Assembly (NCBI GenBank): GCA_030998015.1
Contig: JARWMV010000022.1
Span: forward strand, 62,001 to 126,000
DNA length: 64,000 bases
Direction: 5' to 3'
DNA from: Ceratorhiza oryzae-sativae
Taxonomy: Eukaryota; Basidiomycota; Agaricomycetes; Cantharellales; Ceratobasidiaceae
In this document: positions 1 to 64,000 of the stretch, in pieces
Position numbering within the stretch: the first letter of the stretch is position 1
Layout of the letters: each line of letters starts with the position of its first letter
Notes under the pieces: generated by a model
Database searches by the model: none
What the model was told of the DNA's origin: nothing
Seen by the model: only the letters and a program-made list of their open reading frames with translations
Translations under genes and position numbers: made by a program

Positions 1-2
1 AT

Positions 3-203
3 GAGGAATTCCAAAACATCTTTGCAGGAGAGGACAATGAGCAACCTTTGCCACATTACACAGAATGGGACTTTGGAGTGGACCTAAAACCAGATGTCAA
101 AATTGGCCACAGACCTGTCTATAGTGTGGGAGAAAAGGAAGACACTGAACTGTGCAAGAACCTGGACAGGCAATTAAGGAATGGCCACATCAGGCCATCT
201 AAA
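3..203 (+). pseudogene. Ty3/gypsy pol fragment, start of reverse transcriptase
   Basis: The frame starting at base 3 reads as the linker between protease and reverse transcriptase of a Ty3/gypsy polyprotein. It shows a EEFQNIF start, a proline-rich LPHYTEWDFGVDLK stretch, and then GHIRPSK, the usual lead-in to the RT fingers. The same pol resumes at 2881 with [13 protein letters not shown], so this is one gene cut by the hAT-like element at 204-2871. The left part lies outside the window. It is a remnant; no active product is expected. Confidence 0.75.
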
Positions 204-2871
204 TAAGGGTGCTGTGCCAGGATCCTGCAGATGGAATGTGCAGGAATTCCATATGAAATTCTGGCATATTCTGGTGCTGCAGGAGACAGAGGCAGTGCAG
301 GATTTGCCCCAGGGGTGCCAGTGTCCTGGGTGGAGTCCTCCAGTGCCTGCATTCCTGCATTCCTGCACCATTGCATGACCCCCACCATTTGTAGCATTCA
401 ATACACCATTAAATGCGCAAAATTCAGCAGAACTCATCAATGTATACATCATGTATTAGAAATTGAAATTGAGTGAGATTGACATACTTTAGTCTCGGGA
501 AAATAGTCAGGAGTCAGTGCAACCACTCATGCTTGCCTAACTAAGCATTGAACAGGAGCATGTACATACCATTCAACTTGCCTTGCTGAGGGGAATCAAA
601 TAAGCTCACTCACATCCTAATCCAACTCATTTCTGAGGAGATATAAGCAATATACAGGGGGTTAGCCCTGAGCAGCACCACAGGCACTAGTGAAACCAGC
701 CATGGAAACTTTGCTCCCCTGTAAGAAATTGATGTGAACCACTGTAGTTGTGCTGTTTACCAAAAATCAGGATGATTGGGGCTGTGTTAGTGGGCAAAAT
801 CCAGGGAACATACCCCCCTGATGCTCAAAATACCCCTAAATTGCCTCTGCACAAGTGTACACTTAATGACAGGAGCTCTGAGCCTCATTGATCTATTCAG
901 AGGTGTTTGTTACCCTATTCTATATGCCTGGTGTACTCCAAAACAGCCCTTTAACAAAATTTTCTGACCATGTGCAACAATTCAGCTTGGATGTCACCAG
1001 CAACACATGAACAGTGTTATGGGTCAGGGTACACTTGAATATCTAGAGCTTAAGCAAATGTAGATATGTTAGTATACTCTAATTGTACTCAATACTTCTT
1101 AGACTAGAGTAAGAAGGCTCAAAGTAGTTGCTATGTGATCAAGTAACACTCAATGTAGTCTTAATCTTTCACACTGTAAACTGACTAATTTATAGGTATA
1201 AAGAGCAAGACTACTATGGTCAGGTTCCCTTAGATATCTTAAATGTAGTTCAGCCCTAGTTGCTTGGACCAACTGATACTAATCTTAATACTAGACTTAA
1301 GCGATAGCTTATAGGATAGATGGTGGCTGCCTAATGCATGTACTTCCTCAGCTACAGGTACTTAGATTTCCTCTAATAGCCAGTACTTAATGTCACACTC
1401 AATCAGGCAATATTGTATCCTTATATATCTCTGTATATAAGATACAATGAATCAGACAGTATATAAGTAATATGGTACTTTATTCCTCAATACTAGTTAT
1501 ATAAGAAATCACACACAGACAAGAGAAAATAGAAAGGTCATAGAAACCAATAACCAGTCTGGGTTGAGTAGAGGAGGGAGGTGGTCTGGAAGGGCCTCAG
1601 AGGAGGTCCTTTTATACCCTGAGGAGGGCATTCCAGAGCCAAATAGATACATGCATGCCTGTGCAATCATCAAAAGAGGGTACTGCTATACTTGGGGTAC
1701 ACCCTAGCCCAGTATAGGATAAAAGAGTAAAGACAGGGTGTGGATTGAAGGCATTGATGCATCTGAGACCTGCTATTGGCTTGTAGATCATATTATCATA
1801 GTATATACATGTAATGAACAGAGGCTACATCTCAGTGAGTCATAAAGTGAGTCAGAGAAGCTTCTGGATCAATTTGGGAAGCTCTCCTGACTTACTGGAG
1901 TCATTAGATCTTGATTGATGGTCCAGTAAGATTCTAATGATCTTCGGGCCATTCCGGCACGAGGATCCGGTGGATCGCGACGATCTTCGGGCAGCAGATA
2001 CTGCCGAAGATTGGCTATCGATAGAGCACAAGATCGCTCTGATAGCGTAAGCGGTTGCCGAGATATGAGCGGTGCAATGTTGTAATCAATATCTCCTGAT
2101 AAGAGGAAATATCGCAACCTCTATATCTCTCTGAGCTCTTAAGATAAAATCACGATAAAATATTTGTTGGAAAGAGGAGATTTTGTGCTATTTAATGGAA
2201 CACAAATAGTACAATTTTAGATGCATACAAATTCATTTAATTTCGAGAAAAATTATAGAGGCATCGCTTGAGGTTGGCAGAGCAGACTAAAATAATAGAA
2301 AAATGTTAGTGATCCATAACAAACAGACACCAGTTCATTACAATCCAATGTATGTACTAGATAGATAGGATGTACTTAGGGATTTTTGAGGTCCAGGAGC
2401 ACGCCTAGCTCATTGTCTTGGCTCCAAAATGCTGTTTTAGACATGAAATAGTATCTGCGCACTTGTAACAATATTTTCTTAGCATTAATCTGCTGCAATA
2501 TACATGTGAACAATATTTGTACACCAGATAGACTACATAATCTGAATCCTCTGAAGTATTGGCCTTAAGGCTCAAGAACAGAAAACTGCATGTGATTCAT
2601 CAGGTTTAATTTTCTACCCGATATGCTACATACCATTCAAAAGCTCTCAGTAGTGCGCATCTAATAAGCTATCATACAACTTGATGTGTCAACATTTGAG
2701 CATAATCAGGTGCAGGAGCCCTGGAATTCTGGCCAGCTCCTGCAGCTGCCAGATTTCCATTTGGAGTCTGGCTCCTGGCCTGCTGGAGCCAGAGCCAGAG
2801 CAGGAATCAAGTAAATTGCAAGGAGTCCACCTGCAGGTGGACTCCTGCAAAATTCTGGCACAGCATCCTTA
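204..2871. mobile_element. Non-autonomous hAT-like DNA transposon, with an L1 LTR inside
   Basis: The element is bounded by terminal inverted repeats that start TAAGGGTGCTGTGCCAG on the left and, read on the other strand, TAAGGATGCTGTGCCAG on the right. The 8-bp direct repeat CATCTAAA flanks it at 196-203 and 2872-2879. An 8-bp duplication with TAAGG-type ends fits the hAT superfamily. It splits a reading frame that continues across the gap, which confirms insertion. I see no transposase, so it is probably non-autonomous. CAGGAGC/GCTCCTG-rich subterminal motifs lie at 2700-2860. Without the L1 LTR at 1015-2321 it is about 1.36 kb. Confidence 0.75.
1015..2321 (-). mobile_element. Solo LTR, family L1 (copy A)
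   Basis: This 1,307-bp unit starts TGTTATGGG and ends CCATAACA, with a perfect 5-bp duplication AACAG at 1010-1014 and 2322-2326. In its own (minus) orientation it has a long U3, a TATA box (TATAAAAGG near 1610) and AATAAA near 1487, as expected of an LTR. Near 1983-2011 a CpG-rich hairpin (ATCTTCGGGCAG paired with CTGCCGAAGAT) lies in U3. No internal region or second LTR is present, so it is a solo LTR. Copies recur at 28677, 29241, 40651, 41490 and 57543. Confidence 0.88.
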
Positions 2872-2880
2872 CATCTAAAT

Positions 2881-3215
2881 CACCAATGGCATCCCCTGAG
2901 ATATTTGTCAAAAAGAAGAATGGGAAACTGCACCTGTGCATTGACTACTGGAGGTTGAACAGTATGACCATCCGAAATGCATACCCACTGCCAAAAATCC
3001 AAGACCCAATCAAAACCCTGCAGTAGGCCAAAGTATTTACCAAACTGGACCTGAAATGGGGATTCAACCTTGAAAGGGTACAAGAAGGAGACAAATGGAA
3101 ACTGGCATTCAAAACCAAATACAGCCCTACAAGCCCCTGGTCATGCAATTTGGCACAATGAACCTCCCAGGCACATTCATGAACATGATGTGCAAGATAC
3201 TCTAAGACTTGGAAG
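2881..3215 (+). pseudogene. Ty3/gypsy reverse transcriptase fragment (continuation of 3-203)
   Basis: This stretch reads [20 protein letters not shown] and then [11 protein letters not shown], the RT fingers and the first catalytic-aspartate region (KLDL) of a Ty3/gypsy pol. Stops interrupt it at about 3030 and after 3160, and the YxDD box is not reached. It joins the fragment at 3-203 across the hAT-like insertion. It is decayed and not functional. Confidence 0.75.
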
Positions 3216-3289
3216 AGGTTTATGTAGTTCCATTATCCCCTGTCTCATTGCCAACTTCTGTAACCCAACAATGGCACACACACTATAGT

Positions 3290-4000
3290 ATTGGTCAGGG
3301 TGGCAAGCTATCCCAAATGGGCTCCTGACTGCTTTTGTCCTCTACAGTTTGTAGCAGCTGGAGTGACCTGAATAAGTGGGCCTTTCTGACCATTTGCAAT
3401 AGAATCAGATACTATGAGTGTTTTGTGACTACTATGGAAACTAGGTGTGATCAAAGAGGAGAGATTCTCTTCACCTGGTTGCCTGGTGACTTTTGGGTGT
3501 GCTGGCCAAGCTCCAGTTTCAAGAACACTCTCATCTGTCCATATTTTGTCATCCCAGCTATTCTTTGTATTCTCCCTGGCCCAAGTTGGACACCTAGTTG
3601 CAGTATGAGGGGGGATGTAGGGTTTATGGCAGGCAGAGTGTCAGTGATAGCCAGACCTATATGCAATTGTCTTAACTTGTGATGTACTGACATTGCCAAG
3701 TATCTTGGCAATTTTTTATAAGCATCAAATTGATTGATGCAAAGTGTGCAAATGACCTGGCACTCAGTTCTAGGACTAACACCAAGTAGACAGCCAGAGT
3801 GAGCAAGGGATTTGTATGTGTGGTGCTGCTTGAATCTGTAGACAGTTTTAGCCACACCAGAAGGAGAAGCCTTCACTTTTGCTGCAATCTCTTTGTAAGT
3901 GTATCCCTCATCATGCAAAGCAAAGATTCAACAATGTTTGCCCTCAGAAAACTCATGAGTTCCAGTGGGAGTCATTGTGGGAGAGATGAAGAGCAATTGC
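3290..4000 (-). pseudogene. Tc1/mariner transposase remnant
   Basis: On the minus strand the frame ending at 3451 begins MHDEGYTYKEIAAKVKASPS, a helix-turn-helix of the Tc1 transposase N-terminus (grow, enter, test kinship to 'IA..L..S..TV'). Further down, in another frame, WTDES-like TDESVLE is followed by a PGEEN segment and then GQKGPL, the order seen in Tc1 DDE domains. The N-terminal part is open upstream to about 3990 except for one TGA that could be a former CGA. At least one frameshift (near 3530) and the missing last acidic residue make it inactive. I could not place terminal repeats with confidence. Confidence 0.6.
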
Positions 4001-6733
4001 AGCTGATGTCATGTGCAACTTTTCCACACTTTTGGATACCATGAGTACTCCTGCTGCATTTCATGCTTGTTTTGACAAGACATGCAGTGGGAAACCTTAA
4101 ACTCCATCCATGTTGTCCTCAGACTAGAGTCAGTCAGTCTATCATAAATCATATATAGTACACTTACCACCCTGCCTGCATGACTCATGCTCCCTCAAGG
4201 AGTGGTTGCACAACCAGTTGTGAACCAACTGTGGAGTTGTCATACAGTAAGCACATGCACTCATCTCTTGCTGACATATAATTGACTAACCTTTCTAAAC
4301 TGCACAAGTCCTTGGCTTGGCAGCCTGTTGTCTGCCCCACCCTTGTCCTCCTCATCATCTGTCATGGACATCTGCTCAGCCAGCAGACTCAGGGGTTGGA
4401 GACATTGATAGAACTTGATGTCCTTGATGGCTTTCTTTCAAACCTCATTATAAATCTCCATGCTCTTTGCAAGCCCATACTGTTGTGCAGAGGGGCAGAG
4501 AATTTTGATTTGTGTGGCATTAAATATTGTGGGCATTGTGCTGCAAAATGGAGACACATGTGGTGGTGGTTGATTCATGGTGGTGGTTGTGGAGTTGTTT
4601 GGACATAATAAGTATGTTGCTGAGTAAGGAGTGCCACAACAGCACTTATCCAACAACTGCCACATATCATATATTCATGCATGAAATTCATGGAAGTTAC
4701 AGTACTTCATCAGGGAATGTTCAAATATATAAAAAGGGAATAAGTGTCAGGGACATACCAAAATGATTTGTCATTGCTTTTTCTGCTAGGTTGGATAGTT
4801 TACTAATGCAAATTAACCCTTGCCCCTTAATTTAATGTATGTTCTGATTTTGACACACTCTTGGTTACTTGACTGTGGGCCAGTCATGCATGCATACTAA
4901 TTGCACTGATTGCACAGCCCATCTGATCTGTGAGCAATAGCACAATTGGCCCTTCTCACAGCTATGTCTGTGGTGTATGTGCATGTGTGTTCTGTAGTTA
5001 TAAAAATTTAGATGTGCAAAGGTGTAGCTGTGACCCATCTATTTGTTGCAACTCACCCTAGCTTGACATGTGCTCATGTGCTGGGGATATTGCATTGCCA
5101 CTGTGAGCATGTGTGACAGGCATGCTGCTCACCATGGTAGTGCTTATATTTGCAATTTGAGAGCATTGTTGCTCCTCCCTACCCTGGTAGGCCATGACCC
5201 ATGCTGCACATTGCCACTCCCACAGATATATCACCTGGTTTGTCTCCCTCACACCACTATGCACTTGTCTTATGTCACAGCTAGTGTCTTCCCCCAATAT
5301 ATTGTTGTCAACTTGATACTCCCTTCATGACCCAATCCTCCCCAAGCCCTGGCGACACCTTTTGCCAAGCTGCACACACCTGATGCACCGCCACCATGAG
5401 CAGGTAAAGCATCACTGAGCCCTCATGGTGGCAGTGCTTGTCTGTCAGTCATGCCAGGGGTCCCATATCCATGAGTAGTCACACAATTCAGTCCCCCCTT
5501 GGGGACAGACACTCATATATTTTCCTGAGCCAGCTGCACAAACTTGTTTCTGGTTTTCCAACCAACATATATTCATGTATTTTTGTATCTAGCTCATGTT
5601 GTAGTCAACTATTATACATAACCTTATCATAAAGTGCACATATGCATCTCTGAACTGCTGAAATATTCAATGCTGGCCTGTATCTGAAAACTTGCACATT
5701 TTGATGCAGTGCCACCAGGAGCATGGATGATATAAGGCTCACCTACAGTGGCTAGCCTCCACTGAATTGTCTCCAATTAAGTTTAACACTATATATGACT
5801 AGGCATGATGTGTCTGTATTTATCTGTATGCCTCCCTATCAATTTCCCAAATTCTGCATTAGTTGCAATTTGGGGATATATTCAACACCAATAAAGGTAG
5901 TTTGGCAATCAATGAAGAACATGACTGGATATATGTGCTTTTAATTTTCAATTGACCCTCACTTTTCAAGACTCATCAATGGATTGGACTCTGTTTTTGA
6001 CCTTTTTCTGACTCTTGCTCATGTTTTTGGTACCTTGACTGAAAAATGAGGTAACCCCCCCTGATCCATTGGGGTGGTATATAGAGGTATGCATTGTTTT
6101 TGAACCATATGAGTGATCTCCCCAGCTGTAATGCTTCCCTTTTCAAGTGCCAAATTGACAGCCAAGCCATTCTTGCACAAGCATGCCAGAACAAGTGCAC
6201 AGGGTCCCCTTGTGTTCTGGTACTGTCAAGTGGTGTTGTCAGCTCAAGAGCCCCCATCAGCCCCTACTGTCCAGAATGGCAGGTACTCCCAAATGACTGA
6301 CTCCCAATGTAGGATATCAAGTCAGCAAAGCTCGTTGCATGCAGACTGATCATATTCACCTAGGTCACCACATTGTTGGTGAATCCACTCTTGTGCAAAA
6401 ACTGATAGTCCTTGGCCACATACATCCAATTGCAAGATGGTAGGTTTGAAGCTGGGTAGAATCAACTGCAATGAGGATCAATGGTCAGGGGTTTGTCCTG
6501 CACAGCCTCTCCTGGGCTACCTGCTCCTGTTGCTTACAGTGAAAGAAATTGCAAGCCTTGTGCTGTGCAACCTTGTCACTTGCACCCTCTCCATCTGAAT
6601 CCAATGGTTCATCCTCAGACACTGCAGGCACTGTTAACAAGACCTCCTGTGTACCCCAACTAAGCAAGATTCACCTGTTGGAAGCTGGAGGACAACTTCC
6701 AGCCTCACATATACACCAAAAGCCACAGCCACT
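4001..6733. other. AT-rich stretch, no recognisable intact gene
   Basis: I see no complete gene here. Several short minus-strand open stretches look like decayed coding sequence. One runs about 4665-4300 and contains AKSMEIYNEV, a TGA, then KKAIKDIKFYQCLQPLSLL. Another is 5976-6257 (93 codons), and a third is 6485-6667 with an acidic DEPLDSDGEGASDK segment. None matches a family I can name. The rest is low-complexity TG- and CA-rich sequence, probably old transposon. Confidence 0.4.
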
Positions 6734-7442
6734 TGTCACAAGCCTTGCTCCTGACATGCTTATTGAATTCATTTGCAATTATTTCTCTCTCATTTCCTTA
6801 ATTTTGCCTGCTCCTTGCAATGTATGCTTGTGCTTGTGTTTCCATTCTTGCTTGTTCTTCTGTCAAGACCTAATGCTGATCTTAAGGGAGGACTTTGTAA
6901 TGCTCATGACAGAAGGTCAAGCTCTTGGGGATTCCCCTTGAACTTGATCCTCCTTATATCTGCAGAAACACAGCATTCACTACATGGTCACAAGCAATCA
7001 TTGGCAAACTGATATCAAGGATGACATGTACATGTCTTACAGAGATTCCAGAAGGCTCCTCAATCATGTAACTAGCAACTTTTAGAACACAGCAAAATAA
7101 AATATGAAAAAAAAGTGAACAACTGTCTGTTGACACACTAGGTCATGACATCTTGCTTGTTCTTGTTTGTCTTTCCTGTTCTGGCTTATAGTTGCTTATA
7201 TTCACTTCCTGTTGCTTGTACTGCACTAGCCCTTGCTTGTAATTATGCAATGCTTGCCATATTGGCTGCAGAATAGCTTTTATGCAAGTATGTAAAGTGT
7301 CTGTGGTCTCCAGAGTGCTGCACCTGGTCATTTCACATCATTTAATGATCCAACACCACATGTCTTTGCCGCAGAGCTCTCTTGCAACACTTCCAAAGCT
7401 CAGGACTCATCCCAGCTGTCTAAAAGTCACTGTTAGTTACAT
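6734..7442 (+). mobile_element. G2-family LTR, interrupted by an L5-like LTR
   Basis: It starts TGTCACAAGCCTTGCTCC and shows the family body rich in CTTGCTTGT, a TATTTAAGC-like TATA element and the CTCCAGAGTGCT start of R. It ends near GTTAGTTACA. The segment 6861-7150 is a separate inserted LTR. Directly after 7442 the sequence jumps into the RNase H part of a G2 pol, so the internal region lost its gag and RT, apparently by recombination at a short CTCATCACT match. Confidence 0.7.
6861..7150 (-). mobile_element. Small solo LTR, L5-like
   Basis: The unit runs TGTCAAGACC to AGGTCATGACA and interrupts a G2 LTR whose sequence continues on both sides. The flanks are TCTTC on the left and TCTTG on the right, a target duplication with one mismatch. 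The ends match the L5 LTR at 39553-40098, but this copy is shorter (290 bp). Confidence 0.6.
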
Positions 7443-7479
7443 TGTGAAGTCCTCTTCCAAGGCCGTCACCTCATCACTG

Positions 7480-9235
7480 TGGATCACAAGAATCTGGAGA
7501 ACTGGAAGACTTCCAGGAACTTTATCAGACATGACATGCGCTGGCACCTCACCCTGGCCTCCTACAAATTTGTAATTGAACACAGGCCAGGTAAATAGTT
7601 GGACAAACTAGATGCGCTCTCACTGTGGCCAGATCACATCCCTTCAGAGCCTGAGCCTTAGATTATGCTTCCAGAACACTGATTTGTTGGCAAAGCAGTG
7701 GATATGTCAGCCCCACTGATTTCCCTCATCCAAGACACCCTGCCAGAGAATCCTAGCCTGGAAGTGATTATCTCAGCTGTGTCTAGTGCAGAGAATATGC
7801 CCCAATCTGTGGCAGCAAAGTTCGAAGATCATTCTATGAAGGATGGAGTTTTGCTCTATCAGGGAAGAGTTGTTGTCCCTGATTGATGAACCTGACATCA
7901 AACTAAGCTTATTGTCTCATTTCCACAATTCTCCAGCTGCTGGGCATCAAGGATGCGGATGTACTCTGGAGCTGTTATCACAGCACTACTATTGGCTGGA
8001 TATGAAGTTCCAGGTCAATTGCTAGGTAGACTCTTGTGAAATCAGCCAAAAGAGCAAGGGGCATGGGAAACACTTTGCCCTGCAGCTGCTCCCTGTTCCT
8101 GCTGGTCTCTGGGAAGATTTGTTGTATGATTTCATTTTCAAACTACCAAAATCCAAGGGCTTTGACGGTATCCTGACAGTTGTAGACCACTTCTCCAAGA
8201 TGATGCACCTGATCTGCTGCAGAGAGGTGCCACCACCAGAAGACGTTGCAGAGATGTTTCTGCATCACGTCCGGAAGCTGCATGGCACTCCCAGAACCAG
8301 TGTATCAGACAGAGGGCCATCTTTCAATGCCAGATTATTGAAGGCCCTTTACAAATTGCTCCAAATTGATCCCAAATTCTCTACAGCCTTCCACCTGCAA
8401 ACAGATGGGCAAACCGAGATCAAGAATCAGTGGGTACAGGCTTACTTGTGTGCCCTTGTAAACCACAAGCAAACAGACTGGGCAGACTGGCTTCCTCTAG
8501 CAGAATTTGCTCACAACAACGCTCAAAATGAAGCAACAGGCAAATCTCCATTTGAGATAGTTTATGGTCACTCCCCAGTAATTGCACTGTCTCTGGAACC
8601 AACCAGAGTTGCTGTAGCAGATGACAGGGCTATGAAACTCCACCAGACGATCCAGCAAGTCAATGCTGCACTCAAATGGACACAGGAACACTACAAACAA
8701 GCAGATATAGGCAAATCTCTCCTGGAATTCAGCATTGGTGAGAAGGTTTGGCTTATGAGCATGTATATCACATCTCAGCGACCCAACAAGAAGCTGGATC
8801 ACAAACAATATGGCTCCTTCCCAGTTGCTGAGCACATGGGCTCACATACATACAGGCTGGACCTCCCAGAAGGCATGAAGATACACAATGTCTTCCATGT
8901 CTCACTTCTATTGCCAGTGGTTAAAGATATGGATCTTGGCTGCTCCTTTGTACCTCCCCTCCAGTAATCACACAATAAGGGGAGGAATATTCCAAGGTTG
9001 ACAAATTCCTGGATTGGAAAGTCAAGGGCGGGAAATGGCACTACAGGGTCAGATGGAAGGGCTATGGCCCACTTGATGACACATGGGTAGATTTGGAGGA
9101 GCTGAAACACTTGGATGGGAAAATCAGTGACTTCCTGGCAAGCCACCCAGATGCTCCAGCACCTGGAGACTCTATTCCTGTGAGTAGATTCCCAGCTAAA
9201 AGAAGGAGGGTAGGGCAATGGAGCAGCAAGTTCAA
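7480..9235 (+). pseudogene. G2 chromovirus pol: RNase H end, integrase, chromodomain
   Basis: The order is the end of RNase H (TVDHKNLENW), the RPGK linker, the integrase HHCC zinc region (HNSPAAGHQG, then a degraded CEIS), the DDE core and a C-terminal chromodomain. The DDE core lies in the long 282-codon frame 8119-8967, with VVDHFSKM, SDRGPSFN and TDGQTEIKNQW. The chromodomain reads FLDWKVKGGKWHYRVRWKGYG, about 9005-9065. Stops near 7597, 7660, 7885 and 8023 and a frameshift near 8967 break it. The chromodomain places it among Ty3 chromoviruses. The integrase core is well kept compared with the rest. Confidence 0.82.
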
Positions 9236-9326
9236 AACAAACCTATTTTGCACTATTACACTCTGCTGCTGCCTCTCTCACTCCCAATTCTGCTCCTCCC
9301 TGCCCCAAATCACTGTTAAACCACCA

Positions 9327-9895
9327 TGTCGCTTCGTCTCAAGTTCAACCACATTGCCATCATTGACCTCTACATGAGCACCATCCCCAAGGTCCTGCTC
9401 AACTGCCTGTGACAGGAGAACACCTTCTCTGGCGACGTGCAGAGCAATTACACTTGCAGAGCCTACTGCTACATCAGCAGAGGCATCTACAAACACCCTG
9501 GCTTCAGGTACCTGTTTTGGCTCAAACTCAATGGCAAGTATGCTCCCAAATCCCTCAACATTAGTACCTACCAATGCTGGCTGCACTTCGGTGCTGCAGA
9601 CCACTCCTTCTTTGCCTACATATGCAATTGCACTTGGAAGGGCCCAATCATTGGCAGGCTCCAGAGCTAACTACCCAAGATGACTTGGTTGCGTGTTTTA
9701 CAGATGTGTCCCTTCAGTATCTGCCAGAAGCACCTACACTGGTGGTTCAAATGGAGCATTCATTCCCCTGCATTGACAACAGAGGGAGCAGAGGGGATGA
9801 CAGTGCCATGTTAACAATGGAGGATTGGGAGAAGATGCTTTCCCTGTGTGAAGCCTGCCCCAATTGCTCTGTCATTATGGTCAAAAAAAGGGTGG
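9327..9895 (+). pseudogene. G2 post-pol accessory reading frame (copy 1), unknown function
   Basis: Between the chromodomain and the purine-rich tract before the 3' LTR lies an extra coding region. It begins MSLRLKFNHIAIIDLYM, continues STIPKVLLNCL, has a TGA, then ISRGIYKHPGF and YQCWLHFGAADHSFFAYI, and shifts frame near 9668 to TMEDWEKMLSLCEACPNC. A diverged second copy at 28071-28650 keeps the same blocks in the same order, which argues for a real protein of roughly 190-220 residues. I see no transmembrane segment or known domain; it is tryptophan- and cysteine-rich. Function unknown. Confidence 0.6.
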
Positions 9896-9901
9896 CAATA
9901 A

Positions 9902-10262
9902 TATCACAAGCCTTGCTCCAGACATGTTATTAATTTAATTTGTGATCTCTCTCTTGTGTTTCCTTGAATTTCCCCGCTGTTTGCAACATGTACTTGTGCA
10001 TTTGCTTCTGTTTTTGCCTACTTTTGTGTATTTCACTTGCCCTTGCCTATTCTGGCTTATACTCACTTATACTTGCTTCCTGTCGCTTATACTGTGCTAG
10101 CCATTGCTTGTAGCTACACGTTGCTTGCCATTTTTGTTCCAAACAGTATTAAAGTGAGTCTGTGAAGTGTCTCTGGTCTCCAGAGTGCTTTACCCTGTCT
10201 AGTCACCCTTTTCACTGCTCTACGAACTATGTATTCCCCTCTAGGGAGTCCCCTAGCTGTCT
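9902..10262 (+). mobile_element. G2 3' LTR, truncated at its end
   Basis: Just after an A/G-rich tract (about 9882-9895) the sequence TATCACAAGCCTTGCTCC starts a G2 LTR. It carries the TATTAAAG TATA-like element and GTCTCCAGAGTGC. It breaks off near 10262, before the usual TTGTGACA end. Bases 10263-10345 are a scrap of G2 leader in the opposite orientation. Confidence 0.65.
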
Positions 10263-10345
10263 TCATGCATGTGAGCTGATGTGCAAGCTGATGATGTGCT
10301 CATACAAAATGGTATTGGAATGGATGTTGTGGGGTGAGATCTGTC

Positions 10346-11532
10346 AAGACAGTGACTGGATGTTTTGTTCTTTCCAGGAAAATGCACCAGTGTTAATATG
10401 AGTGAATGATAGCCAGTAGTTCCTTGTCATGAGTATCATAATTGAGCTCTGCAGGAGAGAAGCTTGCTGGCATGAGGGCTACAGGGTGGATGCATGCATT
10501 CACCTGTTGCTGAGACAGCACTGCACCCATTGCATTGCCAGAAGCATCAGTTTCCAGAAGATAGGGTTCATCCTCATTTGGGTGTGCAAGCACAGGCTCT
10601 GATGAAATGGCCTGTTTAATGCCATCAAATGATGCTTGCTGCTGTTCTCCCCAATCCCACAGGGCGTCCTAATGTGTGAGAGCATGCAGTGGCCTTGCCA
10701 ACCAGCTGAAATCGGCAATAAAGCGACAGTAGAAGTTTGCGAATCCAAGGAAACTCTGCACTTGTTTCACAGTCAGAGGAGCTGGCCGTTTGATAATTGC
10801 CTTGACTTTCTCCTTCTCCGTTGAGATTCCTTCAGGAGTAATCACCAAGCTAATGTAGGTGACAGAGGTGACTGCAAAATGGCACATCTCCAGGTTGCAG
10901 AACAGGTTATGCTTCTGTAAGCATGTGAGGACCTCTCTGATGTGTCCCAGATGCTCCTCTCTGTTGTTGGAGAAGATTAGAATGTCATTCAGGTAGACAA
11001 TTACAAAGATATCTAAGATGTCCCTGAAGCTGTTGTTCATGAAACACTGGAACACAGCAGGTGCATTTGTGAGGCCAAATGGCATGACTAGATATTCAAA
11101 TAGCCCATATTTGGTGTAGGCTACTGATTTCCACTTGTCCCCTTTCTTGATGCGCATATTGTTGTATCCTGAGCGCAAATCCAGCTAGGTGAAGATCTTC
11201 CCACATTGGAGTTTTTCAATTGGCTCATCCTGACACAGCAGTGCATAGCAGTCCTTGATGGTGATATGGTTCATGTGCCAATAGTCCACCACCAGTCGCA
11301 GGTGGCCATCAGCCTTCTTGACAAACATTACTTGAGCACCTGCAGGGGAGGTGCTGGGCTGGATCTTGCCACTTGTGAGCTCTGATTCATTGTGTTCCCT
11401 GAGCACAGCCATCTCAGCTGGGGTCATTGGGTATATAGGACCCCAAGACACATCCTTGCTGTCTTCCAGAGGAATTGCATAATCATAGGGCTGGTGAGGA
11501 GGTAGAGAAGTAAAGCACTGTTCCCCAAACAT
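10346..11532 (-). pseudogene. G2 copy 2b: reverse transcriptase and RNase H part of pol
   Basis: This minus-strand pol piece reads, in order: FVKKADGHLRLVVDYWHMN (RT start, 11345-11270), an interruption near 11185, [33 protein letters not shown] (the YxDD box has become YLND), VQSFLGFANFYCRFI, and the RNase H start YLLETDASGNAMGAVLSQQ. The cut at 10346 falls inside RNase H (FLERTKHPVTV), so the integrase is missing. Scattered stops and the altered catalytic box mark it as dead. It belongs to the same family as 16851-32928. Confidence 0.82.
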
Positions 11533-11993
11533 TTTCTGGAACTCTTGGAACTCAAGAGGGATCTCCAGAGTGTTTGCAAGGTCTGCATTCTTCCCAGGAT
11601 TGTTTCAGGGAGTTTGATGGTCATGTTTGTCCAGTCAATGTCAGGGTTGGCCTGCTGCAACCAGGGAAGTCCCAGAATGATGTCCCTGTCACCCAGAGGG
11701 AGACATAAGAATGTTGTGGTGAAGGAATGTGCTTGTACAGTGAATTTGAGGGTGCATTTGAAGCAGACCAAGTCCCTGCCTTCTTTGCCATTCATCCCAA
11801 CAATGTGTCACAGGGAACTCAGTTCTGTGAGGGGAATAGATAGACAACTTGCATGTTGAGGGTCAATACAATTTGCTGGGGATCCAGAGTCAATAATAGC
11901 TGAATGGGAGCCTGTGATTCCCTCGATGTGAAGAGTTATTAGGAGAGATGATTTGGATTGCATTGCACAACAGATAAGTGGTTTTGATGACAT
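11424..11993 (-). pseudogene. G2 copy 2b: aspartic protease region
   Basis: The minus-strand frames hold a retroviral-type protease: GSHSAIIDSGSPANCID with the catalytic DSG (about 11910-11880), then the flap-like region and DIILGLPWLQQANPDIDW (about 11680-11630). It sits between gag and RT, as in other gypsy elements. Frame changes near 11800 break it. Confidence 0.75.
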
Positions 11994-11999
11994 TGTGGG

Positions 12000-13903
12000 A
12001 GGGGTTGAAACACCAGACGTGTGTAATATGGGCTGTATTAGGCATTTCCTGGTTCTGTAGGCTCCTCTAGATCAATTAAGCGTCCAACCTGCCCTGAGAC
12101 TGGCTTAGGACGTTATTCAGCTTTCAGTTTCCAGTCATTGGGGCAGCTTTCAAACTTGTGACTAGAATTGCTTTATTTGGGGTATCGTCCTGCCTTCCTG
12201 CACTTTTCCCACATCTCCACTGTCACAAAGCTGCCTGATCTTGCACTTGTGGGTTTGAAGGTGCCTGGCAACAAGGAGTTGGAGGTAGACTGCATTCCTT
12301 CGTGAGCCTCAAACAGTGCGTTGTCAACAAGGCAGGCAGTGCTGATCAGCTCATCCAAACTGGTGATGCTCTTGCCTGTGGTATGCTCAATTAGCTCGCT
12401 GCAGACAAAGGGCTTGAGGCCTCAGCAAAATGCGGCCATCAGAGCACTGTCTGACCAGTCCTGCTCTCCTGCAATGACCCTCAACTCTGTGGCAAAGTCA
12501 CTGGCAGAGCCTGTTTGTTTCAGCTTGTCGATTCAGCTCTCTACAACATGCAGGGCTGCAGGGTCAGACCAATTGGCAAGGAATCCAGTTTCAAATGGCT
12601 CCCAACTGTTGATAAGTAGATTCTGGTCTCCCCCAAGCATTTTATTGAGGTAGTATTGGCCCCATTGTTTGGGGATGCCCTACTTCAGGTTCACCAGCAC
12701 ATACATGATCCTTGAATTGTCTGTGGGAAAGCTGGAGAGGTTGGAAACAAAGCATGTTTGGCAGTGAAGGATGAATGACTTTGCTGCGTTCCCCTTCTTG
12801 CCACTCTACTTCTCTGCTGAAGGGGAGCTGGGGTTTGTGTTGCTGCGTGTATAGCATGCTCCAGAGGATGTGTGAGAGCATGGGTGAGGACATTGGCAAT
12901 GTTATTCATGGTACACACTTCCTCCTGCTCTTTTGTCTCTTGCTCAGGTTCTGGGAGTCCAACAGAGGCCATCAGCACTGAGTGGGATGGGTTGTGGTGG
13001 TGCACTGGTGCACAAGGAAGGAGGAGACACTGCTTGCCGCACTACTGGCTGCACTTCTGGTGCTCTGGTGTTGCAAGGAATTTCTGTGGTCACTGGGGTA
13101 GCGTGGAAGGTCACTTTGCTTGGCTGGGAGGGTGTGGATGTTCTTATGTGATCGACCTCCAGCGTGCTTTGCTCTGCTGGACTCCTAGGCACATGTAGAC
13201 ATTGTTTGTTGTCCTCCTTTTTGCTGGGTTCCAGCTTGGGCTGCCTGAGTGAGCCTGAGAGATCTTCTGACCCAAATCTGGTTGGGATGGTGTGCTCTCA
13301 GTATGCTGGTCCAGTGACCAGCAATTGTCAGGGGGTGCCCTCTCCTGCTGTGGTGCTTGAGCCAACCGGAGTGTGTTGTTCTGTCTCCTTCGCAAGCCTG
13401 CTGATGTCTTAATGCATTTCTGTGAGAGCAGACATGATCCTTGCCTCTGATGTGCGAATCTCACTGTTGAGATTGCTTTATAGTGTTTCTAGCATCCCAT
13501 GGAGCGCTGGGGCTTTGGAGTTGTCACTCCTGGTGCCATTGAGATAGTTGAAGAGACAACCTAGTTTTTGACAGTCTTCTGGACCATAAAAAGACAGGGC
13601 TGCACATTGTCTGTGGATGTCATGGTGCCTAGTATGCTCCCTACTGGCCCAAGAGATGCAGCTGGGAGTAGTGGGGAGTTCCTGGCTGACGAAGTGGCTG
13701 ATGTGGAGCGTTGTTTGAACATGGCGTTGCAGGTGCAGTATTAGTGCCTCGAGTTGTGAGTGTAGGTGATAGCAATGTGCTGACATGTATGAGATGTGAG
13801 TGGCAAGCAGTTTATATGCTTGTACAAAGTGATGTTGGAATGGATGGTAGGGAATCAAGTCCAGAGTGATATCAGGCAACAGCCTGATAAGAGTGCTTTG
13901 CAA
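12000..13903 (-). pseudogene. G2 copy 2b: gag and 5' leader
   Basis: The minus strand carries a decayed gag in pieces. These are a proline/serine-rich N-terminus with FYGPEDCQKLGCLFNYL (13620-13540), a middle with VYTMNNIANVLTHALTHPLE, a capsid-like region about 12700-12320, and a zinc-knuckle relic (VEMWEKCRKAGRYPK) near 12210-12173. The same blocks are better preserved on the plus strand at 17500-19050. Many stops occur. The part next to the LTR (13870-13903) includes the primer binding site. Confidence 0.68.
13890..13899 (-). other. G2 self-primer binding site (copy 2b)
   Basis: In element orientation the bases just inside the 5' LTR read AAAGCACTCT. They are the exact complement of AGAGTGCTTT (plus-strand 13995-14004 reversed) at the expected RNA start, about 35 nt after the TATTTAAG box. 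This is the Tf1-type arrangement in which the RNA 5' end primes its own reverse transcription. Confidence 0.55.
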
Positions 13904-14288
13904 TGTCACAACCGACGACATATCGATGGCTGGGGGAAATCCCTCAAGGGAAATACTGAGTCTCAGAGCAGTAGAAAGTATGAATAGATGAGGTAAAGCA
14001 CTCTGGAGACCAGAGACACTTCACAGACTCGCTTAAATACTTACTATTTGGGGTAAAGATGACAAGTGACATGTAAGTAGAAGCAACAGCTAATACAGCA
14101 CAAGTGATAGGAGGTGAGTGTAAGCAAGTATAAGCAAGAATAGGGAAGGGCAAGCAACACAAGTGAGAGTAGGCAAAGATGGGAGCTCATGCATAAGTAG
14201 ACATTGCAAAAAGCAAGCAAAATCAAGGAAACACAAGAGAAATATCACAAATGAATTCAGTAACATATCAGGAGCAAGGCTTGTGACA
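13904..14288 (-). mobile_element. G2 5' LTR of copy 2b
   Basis: The unit runs TGTCACAACC to GGCTTGTGACA (385 bp), the reverse of the family LTR, and borders the gag leader of copy 2b on its left. It contains the family TATTTAAG-type TATA and the GTCTCCAGAGTGC start of R. Confidence 0.75.
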
Positions 14289-14641
14289 TTGTGTTTCCAT
14301 TCTCACTTGTCCTTGGTTGTCTTGGTTGTGCTTGGTTGTTCTCACTTGTTCTCACTTGTTCTCACTTGTGCTCACATATTCTTGCTTATACTTGCTTAAA
14401 ATAACTTCCAGTTGCTTGTACTGCACTAGCACTTGCTTGTAGTTACAAGTTGCTTGCCATATTGGCACCTAATAGTATTTAAGCAAGCTTGTGAAGTGTC
14501 TTCAGTCTCCAGAAATTTTCACCTTCTCATTTCTCACCCCTAACTGCACCAAGACCATCTGTCTTTACCCCAGAGTGCTCTCACAGTGTGTCCAAAGCTC
14601 AGGTCTCATCCCAATTGTCTACAAGTCATTGGTTGTGACAG
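14289..14641 (+). mobile_element. G2 LTR fragment
   Basis: A plus-strand G2 LTR lacking its first ~70 bp abuts the previous LTR. It shows repeated TTCTCACTTG, GTATTTAAGCAAG, GTCTCCAGA and the family end TCATTGGTTGTGACA. The head-to-head junction at 14288/14289 suggests recombination between two copies. Confidence 0.7.
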
Positions 14642-15111
14642 CAGTGCAATTGCACAAATCCCAGTATCGATGGTCCCTTGCAGTGGTTATTGACAGCAGC
14701 AAGGCATGTCAACAGTCACTGCTAGGGGCAACTGATGTCCGGGCTCATACAAGTAACCTATTGTCAATATGTGCATGATGTCCCATCAGCCTCAATGATG
14801 CTGTGTAAACAGTATACCACTGTGTGCTTAGCATTAGAGTTCACATTCTTCACTTCACACTGCTCTTAAGACTTGATGCAGCACAATTAACAGAGGTTTC
14901 TTCATAGGATTGGGGTGAGATTTTGAGATTTTGAATTTCATTTCAGGGTGATTTCACTCTGTGTATTTGAGTCATTTGAACTTGTTATTGTCTTGGAATT
15001 CTTGGATGGGGTAGATTTCCCTATGTCATTGTCTTCCCTGAACATCTGGAATTGCCTTTACTACGAGTAGGGGTGAATATTCAGATGAGATTTCTGCTTC
15101 ATTTTACACAA
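14642..15111. other. No gene seen
   Basis: About 470 bp of AT-rich sequence with no open frame of note and no match to the LTR families found elsewhere in the window. Confidence 0.4.
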
Positions 15112-15498
15112 TGTCACTAGCCTTGCTCCTGACATGCTGATTGATTCCATTTCAATAATTCTGTCTCATTTCCTTGATTTTGCCCACTTTTTGCCACGCA
15201 TGCTTGTACCTGTGCTTCCATTATTGCTTGTTGCTTATACTCACTTACACTTGCTTAGATTCACTTCCTGTCACTTGCAGTGTGCTAGACCTTGTTTGTA
15301 GTTATGTGTCACTTGCCGTATTGGCACCAAATAGTATTTAAGCAAGTCTGTAAAGCGTCTCTGATCTCTAGAGGGCTTCACCTTGTAATTCCACACCCCT
15401 TACTGCTCTTAGACTGCCTGTGTTTGCCCCAGAGCTCTTTCGCAGTATGCCCAAAAGCTCAGGTCTCATCCCAACTGTTTACAAGTCATCACTTGTGA
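15112..15498 (+). mobile_element. G2 LTR, probably solo
   Basis: It starts TGTCACTAGCCTTGCTCC and ends ACAAGTCATCACTTGTGAC. It has the TATTTAAGCAAG box and the R start. No convincing target duplication is left (CACAA against GCAGG), and no gag or pol adjoins it. Confidence 0.68.
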
Positions 15499-16850
15499 CG
15501 CAGGATGATGGGTGTCTCTTTTGTTAGCCTACAATGAATGGAGAGGGTTATAAATTTTGAATTTTATTTCAGAATTTCTTGTTTACCTTATTTTCATCAA
15601 CATTTTTTGGTATATATGCTGGGACTGAGAGCGACCCCCCCTCCACTTGCCCAATTCTAACTGAGAAGTCAGATGGTACTGGAGTACTTTTACCCCAAGC
15701 ATAGGAACAGCAGTAGTGTGAAGAAGGTGGTCTTCAATTTTACTGTGAGACAACAAGTGACAAAGTGTTTCTCTTCCCATTGCATGATGTGAGTACTGGC
15801 AGCTAGTCTTAGAATCAATGGCTGGGAGAATTTGCATTGCCTTCCAGGTTGTTGGGTAACCTGGTATTTGATTCACCTGCCATCTTGCTTCCACCTGGGT
15901 GCCCTCGAGCATTGGTTGTCTTGTGAGTTAGCAAGAATGTATCACATTCACAGAACTATTGTAACTATTGATGGGATCCGCTACCACTTGAATCATCCAC
16001 TTCCTGTCACTCTAACACAAGATACCATTCAAAGTCAAGGAATCTAACAGCCAGACCCTTCAATACTGCTAGCACTGGGCATCAAGCATGATGCCTTTCA
16101 GTGTTGCTCCACCTGTGGCACTACAAGTGATCAGCTAGTGTTGATTTCCTCTGCACACAGGGCATTCCTAGGAAAAACATACTGATGCAACTGGTGGCAA
16201 TCTCTTGCCTAATGGTTGTGCCACAATGCCACATCCTAGCAGGCAGACCAGAGATGATTGACAGGTGAAGACTGCCATGTAAGAACAACAAGTAAGTGTG
16301 TTTCTAGGGCCCACACAGTGATAACTGCATTGGTGGTGGTGGGCTGTGCTGGTTTTGGTCCAGTGACCAGGTGGAACAGAAATGAGGCCCAGCTACATGG
16401 GTGATACCTTTCCAAGCCCATGCTCATGATCATGGAGCGAAAGACTGATTGCCTGATTGGATGTTTGGTTAAAAATCTGAGCTTGCATCAATACATCCAG
16501 CACCCTTGAAAACCATTGTTCAACTCCATGGTCTCTTTCAAGTCCACCAGAGCTTGGTTCATCTGGATCATGATGAGATAGGATGTAATACTTTGCTGTG
16601 CAATAGTTCTAGTTGGTGGCAGCAAGATCTGGAGGCTCTTGGGAGACTTGAGCACTTCAGCCATGCAACATCTTCTTGGAACACTGACTCACATGGCTTG
16701 GTACTGTTCTTGCATGCTCTCCTATGGGATTCTCTCCTGACAAGACAATGGAATGCTCAACATGCAAAAAAATGATGCTGTAGTCCCTCCTTTATTTCAG
16801 GCATGTGTGTCAGTGTAAAGTTTAGCAATACGGTGCTGAGGCATACTTAC
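15499..16850. other. No intact gene; possible decayed coding on both strands
   Basis: There are open stretches of 109 codons (15583-15912, minus), 71 codons (15832-16047, plus) and 89 codons (16506-16775, plus). None contains a motif I recognise, and none is supported by neighbours. I treat the stretch as old repeat or intergenic sequence. Confidence 0.35.
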
Positions 16851-17241
16851 TTTCACAAGCCTTGCTCCTGACATGCTTATTGATACAATCGTGATGTTCC
16901 TCTCTCATTTCTTTGATTTTTGCTGCCTCTTGCCACATATGCTTGTACATGTGCTTCCATTCTTGCTTGTTCCTGCTTGTCTTGCTTATAATTCACTTAG
17001 ATTCACTTCCTGTCACTTGTACTGTGTGAGCCCTTGCATGTAGTTATGTGTCGCTTGCAATATTGGCGCAGAATAGTATTTAAGCCAGTATGTGAAACAT
17101 CCCTGCTTTCCACAGTGCTTCAACTTGTTGTTCCACTTCCCTTTCTGCTCTCAGACCACCTGGCATGCCCTAGAGTTCCATCGAAGCACCTCCAACAGCT
17201 CAGGTCTCATCTGAACTGTCTACAAGTTGTTGGTTGTGACA
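16851..17241 (+). mobile_element. 5' LTR of the main G2 chromovirus (copy 2c)
   Basis: This 391-bp LTR runs TTTCACAAGCCTTGCTCC (first G of TG lost) to TTGGTTGTGACA. It is followed by TTGTGAAGCAC, the family primer site, and then by gag. It pairs with the 3' LTR that starts at 28663 and is split there by L1 copy B. Confidence 0.78.
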
Positions 17242-17299
17242 TTGTGAAGCACACTTCTCAGGTTGTTCCCTCATCACTCTGGATCTCAAATCACACAGT

Positions 17300-19122
17300 C
17301 CATTCCAATGCCATTTTGTACAAGCACATCAACAACTTGCATGCCAGCTCACATATATATCAATGCATCAATATCAGTTGCACCCACTCCTAAATACTTT
17401 GTTCTTGCATCTGCAGCTCCATGTGCAAACAACGCTCTGCATTGGCCACTTCATTGGCCAGGAACTCTCCTCTACTCCCTTCTAAATCTCCTGCACCAGC
17501 AGGGAACGTACCAAGCACCAGCACACCTTCAGACAGCGTGCAAGCCTTTCTGTATGGTCCAGAAGACCATCAAAAACTAGCTCATCTCTTCAACCATCTC
17601 ATTGGCACCAGGAGTGACAATTCCAAAGCCTTGGCACTCCATGGAATGCTGGAGGCACTACAAAACAATCTCAACAACCAGATTCAGCAACAGAGGCCAG
17701 GATCATGTCTGCACTTATGAATATGGTCCAAGACAACACCAGGCTTGCCGGGGAGCCAGAGCAACACACTCCAGTATGCTCCAGCACTCAAGCTGGGAGA
17801 ATTCACCCAAACCATCACTGGTCACAGGGTCAACATACATAGACCATGCCATCCCCACCAGATTTGGGTCAGAAGGTCCCTCTGGATTGCTCAGGCAGCT
17901 CCAGTCAGAGCCCAGCACTGAGGATGACAAGTGACAGCTAGCAGCAACCAGGAGCCCACCAGAGCAAAGCATCATTGAATTTGACCCCATGGTAGCCTCC
18001 ACTCCAGCCCAGCCAAGCAGAGTAACCTTCTGCTGTACCCCTGTGGTCACAGCAATCTCTCACAATCCCAGCACCGCAGAAATACAGGCAGCAGAGCACC
18101 CAGCAACTTCTCCCCCTACTGTGCGCAACAGCGTTGCCCTACAATGCATTCCCCTTGGTGCTGAGGGCATCTGATGATGGACACCAGCACCTGAGCAGGA
18201 GACTAAAGAGCAGGAGGAAGTGTGCACTATGAACAATATTGCCAATGTTCTCAGCCATGCACTTACCTGTCCTCTGGAGCAAGCTGTATGTGCTGCAACA
18301 CAGACTCCAGCTCCACAGCTGCCAAAGTGCAAAATCCCAGCTCTGGAGAAGTATTGTGGCAAAAAGGGCAATGCAGCAAAGTCATTCATTTTGGATTGCA
18401 AAACCTACTTTGTTGCCAACCTCTCCAGCTATCCCACAGATGAATCCACAATCATGTATGTGCTGATGAACCTGAAGGAGGGCATCCCCAAACAGTGGGG
18501 ACAATACTACCTCAACAAGCTACTCAGGGGAGACCAGGATCCAATGATTAACAGTTGGGAAGCACTTGAAACAGGATTCCTAGCCAATTGGTCTGATCCT
18601 GCAGCCCTGCAGGTTGCCAAGCACTGGATTAACAATCTGAAACAATCAGACTCTGCAAGTGACTTTGCAACAGAATTCATGGTCATTGCAGGCAAGCTGG
18701 AATTGTCTGACAGCGCCCCCATGGCAGCATTTTGGCAAGGTCTCAAGCCTTTTGTCTGCAGCAAGCTCATTGAGCATTCTATTGGCAAGAGTATCACCAG
18801 TTTGGATGAGCTCATTAACATTCCCTGTCTCATTGACAATACCCTGTTTGAGGCAGGCAAGGAGATGCAAGCAACCTCCAATCAATCCTCTTAGAGAATC
18901 CCAAAACCCACTAGTGCAAGATCTGGAGGCTTGGCAACTGTGGAGATCTGGGAGAAGTGCAGGAAGGTAGGACAGTGCCCCAAATATGGTGATTCTGGTC
19001 ACAAGTTTGAAAGTTGTCCAAATGGCTGGAAACTCAAGGCTGATGAGCACCCCAAGCCAGTCTCGGGAAAGGTGGGAAGCTTAATTGATCTGGAGGAACC
19101 TCTGGAGTTGGGAAAAGTCTAA
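17300..19122 (+). pseudogene. G2 copy 2c gag with zinc knuckle relic
   Basis: The best stretch is the 224-codon frame 18220-18894. It begins MCTMNNIANVLSHALTCPLE and continues into a capsid-like part (KIPALEKYCGKKGNAAKSF, then YVLMNLKEGIPKQWGQYYL, WEALETGFLANWSDP, DFATEFMVIAGKLELSDS). The part 17421-17720 contains FLYGPEDHQKLAHLFNHLIG, the N-terminal block. Downstream, CRKVGQCPKYGDSGHKFESC (about 18957-19016) is a damaged CCHC zinc knuckle. Stops at 18892 and frame changes show it is inactive. Gag would package the RNA and form the particle. Confidence 0.78.
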
Positions 19123-19159
19123 TGCAGCCCATTTTTACCTGTATCTGGTGCTGCAATCC

Positions 19160-19898
19160 CCCCTACAATGTCATCCAAACCCCTTGTCTGGTGTGGAATC
19201 CAATCAAAATCTTCTCTCCTAATAACTCCTGACATTGAAGGAATCACAGGCTCTCATTCTGCTCTCATTGACTCTGGATCCTTTGCAAATTTTGTCAACC
19301 CATGACATGCATGTCAACTTTCTATTCCCCTGACAAAACTCAGCCCCCCACAACAGGTCATTGGGATTAATGGCAAGGAAGTCAGGGTTGTTGTATTCTT
19401 CAAATGCACCCTCAAATTCACAGTCTGATCACATTCCTTCACTGCAACCTTCTTTTGCCTCCCTCATGGTAACCAGGATATCATTTTAGGACTGCCCTGG
19501 CTGAGGCAGGCCAACCCTGACATAGACTGGGCAAATATGACCATCAAACTCCCTGAAGTGCTCTCCACAAAGAGTGCAGACATGGCAACCACTCTCAAAA
19601 TGCCCCTGAGTTCCAGGAATTCCAGAGGATGTTTGGGGAAGAGTTCTTCACTTCCCTACCTCCCCACCAGCCATATGACTGTGCAATCCCACTGGAAGAT
19701 GGCAAGGATGTGCCTTTGGGTCCCATCTATCCAATGACACCAGCTGAAACAGCTGCACTTAAGGAACACCTGGATGCGGAGCTTGCAAGCAGCACAATGC
19801 AGCCCTGCACATCTCCTGCAGGCGCACCACTAATGTTTGTCAAGAAGGCTGCTGGGCAACTTTGCCTTGTGGTTGATTACCAAAACCTGAAGTGGCAA
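19160..19898 (+). pseudogene. G2 copy 2c protease and start of reverse transcriptase
   Basis: The protease has SALIDSGSFANFVN (about 19258-19300) and DIILGLPWLRQANPDIDW (about 19477-19530), with a TGA after VNP and another inside the flap. The linker MFGEEFFTSLPPHQPYDCAI and the RT start (MFVKKAAGQLCLVVDY) follow up to 19898. Here the copia element interrupts, and the same RT resumes near 24601. The 94-codon frame 19629-19913 runs across the junction. Confidence 0.78.
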
Positions 19899-19899
19899 A

Positions 19900-20116
19900 T
19901 GTATGCACAGTGAATGTGCTGTAGATAGAATAGATAATATGGAATGCCATTCTAATGCAGAGAGAAATGTAGTATATATACAGCCAATAGGCGCTGTTCA
20001 CTCATTGCATGTAATACAATAAAAGCAATGCATGTATGCATTGCATTGTACAATACACAGTTGTGTAATGCGCAAAGAGTATTTCATTACTCATCGTCAT
20101 ATTGTATGCACAAACA
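19900..20116 (-). repeat. Copia 3' LTR
   Basis: It runs TGTATGCACAG to TATGCACAAACA on the plus strand and is the same length as the right-hand LTR, differing at scattered bases. It contains an AATACAATAAAAG stretch. Confidence 0.85.
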
Positions 20117-22225
20117 AACATATGATGAGGACATTAGAACAGAGAAATTTTGATTGAAATCAGGCGCTGGTAAGGGCTTTGTAAAGCCATCTGCAAGGTT
20201 GTCAATGCCTGCTATATGCGGGGTTGCAATTTTGCCATTCTCAATGTGTTCATGAATAAAGTGATGCCAGATATCAATGTGTTTCAATCTACCATGGAAT
20301 TGTGAGTCTTGAGCAAGCGCAATAGCCAATCAAGAGTTGGTTAGAACTGGTGTAGCATTTGTGCACTCATATCCAAGTTCTGACAGGAACATGCGCAGCC
20401 ACAATGCATGTCAAATGCCATATGCCATGGCCATGTATTCAGCTTCCATAGAAGAAAGTGAAACAGTCACTTGCTTCTTTGAGCTCCAAGCAATCAGGCC
20501 AGATGCAAGCATAAAGACCATACCAGATACAGAACGTCAGTCTAGTATATCAAGTGCCCAATTGGTGTCAATGTATCCAACCTCCATTATCTTGCCATTG
20601 TCTGCAAGACTATAGTATGTAATTGATCGCACTGTTGTCCTGGCAGCATATTGAAGGACTTGCTTCACAGCAGTCACATGCTCAGGACCATAGCAAGTAG
20701 TAAACTGAGCTAGGTGTTGTACAGGGTAAGTCAAGTCTGGTCAAATTCCCAGAGCCACATACATAAGTGCACTGATCATAGTAGCATAAGGGTAATCAGG
20801 TGGTGTATCTTTGTAACAGTCCAGAACAGTGGTGTGCAACATGGGCATGTCAATAGGATTGCAATTTTCCATACCCACACACTTGATAATCAACTTAATA
20901 TATGCATCTTGTGATAGTGAAATTGTGTGTTTCATGCAATCACAAGTGATTTGGAATCCAACAAAATGATTTAGCTTGCCTAGGTCATGCATATTGAATA
21001 ATTTCATTAGCTCCCCCTTGACCTGCACAGCATATCATTTTGCTGTAAATATTGCTACATCATCAATGTGGAAGGCCAGTATTGACAGATCACCTTGCTT
21101 TAGGCACTTGTAAACACAGGAGTCAGAAAATAGGTGCATATATCCAAGAGATATTAGAGCTTTGTGCAGGCGACAATTCCAGACTTGCCCAGACTGCTTG
21201 AGTCCATAGAGTGTCTTGATTAGGTGTAAACCCTTCTTTGTACCATTGCTAAAGCTGGGTATCTGCTCCATGTAGATCTCTTTGTCTAATTTACCATTTA
21301 GGTATGCTCTGACAACATCTAACTGCATCATGTCTAGGTTGAAGATTGCAGCAAGCACACATAAGCAGCAAAATGCACCAAGACAGAGAACAGGGGTGAA
21401 TGTGAGGTGGTAATCAACACCCTCTACCTGTGAATATCCCTTAGCAATGAGTCATGCCTTGTATTGGACAATTGTTCTGTTTGCATTGTGCTTTCGATTC
21501 AGCACCCAGCTGCATTTTATGGCTTTCTTGTCAGTTGGTAAGTCAACTAGTACAAATGTTCCTGCCACTTTTAACTGGGCTACCTCAGCTTCAGTAGCTT
21601 TGTGCCATAGCTCCCAGTTGACACCTTTCATCACAACATGGTAGGTTGGTTTGTCATTGGGGCTAACAGTCCCAGCGTCGAACACTAAGTCCATGACTAT
21701 AAGCATACTATATGTGTTGTCATATGTCACATCCTCTTCAACAACATGTGCATATTCCTGTTCTGTTATCTCTTTTGCTAAGTTTGCAACATTGCATTTA
21801 CTTTCTTTGCTGATGTATGGTCCATATAGGTTGTATTTGGTGTTTGGGTTTGTGGTAATGCCATGTTTGGCAACAAGATCATACAGGACAGGTGGTAGGC
21901 TGCACTGTGAGCGTTCGACAATTGACAGTAGGGGGACTGGTTTTACAGGAGTGCTGGGGACCTCCACTTTGACTGGCATAGCATCCTTCACAGGGGTGGT
22001 AGGCTTAATTTTCACAGGATTTAATTCAGGTGAGCTTTTTTCCTCCCCTTTGGCAAGTATATGTGTTGTTTGATTGTCATTATCTTTGTCTTCCTCCTGT
22101 TTGGTAGGTGGGAACTTGACATTTTGCAATACAAGCTCTGTGTGCTGTTCATGGCTCCAGTATTGCCAGGCTTTGCCACCAACATCAATCCCTACAAAGG
22201 TGTGCTTTGAAGATTTCACATCCAA
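20117..22225 (-). pseudogene. Copia reverse transcriptase and RNase H
   Basis: A 257-codon frame (21452-22225) carries the linker and the RT start (WHKATEAEVAQLKVAGTFVLVDLP, LNRKHNANRTIVQYKA). It is followed by MMQLDVVRAYLNGKLDKEIYM (21300s) and KTLYGLKQSGQVWN, and by LAFHIDDVAIF, where the usual YVDD box is HIDD. RNase H follows with ITYYSLADNGKIMEVGYIDT, SSMEAEYMAMAYGI and HIDIWHHFIHEHIENGKI at 20250-20329. Four or five stops break it. Confidence 0.82.
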
Positions 22226-22333
22226 CTTTGTATTCTTGCCACTCTGATCAAGTACCCAGCAGGCAAGCCAAATTCATGTAAGCCACTCAGATTGGGCTTA
22301 GTGCCATACATCAGCTCATGGGGGGTTTTCATC

Positions 22334-23271
22334 TCATCTAGGGCTTGTGTGTCGGTTTGATTCTTTAGGTAGCACACATGTTGGAACACCTCTAACCATA
22401 AATATTTTGGTAGGTTGGCAGCTATTCACATAGTGCACCTGCACTTGACAATTGTGTGATTTAAGCACTTGGTGATTCCATTCTGTGCAGATGAATGTGG
22501 TGCAGTGGTCTTGTGTGAGTTGCCTTGGGATGCAATGTGTGCAAGTAGGGGGGCACTGAGATATTCTCAGCCATTGTTGAATCAGATGGTGCGGAGTTTT
22601 CAGTTGTGTAAGTTGGCAATAAATGCCTTGTAGTCCTTGTACAGGGCCATGACTTCGGTTTTGTCTTGCATAAAGTATAGCATAGTAAACTGTGTAGCTA
22701 TGTCTGTTAATGAAATGTAGTACTTGTAGCCTCCAATGGCCTGGACAGGTGCAGGACCCCATACATCTGATACTGTAAGATCACCAACTTTATCAACTTT
22801 GGTTTCCAATGCAGCTGGAAAGGGTGCAACTGTATGCTTTCCCTCTACACACACTTTGCAGAAGTGATTGCATGGTGCTGGGCCTTTGATTTCCATCCCC
22901 TTCACCATCTTTTCCTTTGCAATAACTTGGATGGTGTCAATCAATGCATGTCCCAATGCTCAATGCTGCTTGTCCCAAGTCTTTGCTACCATAGTGACAT
23001 TGTCTTGGACTTTGTTTGGTTGCTTTACTTCCAGTAGTACTGGGTATAGGCTGCCTTCCCCAACTCTTTGTTTTACAGCCATTCCAATCCTTGTCCCAGA
23101 CAAGTTAGATATATTGATTGAGTTACCTGCAGCACTAAGCTTCATGCCTGCATTGGTTACTTGGCCAACTGAGATGAGGTTGTGGGGTGCAGTGGGGACA
23201 TAGGCAATGTCTTTGAGGCAAAGCAAGGTGTGTTTTCCTTTTGCTCCCTTTAGCTCTACTAAAACCCCTCC
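22334..23271 (-). pseudogene. Copia protease end, GAG-pre-integrase and integrase
   Basis: The first part carries LKDIAYVPTAPHNLISVGQ, the copia protease-to-integrase linker. A TGA follows in the pre-integrase box, then ALGHALIDTI. The integrase zinc region has CNHFCKVCVEGKH, and the catalytic core starts at LTVSDVWGPAPVQAIGGYKY. The frame breaks after IANLHN near 22600, and the rest (to 22334) lies in another frame. Integrase would insert the cDNA. Dead by stops. Confidence 0.78.
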
Positions 23272-24291
23272 TCAGCCAGTGATTTTGGCATTTCCACCAA
23301 TTCCACCAACTTGTGCATTGATGGGCATGTAGGACAAGAAATCATCAATATTGGCAACTATATGCAAGGTTGTGGCACTGTCAAGCAGCCATGCACCTTT
23401 CAGGATGCCTTTGTTGATAGCCATGCATGCCAATTCAGTGACAGTGTTTGCTTTGTCAGTCTTTCCCTTTCTGCACTTTCCATGCTTCTGACATCTGCTC
23501 CCAGGTTTATATGCTCCTCCCCCTTCAGCCCAGCAGTCTGCCTTGACATGTCCTTTCTTTTTACAGTTAAGACACTCCTTGTTTGGTTTATTTGAGTGGT
23601 TGGGGGCTGACTTAGAAAATAGGGCAATGTCAGAGCCATTCATGGTGCCTTGCTTGTGCCACTCTTCATCCATTAGGCAGGCTAGTAAGTCTGCTGCATA
23701 TCTATTGCATTTGTCCTGTTTGGTACAATCAACATGCCAGGATATTGTGCCTATGAATGGTTGCCATGATGCAGGCAATGAGCCTATGACTTGTAGCACA
23801 TAGTCTAGCTCATTTAGTGTTTCTCCAAGTACAGTAAGTTCATCCATCACTATGCACATGTTGCACATATGCTCTTCCAGTGATTGATCATCTTGCATAA
23901 CAGTGCAGTAGAATTGATTTTGGGCTGATAGAAGGCCTAGCAACAATGATGACTTATACAGGGAGTTTAGGTGATCCCAGCAGTCCTTTGAGGACACAAA
24001 TCGCACAAGTTGCACAGAGATAGCATTGGAGCAGCATAATCTAATTGCGCTAAGTGCTTTTTGATCATTCAGGGCCCATTTAGTGTCACTGGAGCCTAAG
24101 CTAGTCTTTGTTCTGTCAACATATTCATATAAACCACAGTCAACCAGTATATTGACCATCCTCATGTGCCAGACAACATAATTGTCTTGCCCAGTAAGCT
24201 TGTCAATTTTGTGCATACCAGACCCAACCAATAACAAAATTTTGGTAATGTTGGTGCCTGTTTGCAGTGACAGAGTACTTGTGGCAGACAT
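23272..24291 (-). pseudogene. Copia gag and start of protease
   Basis: This 339-codon open frame begins MSATSTLSLQTGTNITKILL and holds KLTGQDNYVVWHMRM, the UBN2-type copia Gag start, then VLQVIGSLPASWQPFIGTI. A CCHC zinc knuckle, CLNCKKKGHVKADC, lies around residues 239-252, and the protease start GAWLLDSATTLHI near residue 300. Copia proteases have DSG/DSA at this place. The frame is intact to a TGA at 23272, which is probably a former CGA because the pol reading continues directly (GGVLVELKGAKGKHTLLCL). The product would form the particle and process it. Confidence 0.82.
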
Positions 24292-24356
24292 AGTAGCAAG
24301 GCAGCAGTTGGGTTGCTTGAGTAGTTGTTATTGCAGTCAGTCAAGTTATAGGCAAG

Positions 24357-24372
24357 CAGGGCTCATAACCTG
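24357..24372 (-). other. Copia primer binding site, half-tRNA type
   Basis: In element orientation the bases after the 5' LTR read CAGGTTATGAGCCCTG. This matches the complement of the anticodon arm, not the 3' end, of initiator tRNA-Met. Priming from a tRNA cut in the anticodon loop is known from Drosophila copia and relatives. Confidence 0.7.
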
Positions 24373-24377
24373 ACAAA

Positions 24378-24594
24378 TGTATGCGCAGTGAATGAGCTGT
24401 AGATAGAATAGATAATATGGAATGCCATTCTAATGTGGAGAGAAACATAGTATATATACAGCCAATAGGCACTGTTTGCTCATTGCATGTAATACAATAA
24501 AAGCAATGCATGTATGCATTGTGTTGTACAATACACAGTTGTGAAATGCACTTCATGCATTTCATTACTCATTGTCATATCATATGCACAAACA
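24378..24594 (-). repeat. Copia 5' LTR
   Basis: It is the partner of 19900-20116. Its inner edge borders the primer binding site at 24357-24372, which fixes the orientation of the element. Confidence 0.85.
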
Positions 24595-24600
24595 ACATGA

Positions 24601-25675
24601 AGAGATCATTATCAAGGACTGCTAGGCACTGCCACATCAGGATGAGCTAATAAAGAAGCTCCAACATGCAAAGATCTTCACCAAGCTAGATTTATGCTTA
24701 GGATACAACAATGTGCACATCAAGACAGGGGACAAGTGGAAAACAGCATTCTGCACCAAATATAGGCTGTTTGAATATCTGGTCATGCCATTCAGCCTCA
24801 CAAGTGCACCTGCAGTGTTCCAGTGCTTCATGAACAATATCATCAGGGACATCTTGGACATCTTTGTCATTGTCTACCTAGATGATATCCTGATCTTCTC
24901 TAACAAAAGAGAGGAACATGAGGGGCATGTCAGGGAAGTTCTCACATGTTTGCAGCACGTGGCCTCTTCTGCAACCCTGCAAAGTGCCATTTTGCAGTCT
25001 CCTCAGTTACCTGCATTGGCTTGGTGATTACTCCTGAAGGAATCTCTATGGAGAAGGAAAAGGTCAAGACAATCATCAAGTGGCCAGCTCCTGTGACTGT
25101 GAAACAAGTGTAGAGTTTCCTTGGATTTGCACACTTTTACTGTTGCTTCATCTCAGACTTCAGCTGGTTGGCAAGACCACTCCATGCTCTTACACATCTG
25201 GATGTCCTGTGGCACTGGGAGAAGAGCAGCAAGTGGCATTTGATGGCATTAAGCAGGCAATTTCATCAGAACCTGTGCTTGCACACCCAAATGAGAATGA
25301 ACCCTACCTTCTGGAAACTGATGCTTCTGGCAATGCAATGGGTGCTGTGCTGTCCCAGCAACAGTCAGATGCATGCATTCACCCTATAGCTTTCATATCT
25401 GCCAGCTTCTCCCCTGAAGAACTCAATTATGATACTCATGACAAGGAATTACCATCTATCATTCACTCATTTGAAATGTGGCACATATTTCTGGAAGGAA
25501 CAAAGCACCCAGTCACTGTACCAACAGATCACAAGAATATGGAGAACTGGAAGACTTCCAGGAACTTCAATAGGTGGTACATACACTGGCACCTCACCCT
25601 TGCAGCCTTCAACTTTGTTATCAAACACAGGCCTGGGAAACAATCAGGGAAACCAGATGCACTCTCGCTGTAGCT
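24601..25675 (+). pseudogene. G2 copy 2c reverse transcriptase and RNase H (continued)
   Basis: The RT resumes after the copia element. [20 protein letters not shown] is followed by [20 protein letters not shown] and then [13 protein letters not shown], an intact YLDD catalytic box at about 24870-24900. A frameshift near 24960 and a TAG near 25110 follow, then the RNase H domain (YLLETDASGNAMGAVLSQQ at 25308, DTHDKELPSIIHSFE, TDHKNMENWKT). It ends at RPGKQSGKPDALSL, the linker to integrase. Confidence 0.82.
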
Positions 25676-27225
25676 GGATTACATCCCTTCAGAGCCTCAG
25701 CTGCAGATAATGCTTCCAGAAGACCTGTTTGTTGGCAAGGCAGCAGATATTTCAGCCCTGCTTATCTCTCTGATGAAAGAAGCACTACCAGATGATCCTA
25801 GCCTCAATTTAATCATCTCCACTGTCTCCAGTACAGAGAAGATACCCTCCTCAGTGGCAGCAAAGTTCATAGACTACTCCATGCAAGATGGAGTCATGTT
25901 CTACCAAGGCAGAATTGTTGTTCCTGATGAGCCTGACATCTAACAGAGCTGATTGTCTCATTTCCACAATTCACTGGCCACTGGTCATCAGGGACATGCA
26001 AGCACTGGAACTACTAGTGCAACACTACCACTGGCTAGCTATGAAATTCTAGGTCAATCACTATATAGAATCATGTGAAATCTGTCAAAGGAGCAAGGGA
26101 CATTAGAAATACTTTGCCCTGCAGCCTTACATGTCCCTGCTGGTCTCTAGGAAGATATCTCATATCATTTCATTATGAAACTGCCAAAATCCAAGGGCTT
26201 TGATAGCATCCTGACAGTGGTAGACTGCCACTCCAAGATGATGCACCTAATCCCTTGCTGAGAGGTGTCATCAGTAGAAGATGTTGTAGAGATGTTCCTG
26301 CATCATGTCTGGAAGCTCCATGGAGCACCCAGGACCACTATATTGGATAGAGGGCCCTCTTTCAATGCTAGATTCCTGAAGGCACTCTACAGATCACTCC
26401 AAATTGATCCCAAGTTCTCTACTGGCTATCACCTACACACCAATGGGCAAACTGAGATCAAGAATCAGTGGGTAGAGGCATGCTTGCCCACCTTTGTGAA
26501 CCACAATCAAACAGACTGGGCAGACTGGCTTCCTCTGGCAGAATTTGCTCACAACAAGACTAGAAGTGAAGCAACTGGCAAATCTCCATTTGAAATGTGT
26601 ATGGTTGCTCCCCAGTCATTGCACTGTCTCTGGAACCAACTGGAGTTGCTGTGGCAGATGACAGGGCTATGGAACTGCACTAGACTATCCAGGAAGTCAA
26701 TGCTGCACTTAAATGGACACAGGAATGCTCCAAACAAGCAGACAAAGGCAAATCTCTCACAGAATTCAGCACTGGGGATAAAGTTTGGTTTCTGAGCATA
26801 CATATCACATATCAGTGCCCCAACAAGAAGCTGGATCACAATCAATACGGTCCTTTCCCAATTGCCAGGTCCATAGGCTCACATGCATACAAGCTGGACC
26901 TCTCAGAGGGCCTGAAGATACACAATGTTTTCCATGTCTCACTTATATCCCCTGCTGTAAAAGATGTGTATTTTGGCTGTTCCTTTGCACCTCCCCCTCC
27001 AGTAATCACTCAACAGGGGGAGGAACATTACAAGGTTGACAAATTCCTGGATTGGAAAGTCAAGGGTGGGAAATGGCACTACAGGGTCAGATGGAAGGGC
27101 TATGGTCTGCTTGATGACACATGGGAAGATTTGGAGGAGCTGAAACACTTGGATGGGAAAATCAGGGACTTCCCAGCAAATGACCCAGATGCTCCAGCAC
27201 CTTGACACCTGTTCATGTGAGCAGA
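25676..27225 (+). pseudogene. G2 copy 2c integrase and chromodomain
   Basis: This holds the integrase zinc region (HFHNSLATGHQG, ESCEICQRSKG), the DDE core in the frame 26265-26795 (LDRGPSFNARFLKALYRSL, LAEFAHNKTRSEATGKSPFE) and the C-terminal KVDKFLDWKVKGGKWHYRVR-type chromodomain at 27029-27110. Frameshifts near 26600 and several stops occur. A G3 solo LTR at 27257 cuts the 3' end. Confidence 0.8.
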
Positions 27226-27256
27226 CTCCTAGCTAAAAGAAGGGCAGGGCAATGGA

Positions 27257-27964
27257 TGTCATGAGCCACAATCAAGGTCTTGTGGCTAACCATCATTTTT
27301 TCTTTCCTTTGTCTGCCACATTGGTCTTGTGGCTTGACCACCTTCCTTTCATGAGTAAGCACCTCCACTGCTTACTGAGCCTTGTCCTGTTATTAGTTGC
27401 CTGCTTACTGACCACTGCTGTTCATTCTTACACATGCTACTATTCTTAGTTACTCACTGACTGATGGACATACTATTATTAGTAACTGGCTGACTGATCA
27501 CTGCCATGCTTTTGTACTCATCCTGCATGTACACCTAGCCACTCCCTTGGTTAGAATCATATAAAAGCAAGGAGAGCAAGCTGGTCTACCCCAGCTTGCT
27601 CTACCTTGTCAATTCCCCTCTAAAGCAATCCAGTGTGAACAACAGTCCCTAGCTGACTTATTAACTTAAGTAACAGCTAGATTAAGTAACAGCTAGAAAG
27701 GTCTTGAGTCAAGACCACATCACAAGCCCCAGCACTAAGCATCTCACTTAGCCACTTTCCACAGTTGCTTACTCAGCAACAGGTGCCCATCAGCCACAAG
27801 AACATATGTGCATATGGTGTCAAGCCACAAGACAGTAGACACACATGAGGCAGTAAGCCAAGATGAGCCACACATCAGTAGTAGTCAGGACCTAGTCTGG
27901 GCCAATCAGAGGCACTAGCCACTTGTAAAGCAAAGTCCAACAACCACTTTCAGAGGGTGTGACA
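27257..27964 (+). mobile_element. Solo LTR, family G3
   Basis: This 708-bp unit runs TGTCATGAGCC to AGGGTGTGACA and is flanked by the perfect duplication ATGGA (27252-27256 and 27965-27969). It has a TATA box (ATATAAAAGC, near 27560) followed about 30 nt on by CCCAGCTTGCTC. It sits inside the end of the G2 pol, where the uninterrupted sequence is seen at 9209. Confidence 0.9.
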
Positions 27965-28070
27965 ATGGAGCAGCAAGTGCAAAACTGCCTGTTTTGCACT
28001 ATGACACTCTGCTACTGTCTCTCTCACTGCCAGTTCTGCTCCTCCCTGCCCCATACCACTGTTAGACCAC

Positions 28071-28650
28071 CATGCCAATGCACCTCAAGTTCAACTGCAT
28101 TGCCAACATTGACCTCTACATAAGCACCATCCCCAAGGTCTTTTTCAACTGTCTGGGACAGAAGTACACCTTCTCAGGTGACTAAATGAACCACTGCACC
28201 TGCAGAGCCTGTCTCTGGGTCAGCAGAGGTATCTGCAAGCACCCTGGCTTTGGGTTCCAATTTTGGCTGGATCTCAACAGCAAGGATGCTCCCAAGTGGC
28301 TTTGAAATGGCACCTACTACTGCTGGCTGCATTTTGATGCTGCAGACCACTCCTCTTTTGCCTACATCATGCAGTGGCACTCTGATGGCCTCAACTACTG
28401 GCAGGTTGCTGAGCCTGCCCCTCAAGACAACCTGGCTGCCTAGTTTACAGATGTGTCCCTTCAGTATCCACAAGAGGCAACAACACTGGAGGTACAAATG
28501 GCACATTCATGCACCTGGACTGACAACAGATGGAGTGGAGGGGATCACAGTTGGGCCACAAAAGAATATGCTGAGTTGACAATGGAGGATTGGGAGGAGA
28601 TGCTCTCCTTGTATGAGGCTTGCCCCAATTGCTCCACCATGGTGCTCAAA
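28071..28650 (+). pseudogene. G2 post-pol accessory reading frame (copy 2), unknown function
   Basis: This is the counterpart of 9327-9895. It reads MPMHLKFNCIANIDLYISTI, then VSRGICKHPGF, YYCWLHFDAADHSSFAYIM, FTDVSLQYPQEATTLEVQM and LTMEDWEEMLSLYEACPNC, directly before the purine tract. Several stops occur, but the shared block order with the first copy supports a real ancestral protein encoded between pol and the 3' LTR. No known fold is recognised. Confidence 0.6.
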
Positions 28651-28662
28651 AAAGGGGGGCAA
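28648..28662 (+). other. Polypurine tract of G2 copy 2c
   Basis: An AAAAAAGGGGGGCAA run sits directly before the TGTCACAAGCC start of the 3' LTR, the expected plus-strand priming site of an LTR retrotransposon. Confidence 0.75.
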
Positions 28663-29240
28663 TGTCACAAGCCTTGTGTTATGGATTACTAACATTATCT
28701 ATTATTTTAGTCTGCTCTGCCAACCTCAAGTGATGCCTCTGTAATTTTCTTGAAATTAAATGAATTTGTATGCATTTGAATTTGTACTATTTGTGTTCCA
28801 TTGAATAGTACAAAATCTCCTCTTTCCAATACATATTTTATTGTGATTTTATCTTAAGAACTCAGAGAGATATAGATATTGCAATATTTCCTCTTATCAG
28901 GGGATATTGATTACAACATTGCACTGCTCATATCTTGGCAACCAATTATGCTATCAAAGCGATCTTATGCTCTATCGATAGCTAATCATTGGGGGTATCT
29001 GCTGCCCGAAGATCGTGGCGATCCACCAGATCCTTGCACTGGAATGGACCAAACATCATTAGAATCTTACTGGACCATCAAACAAGATCTAATGACTCCA
29101 GTGAGTCAGGAGAGCCTTCAAAATTGATCCAGAAGCATCTCTGACTCACTTTATGACTCACTGAGATGTAGCCTCTGTTCATTACATGTATATACTATGA
29201 TAATATGATCTACAAGCCAATAGCAGGTCTCAGATGCATC

Positions 29241-30547
29241 TGTTACAGGTCAGGGTACACTTGGATATCTAGACCTTAAGCAAATGTAGATATGTTAGTA
29301 TACACTAATTGTACTCAATACTTCTTAGACTAGAGTAAGAAGGCTCAAAGTAGTTGTAATGCAATCAAGCAACACTTGAGGTAGTCTTAATCTTTCACAG
29401 TGTAAACTGACTAATTTATAGGTATAAAGAGCAACACTACTATGGTCAGGTTCCCTTAGATATCTTAAATGTAGTTCAGTCCTAGTTGCTTGGACTAATT
29501 GATACTAATCTTAATACTAGACTTAAGCAATAGCTTATAGGATAGATGGTGGGCTGCCTAATGCATGTATTTCCTCAGCTACAGGTACTTAGATTTCCTC
29601 TAATAGCTGGTACTTAATGTCATGCTCAATCAGGCAATATTGTATCCTTATATATCTCTGTATATAAGATACAATGAATCAGACAGTATATAAGTAATAT
29701 GGTACTTTATTCCTCAGTACTAGTTATATAAGAAATCACACACAGACAAGAGAAATAGAAAGAGAAAAAAAACCAATAACCAGTCTGGGTTGAGTAGGAG
29801 GGAAGGTGGTCTGGAAGGGCCTCAGAGGAGGTCCTTTTATACCCTGAGGAGGGCATTCCAGAGCCAAATAGATACATACATGCCAGTGCAATCATCAAAA
29901 GAGGGTACTGCTATACTTGGGGTACACCCTAACCGAGTATAGGATAAGAGAGTAAAGACAGGGTGTGGATCAAAGGCATTGATGCATCTGAGACCTGCTA
30001 TTGGCTTATAGATAATATTATCATAGTATATACATGTCATGAATGGAGGCTACATCTCAGTGAGTCATAAGGTGAGTCAGAGATGCTTCTGGATCAACTT
30101 GGGAAGCTCTCCTGACTGACTGGAGTCATTAGATCTTGATTGATGGTCCAGTAAGATTCTAATGATCTTTGGGCCATTCCAGCACGAGGATCTGGTGGAT
30201 CGCGACGATCTTCGGGCAGCAGATACTGCCGAAGATTAGCTATCGATCGAGCATAAGATCGCTTTGATAGCGTAAGCGGTTGCCGAGATATGAGCGGTGC
30301 GAAGTTGTAATCAATATCTCTTGATAAGAGGAAATATCGCAACCTCTGTATCTCTCTGAGATCTTATCGTAAAAACTTAATAAAATATGCGTTGGAAAGC
30401 GGGAAATTTGTACTATTTAATGAAATGCAAAATAGTACAATTTGGAGTGCATACAAATTCAAGTATTTCACAAATTAATTAAAGAGGCATTGCTTGAGGT
30501 TGGCAGAGCAGACTAAAATAATAAAAGGATGTTAGTGATCCATAACA
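29241..30547 (-). mobile_element. Solo LTR, family L1 (copy C), nested in copy B
   Basis: This 1,307-bp unit (TGTTACAGGTC to CCATAACA) is flanked by the perfect duplication GCATC (29236-29240 and 30548-30552). It lies in the opposite orientation inside another copy of the same family. Confidence 0.9.
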
Positions 30548-30878
30548 GCATCAATACCTTTGATCCACACCCTGTCTTTACTCTCTTATCCTATACTAGG
30601 CTAGGGTGTAACCTAAGTATAGCAGTACCCTCTTTTGATGATCACAGTGGCATGCATGTATCTATTTGGCTCTGGAATGCCCTCCTCAGGGTATAAAAGG
30701 ACCTCCTCTGAGGCCCTTCCAGACCACCCACTCTTACTAAACCCAGACTGGTTATTGGTTTCTTTTCTCTTTCTATTTCTCTTGTCTGTGTGTGATTTCT
30801 TATATAACTAGTACTGAGGAATAAAGTACCATATTAGTTATATACTGCCTGATTCATTGTATCTTATATAGAGAGATA

Positions 30879-32324
30879 CAGTGGGCCACAAATCAAATGG
30901 GACATGTGACCATCTGACAAAGAATCATCTGTAAAAGATGTAGGATGGGCAATATCAGACACATGTATTAGTAGAATATATGGCTATATGCCATATTATT
31001 TTCCTGGCAAAATTTCAAGACAACAGCTTTACCCTATGGCAAGATAATGTTTGGAGAAATTTTTGGCTGTCCCATCTGATTTGACAATTTGTACCTGCAT
31101 GCTCATGCTGGGTAAAAACAGGCTAGCCTGCTCATTTCCTGGTCAATTTATCTAAAAGGAAATATGCCAGGCATCTTTTAAACACCATAAGAGAATGTTT
31201 TCAGAGTTTCAGCAAGTTGGGATGTGCTATTAGAAAGTTATAGGCTGTTGAAGATGCTGGTTTGCATGCTCTCCCACCCCTTGTTTCACATTGATTTGGG
31301 TGGTGCATCTAATACAAATGACATTAAGACATTCAATGATCATTTATAAGCTCTAAATGCATGAATGAAACCAGCTAAGAGGCACATACAGGAGTGGAAG
31401 TAGCTGGGATACATTTCCATGCATACACCCAATTGAATAAACCAGTCATGCTGAGGGCAGGAGTTCAGCTGGAAGTCTAAAAGCTACATGGATTATAGTA
31501 CCCCTGGGAGGGAATCTTTGATCTAAGTTTCAAGGGGACAGGGTAAAGACAAGGAAAGTTACAGACCATGCAGTACAAAAATTGTACTTTTTTTGATCAG
31601 ATTTACTATGAGATTGGAGACAATTTGCACTGCATGGTCTGTAACTTTCCTTGTCTTTACCCTGTCCCCTTGAAACTTAGATCAAAGATTCCCTCCCAGG
31701 GGTACTATAATCCATGTAGCTTTTAGACTTCCAGCTGAACTCCTGCCCTCAGCATGACTGGTTTATTCAATTGGGTGTATGCATGGAAATGTATCCCAGC
31801 TACTTCCACTCCTGTATGTGCCTCTTAGCTGGTTTCATTCATGCATTTAGAGCTTATAAATGATCATTGAATGTCTTAATGTCATTTGTATTAGATGCAC
31901 CACCCAAATCAATGTGAAACAAGGGGTGGGAGAGCATGCAAACCAGCATCTTCAACAGCCTATAACTTTCTAATAGCACATCCCAACTTGCTGAAACTCT
32001 GAAAACATTCTCTTATGGTGTTTAAAAGATGCCTGGCATATTTCCTTTTAGATAAATTGACCAGGAAATGAGCAGGCTTGCCTGTTTTTACCCAGCATGA
32101 GCATGCAGGTACAAATTGTCAAATCAGATGGGACAGCCAAAAATTTCTCCAAACATTATCTTGCCATAGGGTAAAGCTGTTGTCTTGAAATTTTGCCAGG
32201 GAAATCATATGGCATATAGCCCTATATTCTACTAATACATGTGTCTGATATTGCCCATCCTACATCTTTTACAGATGATTCTTTGTCAGATGGTCACATG
32301 TCCCATTTGATTTGTGGCCCACTG
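30879..32324. mobile_element. Foldback (palindromic) DNA transposon, Tc1/mariner-like ends
   Basis: The left arm, about 30879-31584, and the right arm, about 31621-32324, are near-perfect reverse complements of each other around a ~36-nt loop. The ends are CAGTGGGCCACAAATC and its complement. Compared with the uninterrupted L1 sequence, the target appears to be a TA dinucleotide, with TA kept on the left and CA on the right (one transition). CAGTG-type termini and TA targets fit Tc1/mariner-pogo. There is no transposase frame, so it must move in trans. Confidence 0.8.
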
Positions 32325-32928
32325 CATATAAGGATACAATACAATACTGCCTGATTGACATGACATTAAGTACAGCTATTAGAGGAAATCTAAGTACCTG
32401 TAGCTGAGGAAGTACACACATTAGGCAGCCCTCCATCTATCCTATAAGCTATCACTTAATTCTAGTATTAAGATTAGTATCAGTTAGTCCAAGCAACTAG
32501 GGCTGAACTACATTTAAGATATCTAAGGGAACCTGACTATAGTAGTATTGCTCTTTATACCTATAAATTAGTCAGTTTACATGGCAAAAGATTAAGACTA
32601 CCTTGAGTGTTACTTGATTGCATTGCAACTACTTTGAGCCTTCTTACTCTAGCCTAAGAAGTATTGAGTACAATTAGTGTATACTGGAATATCTACATTT
32701 GCTTAAGCTATAGATATTCAAGTGTACCCTGACCTGTAACACCTTGCTCCTGACATGCTTAGTGATTCCAATTGTGATATTCCTTGCTCATTTCTTTGAT
32801 TTTTGCTGCCTCTTGCTGCACATGCTTGTACATGTGCTTCCATTCTTGCTTGTTCCCACTTGTCTGACTTATAATTTGCTTAGATTCACTTCCTGTCGCT
32901 TGTACTGTGTTAGCCCTCACTTGTAGTT

Positions 32929-33004
32929 TAAGCATGTTATGCCAATATTCTGCATGCGGAAATTTCAGCATTTTTTCAGCTCTGGCTCCTGTGTTTTTGG
33001 CATT

Positions 33005-33046
<42 letters not shown>

Positions 33047-33302
33047 ACAGACAAAATCTGCCAAAATCCTGGCAGGATTTCACTGGATTATGGCATTCAG
33101 GCAATTATTATTTCCATGCATTCCTGCGCTTTCTAACAGTAATTTTAGTATATTTTTAGCTGGAGATTTGAGTGAACCACAAGGCAAAAGATGCTACTAT
33201 GTACAACTGCATCAGAATGAGAAAAATGACTGATCTCAAACACCACCACATTCTAATTCAAACTGTATCATTGAAAAGAGAAAATTTGCAGCTCTCAGAA
33301 TA
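32929..33302. repeat. hAT-like end and (GGAGCA)n microsatellite
   Basis: Starting TAAGCATGTTATGCCA, this stretch resembles the hAT-like termini at 204 and 2871. At about 33006-33052 it holds a GGAGCA hexanucleotide repeated seven times. The matching right end is not evident. Confidence 0.4.
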
Positions 33303-33434
33303 TAAGGATGTGATGCTGATATTCTGGCATTCTAGCATCAAGAGTAACTCAATTGCATCAGCTTGTAAATCAGTGCTTCTGTAATTGAGTTGCCCTTGAT
33401 GCCAGAATGACAGAATATCAGCATCACATCCTTA
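33303..33434. mobile_element. 132-bp MITE, hAT type
   Basis: Inverted repeats of about 50 bp (TAAGGATGTGATGCTG and its complement) close on a short centre. The perfect 8-bp duplication TCAGAATA flanks it at 33295-33302 and 33435-33442. The ends are of the same TAAGG type as the hAT-like element at 204-2871. Confidence 0.85.
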
Positions 33435-33504
33435 TCAGAATATGTCTTCATCTTTGTACAATTAAATTTCCCTGGTTCAAAAATAAGGGAACAATATCTG
33501 AGGG

Positions 33505-33814
33505 GTATTTATTGATAGAGCATAAGATTGCTTTTGTAGCATAAGCAGTTGCCAAGATATGAGCAGTGCAATGTTGTAATCAATATCTCCTGATAAGAGG
33601 AAATATTGCAACCTCTATATCTCCCTGAGTTCTTAAGATAAAATCATGATAAAATATGCGTTGGAAAGAGGAGAATTTATAATATTTAATGGGACACCAA
33701 TAGTACAAATTTAGACACATACAAATTCATTTAATTTCAAGAAAAATTACAGAGGCATTGCTTGAGGTTGGCAAAGCAGACTAAAATAATAGAAAATGTT
33801 AATAATCCATAACA
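33505..33814 (-). mobile_element. L1 LTR fragment
   Basis: This holds the first ~310 bp of an L1 LTR in minus orientation, ending AATCCATAACA. It is decayed at its CpG sites and truncated on the left near 33505. Confidence 0.7.
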
Positions 33815-33999
33815 CAAGTGCCCATCAGCCACAGGCACATAAGTGCATACAGTGTCAAGCCACAAGACAGTAGACACACACAAGGCATCAAGCCAAGACA
33901 AGCCATGCATCAGCAGTAGCCAGGACATAGTCCAGACCCATCAGAGGGATTAGCCACTTGTAAAGCAATGTCCAACAACTGCTTTCAGAGGTTGTGACA
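33815..33999 (+). mobile_element. G3 LTR fragment (3' end)
   Basis: The sequence matches the last ~180 bp of the G3 LTR at 27257-27964, from GCCCATCAGCCACA to GGTTGTGACA, and abuts the L1 fragment. Confidence 0.7.
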
Positions 34000-34135
34000 G
34001 AAATGAGAGAGAGATGTTGCAAATTAAATCAATGATTATGTCAGGAGCAAGGCTCATGACAAAAAACAACAAATCATGAAGGGAATTACACTTGAAATTT
34101 GGTGATTATGTCAGGAGCAAGGCTTGTGATGGCTA
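34000..34135 (-). mobile_element. Two G2 LTR ends
   Basis: GTCAGGAGCAAGGCTCATGACA (in part, ending 34059) and a second GTCAGGAGCAAGGCTTGTGA, ending near 34130, are reverse-oriented starts of G2 LTRs. Confidence 0.55.
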
Positions 34136-34404
34136 GCCCCATTAGGTTGTCCTGTGTATATATCCCAACATGGGCACAGCTATAGTCCAGTCCAGCAAGA
34201 TACCAGGCAAAAAGTGTCAATCTGTGGGGAATGACAACCCTGAAATTGTCTGTACCTCAATACAAACAGCCATCTTTGGGATTTTTTCACTATGCTAACT
34301 GAAAACTAAGTCGCTATGGTCCCAGGACCCCACCATGTGAGCATTGTGAATTGGTTGCCTGATGATTTCCACTTAAATTAGATCTTCAAAATCTGGATTG
34401 CAGG

Positions 34405-36830
34405 ATGAACTGTTTCTGTGATGAGCAAAGAATCTTGACTAGCAATGCCAGAAGCTCATCCATAGGCATGCAGTATTTGCACATCATGCAGACTGAGCAT
34501 TCAATTGGTGGATACCAATCAGGACAATTCAGTGTACAGTGCCCAGGGGACTCCACTGAACTTGGTCAGTTCAGTGTCCAGACTGGATTTCTCACATGTT
34601 TGGAGGACTATGAAAAGCACATTGTCACTTTTCCCTACCCTAACCTAAGGGCCTTGACATACTTTAGTCCTAATGTGCTTTCCATGTGTTGAACCAGTGT
34701 ATCCTGCTTGCATTACATCTGTAGCACTTCTGCAATCTGCCTTCTGAGACCATGGCTTTCTGTCACAATGATAACAACTTGCTGAAATCTGTGGACATTG
34801 ATCTGCTGACTGCTGCTCCATGCTCTTTACATGAATGGTGTGGAGAACGGAGGAGGTTGAACAATACAGATTTGCAGAAACAACACCACTTTGCACTGCC
34901 TGGTCATTGTGAACATCAAGAGACTACCTGCAAGATGAGGTTTTGCACCAGTTTTGAGAATCAACATATCCCTGATGAGGTGACACAGTCACAGGTGACT
35001 GATGTTGACTGAATCATTGTAATGGTCAAAGAAGTGTTCTCCTTTGTTTGTGGGTGTGCCTTTAGCTATTTCATGTTTCAGAGTGACAGTTGTACATTAG
35101 ATTTGAAAATTCACATCCATCCCATTCATGTGCAGGATCAACATGGCAAAACCTTCATATGTGGAGTCCAAAAGGTATGGATGACACTGATACTGAAATT
35201 GTGGACTGATCAGGCATGCAACCACACCAGATACCAAACACTTGATTCCTCAAGGGTGCAGACAATAAGATAGTCTGCATCTTCTTTCCAAGGCTTCAAT
35301 GGCACATGGGTGCAAGCATGGTTCTTTCTAGGATGGAACATGAGCAGCTTTACAACCTTGCACATCATAACTGACAACTTGTAGATGGTTGGGAGAATCT
35401 CTGGAAGTGTTAAGAGCTGCAGGAGAGCCTCAGGATGAGGAGAAGTCGCTTTCTGAGTAGTGGATTGGGTGAATTGACAAGGTAAAGTGCTCTAGAGACC
35501 AGAGATGCTTCACAGACTTGCTTAAATACTATTTGGTGCCAATATGGGAAGCAACATGTAAGTATAAGCAAGGGCTATTGCAGTACAAGCAACAGGAAGC
35601 AAATATAAGCATGTGTAAGCAAGAACAAGTGAGAGCAAGCAAGATAAGTGAGAAAAGGCAAAAAGGGAAGTACATGCACAAGCATATGTTGCAAGAAGCA
35701 GGAAAAATCAAGGAAATGAGAGAGAGATATTGCAAATGAAATCAATGAACATGTCAGGAGCAGGGTTTGTGACATTGTACTTGTGCCTGCTGCTCAGGAA
35801 GCATTGCCACTTGAGCTCTTTCAGATGCTGGCACCCCAACCATGCTGCTGCAGACTTTCATATGGAGGACCTGCACAACACAGGTGAGGCTACCAATGGC
35901 AAGGAAAGCAGGCTGCAAGGTAGACCCATTCAACATGCTGTTTTGAATGTCCACTCACAATATCTGAACCACTGGGTCTCACTTACAAGAACCATCATGG
36001 ATGAAACACCTAAACATGAATGGGTACAATCATTCTTCTTTGTCATTCAGATATGTGGGTTGAAGAACTATGCACAGAACATCCATTTACCTTCAAAGGA
36101 GCCACAAGGGATTCACACTGAGTGAGATTTGCTCCTGACAATGTCAGCATTGTGATTTTGACTGCATATCTTGCAGGCAAATTGAAAAAGGAGGATCCCA
36201 CAGTGAAAGCTATGGATAATATGCTTGTTGGATATGAAACAGCCAATTTTGACCCAAACTCCCACTTCATAGACATTGGCATGAATGTGCAGCTCAAGAA
36301 GGGGAGCAGTATTCATGAATGTCCTCTCCCTGCTGCAAATGCACATTCAGCAATCATGATACATCTGGTTGATTTTAAAGCTGATGAATATGTGGAATAT
36401 GTGGACGGAAGGGGTGATTACTATCAGACAAATGACCTTGCCAGTTTGAAGACAGTTGCAGGCTTCCAGTTCCAAGTTCCACTGTGGTTTGGGATGTGAT
36501 CACATACATCCAAGTCTACCTCAGCAAGAAGGCTCTAATCCACAAACTGAACCTGCTGCACCATTTGAAACTCATCACCTGCCAGCAGGTCTTCAGGAGT
36601 TTTGCCAAATGGTGTGAGCATCAATTTCAACTGTTGTGCAGGATTTTACAAGACACACCAGCCTGACATGTCATGTACATGCAGATTGAAGGGAGTGCAA
36701 GTTCTCCCAGTACCTGTTTGTCCAGCTCCACATACTGGATGAAAGGCTGCACTCTTGGATGTATATGGTGGAGCCTGGTACCTACTTGTATGTGATCAAA
36801 TGAGCCATTGCAAGGAACTACACACTGATG
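34405..36830 (+). pseudogene. Decayed gene of unknown function, split by a G2 LTR
   Basis: Several open stretches on the plus strand look like one damaged gene: 34405-34692 (95 codons, MNCFCDEQRILTSNARSSSI start), 34752-35273, and, after the LTR at 35368-35774, 36122-36499 (125 codons). The last has normal-looking protein sequence, with VSIVILTAYLAGKLKKEDP, DPNSHFIDIGMNVQLKKGSS and HLVDFKADEYVEYVDGRGDY. I do not recognise the family. It could be a large transposon gene or a duplicated host gene. Stops and shifts mean no complete product. Confidence 0.4.
35368..35774 (-). mobile_element. G2 LTR, solo
   Basis: A reverse-oriented G2 LTR runs TGACAACTTGTAGATGG to GCAGGGTTTGTGACA. It has the complement of TATTTAAGCAAG near 35520 and of GTCTCTAGAGCAC near 35490. 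No clear target duplication is visible. Confidence 0.7.
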
Positions 36831-36936
36831 AGACATCAGGGGATGGAAGCTCTTCAGGCTGAGGTCTATCTACTCTATCTTGTGCTGTTGGATGGAGGCT
36901 TGTAAGGAAATTGCACCCAACAAACTGTCCCTCTAC

Positions 36937-37317
36937 TGTCACAAGCCTTGCTTCTGACATGCTCATTGCTGTCATTTGCAATGTTCCACTCTCATTTCCT
37001 TGATATTGCCTGCTCTTTGCAATGTATGCTTGTGCATTTGCTTCCATTCTTGCTTGTCTTGCTTGTCCTTGCTTATTTTCACTTCCTGTTGCATGTAATG
37101 CACTTGCTATGTGTATTTTGCTTGTAGTAGCCTAGCTGTTGCTTGTAGCTATGTGTCACTTGTCATATTGTCTCAAAATAGTATTTAAGCAAGTCTGTGA
37201 AGCATCCCTGGTCTCCAGAATGCTTTGCCTCATCATTATACCCACTCTAGCATTCTGCAACATCTCCTCTTACTCCTAGGACCTCCCCCAACTGTCTACA
37301 AGTTGTCAGTTGTGACA
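36937..37317 (+). mobile_element. G2 LTR with a short leader
   Basis: It runs TGTCACAAGCCTTGCTTC to TTGTCAGTTGTGACA (381 bp), with TATTTAAGCAAG. It is followed by CTGTGAAGCA and about 140 bp of G2 leader, then joined near 37461 to reverse-oriented sequence next to a G3 LTR. Confidence 0.72.
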
Positions 37318-37460
37318 CTGTGAAGCATTCTTATCAGGCTGTTGCCTCACATCACACTGGACTTCATTCCCCACCACCCATTCCAACATCATTTGTGCAA
37401 GCATATCAGTGACTTGCATCTCAAATCTTGTACATATCAGTGCATCATTATCACCTACAA

Positions 37461-38400
37461 AAGCAGGTACCAGCTGGGCCAGTGCAGATGCTACCCTGGT
37501 GGGTGAGATAGTGGGGGATAGTGGTGCTGGTGCATTGGACAGGGTAGCTGGTTCAACCAGCTGCAAGGTAGGGGCTGATGGGTTCATTGGTGTGTCTGTG
37601 TAGAGGTTGTCATCCTCTTCCTCATAGTATAATGGGTCTTCATACATACCCAGGGCCTCTCATGGTGGTGCCATAGAGCTTGGCAGCAAGTAATCCCACA
37701 AGGGGGCTTGGTGCAGCTCATCAATCTGCTTGATGAGGACTTCACAATGGAGTTGCAATTGTTCATGCTCCCTGTCAAGCATGGCTTCATCTCAGTGAGC
37801 TGCTCAACAATATATCAATACATCCTCATGGAGCTCCTTTGCAACTGACATAGCTCTTCCACCATCTATTGGGTGATGGTATAAAATTCCTACATTGTGT
37901 GGGTCTCCTCTCACAATATCTCAAGCATTTATTCAGCCTAAGTAAGCTCCATGTGTAGTTGCATGATCTCCACTTGCAATTGCACAGTCTCCAATTGCCT
38001 GTTATGCCTGTAGTTGGTTTGAGCAGTACTACTACTCACCAGGTAGCCCTGAGGGCCTGTTACATTGGCATCATTGCCAGTCCCCATTGTTATGTCAGTA
38101 TCAACATTGAAGCTAGCTGGCATTGTTGCCAGAGCATTTAGCCCATCTTGGTGGGCAGTTGTCATGACTGGGGACCCAGTAGTGATGTCACCTGGGAAGA
38201 GCCCAGGTACCTGCATTACAAACAGTTGCAAATGGATTGCCAAGTCTGTGTAAGACTTTGTAATTGTGGGTACCCAGGCTCTTCCCAGGTGACATCTCTA
38301 GGACCCAGTCAGGGGGATTTGCATCAGGATCTGGTGAAGGGCATGTCATGGCTGTTGATGACAATTGTATGCTGGCTCAAAATTTGCCAGAGCCATCTTA
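37461..38400 (-). pseudogene. Gag N-terminal region of a G3 element (minus strand)
   Basis: Minus-strand open stretches (37306-37647 with MYEDPLYYEEEDDNLYTDTP, and 37938-38243 with NRQLETVQLQVEIMQLHM) lie just inside the G3 LTR at 38672-39339. This is where gag starts in a minus-oriented element. The acidic and proline-rich composition and heptad-like stretch fit a Gag N-terminus. The frames are broken, and a palindromic insert sits at 38165-38311. Assignment rests on position. Confidence 0.4.
38165..38311. mobile_element. Small palindromic repeat, MITE-like
   Basis: TGACTGGGGACCCAGTAG and its imperfect complement GGACCCAGTCA bound about 147 bp whose arms (CACCTGGGAAGAGCCCAGGT and CCAGGCTCTTCCCAGGTG) can fold back. 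No clear target duplication is seen. Confidence 0.55.
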
Positions 38401-38671
38401 GGTAAGAGGTGAATGAATGCTTATGCTCATTATTGCTTCTAATCTCTCACCAAGCTAACTCCTTGGGTTCTGTAACCCCTTGTAACTCAAGACATGACTC
38501 AAGTGCCTCTAATTCACTGCATTGTTGCTGCAAGTCCCATGTCTGGTCCCCCTTGGACCATTTAACAAGAAAAATCATTTTGTTCCCTTCTATGTATGGT
38601 TGATAATGCTATCAACCATCCATTCTGTTCCAGGATCTTCCCCAAAGTCATAATAATGATAGTCTCCCCTG

Positions 38672-39339
38672 TGTCACAACCACTAAAGGTGGTTGCTGGA
38701 CTTTGCTTTACAAGTGGTTAATGCCCTTAATGGGTCTGGACTATGTCCTGACTACTACTGATGCATGGCTTGTACAGGCTTGAAGCCTAGTGTGTGTCTA
38801 CTGTCTTGTGGCTTGACACTGTATGCACTTATGTGCTTGTGGCTGATGAACACCTCTTGCTGAATAAGTGACTGTGGACAGTGGCTAAGTTGGATGCTTA
38901 GTGCTGGGGCTTGCAATGTGGTCTTGACTCAAGACCCTTCTAGCTGTTGCTTAAGCTAATAAGTCAGCTAGGGACTGTTCTTCACAGTCAATGCTTTTAG
39001 AGGGGAATTGACAAGGTAGAGCAAGCTGGGGTAGACTTGCTTGCTCTCCTTGCTTTCATACTATTCCAACCAAGGGAGTGACTAAGTGTACATGCAGGAT
39101 GAGTAAGCATGAATGGCAGTGATCAGTCGACCAGTTACTAATAATATTACATCCATCAGTCAGCAAGACAGCAAGATGAGTAAGGAGAATGGTAGTGATC
39201 AGTAAGCAAGAGACCAAGAATGGAATGTGGCTCAGTAAGCAAGTGGAGGTGCATACTCATGAGGGGAAGGTGGTCAAGCCACAAGACTAACAAAGGAAAA
39301 TGATGGTTAGCAATGAGACCTTGATGGTGGCTCATGACA
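38672..39339 (-). mobile_element. G3 LTR, minus orientation
   Basis: It runs TGTCACAACCACTAAAGG to GGTGGCTCATGACA (668 bp), the reverse complement of the G3 family. The flanks CCCTG and AAGCC do not match. Gag-like sequence of the same orientation lies on its left, so it is probably a 5' LTR. Confidence 0.78.
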
Positions 39340-39344
39340 AAGCC

Positions 39345-40440
39345 ATTCCTGTTGACCAGATGTCTGATTGGCACATGCAGCACATTCATGTACCTTATTG
39401 CATATGTAAGGTTATCTGGAGGGATTGGCTGTTGATCAGCCAATAATCTGAGCTCTTTGTTGAGCTCCTGAGCATCCTTGGTTCCCTGCTTGAGGGTGCA
39501 GAACTCATGTGCTGATATAGTGGTGCTTCACATATTCAAGAATCTACGCTGTTGTCAAGGCCAGAGCCTTAGACAGGGGCAAATACCTCAAAGGGTAACA
39601 CCTGACTCTACTGCAATAAATACAGAGAGTCAACCTGCAATGTCTAAGGGACATGCAGGGAAGGAGGAAGGGGTAGAAGGCAGTGAGGTGCCAAGGATAT
39701 GAGTCACCAGAGGTGCACATGTACTTAAGAGTTCTGGGCAGGACATGTTATGGCTTGGTGACCACACAAGTAGAAGGGATGACAGGACAAGAGGTTGAGT
39801 TCTGAGGCTTAAGGCTCTCAGACTCTCCCTTATATATTCAACTAACTACCATGTACAAGTTCTCATACAGCACAGAGGTGAGATACAACTGCAAGAGGAT
39901 AACTGAGATGAGACAAGTACAGTACTAGAGCAAGCTGAGATGGAAAACACTAAACTAAGTGCTGTGGCACTATTACATAATGTGGCAATCTATATATTGT
40001 AAAAATAGAATAAACTTGAGTTAGAGAAAAAAATATATAAAAAGATGAAAATGAAAGTGAAATATAATAAATTGTGTTCATGATGTTGGGTCATGACAGC
40101 TGTAATCCTTGAATCACTTCCAGCATGGTCCATCCTTCAGGACCATATTCACCCTTTTCCACAGTCTTGCAGCACCAGCTTTGTGCCTTACTGACACAAA
40201 GATGTCCAATGACATACACTCAATTATTATCATTGAGTACTGTGGGGCTGCATAGGCCCCTCATTCTAAAATACTGGAGTAATCCACTCACCCATTCTTC
40301 AAAGTCTTGAAGTTTTGCCATACCATTGTAAGACAGGGGTGGGTTTAACTTCAGACATCTTTTTCCTAGATTCCTCTGAGTGTCTGCATCATTCTTGTGT
40401 GCTCTCAGCATATTGATTGTTATGTGCAATATACTGCCTG
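39345..40440 (-). pseudogene. Ty3/gypsy gag fragment of another family, split by an L5 LTR
   Basis: On the minus strand the part 40430-40220 reads LSYNGMAKLQDFEEWVSGLL and then YFRMRGLCSPTVL. After a TAA, SKAQSWCCKTVE and WTMLEVIQGLQ follow. Left of the L5 LTR (39553-40098) it goes on with KDAQELNKELRLLADQQPIP and IRYMNVLHVPIRHLV. This is the retrotransposon Gag domain common in agaricomycete gypsy elements. No zinc knuckle is present. Confidence 0.65.
39553..40098 (-). mobile_element. Solo LTR, family L5
   Basis: This 546-bp unit runs TGTCAAGGCC to GGGTCATGACA, flanked by the perfect duplication GCTGT (39548-39552 and 40099-40103). In its own orientation it has a GAATATATAAGG TATA box. It interrupts a gag frame. 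Confidence 0.88.
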
Positions 40441-40650
40441 TTGGGACAGTCCCTACTGGGTACCCTGCAGTGCAGGTTGAATCTGAGGGCTACTAGTAGC
40501 CACTGGATGCTGTAAGGTGGACATTGGGATTGCAGAAGTGGTTTGTCCTATTGTCTCTGCCTTTGGGGCACATCCTTGTGCAAGCCTATTATTGGCTCAA
40601 GTATTATAACTTACCAAGAGTTGCTTGGTATAATTAATTACCTGTGGCTT

Positions 40651-43264
40651 TGTTATGGATTACTAACATTTTCTGTTATTTTAGTCTGCTGTGCCAACCT
40701 CAAGCAATGCCTCTGTAATTTTCTTGAAATTAAATGAATTTGTATGCATCTGAATTTGTACTGTTTTTCCGTTAAATAGTACAAAATCTCCTCTTTCCAA
40801 CACATATTTCATCATGATTTTATCTTAAGAACTCAGAGAGATATAGAGATTGCAATATTTCCTCCTATCCTGAAATCCTGATTACAACATTGTGCTACTC
40901 ATATCTTGGCAACCACTTATGCTATCAAGGTGATCTTATGCTCTATCACTAGCTAATCTTTGGTGGTATCTGCTGCCTGAAGATCATCACAATCCACCAG
41001 ATCCTTGTGCCAGAATGGTCCAAGGGTCATTAGAATCTTATTGGACCATCAATCAAGATCTAATGACTCCCATGAGTCAGGAGAGCCTTCCAAATTGATC
41101 CAGAAGCTTCTCTGACTCACTTTATGACTCACTGAGATGTAGCCTCCATTGATTAGATGTATATACTATGATAATATGATCTACAACCCAATAGCAGGTC
41201 TCAGATGCATCAATGCCTTTGATCCACACCCTGTCTTTACTCTCTTATCCTATACTCAGCTAGGGTGTACCCCAAGTATAGCAGTACCCTCTTTTGATGA
41301 TTGCACTAGCATGCATGCACCCACTCGCACTGGAATGCCCTCCTCAGGGTATAAAAGGACCTCCACTGGGGCACTTCCAGACCACCCACTCTTACTCAAC
41401 CCAGACCAGTTATTGGTTTCTTTTTTCTCTTTCCATTTCTCTTGTCTGTGTGTGTGATTTCTTATATAACTAGTACTGAGGAATATAGTTGTTACAGGTC
41501 AGGGTACACTTGAATATCTAGAGCTTAAGCAAATGTAGATATGTTAGTATACACTAATCGTACTCAATACTTCTTAGACTAGAGTAAGAAGGCTCAAAAT
41601 AGTTGCAATGCGATCAAGTAACACTCAAAGTAGTCTTAATCTTTCACAGTGTAAACTGACTAATTTATAGGTATAAAGAGCAAGACTACTATGGTCAGGT
41701 TCCCTTAGATATCTTAAATGTAGTTCAGCCCTAGTCGCTTGGACTAACTGATACTAATCTTAATACTAGGCTTAAGTGATAGCTTATAGGATAGATGGTG
41801 GGCTGCCTAATGCATGTACTTCCTCAGCTACAGGTACTTAGATTTCCTCTAATAGCTGGTACTTAATGTCATGCTCAATCAGGCAATATTGTATCCTTAT
41901 ATATCTCTGTATATAAGATACAATGACTCAGACAGTATATAACTAATATGGTACTTTATTCCTCAGTACTAGTTATATAAGAAATCACACACAGACAAGA
42001 GAAATAGAAAGAGAAAAAAAACCAATAACCGGTCTGGGTTGAGTAGAGGAGTGAAGGTGTCTGGAAGGGCCTCAGAGGAGGTCCTTTTATACCCTGAGGA
42101 GGGCATTCCAGCACCAAATAGATACATGCATGCCAGTGCGATCATCAAAAGAGGGTACTGCTATACTTGGGGTACACCCTAGCCCAGTATAGGATAAAAG
42201 AGTAAAGACAGGGTGTGGATCGAAGGCAATGATGCATCTGAGACCTGCTATTGGCTTGTAGATCATATTATCATAGTATATACATGTAATGAATGGAGGC
42301 TACATCTCAGTGAGTCATAAAGTGAGTCAGAGAAGCTTCTGGATCAATTTGGGAAGCTCTCCTGACTCACTGGAGTCATTAGATCTTGATTGATTGTCCA
42401 GTAAGATTCTAATGATCTTCGGGCCATTCCGCCGCGAGGATCCGGTGGATCGCGACGGTCTTCGGGCAGCAGATACCGCCGAAGATTAGCTATCGATAGA
42501 GCACAAGATCGCTTTGATAGCGTAAGCGGTTGCCGAGATATGAGCGTTGCGATGTTGTAATCAATATCTCCTGATAAGAGGAAATATCGCAACCTCTGTA
42601 TCTCTCTGAGATCTTATTGTAAAAACTTAATAAAATATGCGTTGGAGAGCGGGAAATTTGTACTATTTAATGGAACGGAAAACAGTACAATTCAGAGCGC
42701 ATACAAATTCAAGTATTTCACAATTTAATTACAGAGGCATCGCTTGAGGTTGGCAGAGCAGACTAAAATAATAGAAAATGTTAGTGATCCATAACAATAG
42801 TACTGTATTAGTTATATAATGTCTGATTCCTTGTATCTTATATATGGAGATATATCAGGATACAATATTGCCTGATTGAGCATGACATTAAATACCAGCT
42901 ATTAGAGAAAATCTAAGTACCTGTAGCTGAGGAAATACACACATGAGGCAGCCCTCCATCTATCCAATAAGCTATCACTTAAGTATAGTATTAAGATTAT
43001 TATCAGTTAATCCAAGCAACTAGGGATGAACTACATTTAAGATATCTGAGGTAACCTGACCATAGTAGTCTTGCTCTTTATACCTATAAATTAGTCAGTT
43101 TACACTGTGAAAGATTAAGACTTCCTTGAGCATTACTTGATCCCATTGCAACTACTCTGAGCCTTCTTACTCTAGTCTAAGAAGTATTGAGTACAATTAG
43201 TGTATACTAACATATCTACATTTGCTTAAGCTCTAGATATTCAAGTGTACCCTGACCCATAACA
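40651..43264 (+). mobile_element. L1 LTR (copy D), carrying copy E
   Basis: It runs TGTTATGGATTACTAAC to GACCCATAACA. Without copy E it is about 1.3 kb. The flanks GGCTT and ACTTG do not match, and the left flank (gypsy gag) and right flank (copia pol) belong to different elements. The copy may therefore be a recombinant or sit at a deletion. Confidence 0.8.
41490..42796 (-). mobile_element. Solo LTR, family L1 (copy E), nested in copy D
   Basis: This 1,307-bp unit (TGTTACAGGTC to CCATAACA) is flanked by the perfect duplication ATAGT (41485-41489 and 42797-42801). Its U3 keeps more CpG sites than the older copies D and F. Confidence 0.9.
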
Positions 43265-44203
43265 ACTTGATTATCATGTACTATTTTGATAATTTTGTTA
43301 TCTGCTGCACAGCCAGCAACATCAAGTCTATCAAGCAGGAAATCCTGGGCTTATTCAATTGTAGAGACCTCAGCAACACCCATCATTTCCTTGGCATTGC
43401 TGTTATATGCAATCATGCCTGTCATACACTGTCTCTTACCATGGAACCTTACATCAGATGAATTGTAAAACTTGCCAACCTTGAAAATGCCACTGCTGCC
43501 ACCACTCCTGTGTCAAATATGATGCCAGTGCTTGAACTGTCAACTGAGAAGATTGATTTCCTGTATATTACTCAACTTGGTCAACTGATCTGGATCTCTC
43601 AATGCATTTGTCCTGATGTTGCCTTTGTTGTAGGCATGCTTGCTTGCCACTCTACATGCTCTGTAGCTGCACATTTAAATGTGTTGAGGTGCACACATTG
43701 TTACTGTGCTGCAATGGCAAAAATTAGCTGTACTTATGATGGCAATAAACTGTTCTATGAAGTGGCCTATGCTGATTAGATTTTGCAACCCAATATGACT
43801 GCAAGTCAATATCTGGCTGTGTTATCATTCTAGCTGGAGCTGCTGACAACGTGTCACTGATCTGTTGCCTGCTGTCACACTGCAAAGGATCTCAAGGCTA
43901 TTTTGCAGTTCCTCAACAACATCAGTGTTAAATATTTGTTGCCAATACCATTGCCAATTCTATGTGACAATCAATTGGCCATTTAATCTGTGCACAACCC
44001 AACAAACAAGATGTGCACAAAACATATCCTCATAATGTACAATTTTGTTTGCAACAAAATCCACCAGAAAACACTTATGGTATTGTTCATTCTATCTGAA
44101 GAAAACCTCAGTGATGCACTTGCCAAATCACTCAACTACAACCAACACCGGTACCTCATAAATTCATTTCTGGGCATCCATAAGCAACACCACACCAATT
44201 AAC
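43265..44203 (+). pseudogene. Second copia element: RT end and RNase H
   Basis: The frames read YYFDNFVICC (the YxDD box as YFDN), LGLFNCRDLSNTHHFLGIAV, LGQLIWISQCICPDVAFVVG and then RNase H with LPILCDNQLAI, PTNKMCTKHILIMYNFVCNK and NLSDALAKSLNYNQHRYL. This is the conserved copia order up to the end of pol. Stops (43461, 43777, 43830, 43986) and the lost aspartates show decay. The 5' part is gone, cut by L1 copy D. Confidence 0.8.
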
Positions 44204-44296
44204 CTGGCAAATGTTTTCCTCATGCACTTTTAGTGCAGGACCTCAAGTCCTTTTTCACTTTTCTTTAATTCTTATTTTTGCTTGTTTTAGGGGGAG

Positions 44297-44574
44297 TGTT
44301 GAACCATCCCATGGATATATCAAACTTATATTGGTGGTATACCATTGTTTTGTCTCTCTCTCTGATATTACATGTTCTATCCCTTTTTTACCCCCTTCCT
44401 CCTGCATACATGCCAATGTACTGCTTGAGATTACTTATTTTTTCTATATAAACCAATACACAAGTTGCTCTATCAATAGCAATGTTTCTCCCCACTCATA
44501 CACAATATGCTCAATCACTTCTGTCACCTGTGCTAAGTATTATTTGGAGTGTATTTATTTCCAGCACTTCAACA
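44297..44574 (+). mobile_element. 3' LTR of the second copia element
   Basis: It follows a TTTTAGGGGGAG purine tract and runs TGTTGAACCATCC to GCACTTCAACA (278 bp), with the matching ends TGTTGAA and TTCAACA. The 5' partner is missing. Confidence 0.75.
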
Positions 44575-44687
44575 AGGGGGTTATCTTCCCTGTTTTGTTA
44601 TGACCTGCCTAGCAGACATAACCTAACAACCAAATATTGTACAGATTTATGGCATTTTTCCCGAAGCAGAACAAACCATAAACAGGA

Positions 44688-44888
44688 TCACATGATCTCG
44701 GCGCTTACCCAACGATTAAGCGCCGGTGGTTACCCTGAACTCGCTCCAGCATTTCTCTCCCATGTTACCTGGAGCAAGGAGTGAGTTGTCACGTGATCTT
44801 GGTGCTTACCAACGACTAAGCGCCGGTGGTTACCCTGAACTTGCTCCAGCGTTTCTCTCCCATGTTACCTGGAGCGAGGAGCGAGTTG
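44688..44888 (+). repeat. U3 tandem repeats with CACGTG boxes
   Basis: Two units of 100-101 bp, each with TCACRTGATC, GATTAAGCGCCGGTGG, and TCTCTCCCATGTTACC. The 3' LTR has three such units (54524-54825). E-box palindromes of this kind bind bHLH factors in fungi, so these may be promoter elements; that is inference. Confidence 0.8.
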
Positions 44889-45099
44889 TCACGTGACCTC
44901 GGCGCTTATCCAGCGATTAAGCGCCGGGTGCTTAAGTCCAAAAGGTCACATGACCCTCGGACCTTGCACAGCTCTATAAGATTCAGAGCCGCACAAACTT
45001 AGGATAAACAATTACCTAAGACCTAGTACTATATAGAACCTATAACTGCTATAGATGGTGCTTAGGAAAGAGGGGCCACCGCAGCAACTGCAGTCACAT

Positions 45100-45146
45100 G
45101 TATATAAGGGGAGTAAAGCAAGACTGAACGCCTCAGCTTGCTTTAT
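45100..45146 (+). promoter_or_regulatory. LTR core promoter and RNA start
   Basis: TATATAAGG at about 45100-45108 is followed 30 nt later by AGCTTGCTTTAT (45135-45146). This 12-mer is the exact complement of the primer site at 45277-45288. In a self-priming element that puts the RNA 5' end at about 45135. Confidence 0.7.
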
Positions 45147-45276
45147 CTCGTCAACCACCATAGACCATAGCAAAAACTGTAACTAGAACGCTCAATACAT
45201 ACTGCATAGCACCAAACCGTCAACGCAGCCACTACTTAAGTGTTCCACAAGGGAGCCTCCAGAGGGTCACAACATT

Positions 45277-45288
45277 ATAAAGCAAGCT
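45277..45288 (+). other. Self-primer binding site
   Basis: ATAAAGCAAGCT, two bases inside the 5' LTR, is complementary over all 12 bases to the predicted RNA 5' end at 45135-45146. It does not resemble a tRNA 3' end. This is the Tf1/sushi-type self-priming layout. Confidence 0.75.
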
Positions 45289-45395
45289 CTTAACTTAACT
45301 AGTGGTGAACATAAGTATACTGCACAGATACTAAGGGCTGAGTACATGAGAAAACCAGCTAACTCCTGTGATACATAAGAGAACATAAAGAAACT

Positions 45396-47163
45396 ATGTC
45401 ACAGAGACCACAAACTCGATCTCAAAGCAGAGTGGCAAATAGTAGGCCACAATCACCCAAACCCATTGCTTCCCCAGAGGCTGAAGGTAACCCAGATGAG
45501 ACCCTCCAAGGAATGCCAGGGGGGTTGCCACAAAACCCATGACCAGTGGCTCAACCCAACCCCACTCGGGCCCCCATCTTGGGAGGGGAAATAGGGGGAA
45601 TACCACTCCGCAGCCCTCAACCGCCAATTCACCTGACAAATCCAGACCCAGAAGATATCTCAAATCCAGAGAGGGATGAGGTAGAAGATATGACCCGAAC
45701 CATATACAAACAAGGCACGGCCTTGGCAGAAGAGGCAAGGACACAACCCCAGCCAGGTCCTGGAGCCATAGCCACTGCCAACCCTATTCACACCATTGCC
45801 ACAGCCATCAGGGCGGGGCTCAAGGAACTTAGAGACAATAATCATAGGGAACTAGAAAAGGCAATCACAGGTATAAATCAGTGTCAAATATCACTAACCC
45901 GACAAGAAGGAAACGTGGACTGGATGGTAAGGTCAATGGAAACATCCAACAAAAATGTCCTCTATGTGGCAAAGAACCAGGACGACCTAAAAGCAGAAAT
46001 GGGGAACCTGATAAAAGAATTAAAGGACATCTCCATGGAAATAAACCGGGTACTGGGAATGCAAGAGTGAAAGCTCGAAAGCTTAGAGAAGAAAACTGAA
46101 AACAACTGAAGCAGGAAGGCCAAGGGAAAGGACAGAAGAAACCAGGGGAAGAACTAGGGTGGTCATAGGAAGCCCCTCACGATCCCCCTCAGCCTCCCCA
46201 GTACGAACACCCTTTCTGGGAAGAACCTTCCAGGCTGAGTCCACAATAAGACCCCGAACAGAACCTCCATCCCAAGCAAACCAACCTACCCTTGCTGCAA
46301 ACCACACCCCTAAGGAGGCGAGACTAGGGAGACCCAGCAAATTTAATGGGAAAAAGGGGAAGGAAGCAGAGAACTTCATAATCAGCATGGAACTTTTCTT
46401 TGCTGACTATGACGAATCAGCCTTTGATGACTGAAAAAAGATATCTGCTGTGCTAATGAACATGGAGGATGGGGAAGCAGCAAACTGGGCACAACCTTAC
46501 TGCCAGAAACTACTAGCAGGCGAACACACAGGTATTCTTGCATCCTGGAAGGATTTCAGGAAGGGATTCCTGGATGCTTTTAATGACCCAGTCATAAAGG
46601 AAAAGACCATCCGGAAACTAAGGAAATTAACACAGACCAAGAGTGCATTGGATTATGCTACCCAATTCCGGATCCTGATCCAAGAGGTAGACTGGAACCA
46701 GGAAGCCCTCAAGGACCAATTCAGGGAAGGGTTAAAACCCGAAGTACAACAAGAGATCTTAAGGATTGAAGTACTGGCAAATGAGGCTGAAGGTCCATCA
46801 TATACCTTAGATCAATTAATTGACTTTGCCTGCAAAATGGACGACATGCAGTTTGCGAACCAGAAAATGAATACAAGGACCAGCAACTCATCAAATTCAA
46901 CCTGGGCACCAGCAAAATACAAACAAGGGGGGAACAAGCCTTTAGGGACCAGCAAACAGGGGAATACCCAAACCAACAACATGGTAAGGATACCAAACAG
47001 TGAAAAGGACAGGCGAAGGAAAGAAGGACTCTGCATCAAATGCGGTAAATCAGGGCATGTCCTGAAGGAGTGCCGAGGCCAGTGGACCTACGACAAAGCT
47101 AAGCTACAAGGGAAGGCCAGCAGACAAGTTGAGGAAGAAAGCAGCTCTGAGTCGGAAAACTAA
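45396..47163 (+). pseudogene. Gag of the Rep-carrying chromovirus
   Basis: The start ATG at 45396 gives MSQRPQTRSQSRVANSRPQS. The frame runs to 46070 with a TGA at 45540 and holds a heptad-like region (VAKNQDDLKAEMGNLIKELK). It then shifts near 46080 into the frame SPSRSPSASPVRTPFLGR and on to 47163. This second part has the capsid (RPSKFNGKKGKEAENF, ISAVLMNMEDGEAANWAQPY, WKDFRKGFLDAFNDP, LDYATQFRILIQEVDW) and a zinc knuckle CIKCGKSGHVLKEC at 47031-47072. A TGA at 46432 interrupts it. Each TGA could be a mutated CGA. Gag ends in TAA 17 bases before the pol ATG, in a different frame. Confidence 0.85.
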
Positions 47164-47180
47164 TTGGTCCTACCACTTCC

Positions 47181-50100
47181 ATGTTGGAGGACCCCAATAT
47201 AACCCCTACCGCAGATGTATGTTACCTCAAGAAGTCTAGTAATCAATCAATAATATACACTACGGTAGAGGGAATCATGGAACCAGCTAAGACGCTGATT
47301 GACTCAGGATCTTCAACCAACTTCATCGATAAGGCCTATTCAAGGGAAAAAGGGATTCCAACCACCCCCCTCAAACACAAGAAATCAATTGTGGCCATTG
47401 ATGGAAATGAAATCAAGGATGCCATAGAAGAAAGGGCAGAACTAAACATCGAAGTGGAAGGGAAGACACTAAAATGCTCCCTTTATGTAATGACCCTAGG
47501 TGATACAGACATAGTCCTAGGGAAAGAATGGCTTGAAGAAGCAGAACCTATCATAGATTGGAAAGACCTTACCATCTCATACCCAGACGAAATCAAGGCA
47601 AGGGCAGCAAGTGAAAGCCTACAAATCCCAGAAGAATTTAGGGATTTTGAAGACCTATTCAGGGAAGAGGGTTTCCAAGAACTTCCACCCCACTGAGGTA
47701 ACCTAGACTTCAAAATGGACCTGATCGAGGGAGCAGAGCTGCCAAAGCCTGCAAAGAGGTACAGTATGTCACCAGCAGAAACAAAGGCGCTCAGGGAGTA
47801 CCTAGAGGAGGAACTAAGAAACGGGAAAATAAGGCCCAGCCAGTCAGTTGTAGCTGCACCCTGTTTCTATGTGAACAAAGCAGATGGGGGGCTTAGGTTG
47901 GTAGTCGACTACTGTAAGATGAATGACATCACCAAGCCAGACAGGTTTCCACTTCCAATCCAAATAGAATTGATTGAGAGACTGAAGGATGCAACCATCT
48001 ATTCAAAAATGGATGTTCGATGGGGGTTCAACAACATCAGGGTAAAAGAGGGAGACGAATGGAAAACAGCTTTCAGGACAGGAGAAGGCCAGTTTGAATG
48101 CTTGGTCATGCCATTTGGAGTAAAAGAAGGACCAAGAACCTTTACCAGGTTCATGATGGAAAAGTTCCGTGATATAATAGACGATTATGTAGTAATCTAC
48201 ATGGACGATGTACTAGTGTTTTCCAGAAACAGGGAAGAACACGTACAACATGTCAGGGAAGTGTTAAAAAGAATGAGGGAAAACCACCTCTTCCTCAAAC
48301 CACACAAGTGTCAGTTCTTTGTGAAGGAGGTAAGCTTCATTGGAATTGTCATATCCCCAGAAGGGATATCGATGGAAAAGGAAAAGGTAAAGGCAGTTCT
48401 AGAATGGCCAGAACCTAACACAGTAAAAGAAGTCCAAGCCTTCCTAGGCTTTGTGGGGTTCTATAGAAGGTGGATAGAGAAGTTTAGTACCTTAGCCATA
48501 CCCCTCACAGATCTCACCCAAAAAGATGTCAAATTTCTGTGGGAAAGAAAACAACAGGAAGCATTTGAAGCTATCAAAGAAGCAGTAGCAAGAGAACCGG
48601 TCCTGATCCACCCAAACCCAAACAGGCCATACATACTGGAAACAGATGCCTCAGGAGTGGCCATGGGGGCGGTACTAAGCCAAAAGGGTGATGACAACCG
48701 ATTGCATCCAATTGCCTTCCTATCGAAGAGCTTCACCCCACCAGAGAAAAATTATGACACCTACAACAAGGAGTTGCTTGCAATTGTTAGGTCCTTAGAG
48801 CACTGGAGGTTATACTTAGAAGGGACAGAGGAACCTATTGTGATATACACTGACCATAGGAACCTCCAGTACTGGCAAAATGCCCAGATGTGGAATAGAA
48901 GGCATGCCAGATGGTATCTCACTCTGGCACCCTTCAATTTTCAGATTGTGTATAGACCAGGGAAACTCTCACAGAAGCCAGATGCCCTTTCCAGAAGGAG
49001 CAACCATGGGGATACCCCTATGGAACCACAGATCATGATTCCAGAAGAAAGGTTCATAGGTTTCATGGCAGAAGTACAGGGGAATTTCTGGGAAGAGCTT
49101 AAAGAAGCTCAGGAAGAAGATGAATCTATCAGATCATTAAGGCTGAGCGTGGCAAATAAAGAACAACTACCACCCTCAGTACAGAAGGAATTTAGATGGT
49201 ATGAAATGAAGGAGGGCCTATTAAGGTATGACAACAGGCTCTACATCCCGGATGACAAGGACTTGAGGTTGAGTCTTCTTGAGGAGTGCCATGACGCCCC
49301 AGTGGCAGGTCATCAAGGACAAGCCCGAACACTAGAATTACTATCAAGGGATTACTATTGGCCAGGAATGAAGGCCCAAGTAAACCGATATGTGGAATCT
49401 TGTGAAATGTGTCAAAGAAGCAAAGGACACAAACAAGGCACTCCCCTGAAGTCCTTACCAATCCCATGGAAACCATGGGCAGATGTCGCATATGATTTCA
49501 TTGTCAAATTACCTGTCTCAAAGGGGTACAACAGTATCTTGACAGTTGTAGATCGCTTCTCCCAGCAGGCCCATTTTGTGCCATGTCTGGAGAGCACCAA
49601 TGCAGAAGAACTGGCAGAAATATTCATAAGGGAAGTATGGAGACATCACGGGACCCCAGAAACCACTGTCTCAGACCGAGGGCCAACCTTTAACAGCCAA
49701 TTCCTAAAAGCCCTATACAAAGGAATTGGGACAAAGCCCAGATTCTCCACTGCTTTCCATCCAGAAACAGATGGTCTGTCGGAAAGGACCAATCAATGGG
49801 TAGAAGGGTTCTTAAGAACCTTCTGCAATTATAGACAAGATGATTGGGTAAAATGGTTACCCATTGCCAAATTCTGCCATAACAACCACGTAAATGCTAC
49901 AACAGGACAAACCCCATTTGAAACAGTATATGGAAAAAACCCAAGATGGGTTATCCGAGAGGGAGAAGAACCATCTGAGGCACCTGCTGCAGACAACATG
50001 TGTAATCAAATGGAAAAGGTATGGGATGAGGCAAGAGCCTCAATGGAGTTACACCAACAAATGGAAAAGAAAGGGAGGGAATTCAAGGTAGGAGACAAGG

Positions 50101-50594
50101 TTTGGCTGCTCCTAACAAACCTCTCGTCCAAGAGACCCTCCAAGAAACTGGACAACTGAAAAGGGGGGCCCTTTGAAATCACAGAAAGGATCTCATCCCA
50201 TGCATATCGCCTGGACCTACCTAAAACCATACGTGTACACAATGTATTCCATGTAAATCTCCTCTCGCCATTCACAGAAGATAAAGACTTCCAAAGAAGG
50301 CAGGCCAAACCACCACCAATCATAACGGAAAAAGGAGAGGAGGAATACAAGGTGGACCACATTGCAAATTATGAATGGCGGAATGGCGAGCTGTTTTACC
50401 AAATCAGATGGAAGGGCTACAACCCAATAGAAGACACAATGGAACGTGCCAGCAAGTTTGCTGACATGAAAGAGGTTCTAAATGACTTGCGAAGGCACTT
50501 ACCAGACGCACCAATGCCAGTCAAGACAAGTCAGCACTCAGGTGACTCGAAAGGCAGGCCAAAGAGAACCAAACGAGGATCTGGAAAGCTTTAA
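47181..50594 (+). pseudogene. Pol: protease, RT, RNase H, integrase, chromodomain
   Basis: One frame of about 1,137 codons with only two TGA stops (47694 and 50157), each explicable as a former CGA. Protease: TLIDSGSSTNFID near 47300, DIVLGKEWLEEAEPIIDW. RT: CFYVNKADGGLRLVVDY, KMDVRWGFNNIRV, and an intact YMDD box at 48198-48209. RNase H: YILETDASGVAMGAVLSQ, YTDHRNLQYW. Integrase: HH/CC (HDAPVAGHQG, CEMCQRSKG), core D at YDFIVKLP, D at VSDRGPTFN and the glutamate-containing LSERTNQW. A chromodomain (VDHIANYEWRNGELFYQIRW, 50352-50520) would steer insertion to chromatin marks. It is almost intact. Confidence 0.93.
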
Positions 50595-50678
50595 AAGGAG
50601 CCATCCAGGATACCCAAGAAAGGCCAGAGTCCACTCTACCACCACACTTGCACCACAACACATAAACCCAATTTCACT

Positions 50679-51497
50679 ATGCCTTTTGCCACTCGCCCCA
50701 CGTTTCCCTCAGGCCACTTTGCGCCCCTGGTTAATAATCAGGTCGCCCGCGTCCGGTTGGCGCCCACCACAAGACGGCCAGCTCCCTACCCAGGCAAGGA
50801 AAACCGCAAGAAGCCAGGCCAGTACACCCCGAGCGTGGAGGAACACCAAATGATTGCAGAGAGCTTACTGCCAGGGGCCAACTTGGTGTACATCCCAAAG
50901 AAGGATAGGGACAAGAGGAACTGGCTTAACGACAGCCTTTACAAGGACCCCAAGTTAGGAATACTGCGGTGGCAGGGAGTCTGAAGGCCGACAACCAGGA
51001 GCGCAATGTTGCGCACGCCAATGTATGTAATCGACAACATAGTGGGGGCAACGGTGACAGGGGTGGTCTACGCCGCCAAGGAACAGAGGGAGGCGGTGGG
51101 CCTCCAGACGACTAATGCAGATTGGGAAGTAGAGCAGCAGGCCAGGGTCCTGTTGGAGCAGTGGAAGCTGGCACCAGCGGCACTGTATGTGGGACTGCTT
51201 GAGGCCACTACCACTGATGAAATGTTTACTGCCATCAGGTTGAAGGAAGCAAACTTGGCCGACTTCCATAACTGGGTGAAGGTATGCCCAAACCTGCACG
51301 GTTACGATACGGATATGTCGAGCCTCATGGCAAGCCTGGAGTCCCTGGTGGTAAAGGAGGAGGAGCCGAGAGTAACGATAAAGGAACCAACCCCGGACCC
51401 GGCCCAAGAGGGAGTCCAAACAGATTGGGCCAAATGGGAGGATGAGCTGGCGGGCGCCTTGGAGGAAGTGCCCCTGCTGGACACAGAGCCTTTGTGA
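50679..51497 (+). CDS. Cargo reading frame X, unknown function
   Basis: Two open stretches in one frame, 50679-50984 (101 codons) and 51006-51497 (163 codons), are separated only by a TGA at 50982 and seven sense codons. They probably formed one ~272-residue protein. The N-terminus is basic and proline-rich (ARVRLAPTTRRPAPYPGKEN), the middle has LVYIPKKDRDKRNWLNDSLY and YVIDNIVGATVTGVVYAAKE, and the C-terminus is acidic (DWAKWEDELAGALEEVPLLD). It starts 85 nt after pol and runs toward gene Y. I recognise no domain. A retrotransposon accessory protein or a gene brought in with Rep are both possible. Confidence 0.5.
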
Positions 51498-51578
51498 CTA
51501 TCAGGCCTATCACAGGTTTTTTGGAATGTCTTAGGAATAATTTTCACTATCATATAATAATACATTTCAAATGTTTTT

Positions 51579-52117
51579 CTATTTTTTCTTGCCCTTGAGG
51601 GGCTGGGCATAGGGTTTTTTTGCCTTCTTATCCTTCCTAGTAGTACGGGCCGCAGAACCACCAGCCCGGTTCTCAGGCAACAGCCAGGGGGCCTCCCCCC
51701 CTGGGAAGTCGGCCATGTAGTTCTGGAAACACCCAGAACCAGACGCTGCAAAGGGCGAAGCCTCATCAAACAAGGGAGCAGAGCCCTCCTCGAAGAATTC
51801 GGCAAGAGCGGCCTGGTGAGACCGCTCCTCAAAGGACTTGTAGTCCTGATCAACGAGCGCCCAGACATGCTCAAGGGTGGCCTCATGGGCCCGACCATCA
51901 AGGAGGATGCGCTCTTCTACAGAACAAGTTAGCTACGTGAGAACGACAAAGAACGAACACACGTACCTGGCACCCCACAGAAGAACCAGTCCCCAACACC
52001 CCTGTAGAAGTCCTCAAGGGTGGCGTCGCAGACTGCGTCGCAATAGGAGCAGTAGTCCCCCTCAGGAAGGGACCAACAAGTACAGTCGAGGGGATTATAG
52101 TTAAGGGTGATGACATG
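51579..52117 (-). CDS. Cargo gene Y, antisense with a spliceosomal intron, unknown function
   Basis: Exon 1 (to 51967) starts at an ATG at 52117 (MHVITLNYNPLDCTCWSLPE); an in-frame ATG at 52261 is an alternative. The intron 51917-51966 is 50 nt, with donor GTACGT, a CTAAC branch site and a TGTAG acceptor. Exon 2 runs from 51916 to the stop at 51579. Splicing keeps the frame and gives about 162 residues (210 from the far ATG). The N-terminal half is cysteine-rich (CTCW, then YCSYCDAVC and DWFFCGV), possibly metal-binding. The tail is lysine-rich (ARTTRKDKKAKKPYAQPLKG), perhaps a nuclear signal. It converges with X and diverges from Rep. A TATA-like GATATAATC lies about 45 nt upstream of 52117. 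No family recognised. Confidence 0.62.
51917..51966 (-). other. Spliceosomal intron of gene Y
   Basis: GTACGT donor, CTAAC branch point about 15 nt before a TGTAG acceptor, 50 nt long. It fits the size and signals of basidiomycete introns such as those at 63063 and 63695. Confidence 0.8.
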
Positions 52118-52261
52118 CATAATTGAATAGAGGTTGATGAAAAGGCCCACAAGGGTGGGGAGATTATATCGACAAGGCAGGACCATAACCTGCACAAACA
52201 CCAAAACAAACTTGACCGGAAGACACAACATCACGTGACCCCCAACTGAGCAGAACAACAA

Positions 52262-52805
52262 GATGCCACGTGACCTAGCTTGGTCACATGAGCATTTGCT
52301 ATCCCCTAACTACCGGAGGGGTCGGAGAGGGGGCACCAACCGAAGTGGGGGAGCGGAGGCCCCAAGCGTAGCAAGGATCAAGGCCGACGTGGAGGAACGG
52401 ATGGGAGGGCACCCCTCGGAGATGCGTCACAAGGGAAAGACATACAAGGACAAGCAAGAAAACAAACAAGTCACGTGACATGAAGCGAACATGTGTCCCA
52501 AGCAGACGAAGAAAACAACAAGGTCACGTGACCCAGACAATGTCACATAATATGGCCGCTATCCCCTGAACTACCGGAGGGGTCGGAGAGGGGGCACCGA
52601 CCAGAGTGGAGGAGCAGAGGCCCCGAGCGCAGCAAGGTTTAAGGCTGACGCGGGGGAACGGATGGAAGGGCACCCCTCGGAGATGCGTCATCACCAAAAT
52701 AAGGTCATGTGATCACAACAAATGAAAGACGGAGTCATGTGACGATCAAAATGGACCTTGCAGCTTATATAGACAAGCACAAGGCCCGAGATAACCCGCA
52801 CTCTC
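52262..52805. promoter_or_regulatory. Divergent intergenic region with a repeated stem-loop block
   Basis: Between Y and Rep lie two copies of a ~131-bp GC-rich block (52299-52429 and 52559-52690), nearly identical. Each begins TATCCCCT, a 9-10 base spacer with AACTACCGG, then AGGGG, so CCCCT and AGGGG can pair as a short stem (52303-52321 and 52563-52582). CCTCGGAG-type motifs repeat further on. CACGTG-like boxes (TCACGTGAC and variants) are scattered through the region, as in the LTR. TATATAGA at about 52766 lies 33 nt upstream of the Rep ATG. It could be a divergent promoter and, by analogy with CRESS-DNA replicons, an origin; the latter is inference, and no canonical nonanucleotide loop is present. 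Confidence 0.55.
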
Positions 52806-54133
52806 ATGCTCTCTTCCCAGTCCCCAAATACCTCTAAAACTGTAAACAATGCTAAGCGGAAATGGATCGAACGCGGCAACACCCCAGCCAAGCGGATCAA
52901 GCAAAGGGCGGAGGTTGGCGTCGCCATCGCCAACGCCCTTGGTATCAAGCCGAGCCCCCTCACCTGCTTCTATGCAGCCTACGCTGATGGATTGAGGGTC
53001 CGAAGAGCTGACCGAAACCGCGCCGGCCCCTTGGTTCCGCGTCCAGACCAGGGCGGTGCTGCTGACCTGGTCGAAGCTACGCGATCAGCCCTCAAGTGGG
53101 CTCGTCGCCCGATACAAGGTGTTCTGCTGCCAATGGCCAAATCATTGGGCGACTTTGGCAGTGGTGGAACGCCACAACCCCGAGGAACTGAACTATGACC
53201 CGGCCCGGCCCCTCCATGTCCACGCCCTCTCCATCAGTCAGGAGCGGAAGGGCGGCTGGAACACCCAGAACACCCGGTTCTGGGACTTCGAGGGGCAACA
53301 CCCCAACATCCCCAAAGGACCTCAAGGATGGACCAGGAGGCAACCCTGCAAGGGAGGCTTTCAACTACCTCTGGAAGGATGTCGGAGCTAACAGCGAGGA
53401 GGTAGAGGAGCTGATGGCAGGGGACCTGACCTCGGAAAGGTTGGAGGAAATCCTGGTGAAGGGAAAGGGCAGGAAAAGGTCGAGGGCGGAGGCAGACCTG
53501 GAGGACGGGGCAGAGATTGTTGCCTCAGTGACAAAAAAAGAGTACTACCAGGCATTCAAGCGCCTGCGCCCCCTCCAGATGGTGACAACGTGGAACTTGG
53601 TACGAGCATATGCTGAGTACACGTATAAGGAGGACCGGGGATGCATGCCTGCAATCCCAGTGGAGTTGGAAGCCCCAGAAGACCGGGTGCACATCGACAG
53701 GGCAGACCGATGGTTCGCGGAAGAGGCTGAGAAGAGAGGGAGGGGTGTGCGCCATCGCATCCTGGTGATCGAAGGCGAAACAGGAACTGGGAAGACGGCG
53801 TATGCACGATCCAAGGGCTCCCATAGCCGGATGTGCAACATCTGGAACGTGGGGAATCTGTCGGAGGACGCCGACATCTGGATCCTGGATGACATGGTCC
53901 AGTCAAACAGGAAGTACTCGCTCAAAGCCCTGAGCCAGTACGAGGCAGACTTCACAGGCAGATATGCTCATGTGAAGTCAATGAAGGTACGACCGACGGT
54001 GATCCTGGGGAATAGCCAGTCGGCCATAATGAAGTGTTGGACGGACATAGAGGGGGAAGAAGGGGACCTATGGGTATCCAAAAATGTAGACTGGGTATAC
54101 TCAGGAGGGAAGCCATTTTTTGTTTTTCCTTAA
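52806..54133 (+). pseudogene. CRESS-DNA Rep-like protein (HUH endonuclease and SF3 helicase), frame-broken
   Basis: The three frames run 52806-53198, 52999-53391 and 53195-54133. The first gives a basic N-terminus (NNAKRKWIERGNTPAKRIKQ). The second holds a motif I-like LLTWS (53059-53073), the HUH pair HVH (53215-53223) and a block like the geminivirus-specific GRS (RFWDFEGQHPNI, to 53309). The third has YLWK (tyrosine codon 53366-53368), the position of the nicking tyrosine, then Walker A GETGTGKT (53774-53797), Walker B DIWILDD (53873-53893) and motif C with its asparagine at 54011-54013. All Rep motifs occur in the right order, but two frame changes, near 53020 and 53300, break the gene. 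Rep would nick and unwind a circular ssDNA replicon. It is most like the geminivirus/genomovirus side of the family. Confidence 0.88.
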
Positions 54134-54227
54134 AGAATAAAAATAAATTATCTTTGTATAAGCTGTTTTATTCTCAGACCATGTGTTGAGAAGTAAGCTT
54201 AAACAAGGAAATAAGCAAGGAGAAAGT

Positions 54228-54361
54228 AATCTCATGTAGCGTAGAGGTTAAGGGGTCTAGCCTGACTCATCATCTCCTAGCTGAGCAATTACACATTGAA
54301 CGGAAGGTTGTTGGTTCGAGTCCAGCACCCTTAACCTCCTCAATATATGAGATACCTTTTT
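54228..54361 (+). ncRNA. Pol III-type, tRNA-like unit
   Basis: TAGCGTAGAGG (54237-54247) fits a tRNA A box, GGTTCGAGTCC (54313-54323) is a perfect B box, and TTTTT (54357-54361) is a Pol III terminator. GAGGTTAAGGG near 54244 can pair with CCCTTAACCTC near 54327, and ATCTCAT with ATGAGAT outside it. A standard cloverleaf does not form, so this is a tRNA-derived or SINE-like sequence rather than a normal tRNA. It sits between Rep and the polypurine tract. Confidence 0.45.
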
Positions 54362-54417
54362 AGAAACTTTTAGAACCCAGAAAAGAAACATGCCTCGAGA
54401 TCCCCCAAGACATGTCC

Positions 54418-54431
54418 AAAGGGGGGGATAA
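54418..54431 (+). other. Polypurine tract
   Basis: AAAGGGGGGGATAA directly precedes the TGTTATGACC start of the 3' LTR. Confidence 0.8.
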
Positions 54432-55211
54432 TGTTATGACCTGCCTAGCAGACATAACCTAACAACCAAATATTGTACAGATTTATGGCATTTTTCCCGA
54501 AGCAGAACAAACCATAAACAGGATCACGTGATCTCAGCGCTTACCCAACGATTAAGCGCTGGTGGTTACCCTGAACTCGCTCCAGCGTTTCTCTCCCATG
54601 TTACCTGGAGCGAGGAGCAAGTTGTCACGTGATCTCAGTGCTTACCAACAATTAAGCGCCGGTGGTTACCCTGAACTTGCTCCAGCATTTCTCTCCCATG
54701 TTACCTGGAGCGAGGAGCGAGTTGTCATGTGACCTCGGCGCTTACCCCACGATTAAGCGCCGGTGGTTACCCTGAACTCACTCCAGCGTTTCTCTCCCAT
54801 GTTACCTGGAGCGAGGAGCGAGTTGTCATGTGACCTCGGCGCTTATCCAGCGATTAAGCGCCAGGTGCTTAAGTCCAAAAGGTCACATGACCCTTGGACC
54901 TTGCGCGGCTCTATAAGATTCGGAGCCGCACAAACTTAGGATAAACAATTACCTAAGACCTAGTACTATATAGAACCTATAACTGCTATAGACGGCGCTT
55001 AGGAAAGAGGGGCCACCGCAGCAACCGCAGTCACATGTATATAAGGGGAGTAAAGCAAGACTGAACGCCTCAGCTTGCTTTATCTTGTCAACCACCATAG
55101 ACCATAGCAAAAACTGTAACTAGAACGCTCAATACATACTGCATAGCACCAAACCGTCAACACAGCCACTACTTAAGTGCTCCACAAGGGAGCCTCCAGA
55201 GGGTCACAACA
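54432..55211 (+). repeat. 3' LTR of the Rep-carrying chromovirus
   Basis: A 780-bp LTR with three 101-bp U3 units (54524-54825) and a partial fourth, one unit more than the 5' LTR. It ends GGGTCACAACA, followed by the TGTTT duplication. Differences from the 5' LTR are mostly C/T and G/A changes. Confidence 0.92.
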
Positions 55212-55216
55212 TGTTT

Positions 55217-57542
55217 CCCCCCTTTAAACTTGCTCACTTTGTATGAGAATTCTTCAGTAGACCTGAGTTTGTGCTTTGCAGCAGTATCAATCAAGGGAGT
55301 GGTGTTTGCACAGTGAGTAACACTAGTGCATCAGAGAAAACCTGGGTTTTTTAATCACTGTGAATAACTTTAAATTCATGTGAATAAACCAGTTGTGGGG
55401 ATTTCTGTCCCCCCCCTTTTTCATCACCATGAATTGACTGAAATTCACAAGGGGGGGTGATGGTATTTTGTGAATTTATGTGAATAAACCCCAGTTTATG
55501 AAATTTATGAATTTCAAATTCCCAAAACTTGCCTCCAAAATGGAGTCTGGGAGACATTGTGGAAAATAAATCTGCATTTATGGAACTTACATAAATTACA
55601 TATGATCCAAGAAATCCTAATTAAGCATTACTCCATATTTTCCTGATGTGCTTGGGTTGCTCTCAGGGGTTGACACCACTCCATTTCTTCTATTTCTTCT
55701 GCTAGAGACAGCTAGGTGTCCCAAAAATACTTTAGATGGACTCAGCATGTGTCTGTGCATTGATTGATGTATGCAAAGTCATCTTTAGGTGAGTTTTCAG
55801 TACCCCCAATGGAGTCCACTTTGAACTGATTATTTTCTGAAGCTTATTTGCATGCAGTTCCCCCTTAGATATTTTTTTCCAAAGCTGATATTAGGCATGT
55901 TGCCCAAGAAACCTGCAGCCAGTATACTGGCATTCTGCAGTGAAAAATACCTGCAAATACCTGCTGTGGGGTGCAGGTGCAGGTGCAGGTATGGCCAAAA
56001 ACCTGTGGGTAACTGGGCAGGTAACACACAGTAACCTGCAAACAAGTGCTGCCATACCTGCAGATACCTGTGCAGCAAGAGCAGCAAGAATGGCTGCAAG
56101 AGCAGAATGAGGTGACACAAAACATTGCCACAATTGTTTGTAAATAGCACCATTAGATAGAGTGAAAATCTAGCTTTCTAACCATATATAACACATAGGC
56201 AATAAAAAATTTATAAGGGAGGATTGCAAGCAAACATGTTTGGAAAATAATCCCCTGAAAGTGCAGAATAGTTGTCACTTTCAAAACTCACCAAATACTT
56301 AATATATATTTATCATTAGATGAGCATGAGTTAGGAGAGCTCAAATATACTTGTTTCAGCTTCATAGCATTGCTGTAGCATAAGTTATAGGGGAAATACA
56401 GGGGGGGAAACCCCTAACAGTCCAAAAACTACTAGTGAATTCCACTGTGCAAATGCTGCTCCCTTGTACTAGATAGATGCAATAGGTATAAGAGATGCTA
56501 CCTACAAAATTTAAGTTCATTTGGACAAGATTTAGAGGGTGAAACAGGGGAGACATACCCCTTAGTACTGAAATTACAACTGAATCCCCTCTCCAGCATG
56601 TCTGAGGGAGTTTGAAGGTTTACTGATGATCCAGATGGACTCAGAGCACCTTATTACTGTAGTAGAGTGACCTGCAATACTCAGCCACATGCCCATTTGG
56701 TGAGTTTGCTTGTCCTGACCTGGGGGAACTGGGCATCAGCTGGAAATCATGGGAGAGGGAGTGAGTTCACCTACATGGCACATAGTTATAAGCACAATGC
56801 TACATGATACAGGGGATTTCTAACATTCTGAGTCCACTGGAACCATTATATTTGCTTTGAAATGCCTCCTTGATATTGAAATCAGGGCTGCGCATTTTTG
56901 GGGATTATTTTCCAGGACAAAGGCCTTGCAATCTCATGACTGAGATTTTTCCCACATGTGATACATATATGGTTAAAAAGCTTTGAATTTTCCGCGTTTT
57001 ATGAGTACATAAGCCAACAGTTGTGATGAGTTTTGCAAAAGTGTCCCCCTTTTAATGGATTCACCTCCACACTGTTTGGACTGCAACAGGCACTAGAATG
57101 TTTTGTACAGGATGTGTTATATATCATTAGAAATCTACAAATTTTTCCTATTTTATGGTATATACATTGTAAGCTTGCAGTGACACTTAATGGCAGGTAT
57201 ACCTGCAATGGTGGGAATGCAGGTAAAATGCCAAATACTGCAGGTATACCAGCATACTGGCTGCAGGCATGGGTGCAGGTGCAGGTAGGAGTCTTAGGGT
57301 GCCAGTTACCAGCTGCAGGTGCAGGTAACCAGCAAATTTCTCACCCAACATCTCTAGCTGATATATATTATTTCAGTAGCCTAAATTTCCTCTATTTAAT
57401 TATGGCAATAAACACATTCAATTGTGGTGACCTTTTTCTCACCACAAACAACCTTTACAGCAAATCTTGCAGCTTTTGCACTTCAAGTATGCATTGGTAT
57501 GGTGGCGCTTGTCTGCCAGTCACTACAGGATACCCATCCAGT
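55217..57542. other. Repeat-rich stretch without a recognised gene
   Basis: Near 55370-55500 TGTGAATAA motifs recur around a purine/pyrimidine inverted patch. At 55892 begins TAGGCATGTTGCCCAAG, whose reverse appears at 58930-58951, with GCAGGT-rich arms on both sides (55910-56100; 57190-57340; 58830-58930). These look like the ends of a further DNA element that the L1 copy F later entered, but no target duplication is clear. No coding sequence is convincing. Confidence 0.4.
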
Positions 57543-58826
57543 TGTTCTAGATTCCTAACATTTTTCTATTATTTTAGTCTGCTCTGCCAACCTCAATTGA
57601 TGCCTCTGTAATTAAATTGTGAATTACTTGAATTTGCATGCACCTCAATTGTACTATTTTGTGTTCCATTAAATAGTACAAATTTCCTGCTTTCCAACAC
57701 ATATTTTATTAAGTTTTTATGATAAGATCTCAGAGAGATACAGAGGTTGCAATATTTCCTCTTATCAAGAGATATTGATTACAACATTGCACCACTCATA
57801 TCTTGGCAACTGCTTATGCTATCAAAGCGATCTTATGCTCTATCAATAGCTAATATTGGGTGGTATCTGCTGCCCAAAGATCATGGTGATCCACCAGATC
57901 CTCATGCCAGAATGGCCTGAAGATCATTAGAATCTTACTGGACCATCATTCAAGATCTAATGACTCCAGTGAGTCAGGAGAGCCTTCCTAATTGATCCAG
58001 AAGCTTCTCTGACTCACTTTATGATCTACAAGCCAATAGCAGGTCTCAGATGCATCAATGTCTTTGATCCACACCCAGTCTTTACTCTCTTATCCTATAC
58101 TGTGCTAGGGTGTGCCCCAAGTATAGCAGTACCCTCTTTTGATGATTGCACTGGCATGCATGTATCTATTTGGCTCTGGAATGCCCTCCTCAGGGTATAA
58201 AAGGACCTCCTCTGAGGCCCTTCCAGACCATCTTCCCTCCTCTACTCAACCCAGACCACCTTCCCTCCTCTACTCAACCCAGACCAGTCATTGGTTTCTT
58301 TTCTCTTTCTATTTCTCTTGTCTGTGTGTGATTTCTTATATAACTAGTACTGAGGAATACAGTACCATATTAGTTATATACTGTCTGATTCATTGTATCT
58401 TATATATGGAGATACATAAGGATACTATATTGCCTGATTGAGTGTGACATTAAGTACCAGCTATTAGAGGAAATCTAAGTACCTGTAGCTGAGGAAGTAC
58501 ACACATTAGGCAGCCCACCATCTATCCTATAAGCTATCACTTAAGTCTAGTATTAAGGCTATTATCAGTTAGTCCAAGCAACTAGGGCTGAACTACATTT
58601 AAGATATTTAAGGGAACCTGACCATAGTAGTCTTGCTCTTTATACCTATAAATTAGTCAGTTTACACTGTGAAAGATTAAGACTACCTTGAGTGTTACTT
58701 GATTGCATTGCAACTACTTTGAGCCTTCTTACTCTAGTCTAAGAAGTATTGAGTACAATTAGTGTATACTAACATATCTATATTTGCTTAAGCTCTAGAT
58801 ATTCAAGTGTACCCTGACCCATAACA
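57543..58826 (+). mobile_element. Solo LTR, family L1 (copy F)
   Basis: A 1,284-bp unit (TGTTCTAGATTCCTAAC to GACCCATAACA) flanked by the perfect duplication CCAGT (57538-57542 and 58827-58831). Its TATAAAAGG is near 58197. Many CpG sites kept in copies A, C and E have decayed to TG/CA here. Confidence 0.88.
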
Positions 58827-58951
58827 CCAGTAACCTGCAGGGTTTGAGCCATTCCTGCACCTGCACCTGCACCCTACAGCAGGTATTTGTGGGTATTTAT
58901 ACCAGCAGAATACTGGTATACCTGCTGTGGGTTTCCTGGGTGACATGCTTA

Positions 58952-59559
58952 CATCTTGTACAATGTTAAATGTACATGTTTGCATTGGTTGTGTAGGAAT
59001 GGAATTAATAGCTAAGGCTACCACATAGCTGGTGGCTGTGAATAACAAGTATACATAACAAGTAGCTGTTGTGAGCCTGAGTAAAGGTACAATAGGAGTG
59101 AGTTCTCTTCCTTGTTCTACTATTGTAATTGCCAATGGTTTCCTTACATGAGATGTCTACCAGTGTATGTGTGTTGTATAGTCCTATGAATTGTACAGTG
59201 CAGGAGTATCTCTGAAGTGCTTGCCTCCCTTTTGTAATGGTCTTGCAGATCTTGCATGCTATGGCCAGGCTACCTGGTCTATGTTGGGACTTACTGGGCC
59301 CAGTGACACAGACAGGCAAATTTGAATATGGCAGTCACTATGAGAGAACATGAGGAGTAGCTCACTGCACAGGCTAATGGTGGAGCTGAGGTCAATGTAG
59401 TGGGAGTGGTGCTCAACAATGTCTCTGGCTTGCTTAGGCAAAGTGTATAAGAGATGTAGATGAACAGAAGGAATGATATTCAACTGTCAGAGCCAACAAC
59501 CTGAATGGTAATGCCTAACACATGTGAGGTGAAGGCCAATCCAAGGGCTCAATGCCAAG
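58952..59559. other. No intact gene seen
   Basis: About 600 bp with short minus-strand open stretches (59259-59483, 59005-59319) lacking recognisable motifs. It may be old transposon sequence. Confidence 0.35.
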
Positions 59560-59566
59560 GATCAAG

Positions 59567-60344
59567 TGTTGTGACCCTCTGGAGGCTCCCTTGTGGAGCA
59601 CTTAAGTAGTGGCTGCGTTTACGTTTTGGTGCTATGCAGTATGTATTTAACGTTCTAGTTACAGTGTTTGCTATGGTCTATGGTGGTTGACAAGATAAAG
59701 CAAGCTGAGGTGTCCAGTCTTGCTTTATCCTCCTTATATATGCCTGTGGCTGCGGTGGCTGTGGACGTATTATCTAAGCACACTCCGCAGTAGGTGTAGG
59801 TTATGTACAGTACTATGGGTTAGGTAATTGTTTGTCTTAAGTTTGTGCGGCTCCGAATCTTATAGAGCCGCGCGAGGTCCGAGGGTCATGTGACTTTTGG
59901 ACTTTAAGCACCCGGCGCTTAATCGTTGGGTAAGCGCCGAGATCACGTGACAACTCACTCCTCGCTCCAGGTAACATGGGAGAGAAACGCTGGAGTGAGT
60001 TCAGGGTAACCACCGGCGCTTAATCGTGGGGTAAGCGCCGAGGTCACGTGACAACTCGCTCCTCGCTCCAGGTAACATGGGAGAGAAACGCTGGAGCGAG
60101 TTCAGGGTAACCACCAGCGCTTAATCATTGGTAAGCGCCAAGATCACGTGACAACTCGCTCCTCGCTCCAGGTAACATGGGAGAGAAACGCTGGAGCGAG
60201 TTCAGGGTAACCACCGGCGCTTAATCGTTGGGTAAGCGCCAAGATCACGTGATCCTGTTTATGGTTTGTTCCGCTTCGGGAAAAATGCCATAAATCTGTA
60301 CAATATTCGGTTGTTAGGTTATGTCTGCTAGGCGGGTCATAACA
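59567..60344 (-). mobile_element. Solo LTR of the Rep-carrying chromovirus family
   Basis: A 778-bp LTR in the opposite orientation (TGTTGTGACCC to GGTCATAACA) is flanked by the perfect duplication TCAAG (59562-59566 and 60345-60349). It carries three U3 repeat units, like the 3' LTR of the full element, and keeps several CACGTG boxes intact. It shows a second, independent insertion of the family whose internal region was lost by LTR-LTR recombination. Confidence 0.93.
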
Positions 60345-60869
60345 TCAAGACCACAACATCTAGAAGGTGATGTGCAGTGAGGGAAGGGGTTGCATCAATA
60401 TGCAGGAGGACTTAGAGTTGCATTTGTGCTTAAGAGCACTGGGCAGAGACTGCTTGGCCTGGTGACTGCACAGGAAGATGGTGAATGTTGACAGGAGGTC
60501 AAGTTCTGAGGCTGAAGGCTCTCAGACTCTCCCTTTATATATTCATGTCCAAGGTTGTACATCTCAGATCCAAGGACAAATAAAAAGTAGCAACAATGGT
60601 ATGATCTTTAACTATGGTACAATGACAAAAGTAACTAAGGTATGATGGCAACCAGGGTGCTAATGACATGTCATCAGAGAAGGACATTCTGGAAGATACA
60701 AACCATAGTCAAACAACAACAAGGTCACATGACTTTCTATGTAAGTAAATCTATGCATATATCCTAATATACATGACTTGGTCAAAAGTATACAAAATAA
60801 AATAGAGAAAAATATGAAATAAATATATAAAAATTGGAATAAATATGTGTCCTGGTCTACACCATGACA
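60345..60869 (-). mobile_element. L5 LTR, entered near its end by the solo LTR
   Basis: This resembles the L5 LTR at 39553-40098: GTCAAGTTCTGAGGCTGAAG and TCTCAGACTCTCCCTTTATA occur in order, and it ends ACCATGACA. The first bases probably lie left of 59567, so the G1-type solo LTR inserted about 6 bp inside it. Confidence 0.65.
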
Positions 60870-62243
60870 TCAGCAGCCTGAAGGGCCCTCTTTATATACA
60901 TTTTGGAGGCAAGAAATGCAGGGTCTACATCCCACTGCATAGTGACTACAGGCTGCTGCACTGTTTCTCTGGACTGCTGCACAGTGAATATGGACTGATG
61001 CACAGTAGCTGCAGGCTGTGCTTGGACTGCATGCACTGCAGACTGTGCAAACTCCATGGCTGTGTACTGCAGCTCACTGCAGTGGGAACCAGTACAATCA
61101 TGACCTTAAATCAACCATTTGAGTAGATATATGCATAGTTAGAAAAATGAGGGAAAATATAGGAATATTACTACAAAGTTGCACAATGATGCTTGACTCC
61201 TAAGGTTGGTAGTTTCTACATATTCTCCACATATATCACATACAAAGGTAATGACCTGCAATAACTTGCCATTACCAGTAGTTATAAGGTATTATTTCCC
61301 CTGTCCTCATTACCCCTCAGGTTTTCCCTGAGCCATCAGCTGTAGCAAACATTGATTTTGCTTTTGAGGTTTCAGTTGCCCACCTGTCAGAGTTAACATG
61401 GCAGAAAAGTTAATACATATGAAAGTGAAATGTGAAATACAGCCATTTGCAGATTAGATGAGAGTGAAACATTTTTGCCCTACCCCCTATTTGAAATAAA
61501 CACTTGCAGACTGAGTTCAACTACTGTTGTGCACATATCAGTTTGTATGACAAGGAATTGTACAGTGCACACATTGACAGTGCACGCAACACGGCCCTGG
61601 ACCAGCCAACACAAGTCTGCACACATCCGAACGCCGACAAGCGCTCGAAGTGGAACTTGAGTTTGTACCGCTTCTGGCACTCTAGGATCAACTGGCAGAA
61701 GGCTCTCTAATCCACTTCATTTGAGTAATTTTGGCCTTATATATGAGCAGGCCGTGCTCTTCTGCACTGAAAGTAGACTGGTTGGCCAGTTGATTTCGTC
61801 GGGAACGTATCGGCACTATATACCAAATATAGCTAGCCCAAGTCTCCGCAACAGGCGTTTGACTGGCTGTGGACTACACAGCCAACGACATCCAATAAGG
61901 ATGACCGAGACTGGCCACTAATAGGCCTACAAACCCTCCCATCGCCCTGGCCATTACACACGCAGTTTCAAGCCAAAATACTCGAGACCGAAAAGATGAC
62001 AGGCTATCCTTCATTGGAGTTTTAATATTTAATCGCCTTGCACTAAACGCTGCACAAGCCGAAAAATTAGATCGTGGCCAGAAATGGTTCACGCTTGGTA
62101 GTGGCGTCCCACAGGTAGGTAGCCCTGCACTTATCTGGATGGCCCATGTCAGACTCTACTTTGGGGGTGGCTTGGCTCTGTTTGGTGACTGCGCACGTAA
62201 GCGAGAACCGTTGGAGTGCAGTACACCCCAACCTGCTGTCAAC
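60870..62243. other. Transition from repeats to host sequence
   Basis: To about 61100 the sequence is rich in CACTGCAG and GGACTGCTGCACAGT motifs. From about 61560 GC content and CpG frequency rise and repeats vanish, marking the host boundary. No gene was found, only the presumed promoter region of the next gene. Confidence 0.5.
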
Positions 62244-63268
62244 ATGGCGACCATTCTTTCCGAGCTTGGTGTAGATGAAATTTCCGAGTCAGATTATTTT
62301 CGAAAGAGCTCTGAGTTCCAGATATGGTTGCGAGACGAACGAGGCAAATTCTTCGATGAACTGACAGGGGATAAAGCCCGCCGGTGAGTGAGAGCCAGCC
62401 CGACCGGCTGTGGTCATTTATGTTCTCTCTTGCCTCAGATATTTTCGCAAATTTGTCAAATTTGGTGCCCAATAATCATCCTTTACACCTGATCTGATCA
62501 GTTGGCAGGCATGGAATCAGGGCAAGCTTTCCAAGTCGATATACATGGCCGACGCGGCGACAGAGGGTGCTCGCTCCGCAGCCACCCACACAGCATATAA
62601 ATGGGCATTTGCCGGCAACGATTCCAAAATTAGCCAAGCAGAGCTCAAAGCGGCTCGCGAAGCTGGTAAGCCTCAGCTTGTGTTTGTCAGCTCGCTAGCC
62701 ACAAGTCGCCCACAGTTAACCGCGCGACGCATCGTTCTGAGAAGACTCTTGGTCCCACAATGCCGCCGAGCCATGGTTCGGCCTCTTTGGCTACCTCTGC
62801 ATCTGACCGAACCCTACAACGTGAGGCCGAAATTGACGGCGCAAAGCAAGAACGTCGGGTCCAATAAGCGCAGCCGAGAACGAATCGAGGACGAAGATGG
62901 TGGAGTTGGGCCGAAGCTACTCGGGCGCGAAGGAATGATGGAAAAGAAACGGGCCAAGCGAGAAGAGGATCGGGCGATGCGCAACCGAAAGGAGGATGGT
63001 GGATTGGAAGTCGCCGAGGATTTCTTGATGGGATCTGGGCATAGTGACAGTTTTCAAGCCGCGTCAGTAGCCCAGCTTCCCCGCACCTGCCCAAACTCAA
63101 CTGGATATGTTGAATAGGATCATGAAGCGCGATGCCGCCCGGGCAAGATGGGCAGAACAGAAACAGGCTGAAGGCGGCACATCGCAGGCCCGACGAGAGG
63201 CCATGAAGGCCAAGGACGCTCAGACAATGGCAATGTTCCAGAATCTGGCAAAAGAACGGTTTGGATGA
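62244..63268 (+). CDS. SCI1-like nuclear protein (fungal homologue of style cell-cycle inhibitor 1)
   Basis: The ATG at 62244 opens exon 1 with EISESDYFRKSSEFQIWL and KFFDELTGDKARR, the block typical of the SCI1-like family. Introns are 62383-62438 (GTGAGT to CTCAG), one ending near 62505 whose donor is uncertain, one from about 62667 (GTAAGC) ending near 62738, and 63063-63117 (GTCAGT to AATAG). The middle holds WNQGKLSKSIYMADAATEGA, then the charged part KRSRERIEDEDGG, GREGMMEKKRAKREEDRAMR and LEVAEDFLMGSG. The last exon reads RDAARARWAEQKQAEGG and ends MAMFQNLAKERFG at 63268. One frame change near 62862 has no clear intron. It is probably a nuclear, coiled-coil-rich regulator; its exact role in fungi is not known to me. 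Confidence 0.72.
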
Positions 63269-63525
63269 GTCGCTGTACCTACTCGATGCTGGGGCATTTG
63301 CCGAGTTTAGTTGCACTAACTGTGCATGAACTCTCCCATCCCAAATGCGAACCTGTGATGCGAACAGCCAAATGTGAGCCATGAGGTGATTCATGAGTCA
63401 CGACATATTACCAACTTGCGGGAATATACACGCGTTTATTAGCAGCCAAAGCCAGACGTTCTCAACAATCTCTCTTGATCGAAACGATACATTGACTTAG
63501 AGAACGACAGCACAATATCTGGGAT

Positions 63526-64000
63526 CTAATTCTTGCGCTCGAGTCCTCTAGGTCGCTCTTTGACGACAAACTTGTTCCCGTCGCGGTCAGCCGATTTGCG
63601 CGTGCGGCGGCCTTTGGTGAGCCAGCCCCAGACTGAACGTGGGTGCTTTCCTCCCTTGGATTTACCTCGCCCGCCTCCGTGGGGGTGATCGCACCTGAGC
63701 AACCAGGGTGAGTGAGGACGGGCCAAGTTGAATGGACACTCACGCATTCATCGCGACACCGCGGACATGCGGGCGCTTGCCCAGCCATCTGCTTCGGCCG
63801 GCCTTGCCCAGATTGCGCCCCTTCCAGTCGGCGTTGCTGACTTTGCCGATGGTGGCGACACAGCGCTGCATGATGTTGCGAACTTCGCCGCTCTGGAGGC
63901 GAACCTGGGTCCAGAGGCCCTTGTCGTCGTGGGCCACCACCTGGCCGAATGCGCCTGCTGACCGGACTAGCATCGCGCGGCCGGTGGGGGAGAGTGCAAT
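63526..64000 (-). CDS. RML2: Mitochondrial large-subunit ribosomal protein uL2m, partial
   Basis: Exon sequence from the right edge down to 63744 reads [20 protein letters not shown], then [18 protein letters not shown] and [19 protein letters not shown]. After a 49-nt intron (63695-63743, GTGAGT to CTCAG) it continues [19 protein letters not shown], the most conserved block of bacterial and mitochondrial L2, and ends near [10 protein letters not shown] at 63526. The HPHGGG block lies in the region that contacts the peptidyl-transferase centre. The N-terminus lies beyond the window. The gene converges with the SCI1-like gene. Confidence 0.93.
63695..63743 (-). other. Intron of uL2m
   Basis: GTGAGT donor and GCTCAG acceptor, 49 nt. 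Splicing joins VAMNA to CDHPHGGG in frame, as expected from the family. Confidence 0.85.

Follow-up and report, generated by a model that had tools for sequence, protein, structure and literature searches.

By the usual view, gag-pol is all that an LTR retrotransposon requires. The locus analysed here, in the fungus Ceratorhiza oryzae-sativae, raises the question of what a gene resembling the replication initiator (Rep) of CRESS-DNA viruses is doing inside one of them, and whether it travels as a passenger or as a working part. An initial annotation of this DNA described the gene as cargo of the retrotransposon; we find that, rather than being a single captured gene carried passively, it is part of a selected multi-gene module, which is also present in a sister family. 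The element family is real and under selection; it is also unusual and probably old. Its importance lies in the fact that strong selection has maintained, probably over a long period, a DNA replication initiator of viral type in a whole LTR family, and in the joining within one genome of two replicator classes, the elements that copy themselves by reverse transcription and the CRESS-DNA elements.

Anatomy of the element and its copies

The window, meaning the whole 64,000-nucleotide stretch that was analysed (C22:62001-126000), contains at 44596-55211 a Ty3 chromovirus that carries a Rep-like gene between pol and the 3′ LTR. This position, together with a target duplication, had been claimed in the initial annotation and is confirmed: TGTTT stands on either side of the element (44591..44595 and 55212..55216), and both LTRs (44596..45274 and 54432..55211, plus strand) run TGTTATGACC...GGTCACAACA, with TG..CA ends and a mutual identity of ~95%. 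Matching 5-bp flanks were found in three of the six copies examined at both ends, the other two pairs being CTCAC and CCATT; the three copies without a match are accounted for below. The 5′ LTR has internal repeats and is ~100 bases shorter than the 3′ LTR; LTR length varies among copies by a ~100-base repeat, and the two LTRs of the window differ by one such unit. Between them, on the plus strand, lie gag (46435..47163; Retrotrans_gag 4e-13, Ty3_capsid 1e-7 and a weak zinc knuckle), the protease (47151..47696; RVP_2 1.5e-10), pol (47697..50159) and the end of pol with a Tf2-1-like SH3 region and a chromodomain (50160..50594). Pfam matches above cut-off were obtained for gag, the RVP_2 protease, RVT_1, RNase H, the integrase zinc finger and, narrowly, the chromodomain at the integrase C-terminus (PF00385, 9.8e-6), and the integrase core (rve) matched at 26.3 bits, under its cut-off of 32.6. 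The domain order, gag and then protease-RT-RNaseH-integrase, is that of Ty3/Gypsy chromoviruses.

Downstream of pol lies a 3′ module made up, in order, of ORF A, an antisense ORF B, a conserved non-coding island, an overlapping frame and Rep. ORF A (50680..51497, plus strand) encodes 272 aa in natural open copies and is interrupted in the window. ORF B is antisense and stands back to back with Rep; its exon 1 (51967..52120) and exon 2 (51579..51916), both on the minus strand, flank a predicted 50-base intron (51917..51966, minus strand; GTACGT..CTAAC..TAG) whose donor, CTAAC branch and acceptor are kept in 25 of 29 copies. An intron in this orientation would survive a transposition cycle through sense RNA and therefore fits an expressed antisense gene. 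Neither ORF matches any family, no recognised capsid protein was found in the module, and the relatives of ORF A number two, both from Ceratobasidium AG-Ba. The island occurs twice in the window, at 52303..52429 (containing CCCCTAACTACCGGAGGGG) and 52564..52690, through a duplication in the window element. It is followed by the overlapping upstream frame ('frame a', 52806..53198) and the Rep-like gene (52849..54133), both on the plus strand, and finally by a polypurine tract (54418..54428, plus strand) that adjoins the 3′ LTR.

Searching the host genome (48.8 Mb in 253 contigs) with the Rep protein gave at least 129 matches, a lower bound in that 127 of 369 candidates were scored, and two copies appear among them as two pieces each. 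With the DNA of the Rep region there were at least 40 matches (40 of 178 candidates scored), every one of the 40 at 95-100% over the full length. We fetched 20 of these 40, five copies chosen as divergent from the lower protein list, one of which turned out to be close, and three found by pol. In all 28 copies with a readable 3′ end, which include the window's and leave out a copy with a truncated Rep whose stretch contains no LTR, the same LTR terminus stands behind the module, and the 3′ flank beyond it differs from copy to copy. Six pairs of these flanks have fragments of other repeats in common, located at offsets that do not agree. A recent one-off insertion into one element was rejected as an explanation: every one of the 28 readable copies shows this arrangement, and the sister family shows it as far as the Rep start; nor is the Rep region a later insertion with a target duplication of its own, a possibility that the initial annotation had raised. 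The idea that the family includes Rep-less copies was likewise discarded, on the evidence of three copies found by pol that lacked an entry in the Rep list: two proved to have a full-length Rep and one a truncated Rep, so these three gaps stem from the incompleteness of the list.

The same linkage can be read from the lists of matches. At least 93 of the 142 listed ORF A matches have a same-strand Rep match downstream, against at least 2 of 142 in an opposite-strand control, and ORF A lies upstream of at least 95 of the 129 listed Rep matches. Listed pol matches (n=54, drawn from 59 with five second pieces left out) have ORF A downstream in at least 47 cases and a Rep match downstream in at least 38. 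A whole pol is present upstream in 10 of the 20 copies fetched first, the others being pol-deleted, truncated or rearranged. Four of the pol-less copies (L013, L014, L016 and L020) have one common internal deletion and four different 3′ flanks; their 5′ flank is common to three of them over at least 4.5 kb and to the fourth over the visible 0.6 kb, and only L014 has matching target duplications. An amplified pol-less family that keeps Rep was considered for these copies and set aside, for they are most simply explained by one insertion combined with either LTR recombination or assembly mixing of nuclear haplotypes.

Two further features of the module region can be mentioned. The sequence TATTATTAT lies at ~51550 on the minus strand, beside a near-palindrome, in the gap where ORF A and ORF B end; 22 of 29 copies have it, but the four divergent ones all lack it. 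The predicted antisense intron is one that resides within an LTR retrotransposon.

Identity of the Rep-like protein

In natural open copies the gene encodes a 428-aa protein that contains, in a single frame and in order, motifs I and II, GRS, motif III, Walker A, Walker B and motif C. In an unbroken natural copy these are LLTWS at residue 71, H[VI]HAL at 123, RFWDFEGQHPNI at 143 and YLWK at 174, followed in the same 428-aa frame by the helicase motifs GETGTGKT at 310, WILDDM at 345 and VILGNS at 385. Geminivirus and genomovirus Reps have a characteristic motif order and spacing, GRS included, and the motifs found here are of that type. The ordered series claimed for the window is present there, but it is split across frames by one stop and one 2-base deletion (a frameshift). 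As for the three frames that had been assigned to Rep, the first, from 52806, is the overlapping frame with selection of its own, and Rep itself occupies one frame in natural copies. A single open frame contains the full ordered series at 11 of the 28 loci that were fetched; no frame of the window itself does. Among fetched proteins the series is found in 10 of 28 with at least 380 aa (11 of all 83). None of 20000 shuffles of a natural copy gave the ordered series, a control for composition only, with a motif pattern that was drawn from known family motifs and loosened enough to fit this protein.

Among the 28 copies with a whole Rep region, 10 have neither stop nor frameshift, 16 (including the window's) are broken, and in the remaining two a deletion has fused the upstream frame with Rep and thereby left it open; 12 of the 19 listed stop codons in Rep copies are of the CpG-decay type. 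The SF3-type Walker A, Walker B and motif C are kept in most relatives. Exceptions in the motif series as a whole include one otherwise open own-genome copy with an altered Walker A and one relative (P0024) in which the second histidine is altered.

Profile searches, the check that the initial annotation had suggested, gave a divided answer: no Rep model matched the window pieces, and one geminivirus model matched relatives at scores below its cut-off. The Pfam Rep models had no match at E≤1 on window proteins or own-genome copies. PF00799 (Gemini_AL1) was silent on the proteins and in a six-frame genome search, in which its control was likewise silent. In an alignment built from 17 relatives and a single own-genome copy, PF08283 (Gemini_AL1_M) matched 8 of the 18 sequences, with a best E of 0.001 and 19.5 bits against a cut-off of 24; in a separate scan of relatives it matched 4 of 8 proteins, again below cut-off. 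Five of its matches, viewed singly, extend from profile positions 10-12 to 106 of 107 and end at Walker A. A six-frame genome search with PF08283 gave no match on these elements. REP_ORF2-G2P matched one of six HUH fragments at 0.044, and weak AAA/STAND matches cover the Walker A region. NCBIfam and PHROGs profile searches gave nothing useful for the module proteins, sequence and profile searches of the PDB found no Rep, and two AlphaFold models are of such low confidence (pLDDT 35 and 36) that the fold is unreadable.

Searches for relatives of the Rep-like protein gave 49 proteins at E≤0.001 and 81 at E≤10. Every relative with an organism name is from Ceratobasidium, and the remainder are metagenomic or unnamed; the named public relatives are annotated as 'hypothetical protein', except for one 'Cdc6-like AAA superfamily ATPase'. 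There is no CRESS virus or plasmid among the 81, and none was found in viral contigs, phages, plasmids and prokaryote genomes at the sensitivity of those searches. Could the protein then be a P-loop protein of another origin, with an N-terminal part that only looks like HUH motifs? The weak AAA/STAND matches at Walker A and the lack of a Rep HMM match above cut-off would suit such a look-alike, yet it would need to have acquired seven motifs in the right order and spacing, including the GRS signature, and in relatives a PF08283 region aligned nearly full length just before Walker A, which makes this explanation very unlikely. Membership of the geminivirus/genomovirus Rep group is likely rather than proved, and the module appears to derive from a CRESS-DNA virus or plasmid. 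Elsewhere in the genome, weak Gemini_AL1_M matches in short frames at C242:160346-160474 (15.7 bits) and C68:68292-68420 (15.1 bits) fall outside the listed Rep places and may be due to chance or to other Rep remnants.

Selection on the module and its history

Selection was measured as omega, computed without CpG-type changes and against simulated placement of the same changes. Rep is under purifying selection. Between subfamilies its omega is 0.17-0.24 (seven pairs, non-independent as they set four copies against four), with 0.11-0.18 for transversions only and 0.12-0.19 for codons 66-428, and none of 300 simulations per pair reached such low values. Inside the main subfamily the pooled value is 0.41 (14 copies, 91 pairs), and on average 33.4 of 45.8 Rep differences there are CpG-type. 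A first impression that Rep evolves fast while pol diverges less had come from the best matches only and was abandoned, most of the differences being CpG-type. Two of four pol pairs were informative, with omega of 0.06 and 0.18; the other two had none and one usable difference. ORF A (omega 0.34-0.41, six pairs), ORF B (0.23-0.37 for exon 2, five pairs) and the overlapping frame are also under purifying selection.

The overlapping frame deserves a closer description. Over the first 65 Rep codons the Rep frame has an omega of 0.9-1.4, that is, an N-terminal extension of ~65 residues is unconstrained. The frame from 52806 has an omega of 0.38-0.54 per pair (P 0.003-0.057) and of 0.35 over its first 72 codons, with 0.35 (P 0.002) for fixed differences, and the third frame over this region gives 1.1-2.2. 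The selected frame switches from the overlapping frame to Rep just before motif I. A similar frame begins some Ceratobasidium AG-Ba gene models and is also present in the sister family, and a natural fusion with Rep exists in two copies. It could encode a small protein in its own right, or else an N-terminal part that frameshifting or splicing would attach to Rep.

The sister family was found through pol. Searching the genome with pol gave at least 59 matches (55 of 1542 candidates scored), 57 of them at 86-100%, one at 80% and one at 66%. Behind the 66% pol stand, in the same order, the chromodomain region, ORF A, ORF B, the island and the Rep start; the stretch read ends inside Rep and covers the module up to the Rep start, short of the 3′ LTR. 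Relative to the window, the sister ORF A is 43% identical at the aa level, the ORF B exons 49% and 54%, and the Rep start 46% and 71%. Using the sister ORF A as query returned at least 142 ORF A matches, with seven loci of sister type at ≥61%. Because a sister Ty3 family has the same order to the Rep start, the module is probably older than the split of the two families, although an exchange between them is a possible alternative. We hold it to be very probable that the gene is a Rep and, at the same time, that it has long been retained.

Within the main family, the history of the module differs from that of pol. In the pairs that were profiled, pol (47,800-50,600) is 95-100% identical, with the divergent subfamily covered only from ~50,000, and mosaics begin at the pol stop and run onward through the module. 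For instance, one pair has 67-76% identity in the first half of ORF A and ~94% in the second, 92% in ORF B exon 2, 65-69% in exon 1 and the adjoining DNA, 82-88% in the island and 93-98% in Rep; a second pair has a different pattern. Over 384 pol codons two copies differ at 4 bases, each a CpG-type change, versus 179 bases over 272 ORF A codons. From these counts and from the mosaic profiles, the module versions are far older than these pol copies, and exchange has taken place through recombination, through template switching or out of another pool.

Such mosaicism bears on an account that develops the initial annotation's idea of a replicon riding RNA-mediated transposition: the module would be a CRESS-like replicon or virus, semi-independent, that is carried by the retroelement and undergoes recombination with its own copies elsewhere. 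The module is ~3.45 kb long, close to the size of a CRESS genome, has Rep and a divergent antisense gene around a common intergenic region, and exists in versions that differ locally by up to 35% on a pol that is 95-100% identical. However, ordinary template switching in reverse transcription can produce such mosaics, and the presence of the module in the sister family is what vertical inheritance predicts. The absence of a recognised capsid protein, and of any free module, virus or plasmid relative in the collections searched, also weighs against this account, and we consider it distinctly unlikely.

Candidate roles and comparison with known systems

The reading that we favour, although it falls a little short of an even chance, is that of a Ty3 chromovirus family with a selected three- to four-gene module including Rep, in which Rep likely acts on element DNA. 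Other LTR elements yield linear DNA and one- or two-LTR circles, and reverse transcription of this element would likewise make extrachromosomal DNA in linear form and as one- and two-LTR circles. Rep could bind the island just upstream of its gene and nick and unwind the element DNA there; the nick would start rolling-circle copying of element circles, and the extra element DNA would feed integration. The predicted role of Rep in replicating the element's own DNA is possible but doubtful. Its fullest form, two fused strategies in which RNA transposition is combined with Rep-driven rolling-circle copying from the island and which are older than the family split, is unlikely. The family opens the direct question of whether retrotransposon DNA has a rolling-circle phase.

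Important to this reading is the ~130-base island upstream of Rep, which is alike in 11 of 11 aligned copies. The DNA on either side of it varies: on the left according to whether the version is window-type or common, on the right according to Rep subfamily. The island motif CCCCTAACTACCGGAGGGG is found in 26 of 29 copies and, allowing at most one mismatch, at 146 places genome-wide, against 0 for a reversed-pattern control; of the 100 places listed, 78 are followed by a Rep match that lies 0.5-1.3 kb further downstream. The sister-family island has 76% nt identity and a stem with a mismatch. A hairpin in the island was tried as a CRESS origin and rejected: the sequence is conserved, yet it folds no better than shuffles (z -0.2). 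The loop of this hairpin differs from the canonical CRESS nonanucleotide loop, and no TANTATTAC-like nonanucleotide in a recognisable stem-loop was found in the module. Moreover, island-side and Rep versions are unlinked across the mosaics, which does not favour a tight pairing of Rep and origin. The island could serve as an origin, as a promoter or as a packaging signal.

The region upstream of Rep contains a TATATA box in one subfamily as well as CACGTG motifs. Having its own upstream region would also suit a Rep-like protein that works as a DNA-binding regulator or a modulator of the host cell cycle, aiding reverse transcription and integration without replicating the element; geminivirus Rep, for example, acts on plant retinoblastoma proteins. 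Purifying selection on Rep and three neighbour frames, and the lack of a convincing origin in the module, are consistent with this role. The catalytic motifs (HxH, YxxK, Walker A and Walker B) are nevertheless kept, with single exceptions, in open copies and relatives, which counts against a pure regulator, for which they are needless, and leaves this role somewhat unlikely. They bear as well on a use by the host, in which Rep-like copies would shield it from ssDNA mycoviruses, through RNA silencing or a dominant-negative effect, with the retroelement doing no more than spreading them. High copy number is in keeping with such a use, and one report suggests immune protection for some endogenous sequences of this kind (PMC3198968), but silencing needs no long-term selection on catalytic motifs, ORF A or ORF B, and we rate this the least probable of the accounts considered.

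Returning to the favoured reading of a Rep that acts on element DNA, several known systems can be compared with the element. The protein resembles the Reps of Geminiviridae and Genomoviridae in motif order, spacing and GRS and in the PF08283-like central region of its relatives, which matched below cut-off. It differs from them in the silence of PF00799, in that no canonical origin was found, in being encoded in a retroelement, in having no outside relative among the 81 proteins at E≤10, and in an N-terminal extension that an overlapping frame covers. An HUH nuclease with a helicase is also carried by Helitrons and the other rolling-circle transposons of the HUH type, and here too a eukaryotic mobile element bears a putative pair of this sort; unlike Helitrons, this one has LTRs, an integrase and target duplications, and its helicase motifs are of the viral Rep kind.

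Two elements from the literature offer further parallels. The geminivirus-like transposon of Tuber melanosporum, with 42 geminivirus-like Rep genes, is reported to be a DNA transposon that contains transposase ORFs and is bounded by 37-bp terminal inverted repeats, has no obvious target duplications, and carries an interrupted Rep and transposase (Liu et al. 2011, PMC3198968). Both cases involve many geminivirus-like Rep genes amplified in one genome within a mobile element (here at least 129 matches). The present element, in contrast to what is described for Tuber, has direct LTRs, RT-integrase and 5-bp duplications with no transposase ORFs or terminal inverted repeats, and it has open Rep frames, measured purifying selection, extra selected genes and a sister family. 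An orchid Ty3/Gypsy element with a captured m6A demethylase domain (PMC9289625) is similar in being a Ty3 backbone with an additional fixed gene; unlike the orchid accessory, the one described here looks like a DNA-replication initiator of viral type, set in a module with an antisense gene that is predicted to bear an intron. Titles and abstract openings in the open literature contained no report of Rep as a regular LTR-retrotransposon gene. The family offers one route by which Rep genes may spread through fungal genomes.

Two minor observations concern the element as a whole. Between Rep and the polypurine tract lies a tRNA-like sequence (54234..54340, plus strand) with an intact B-box, GGTTCGAGTCC, and complementary ends; it is called by neither ARAGORN (introns allowed) nor Rfam, and the stretch containing it aligns in all five copies fetched as divergent. 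CpG content was tried as a clock for module capture and dropped because the LTRs are as CpG-rich as the module. Outside the element (window 1-44000) the observed/expected CpG ratio is 0.10; within it, gag and pol have 0.22-0.28 and the module and LTRs 0.5-0.8, with 0.34 for the tail that follows Rep, a pattern of strong CpG decay in the window that possibly arose through cytosine methylation.
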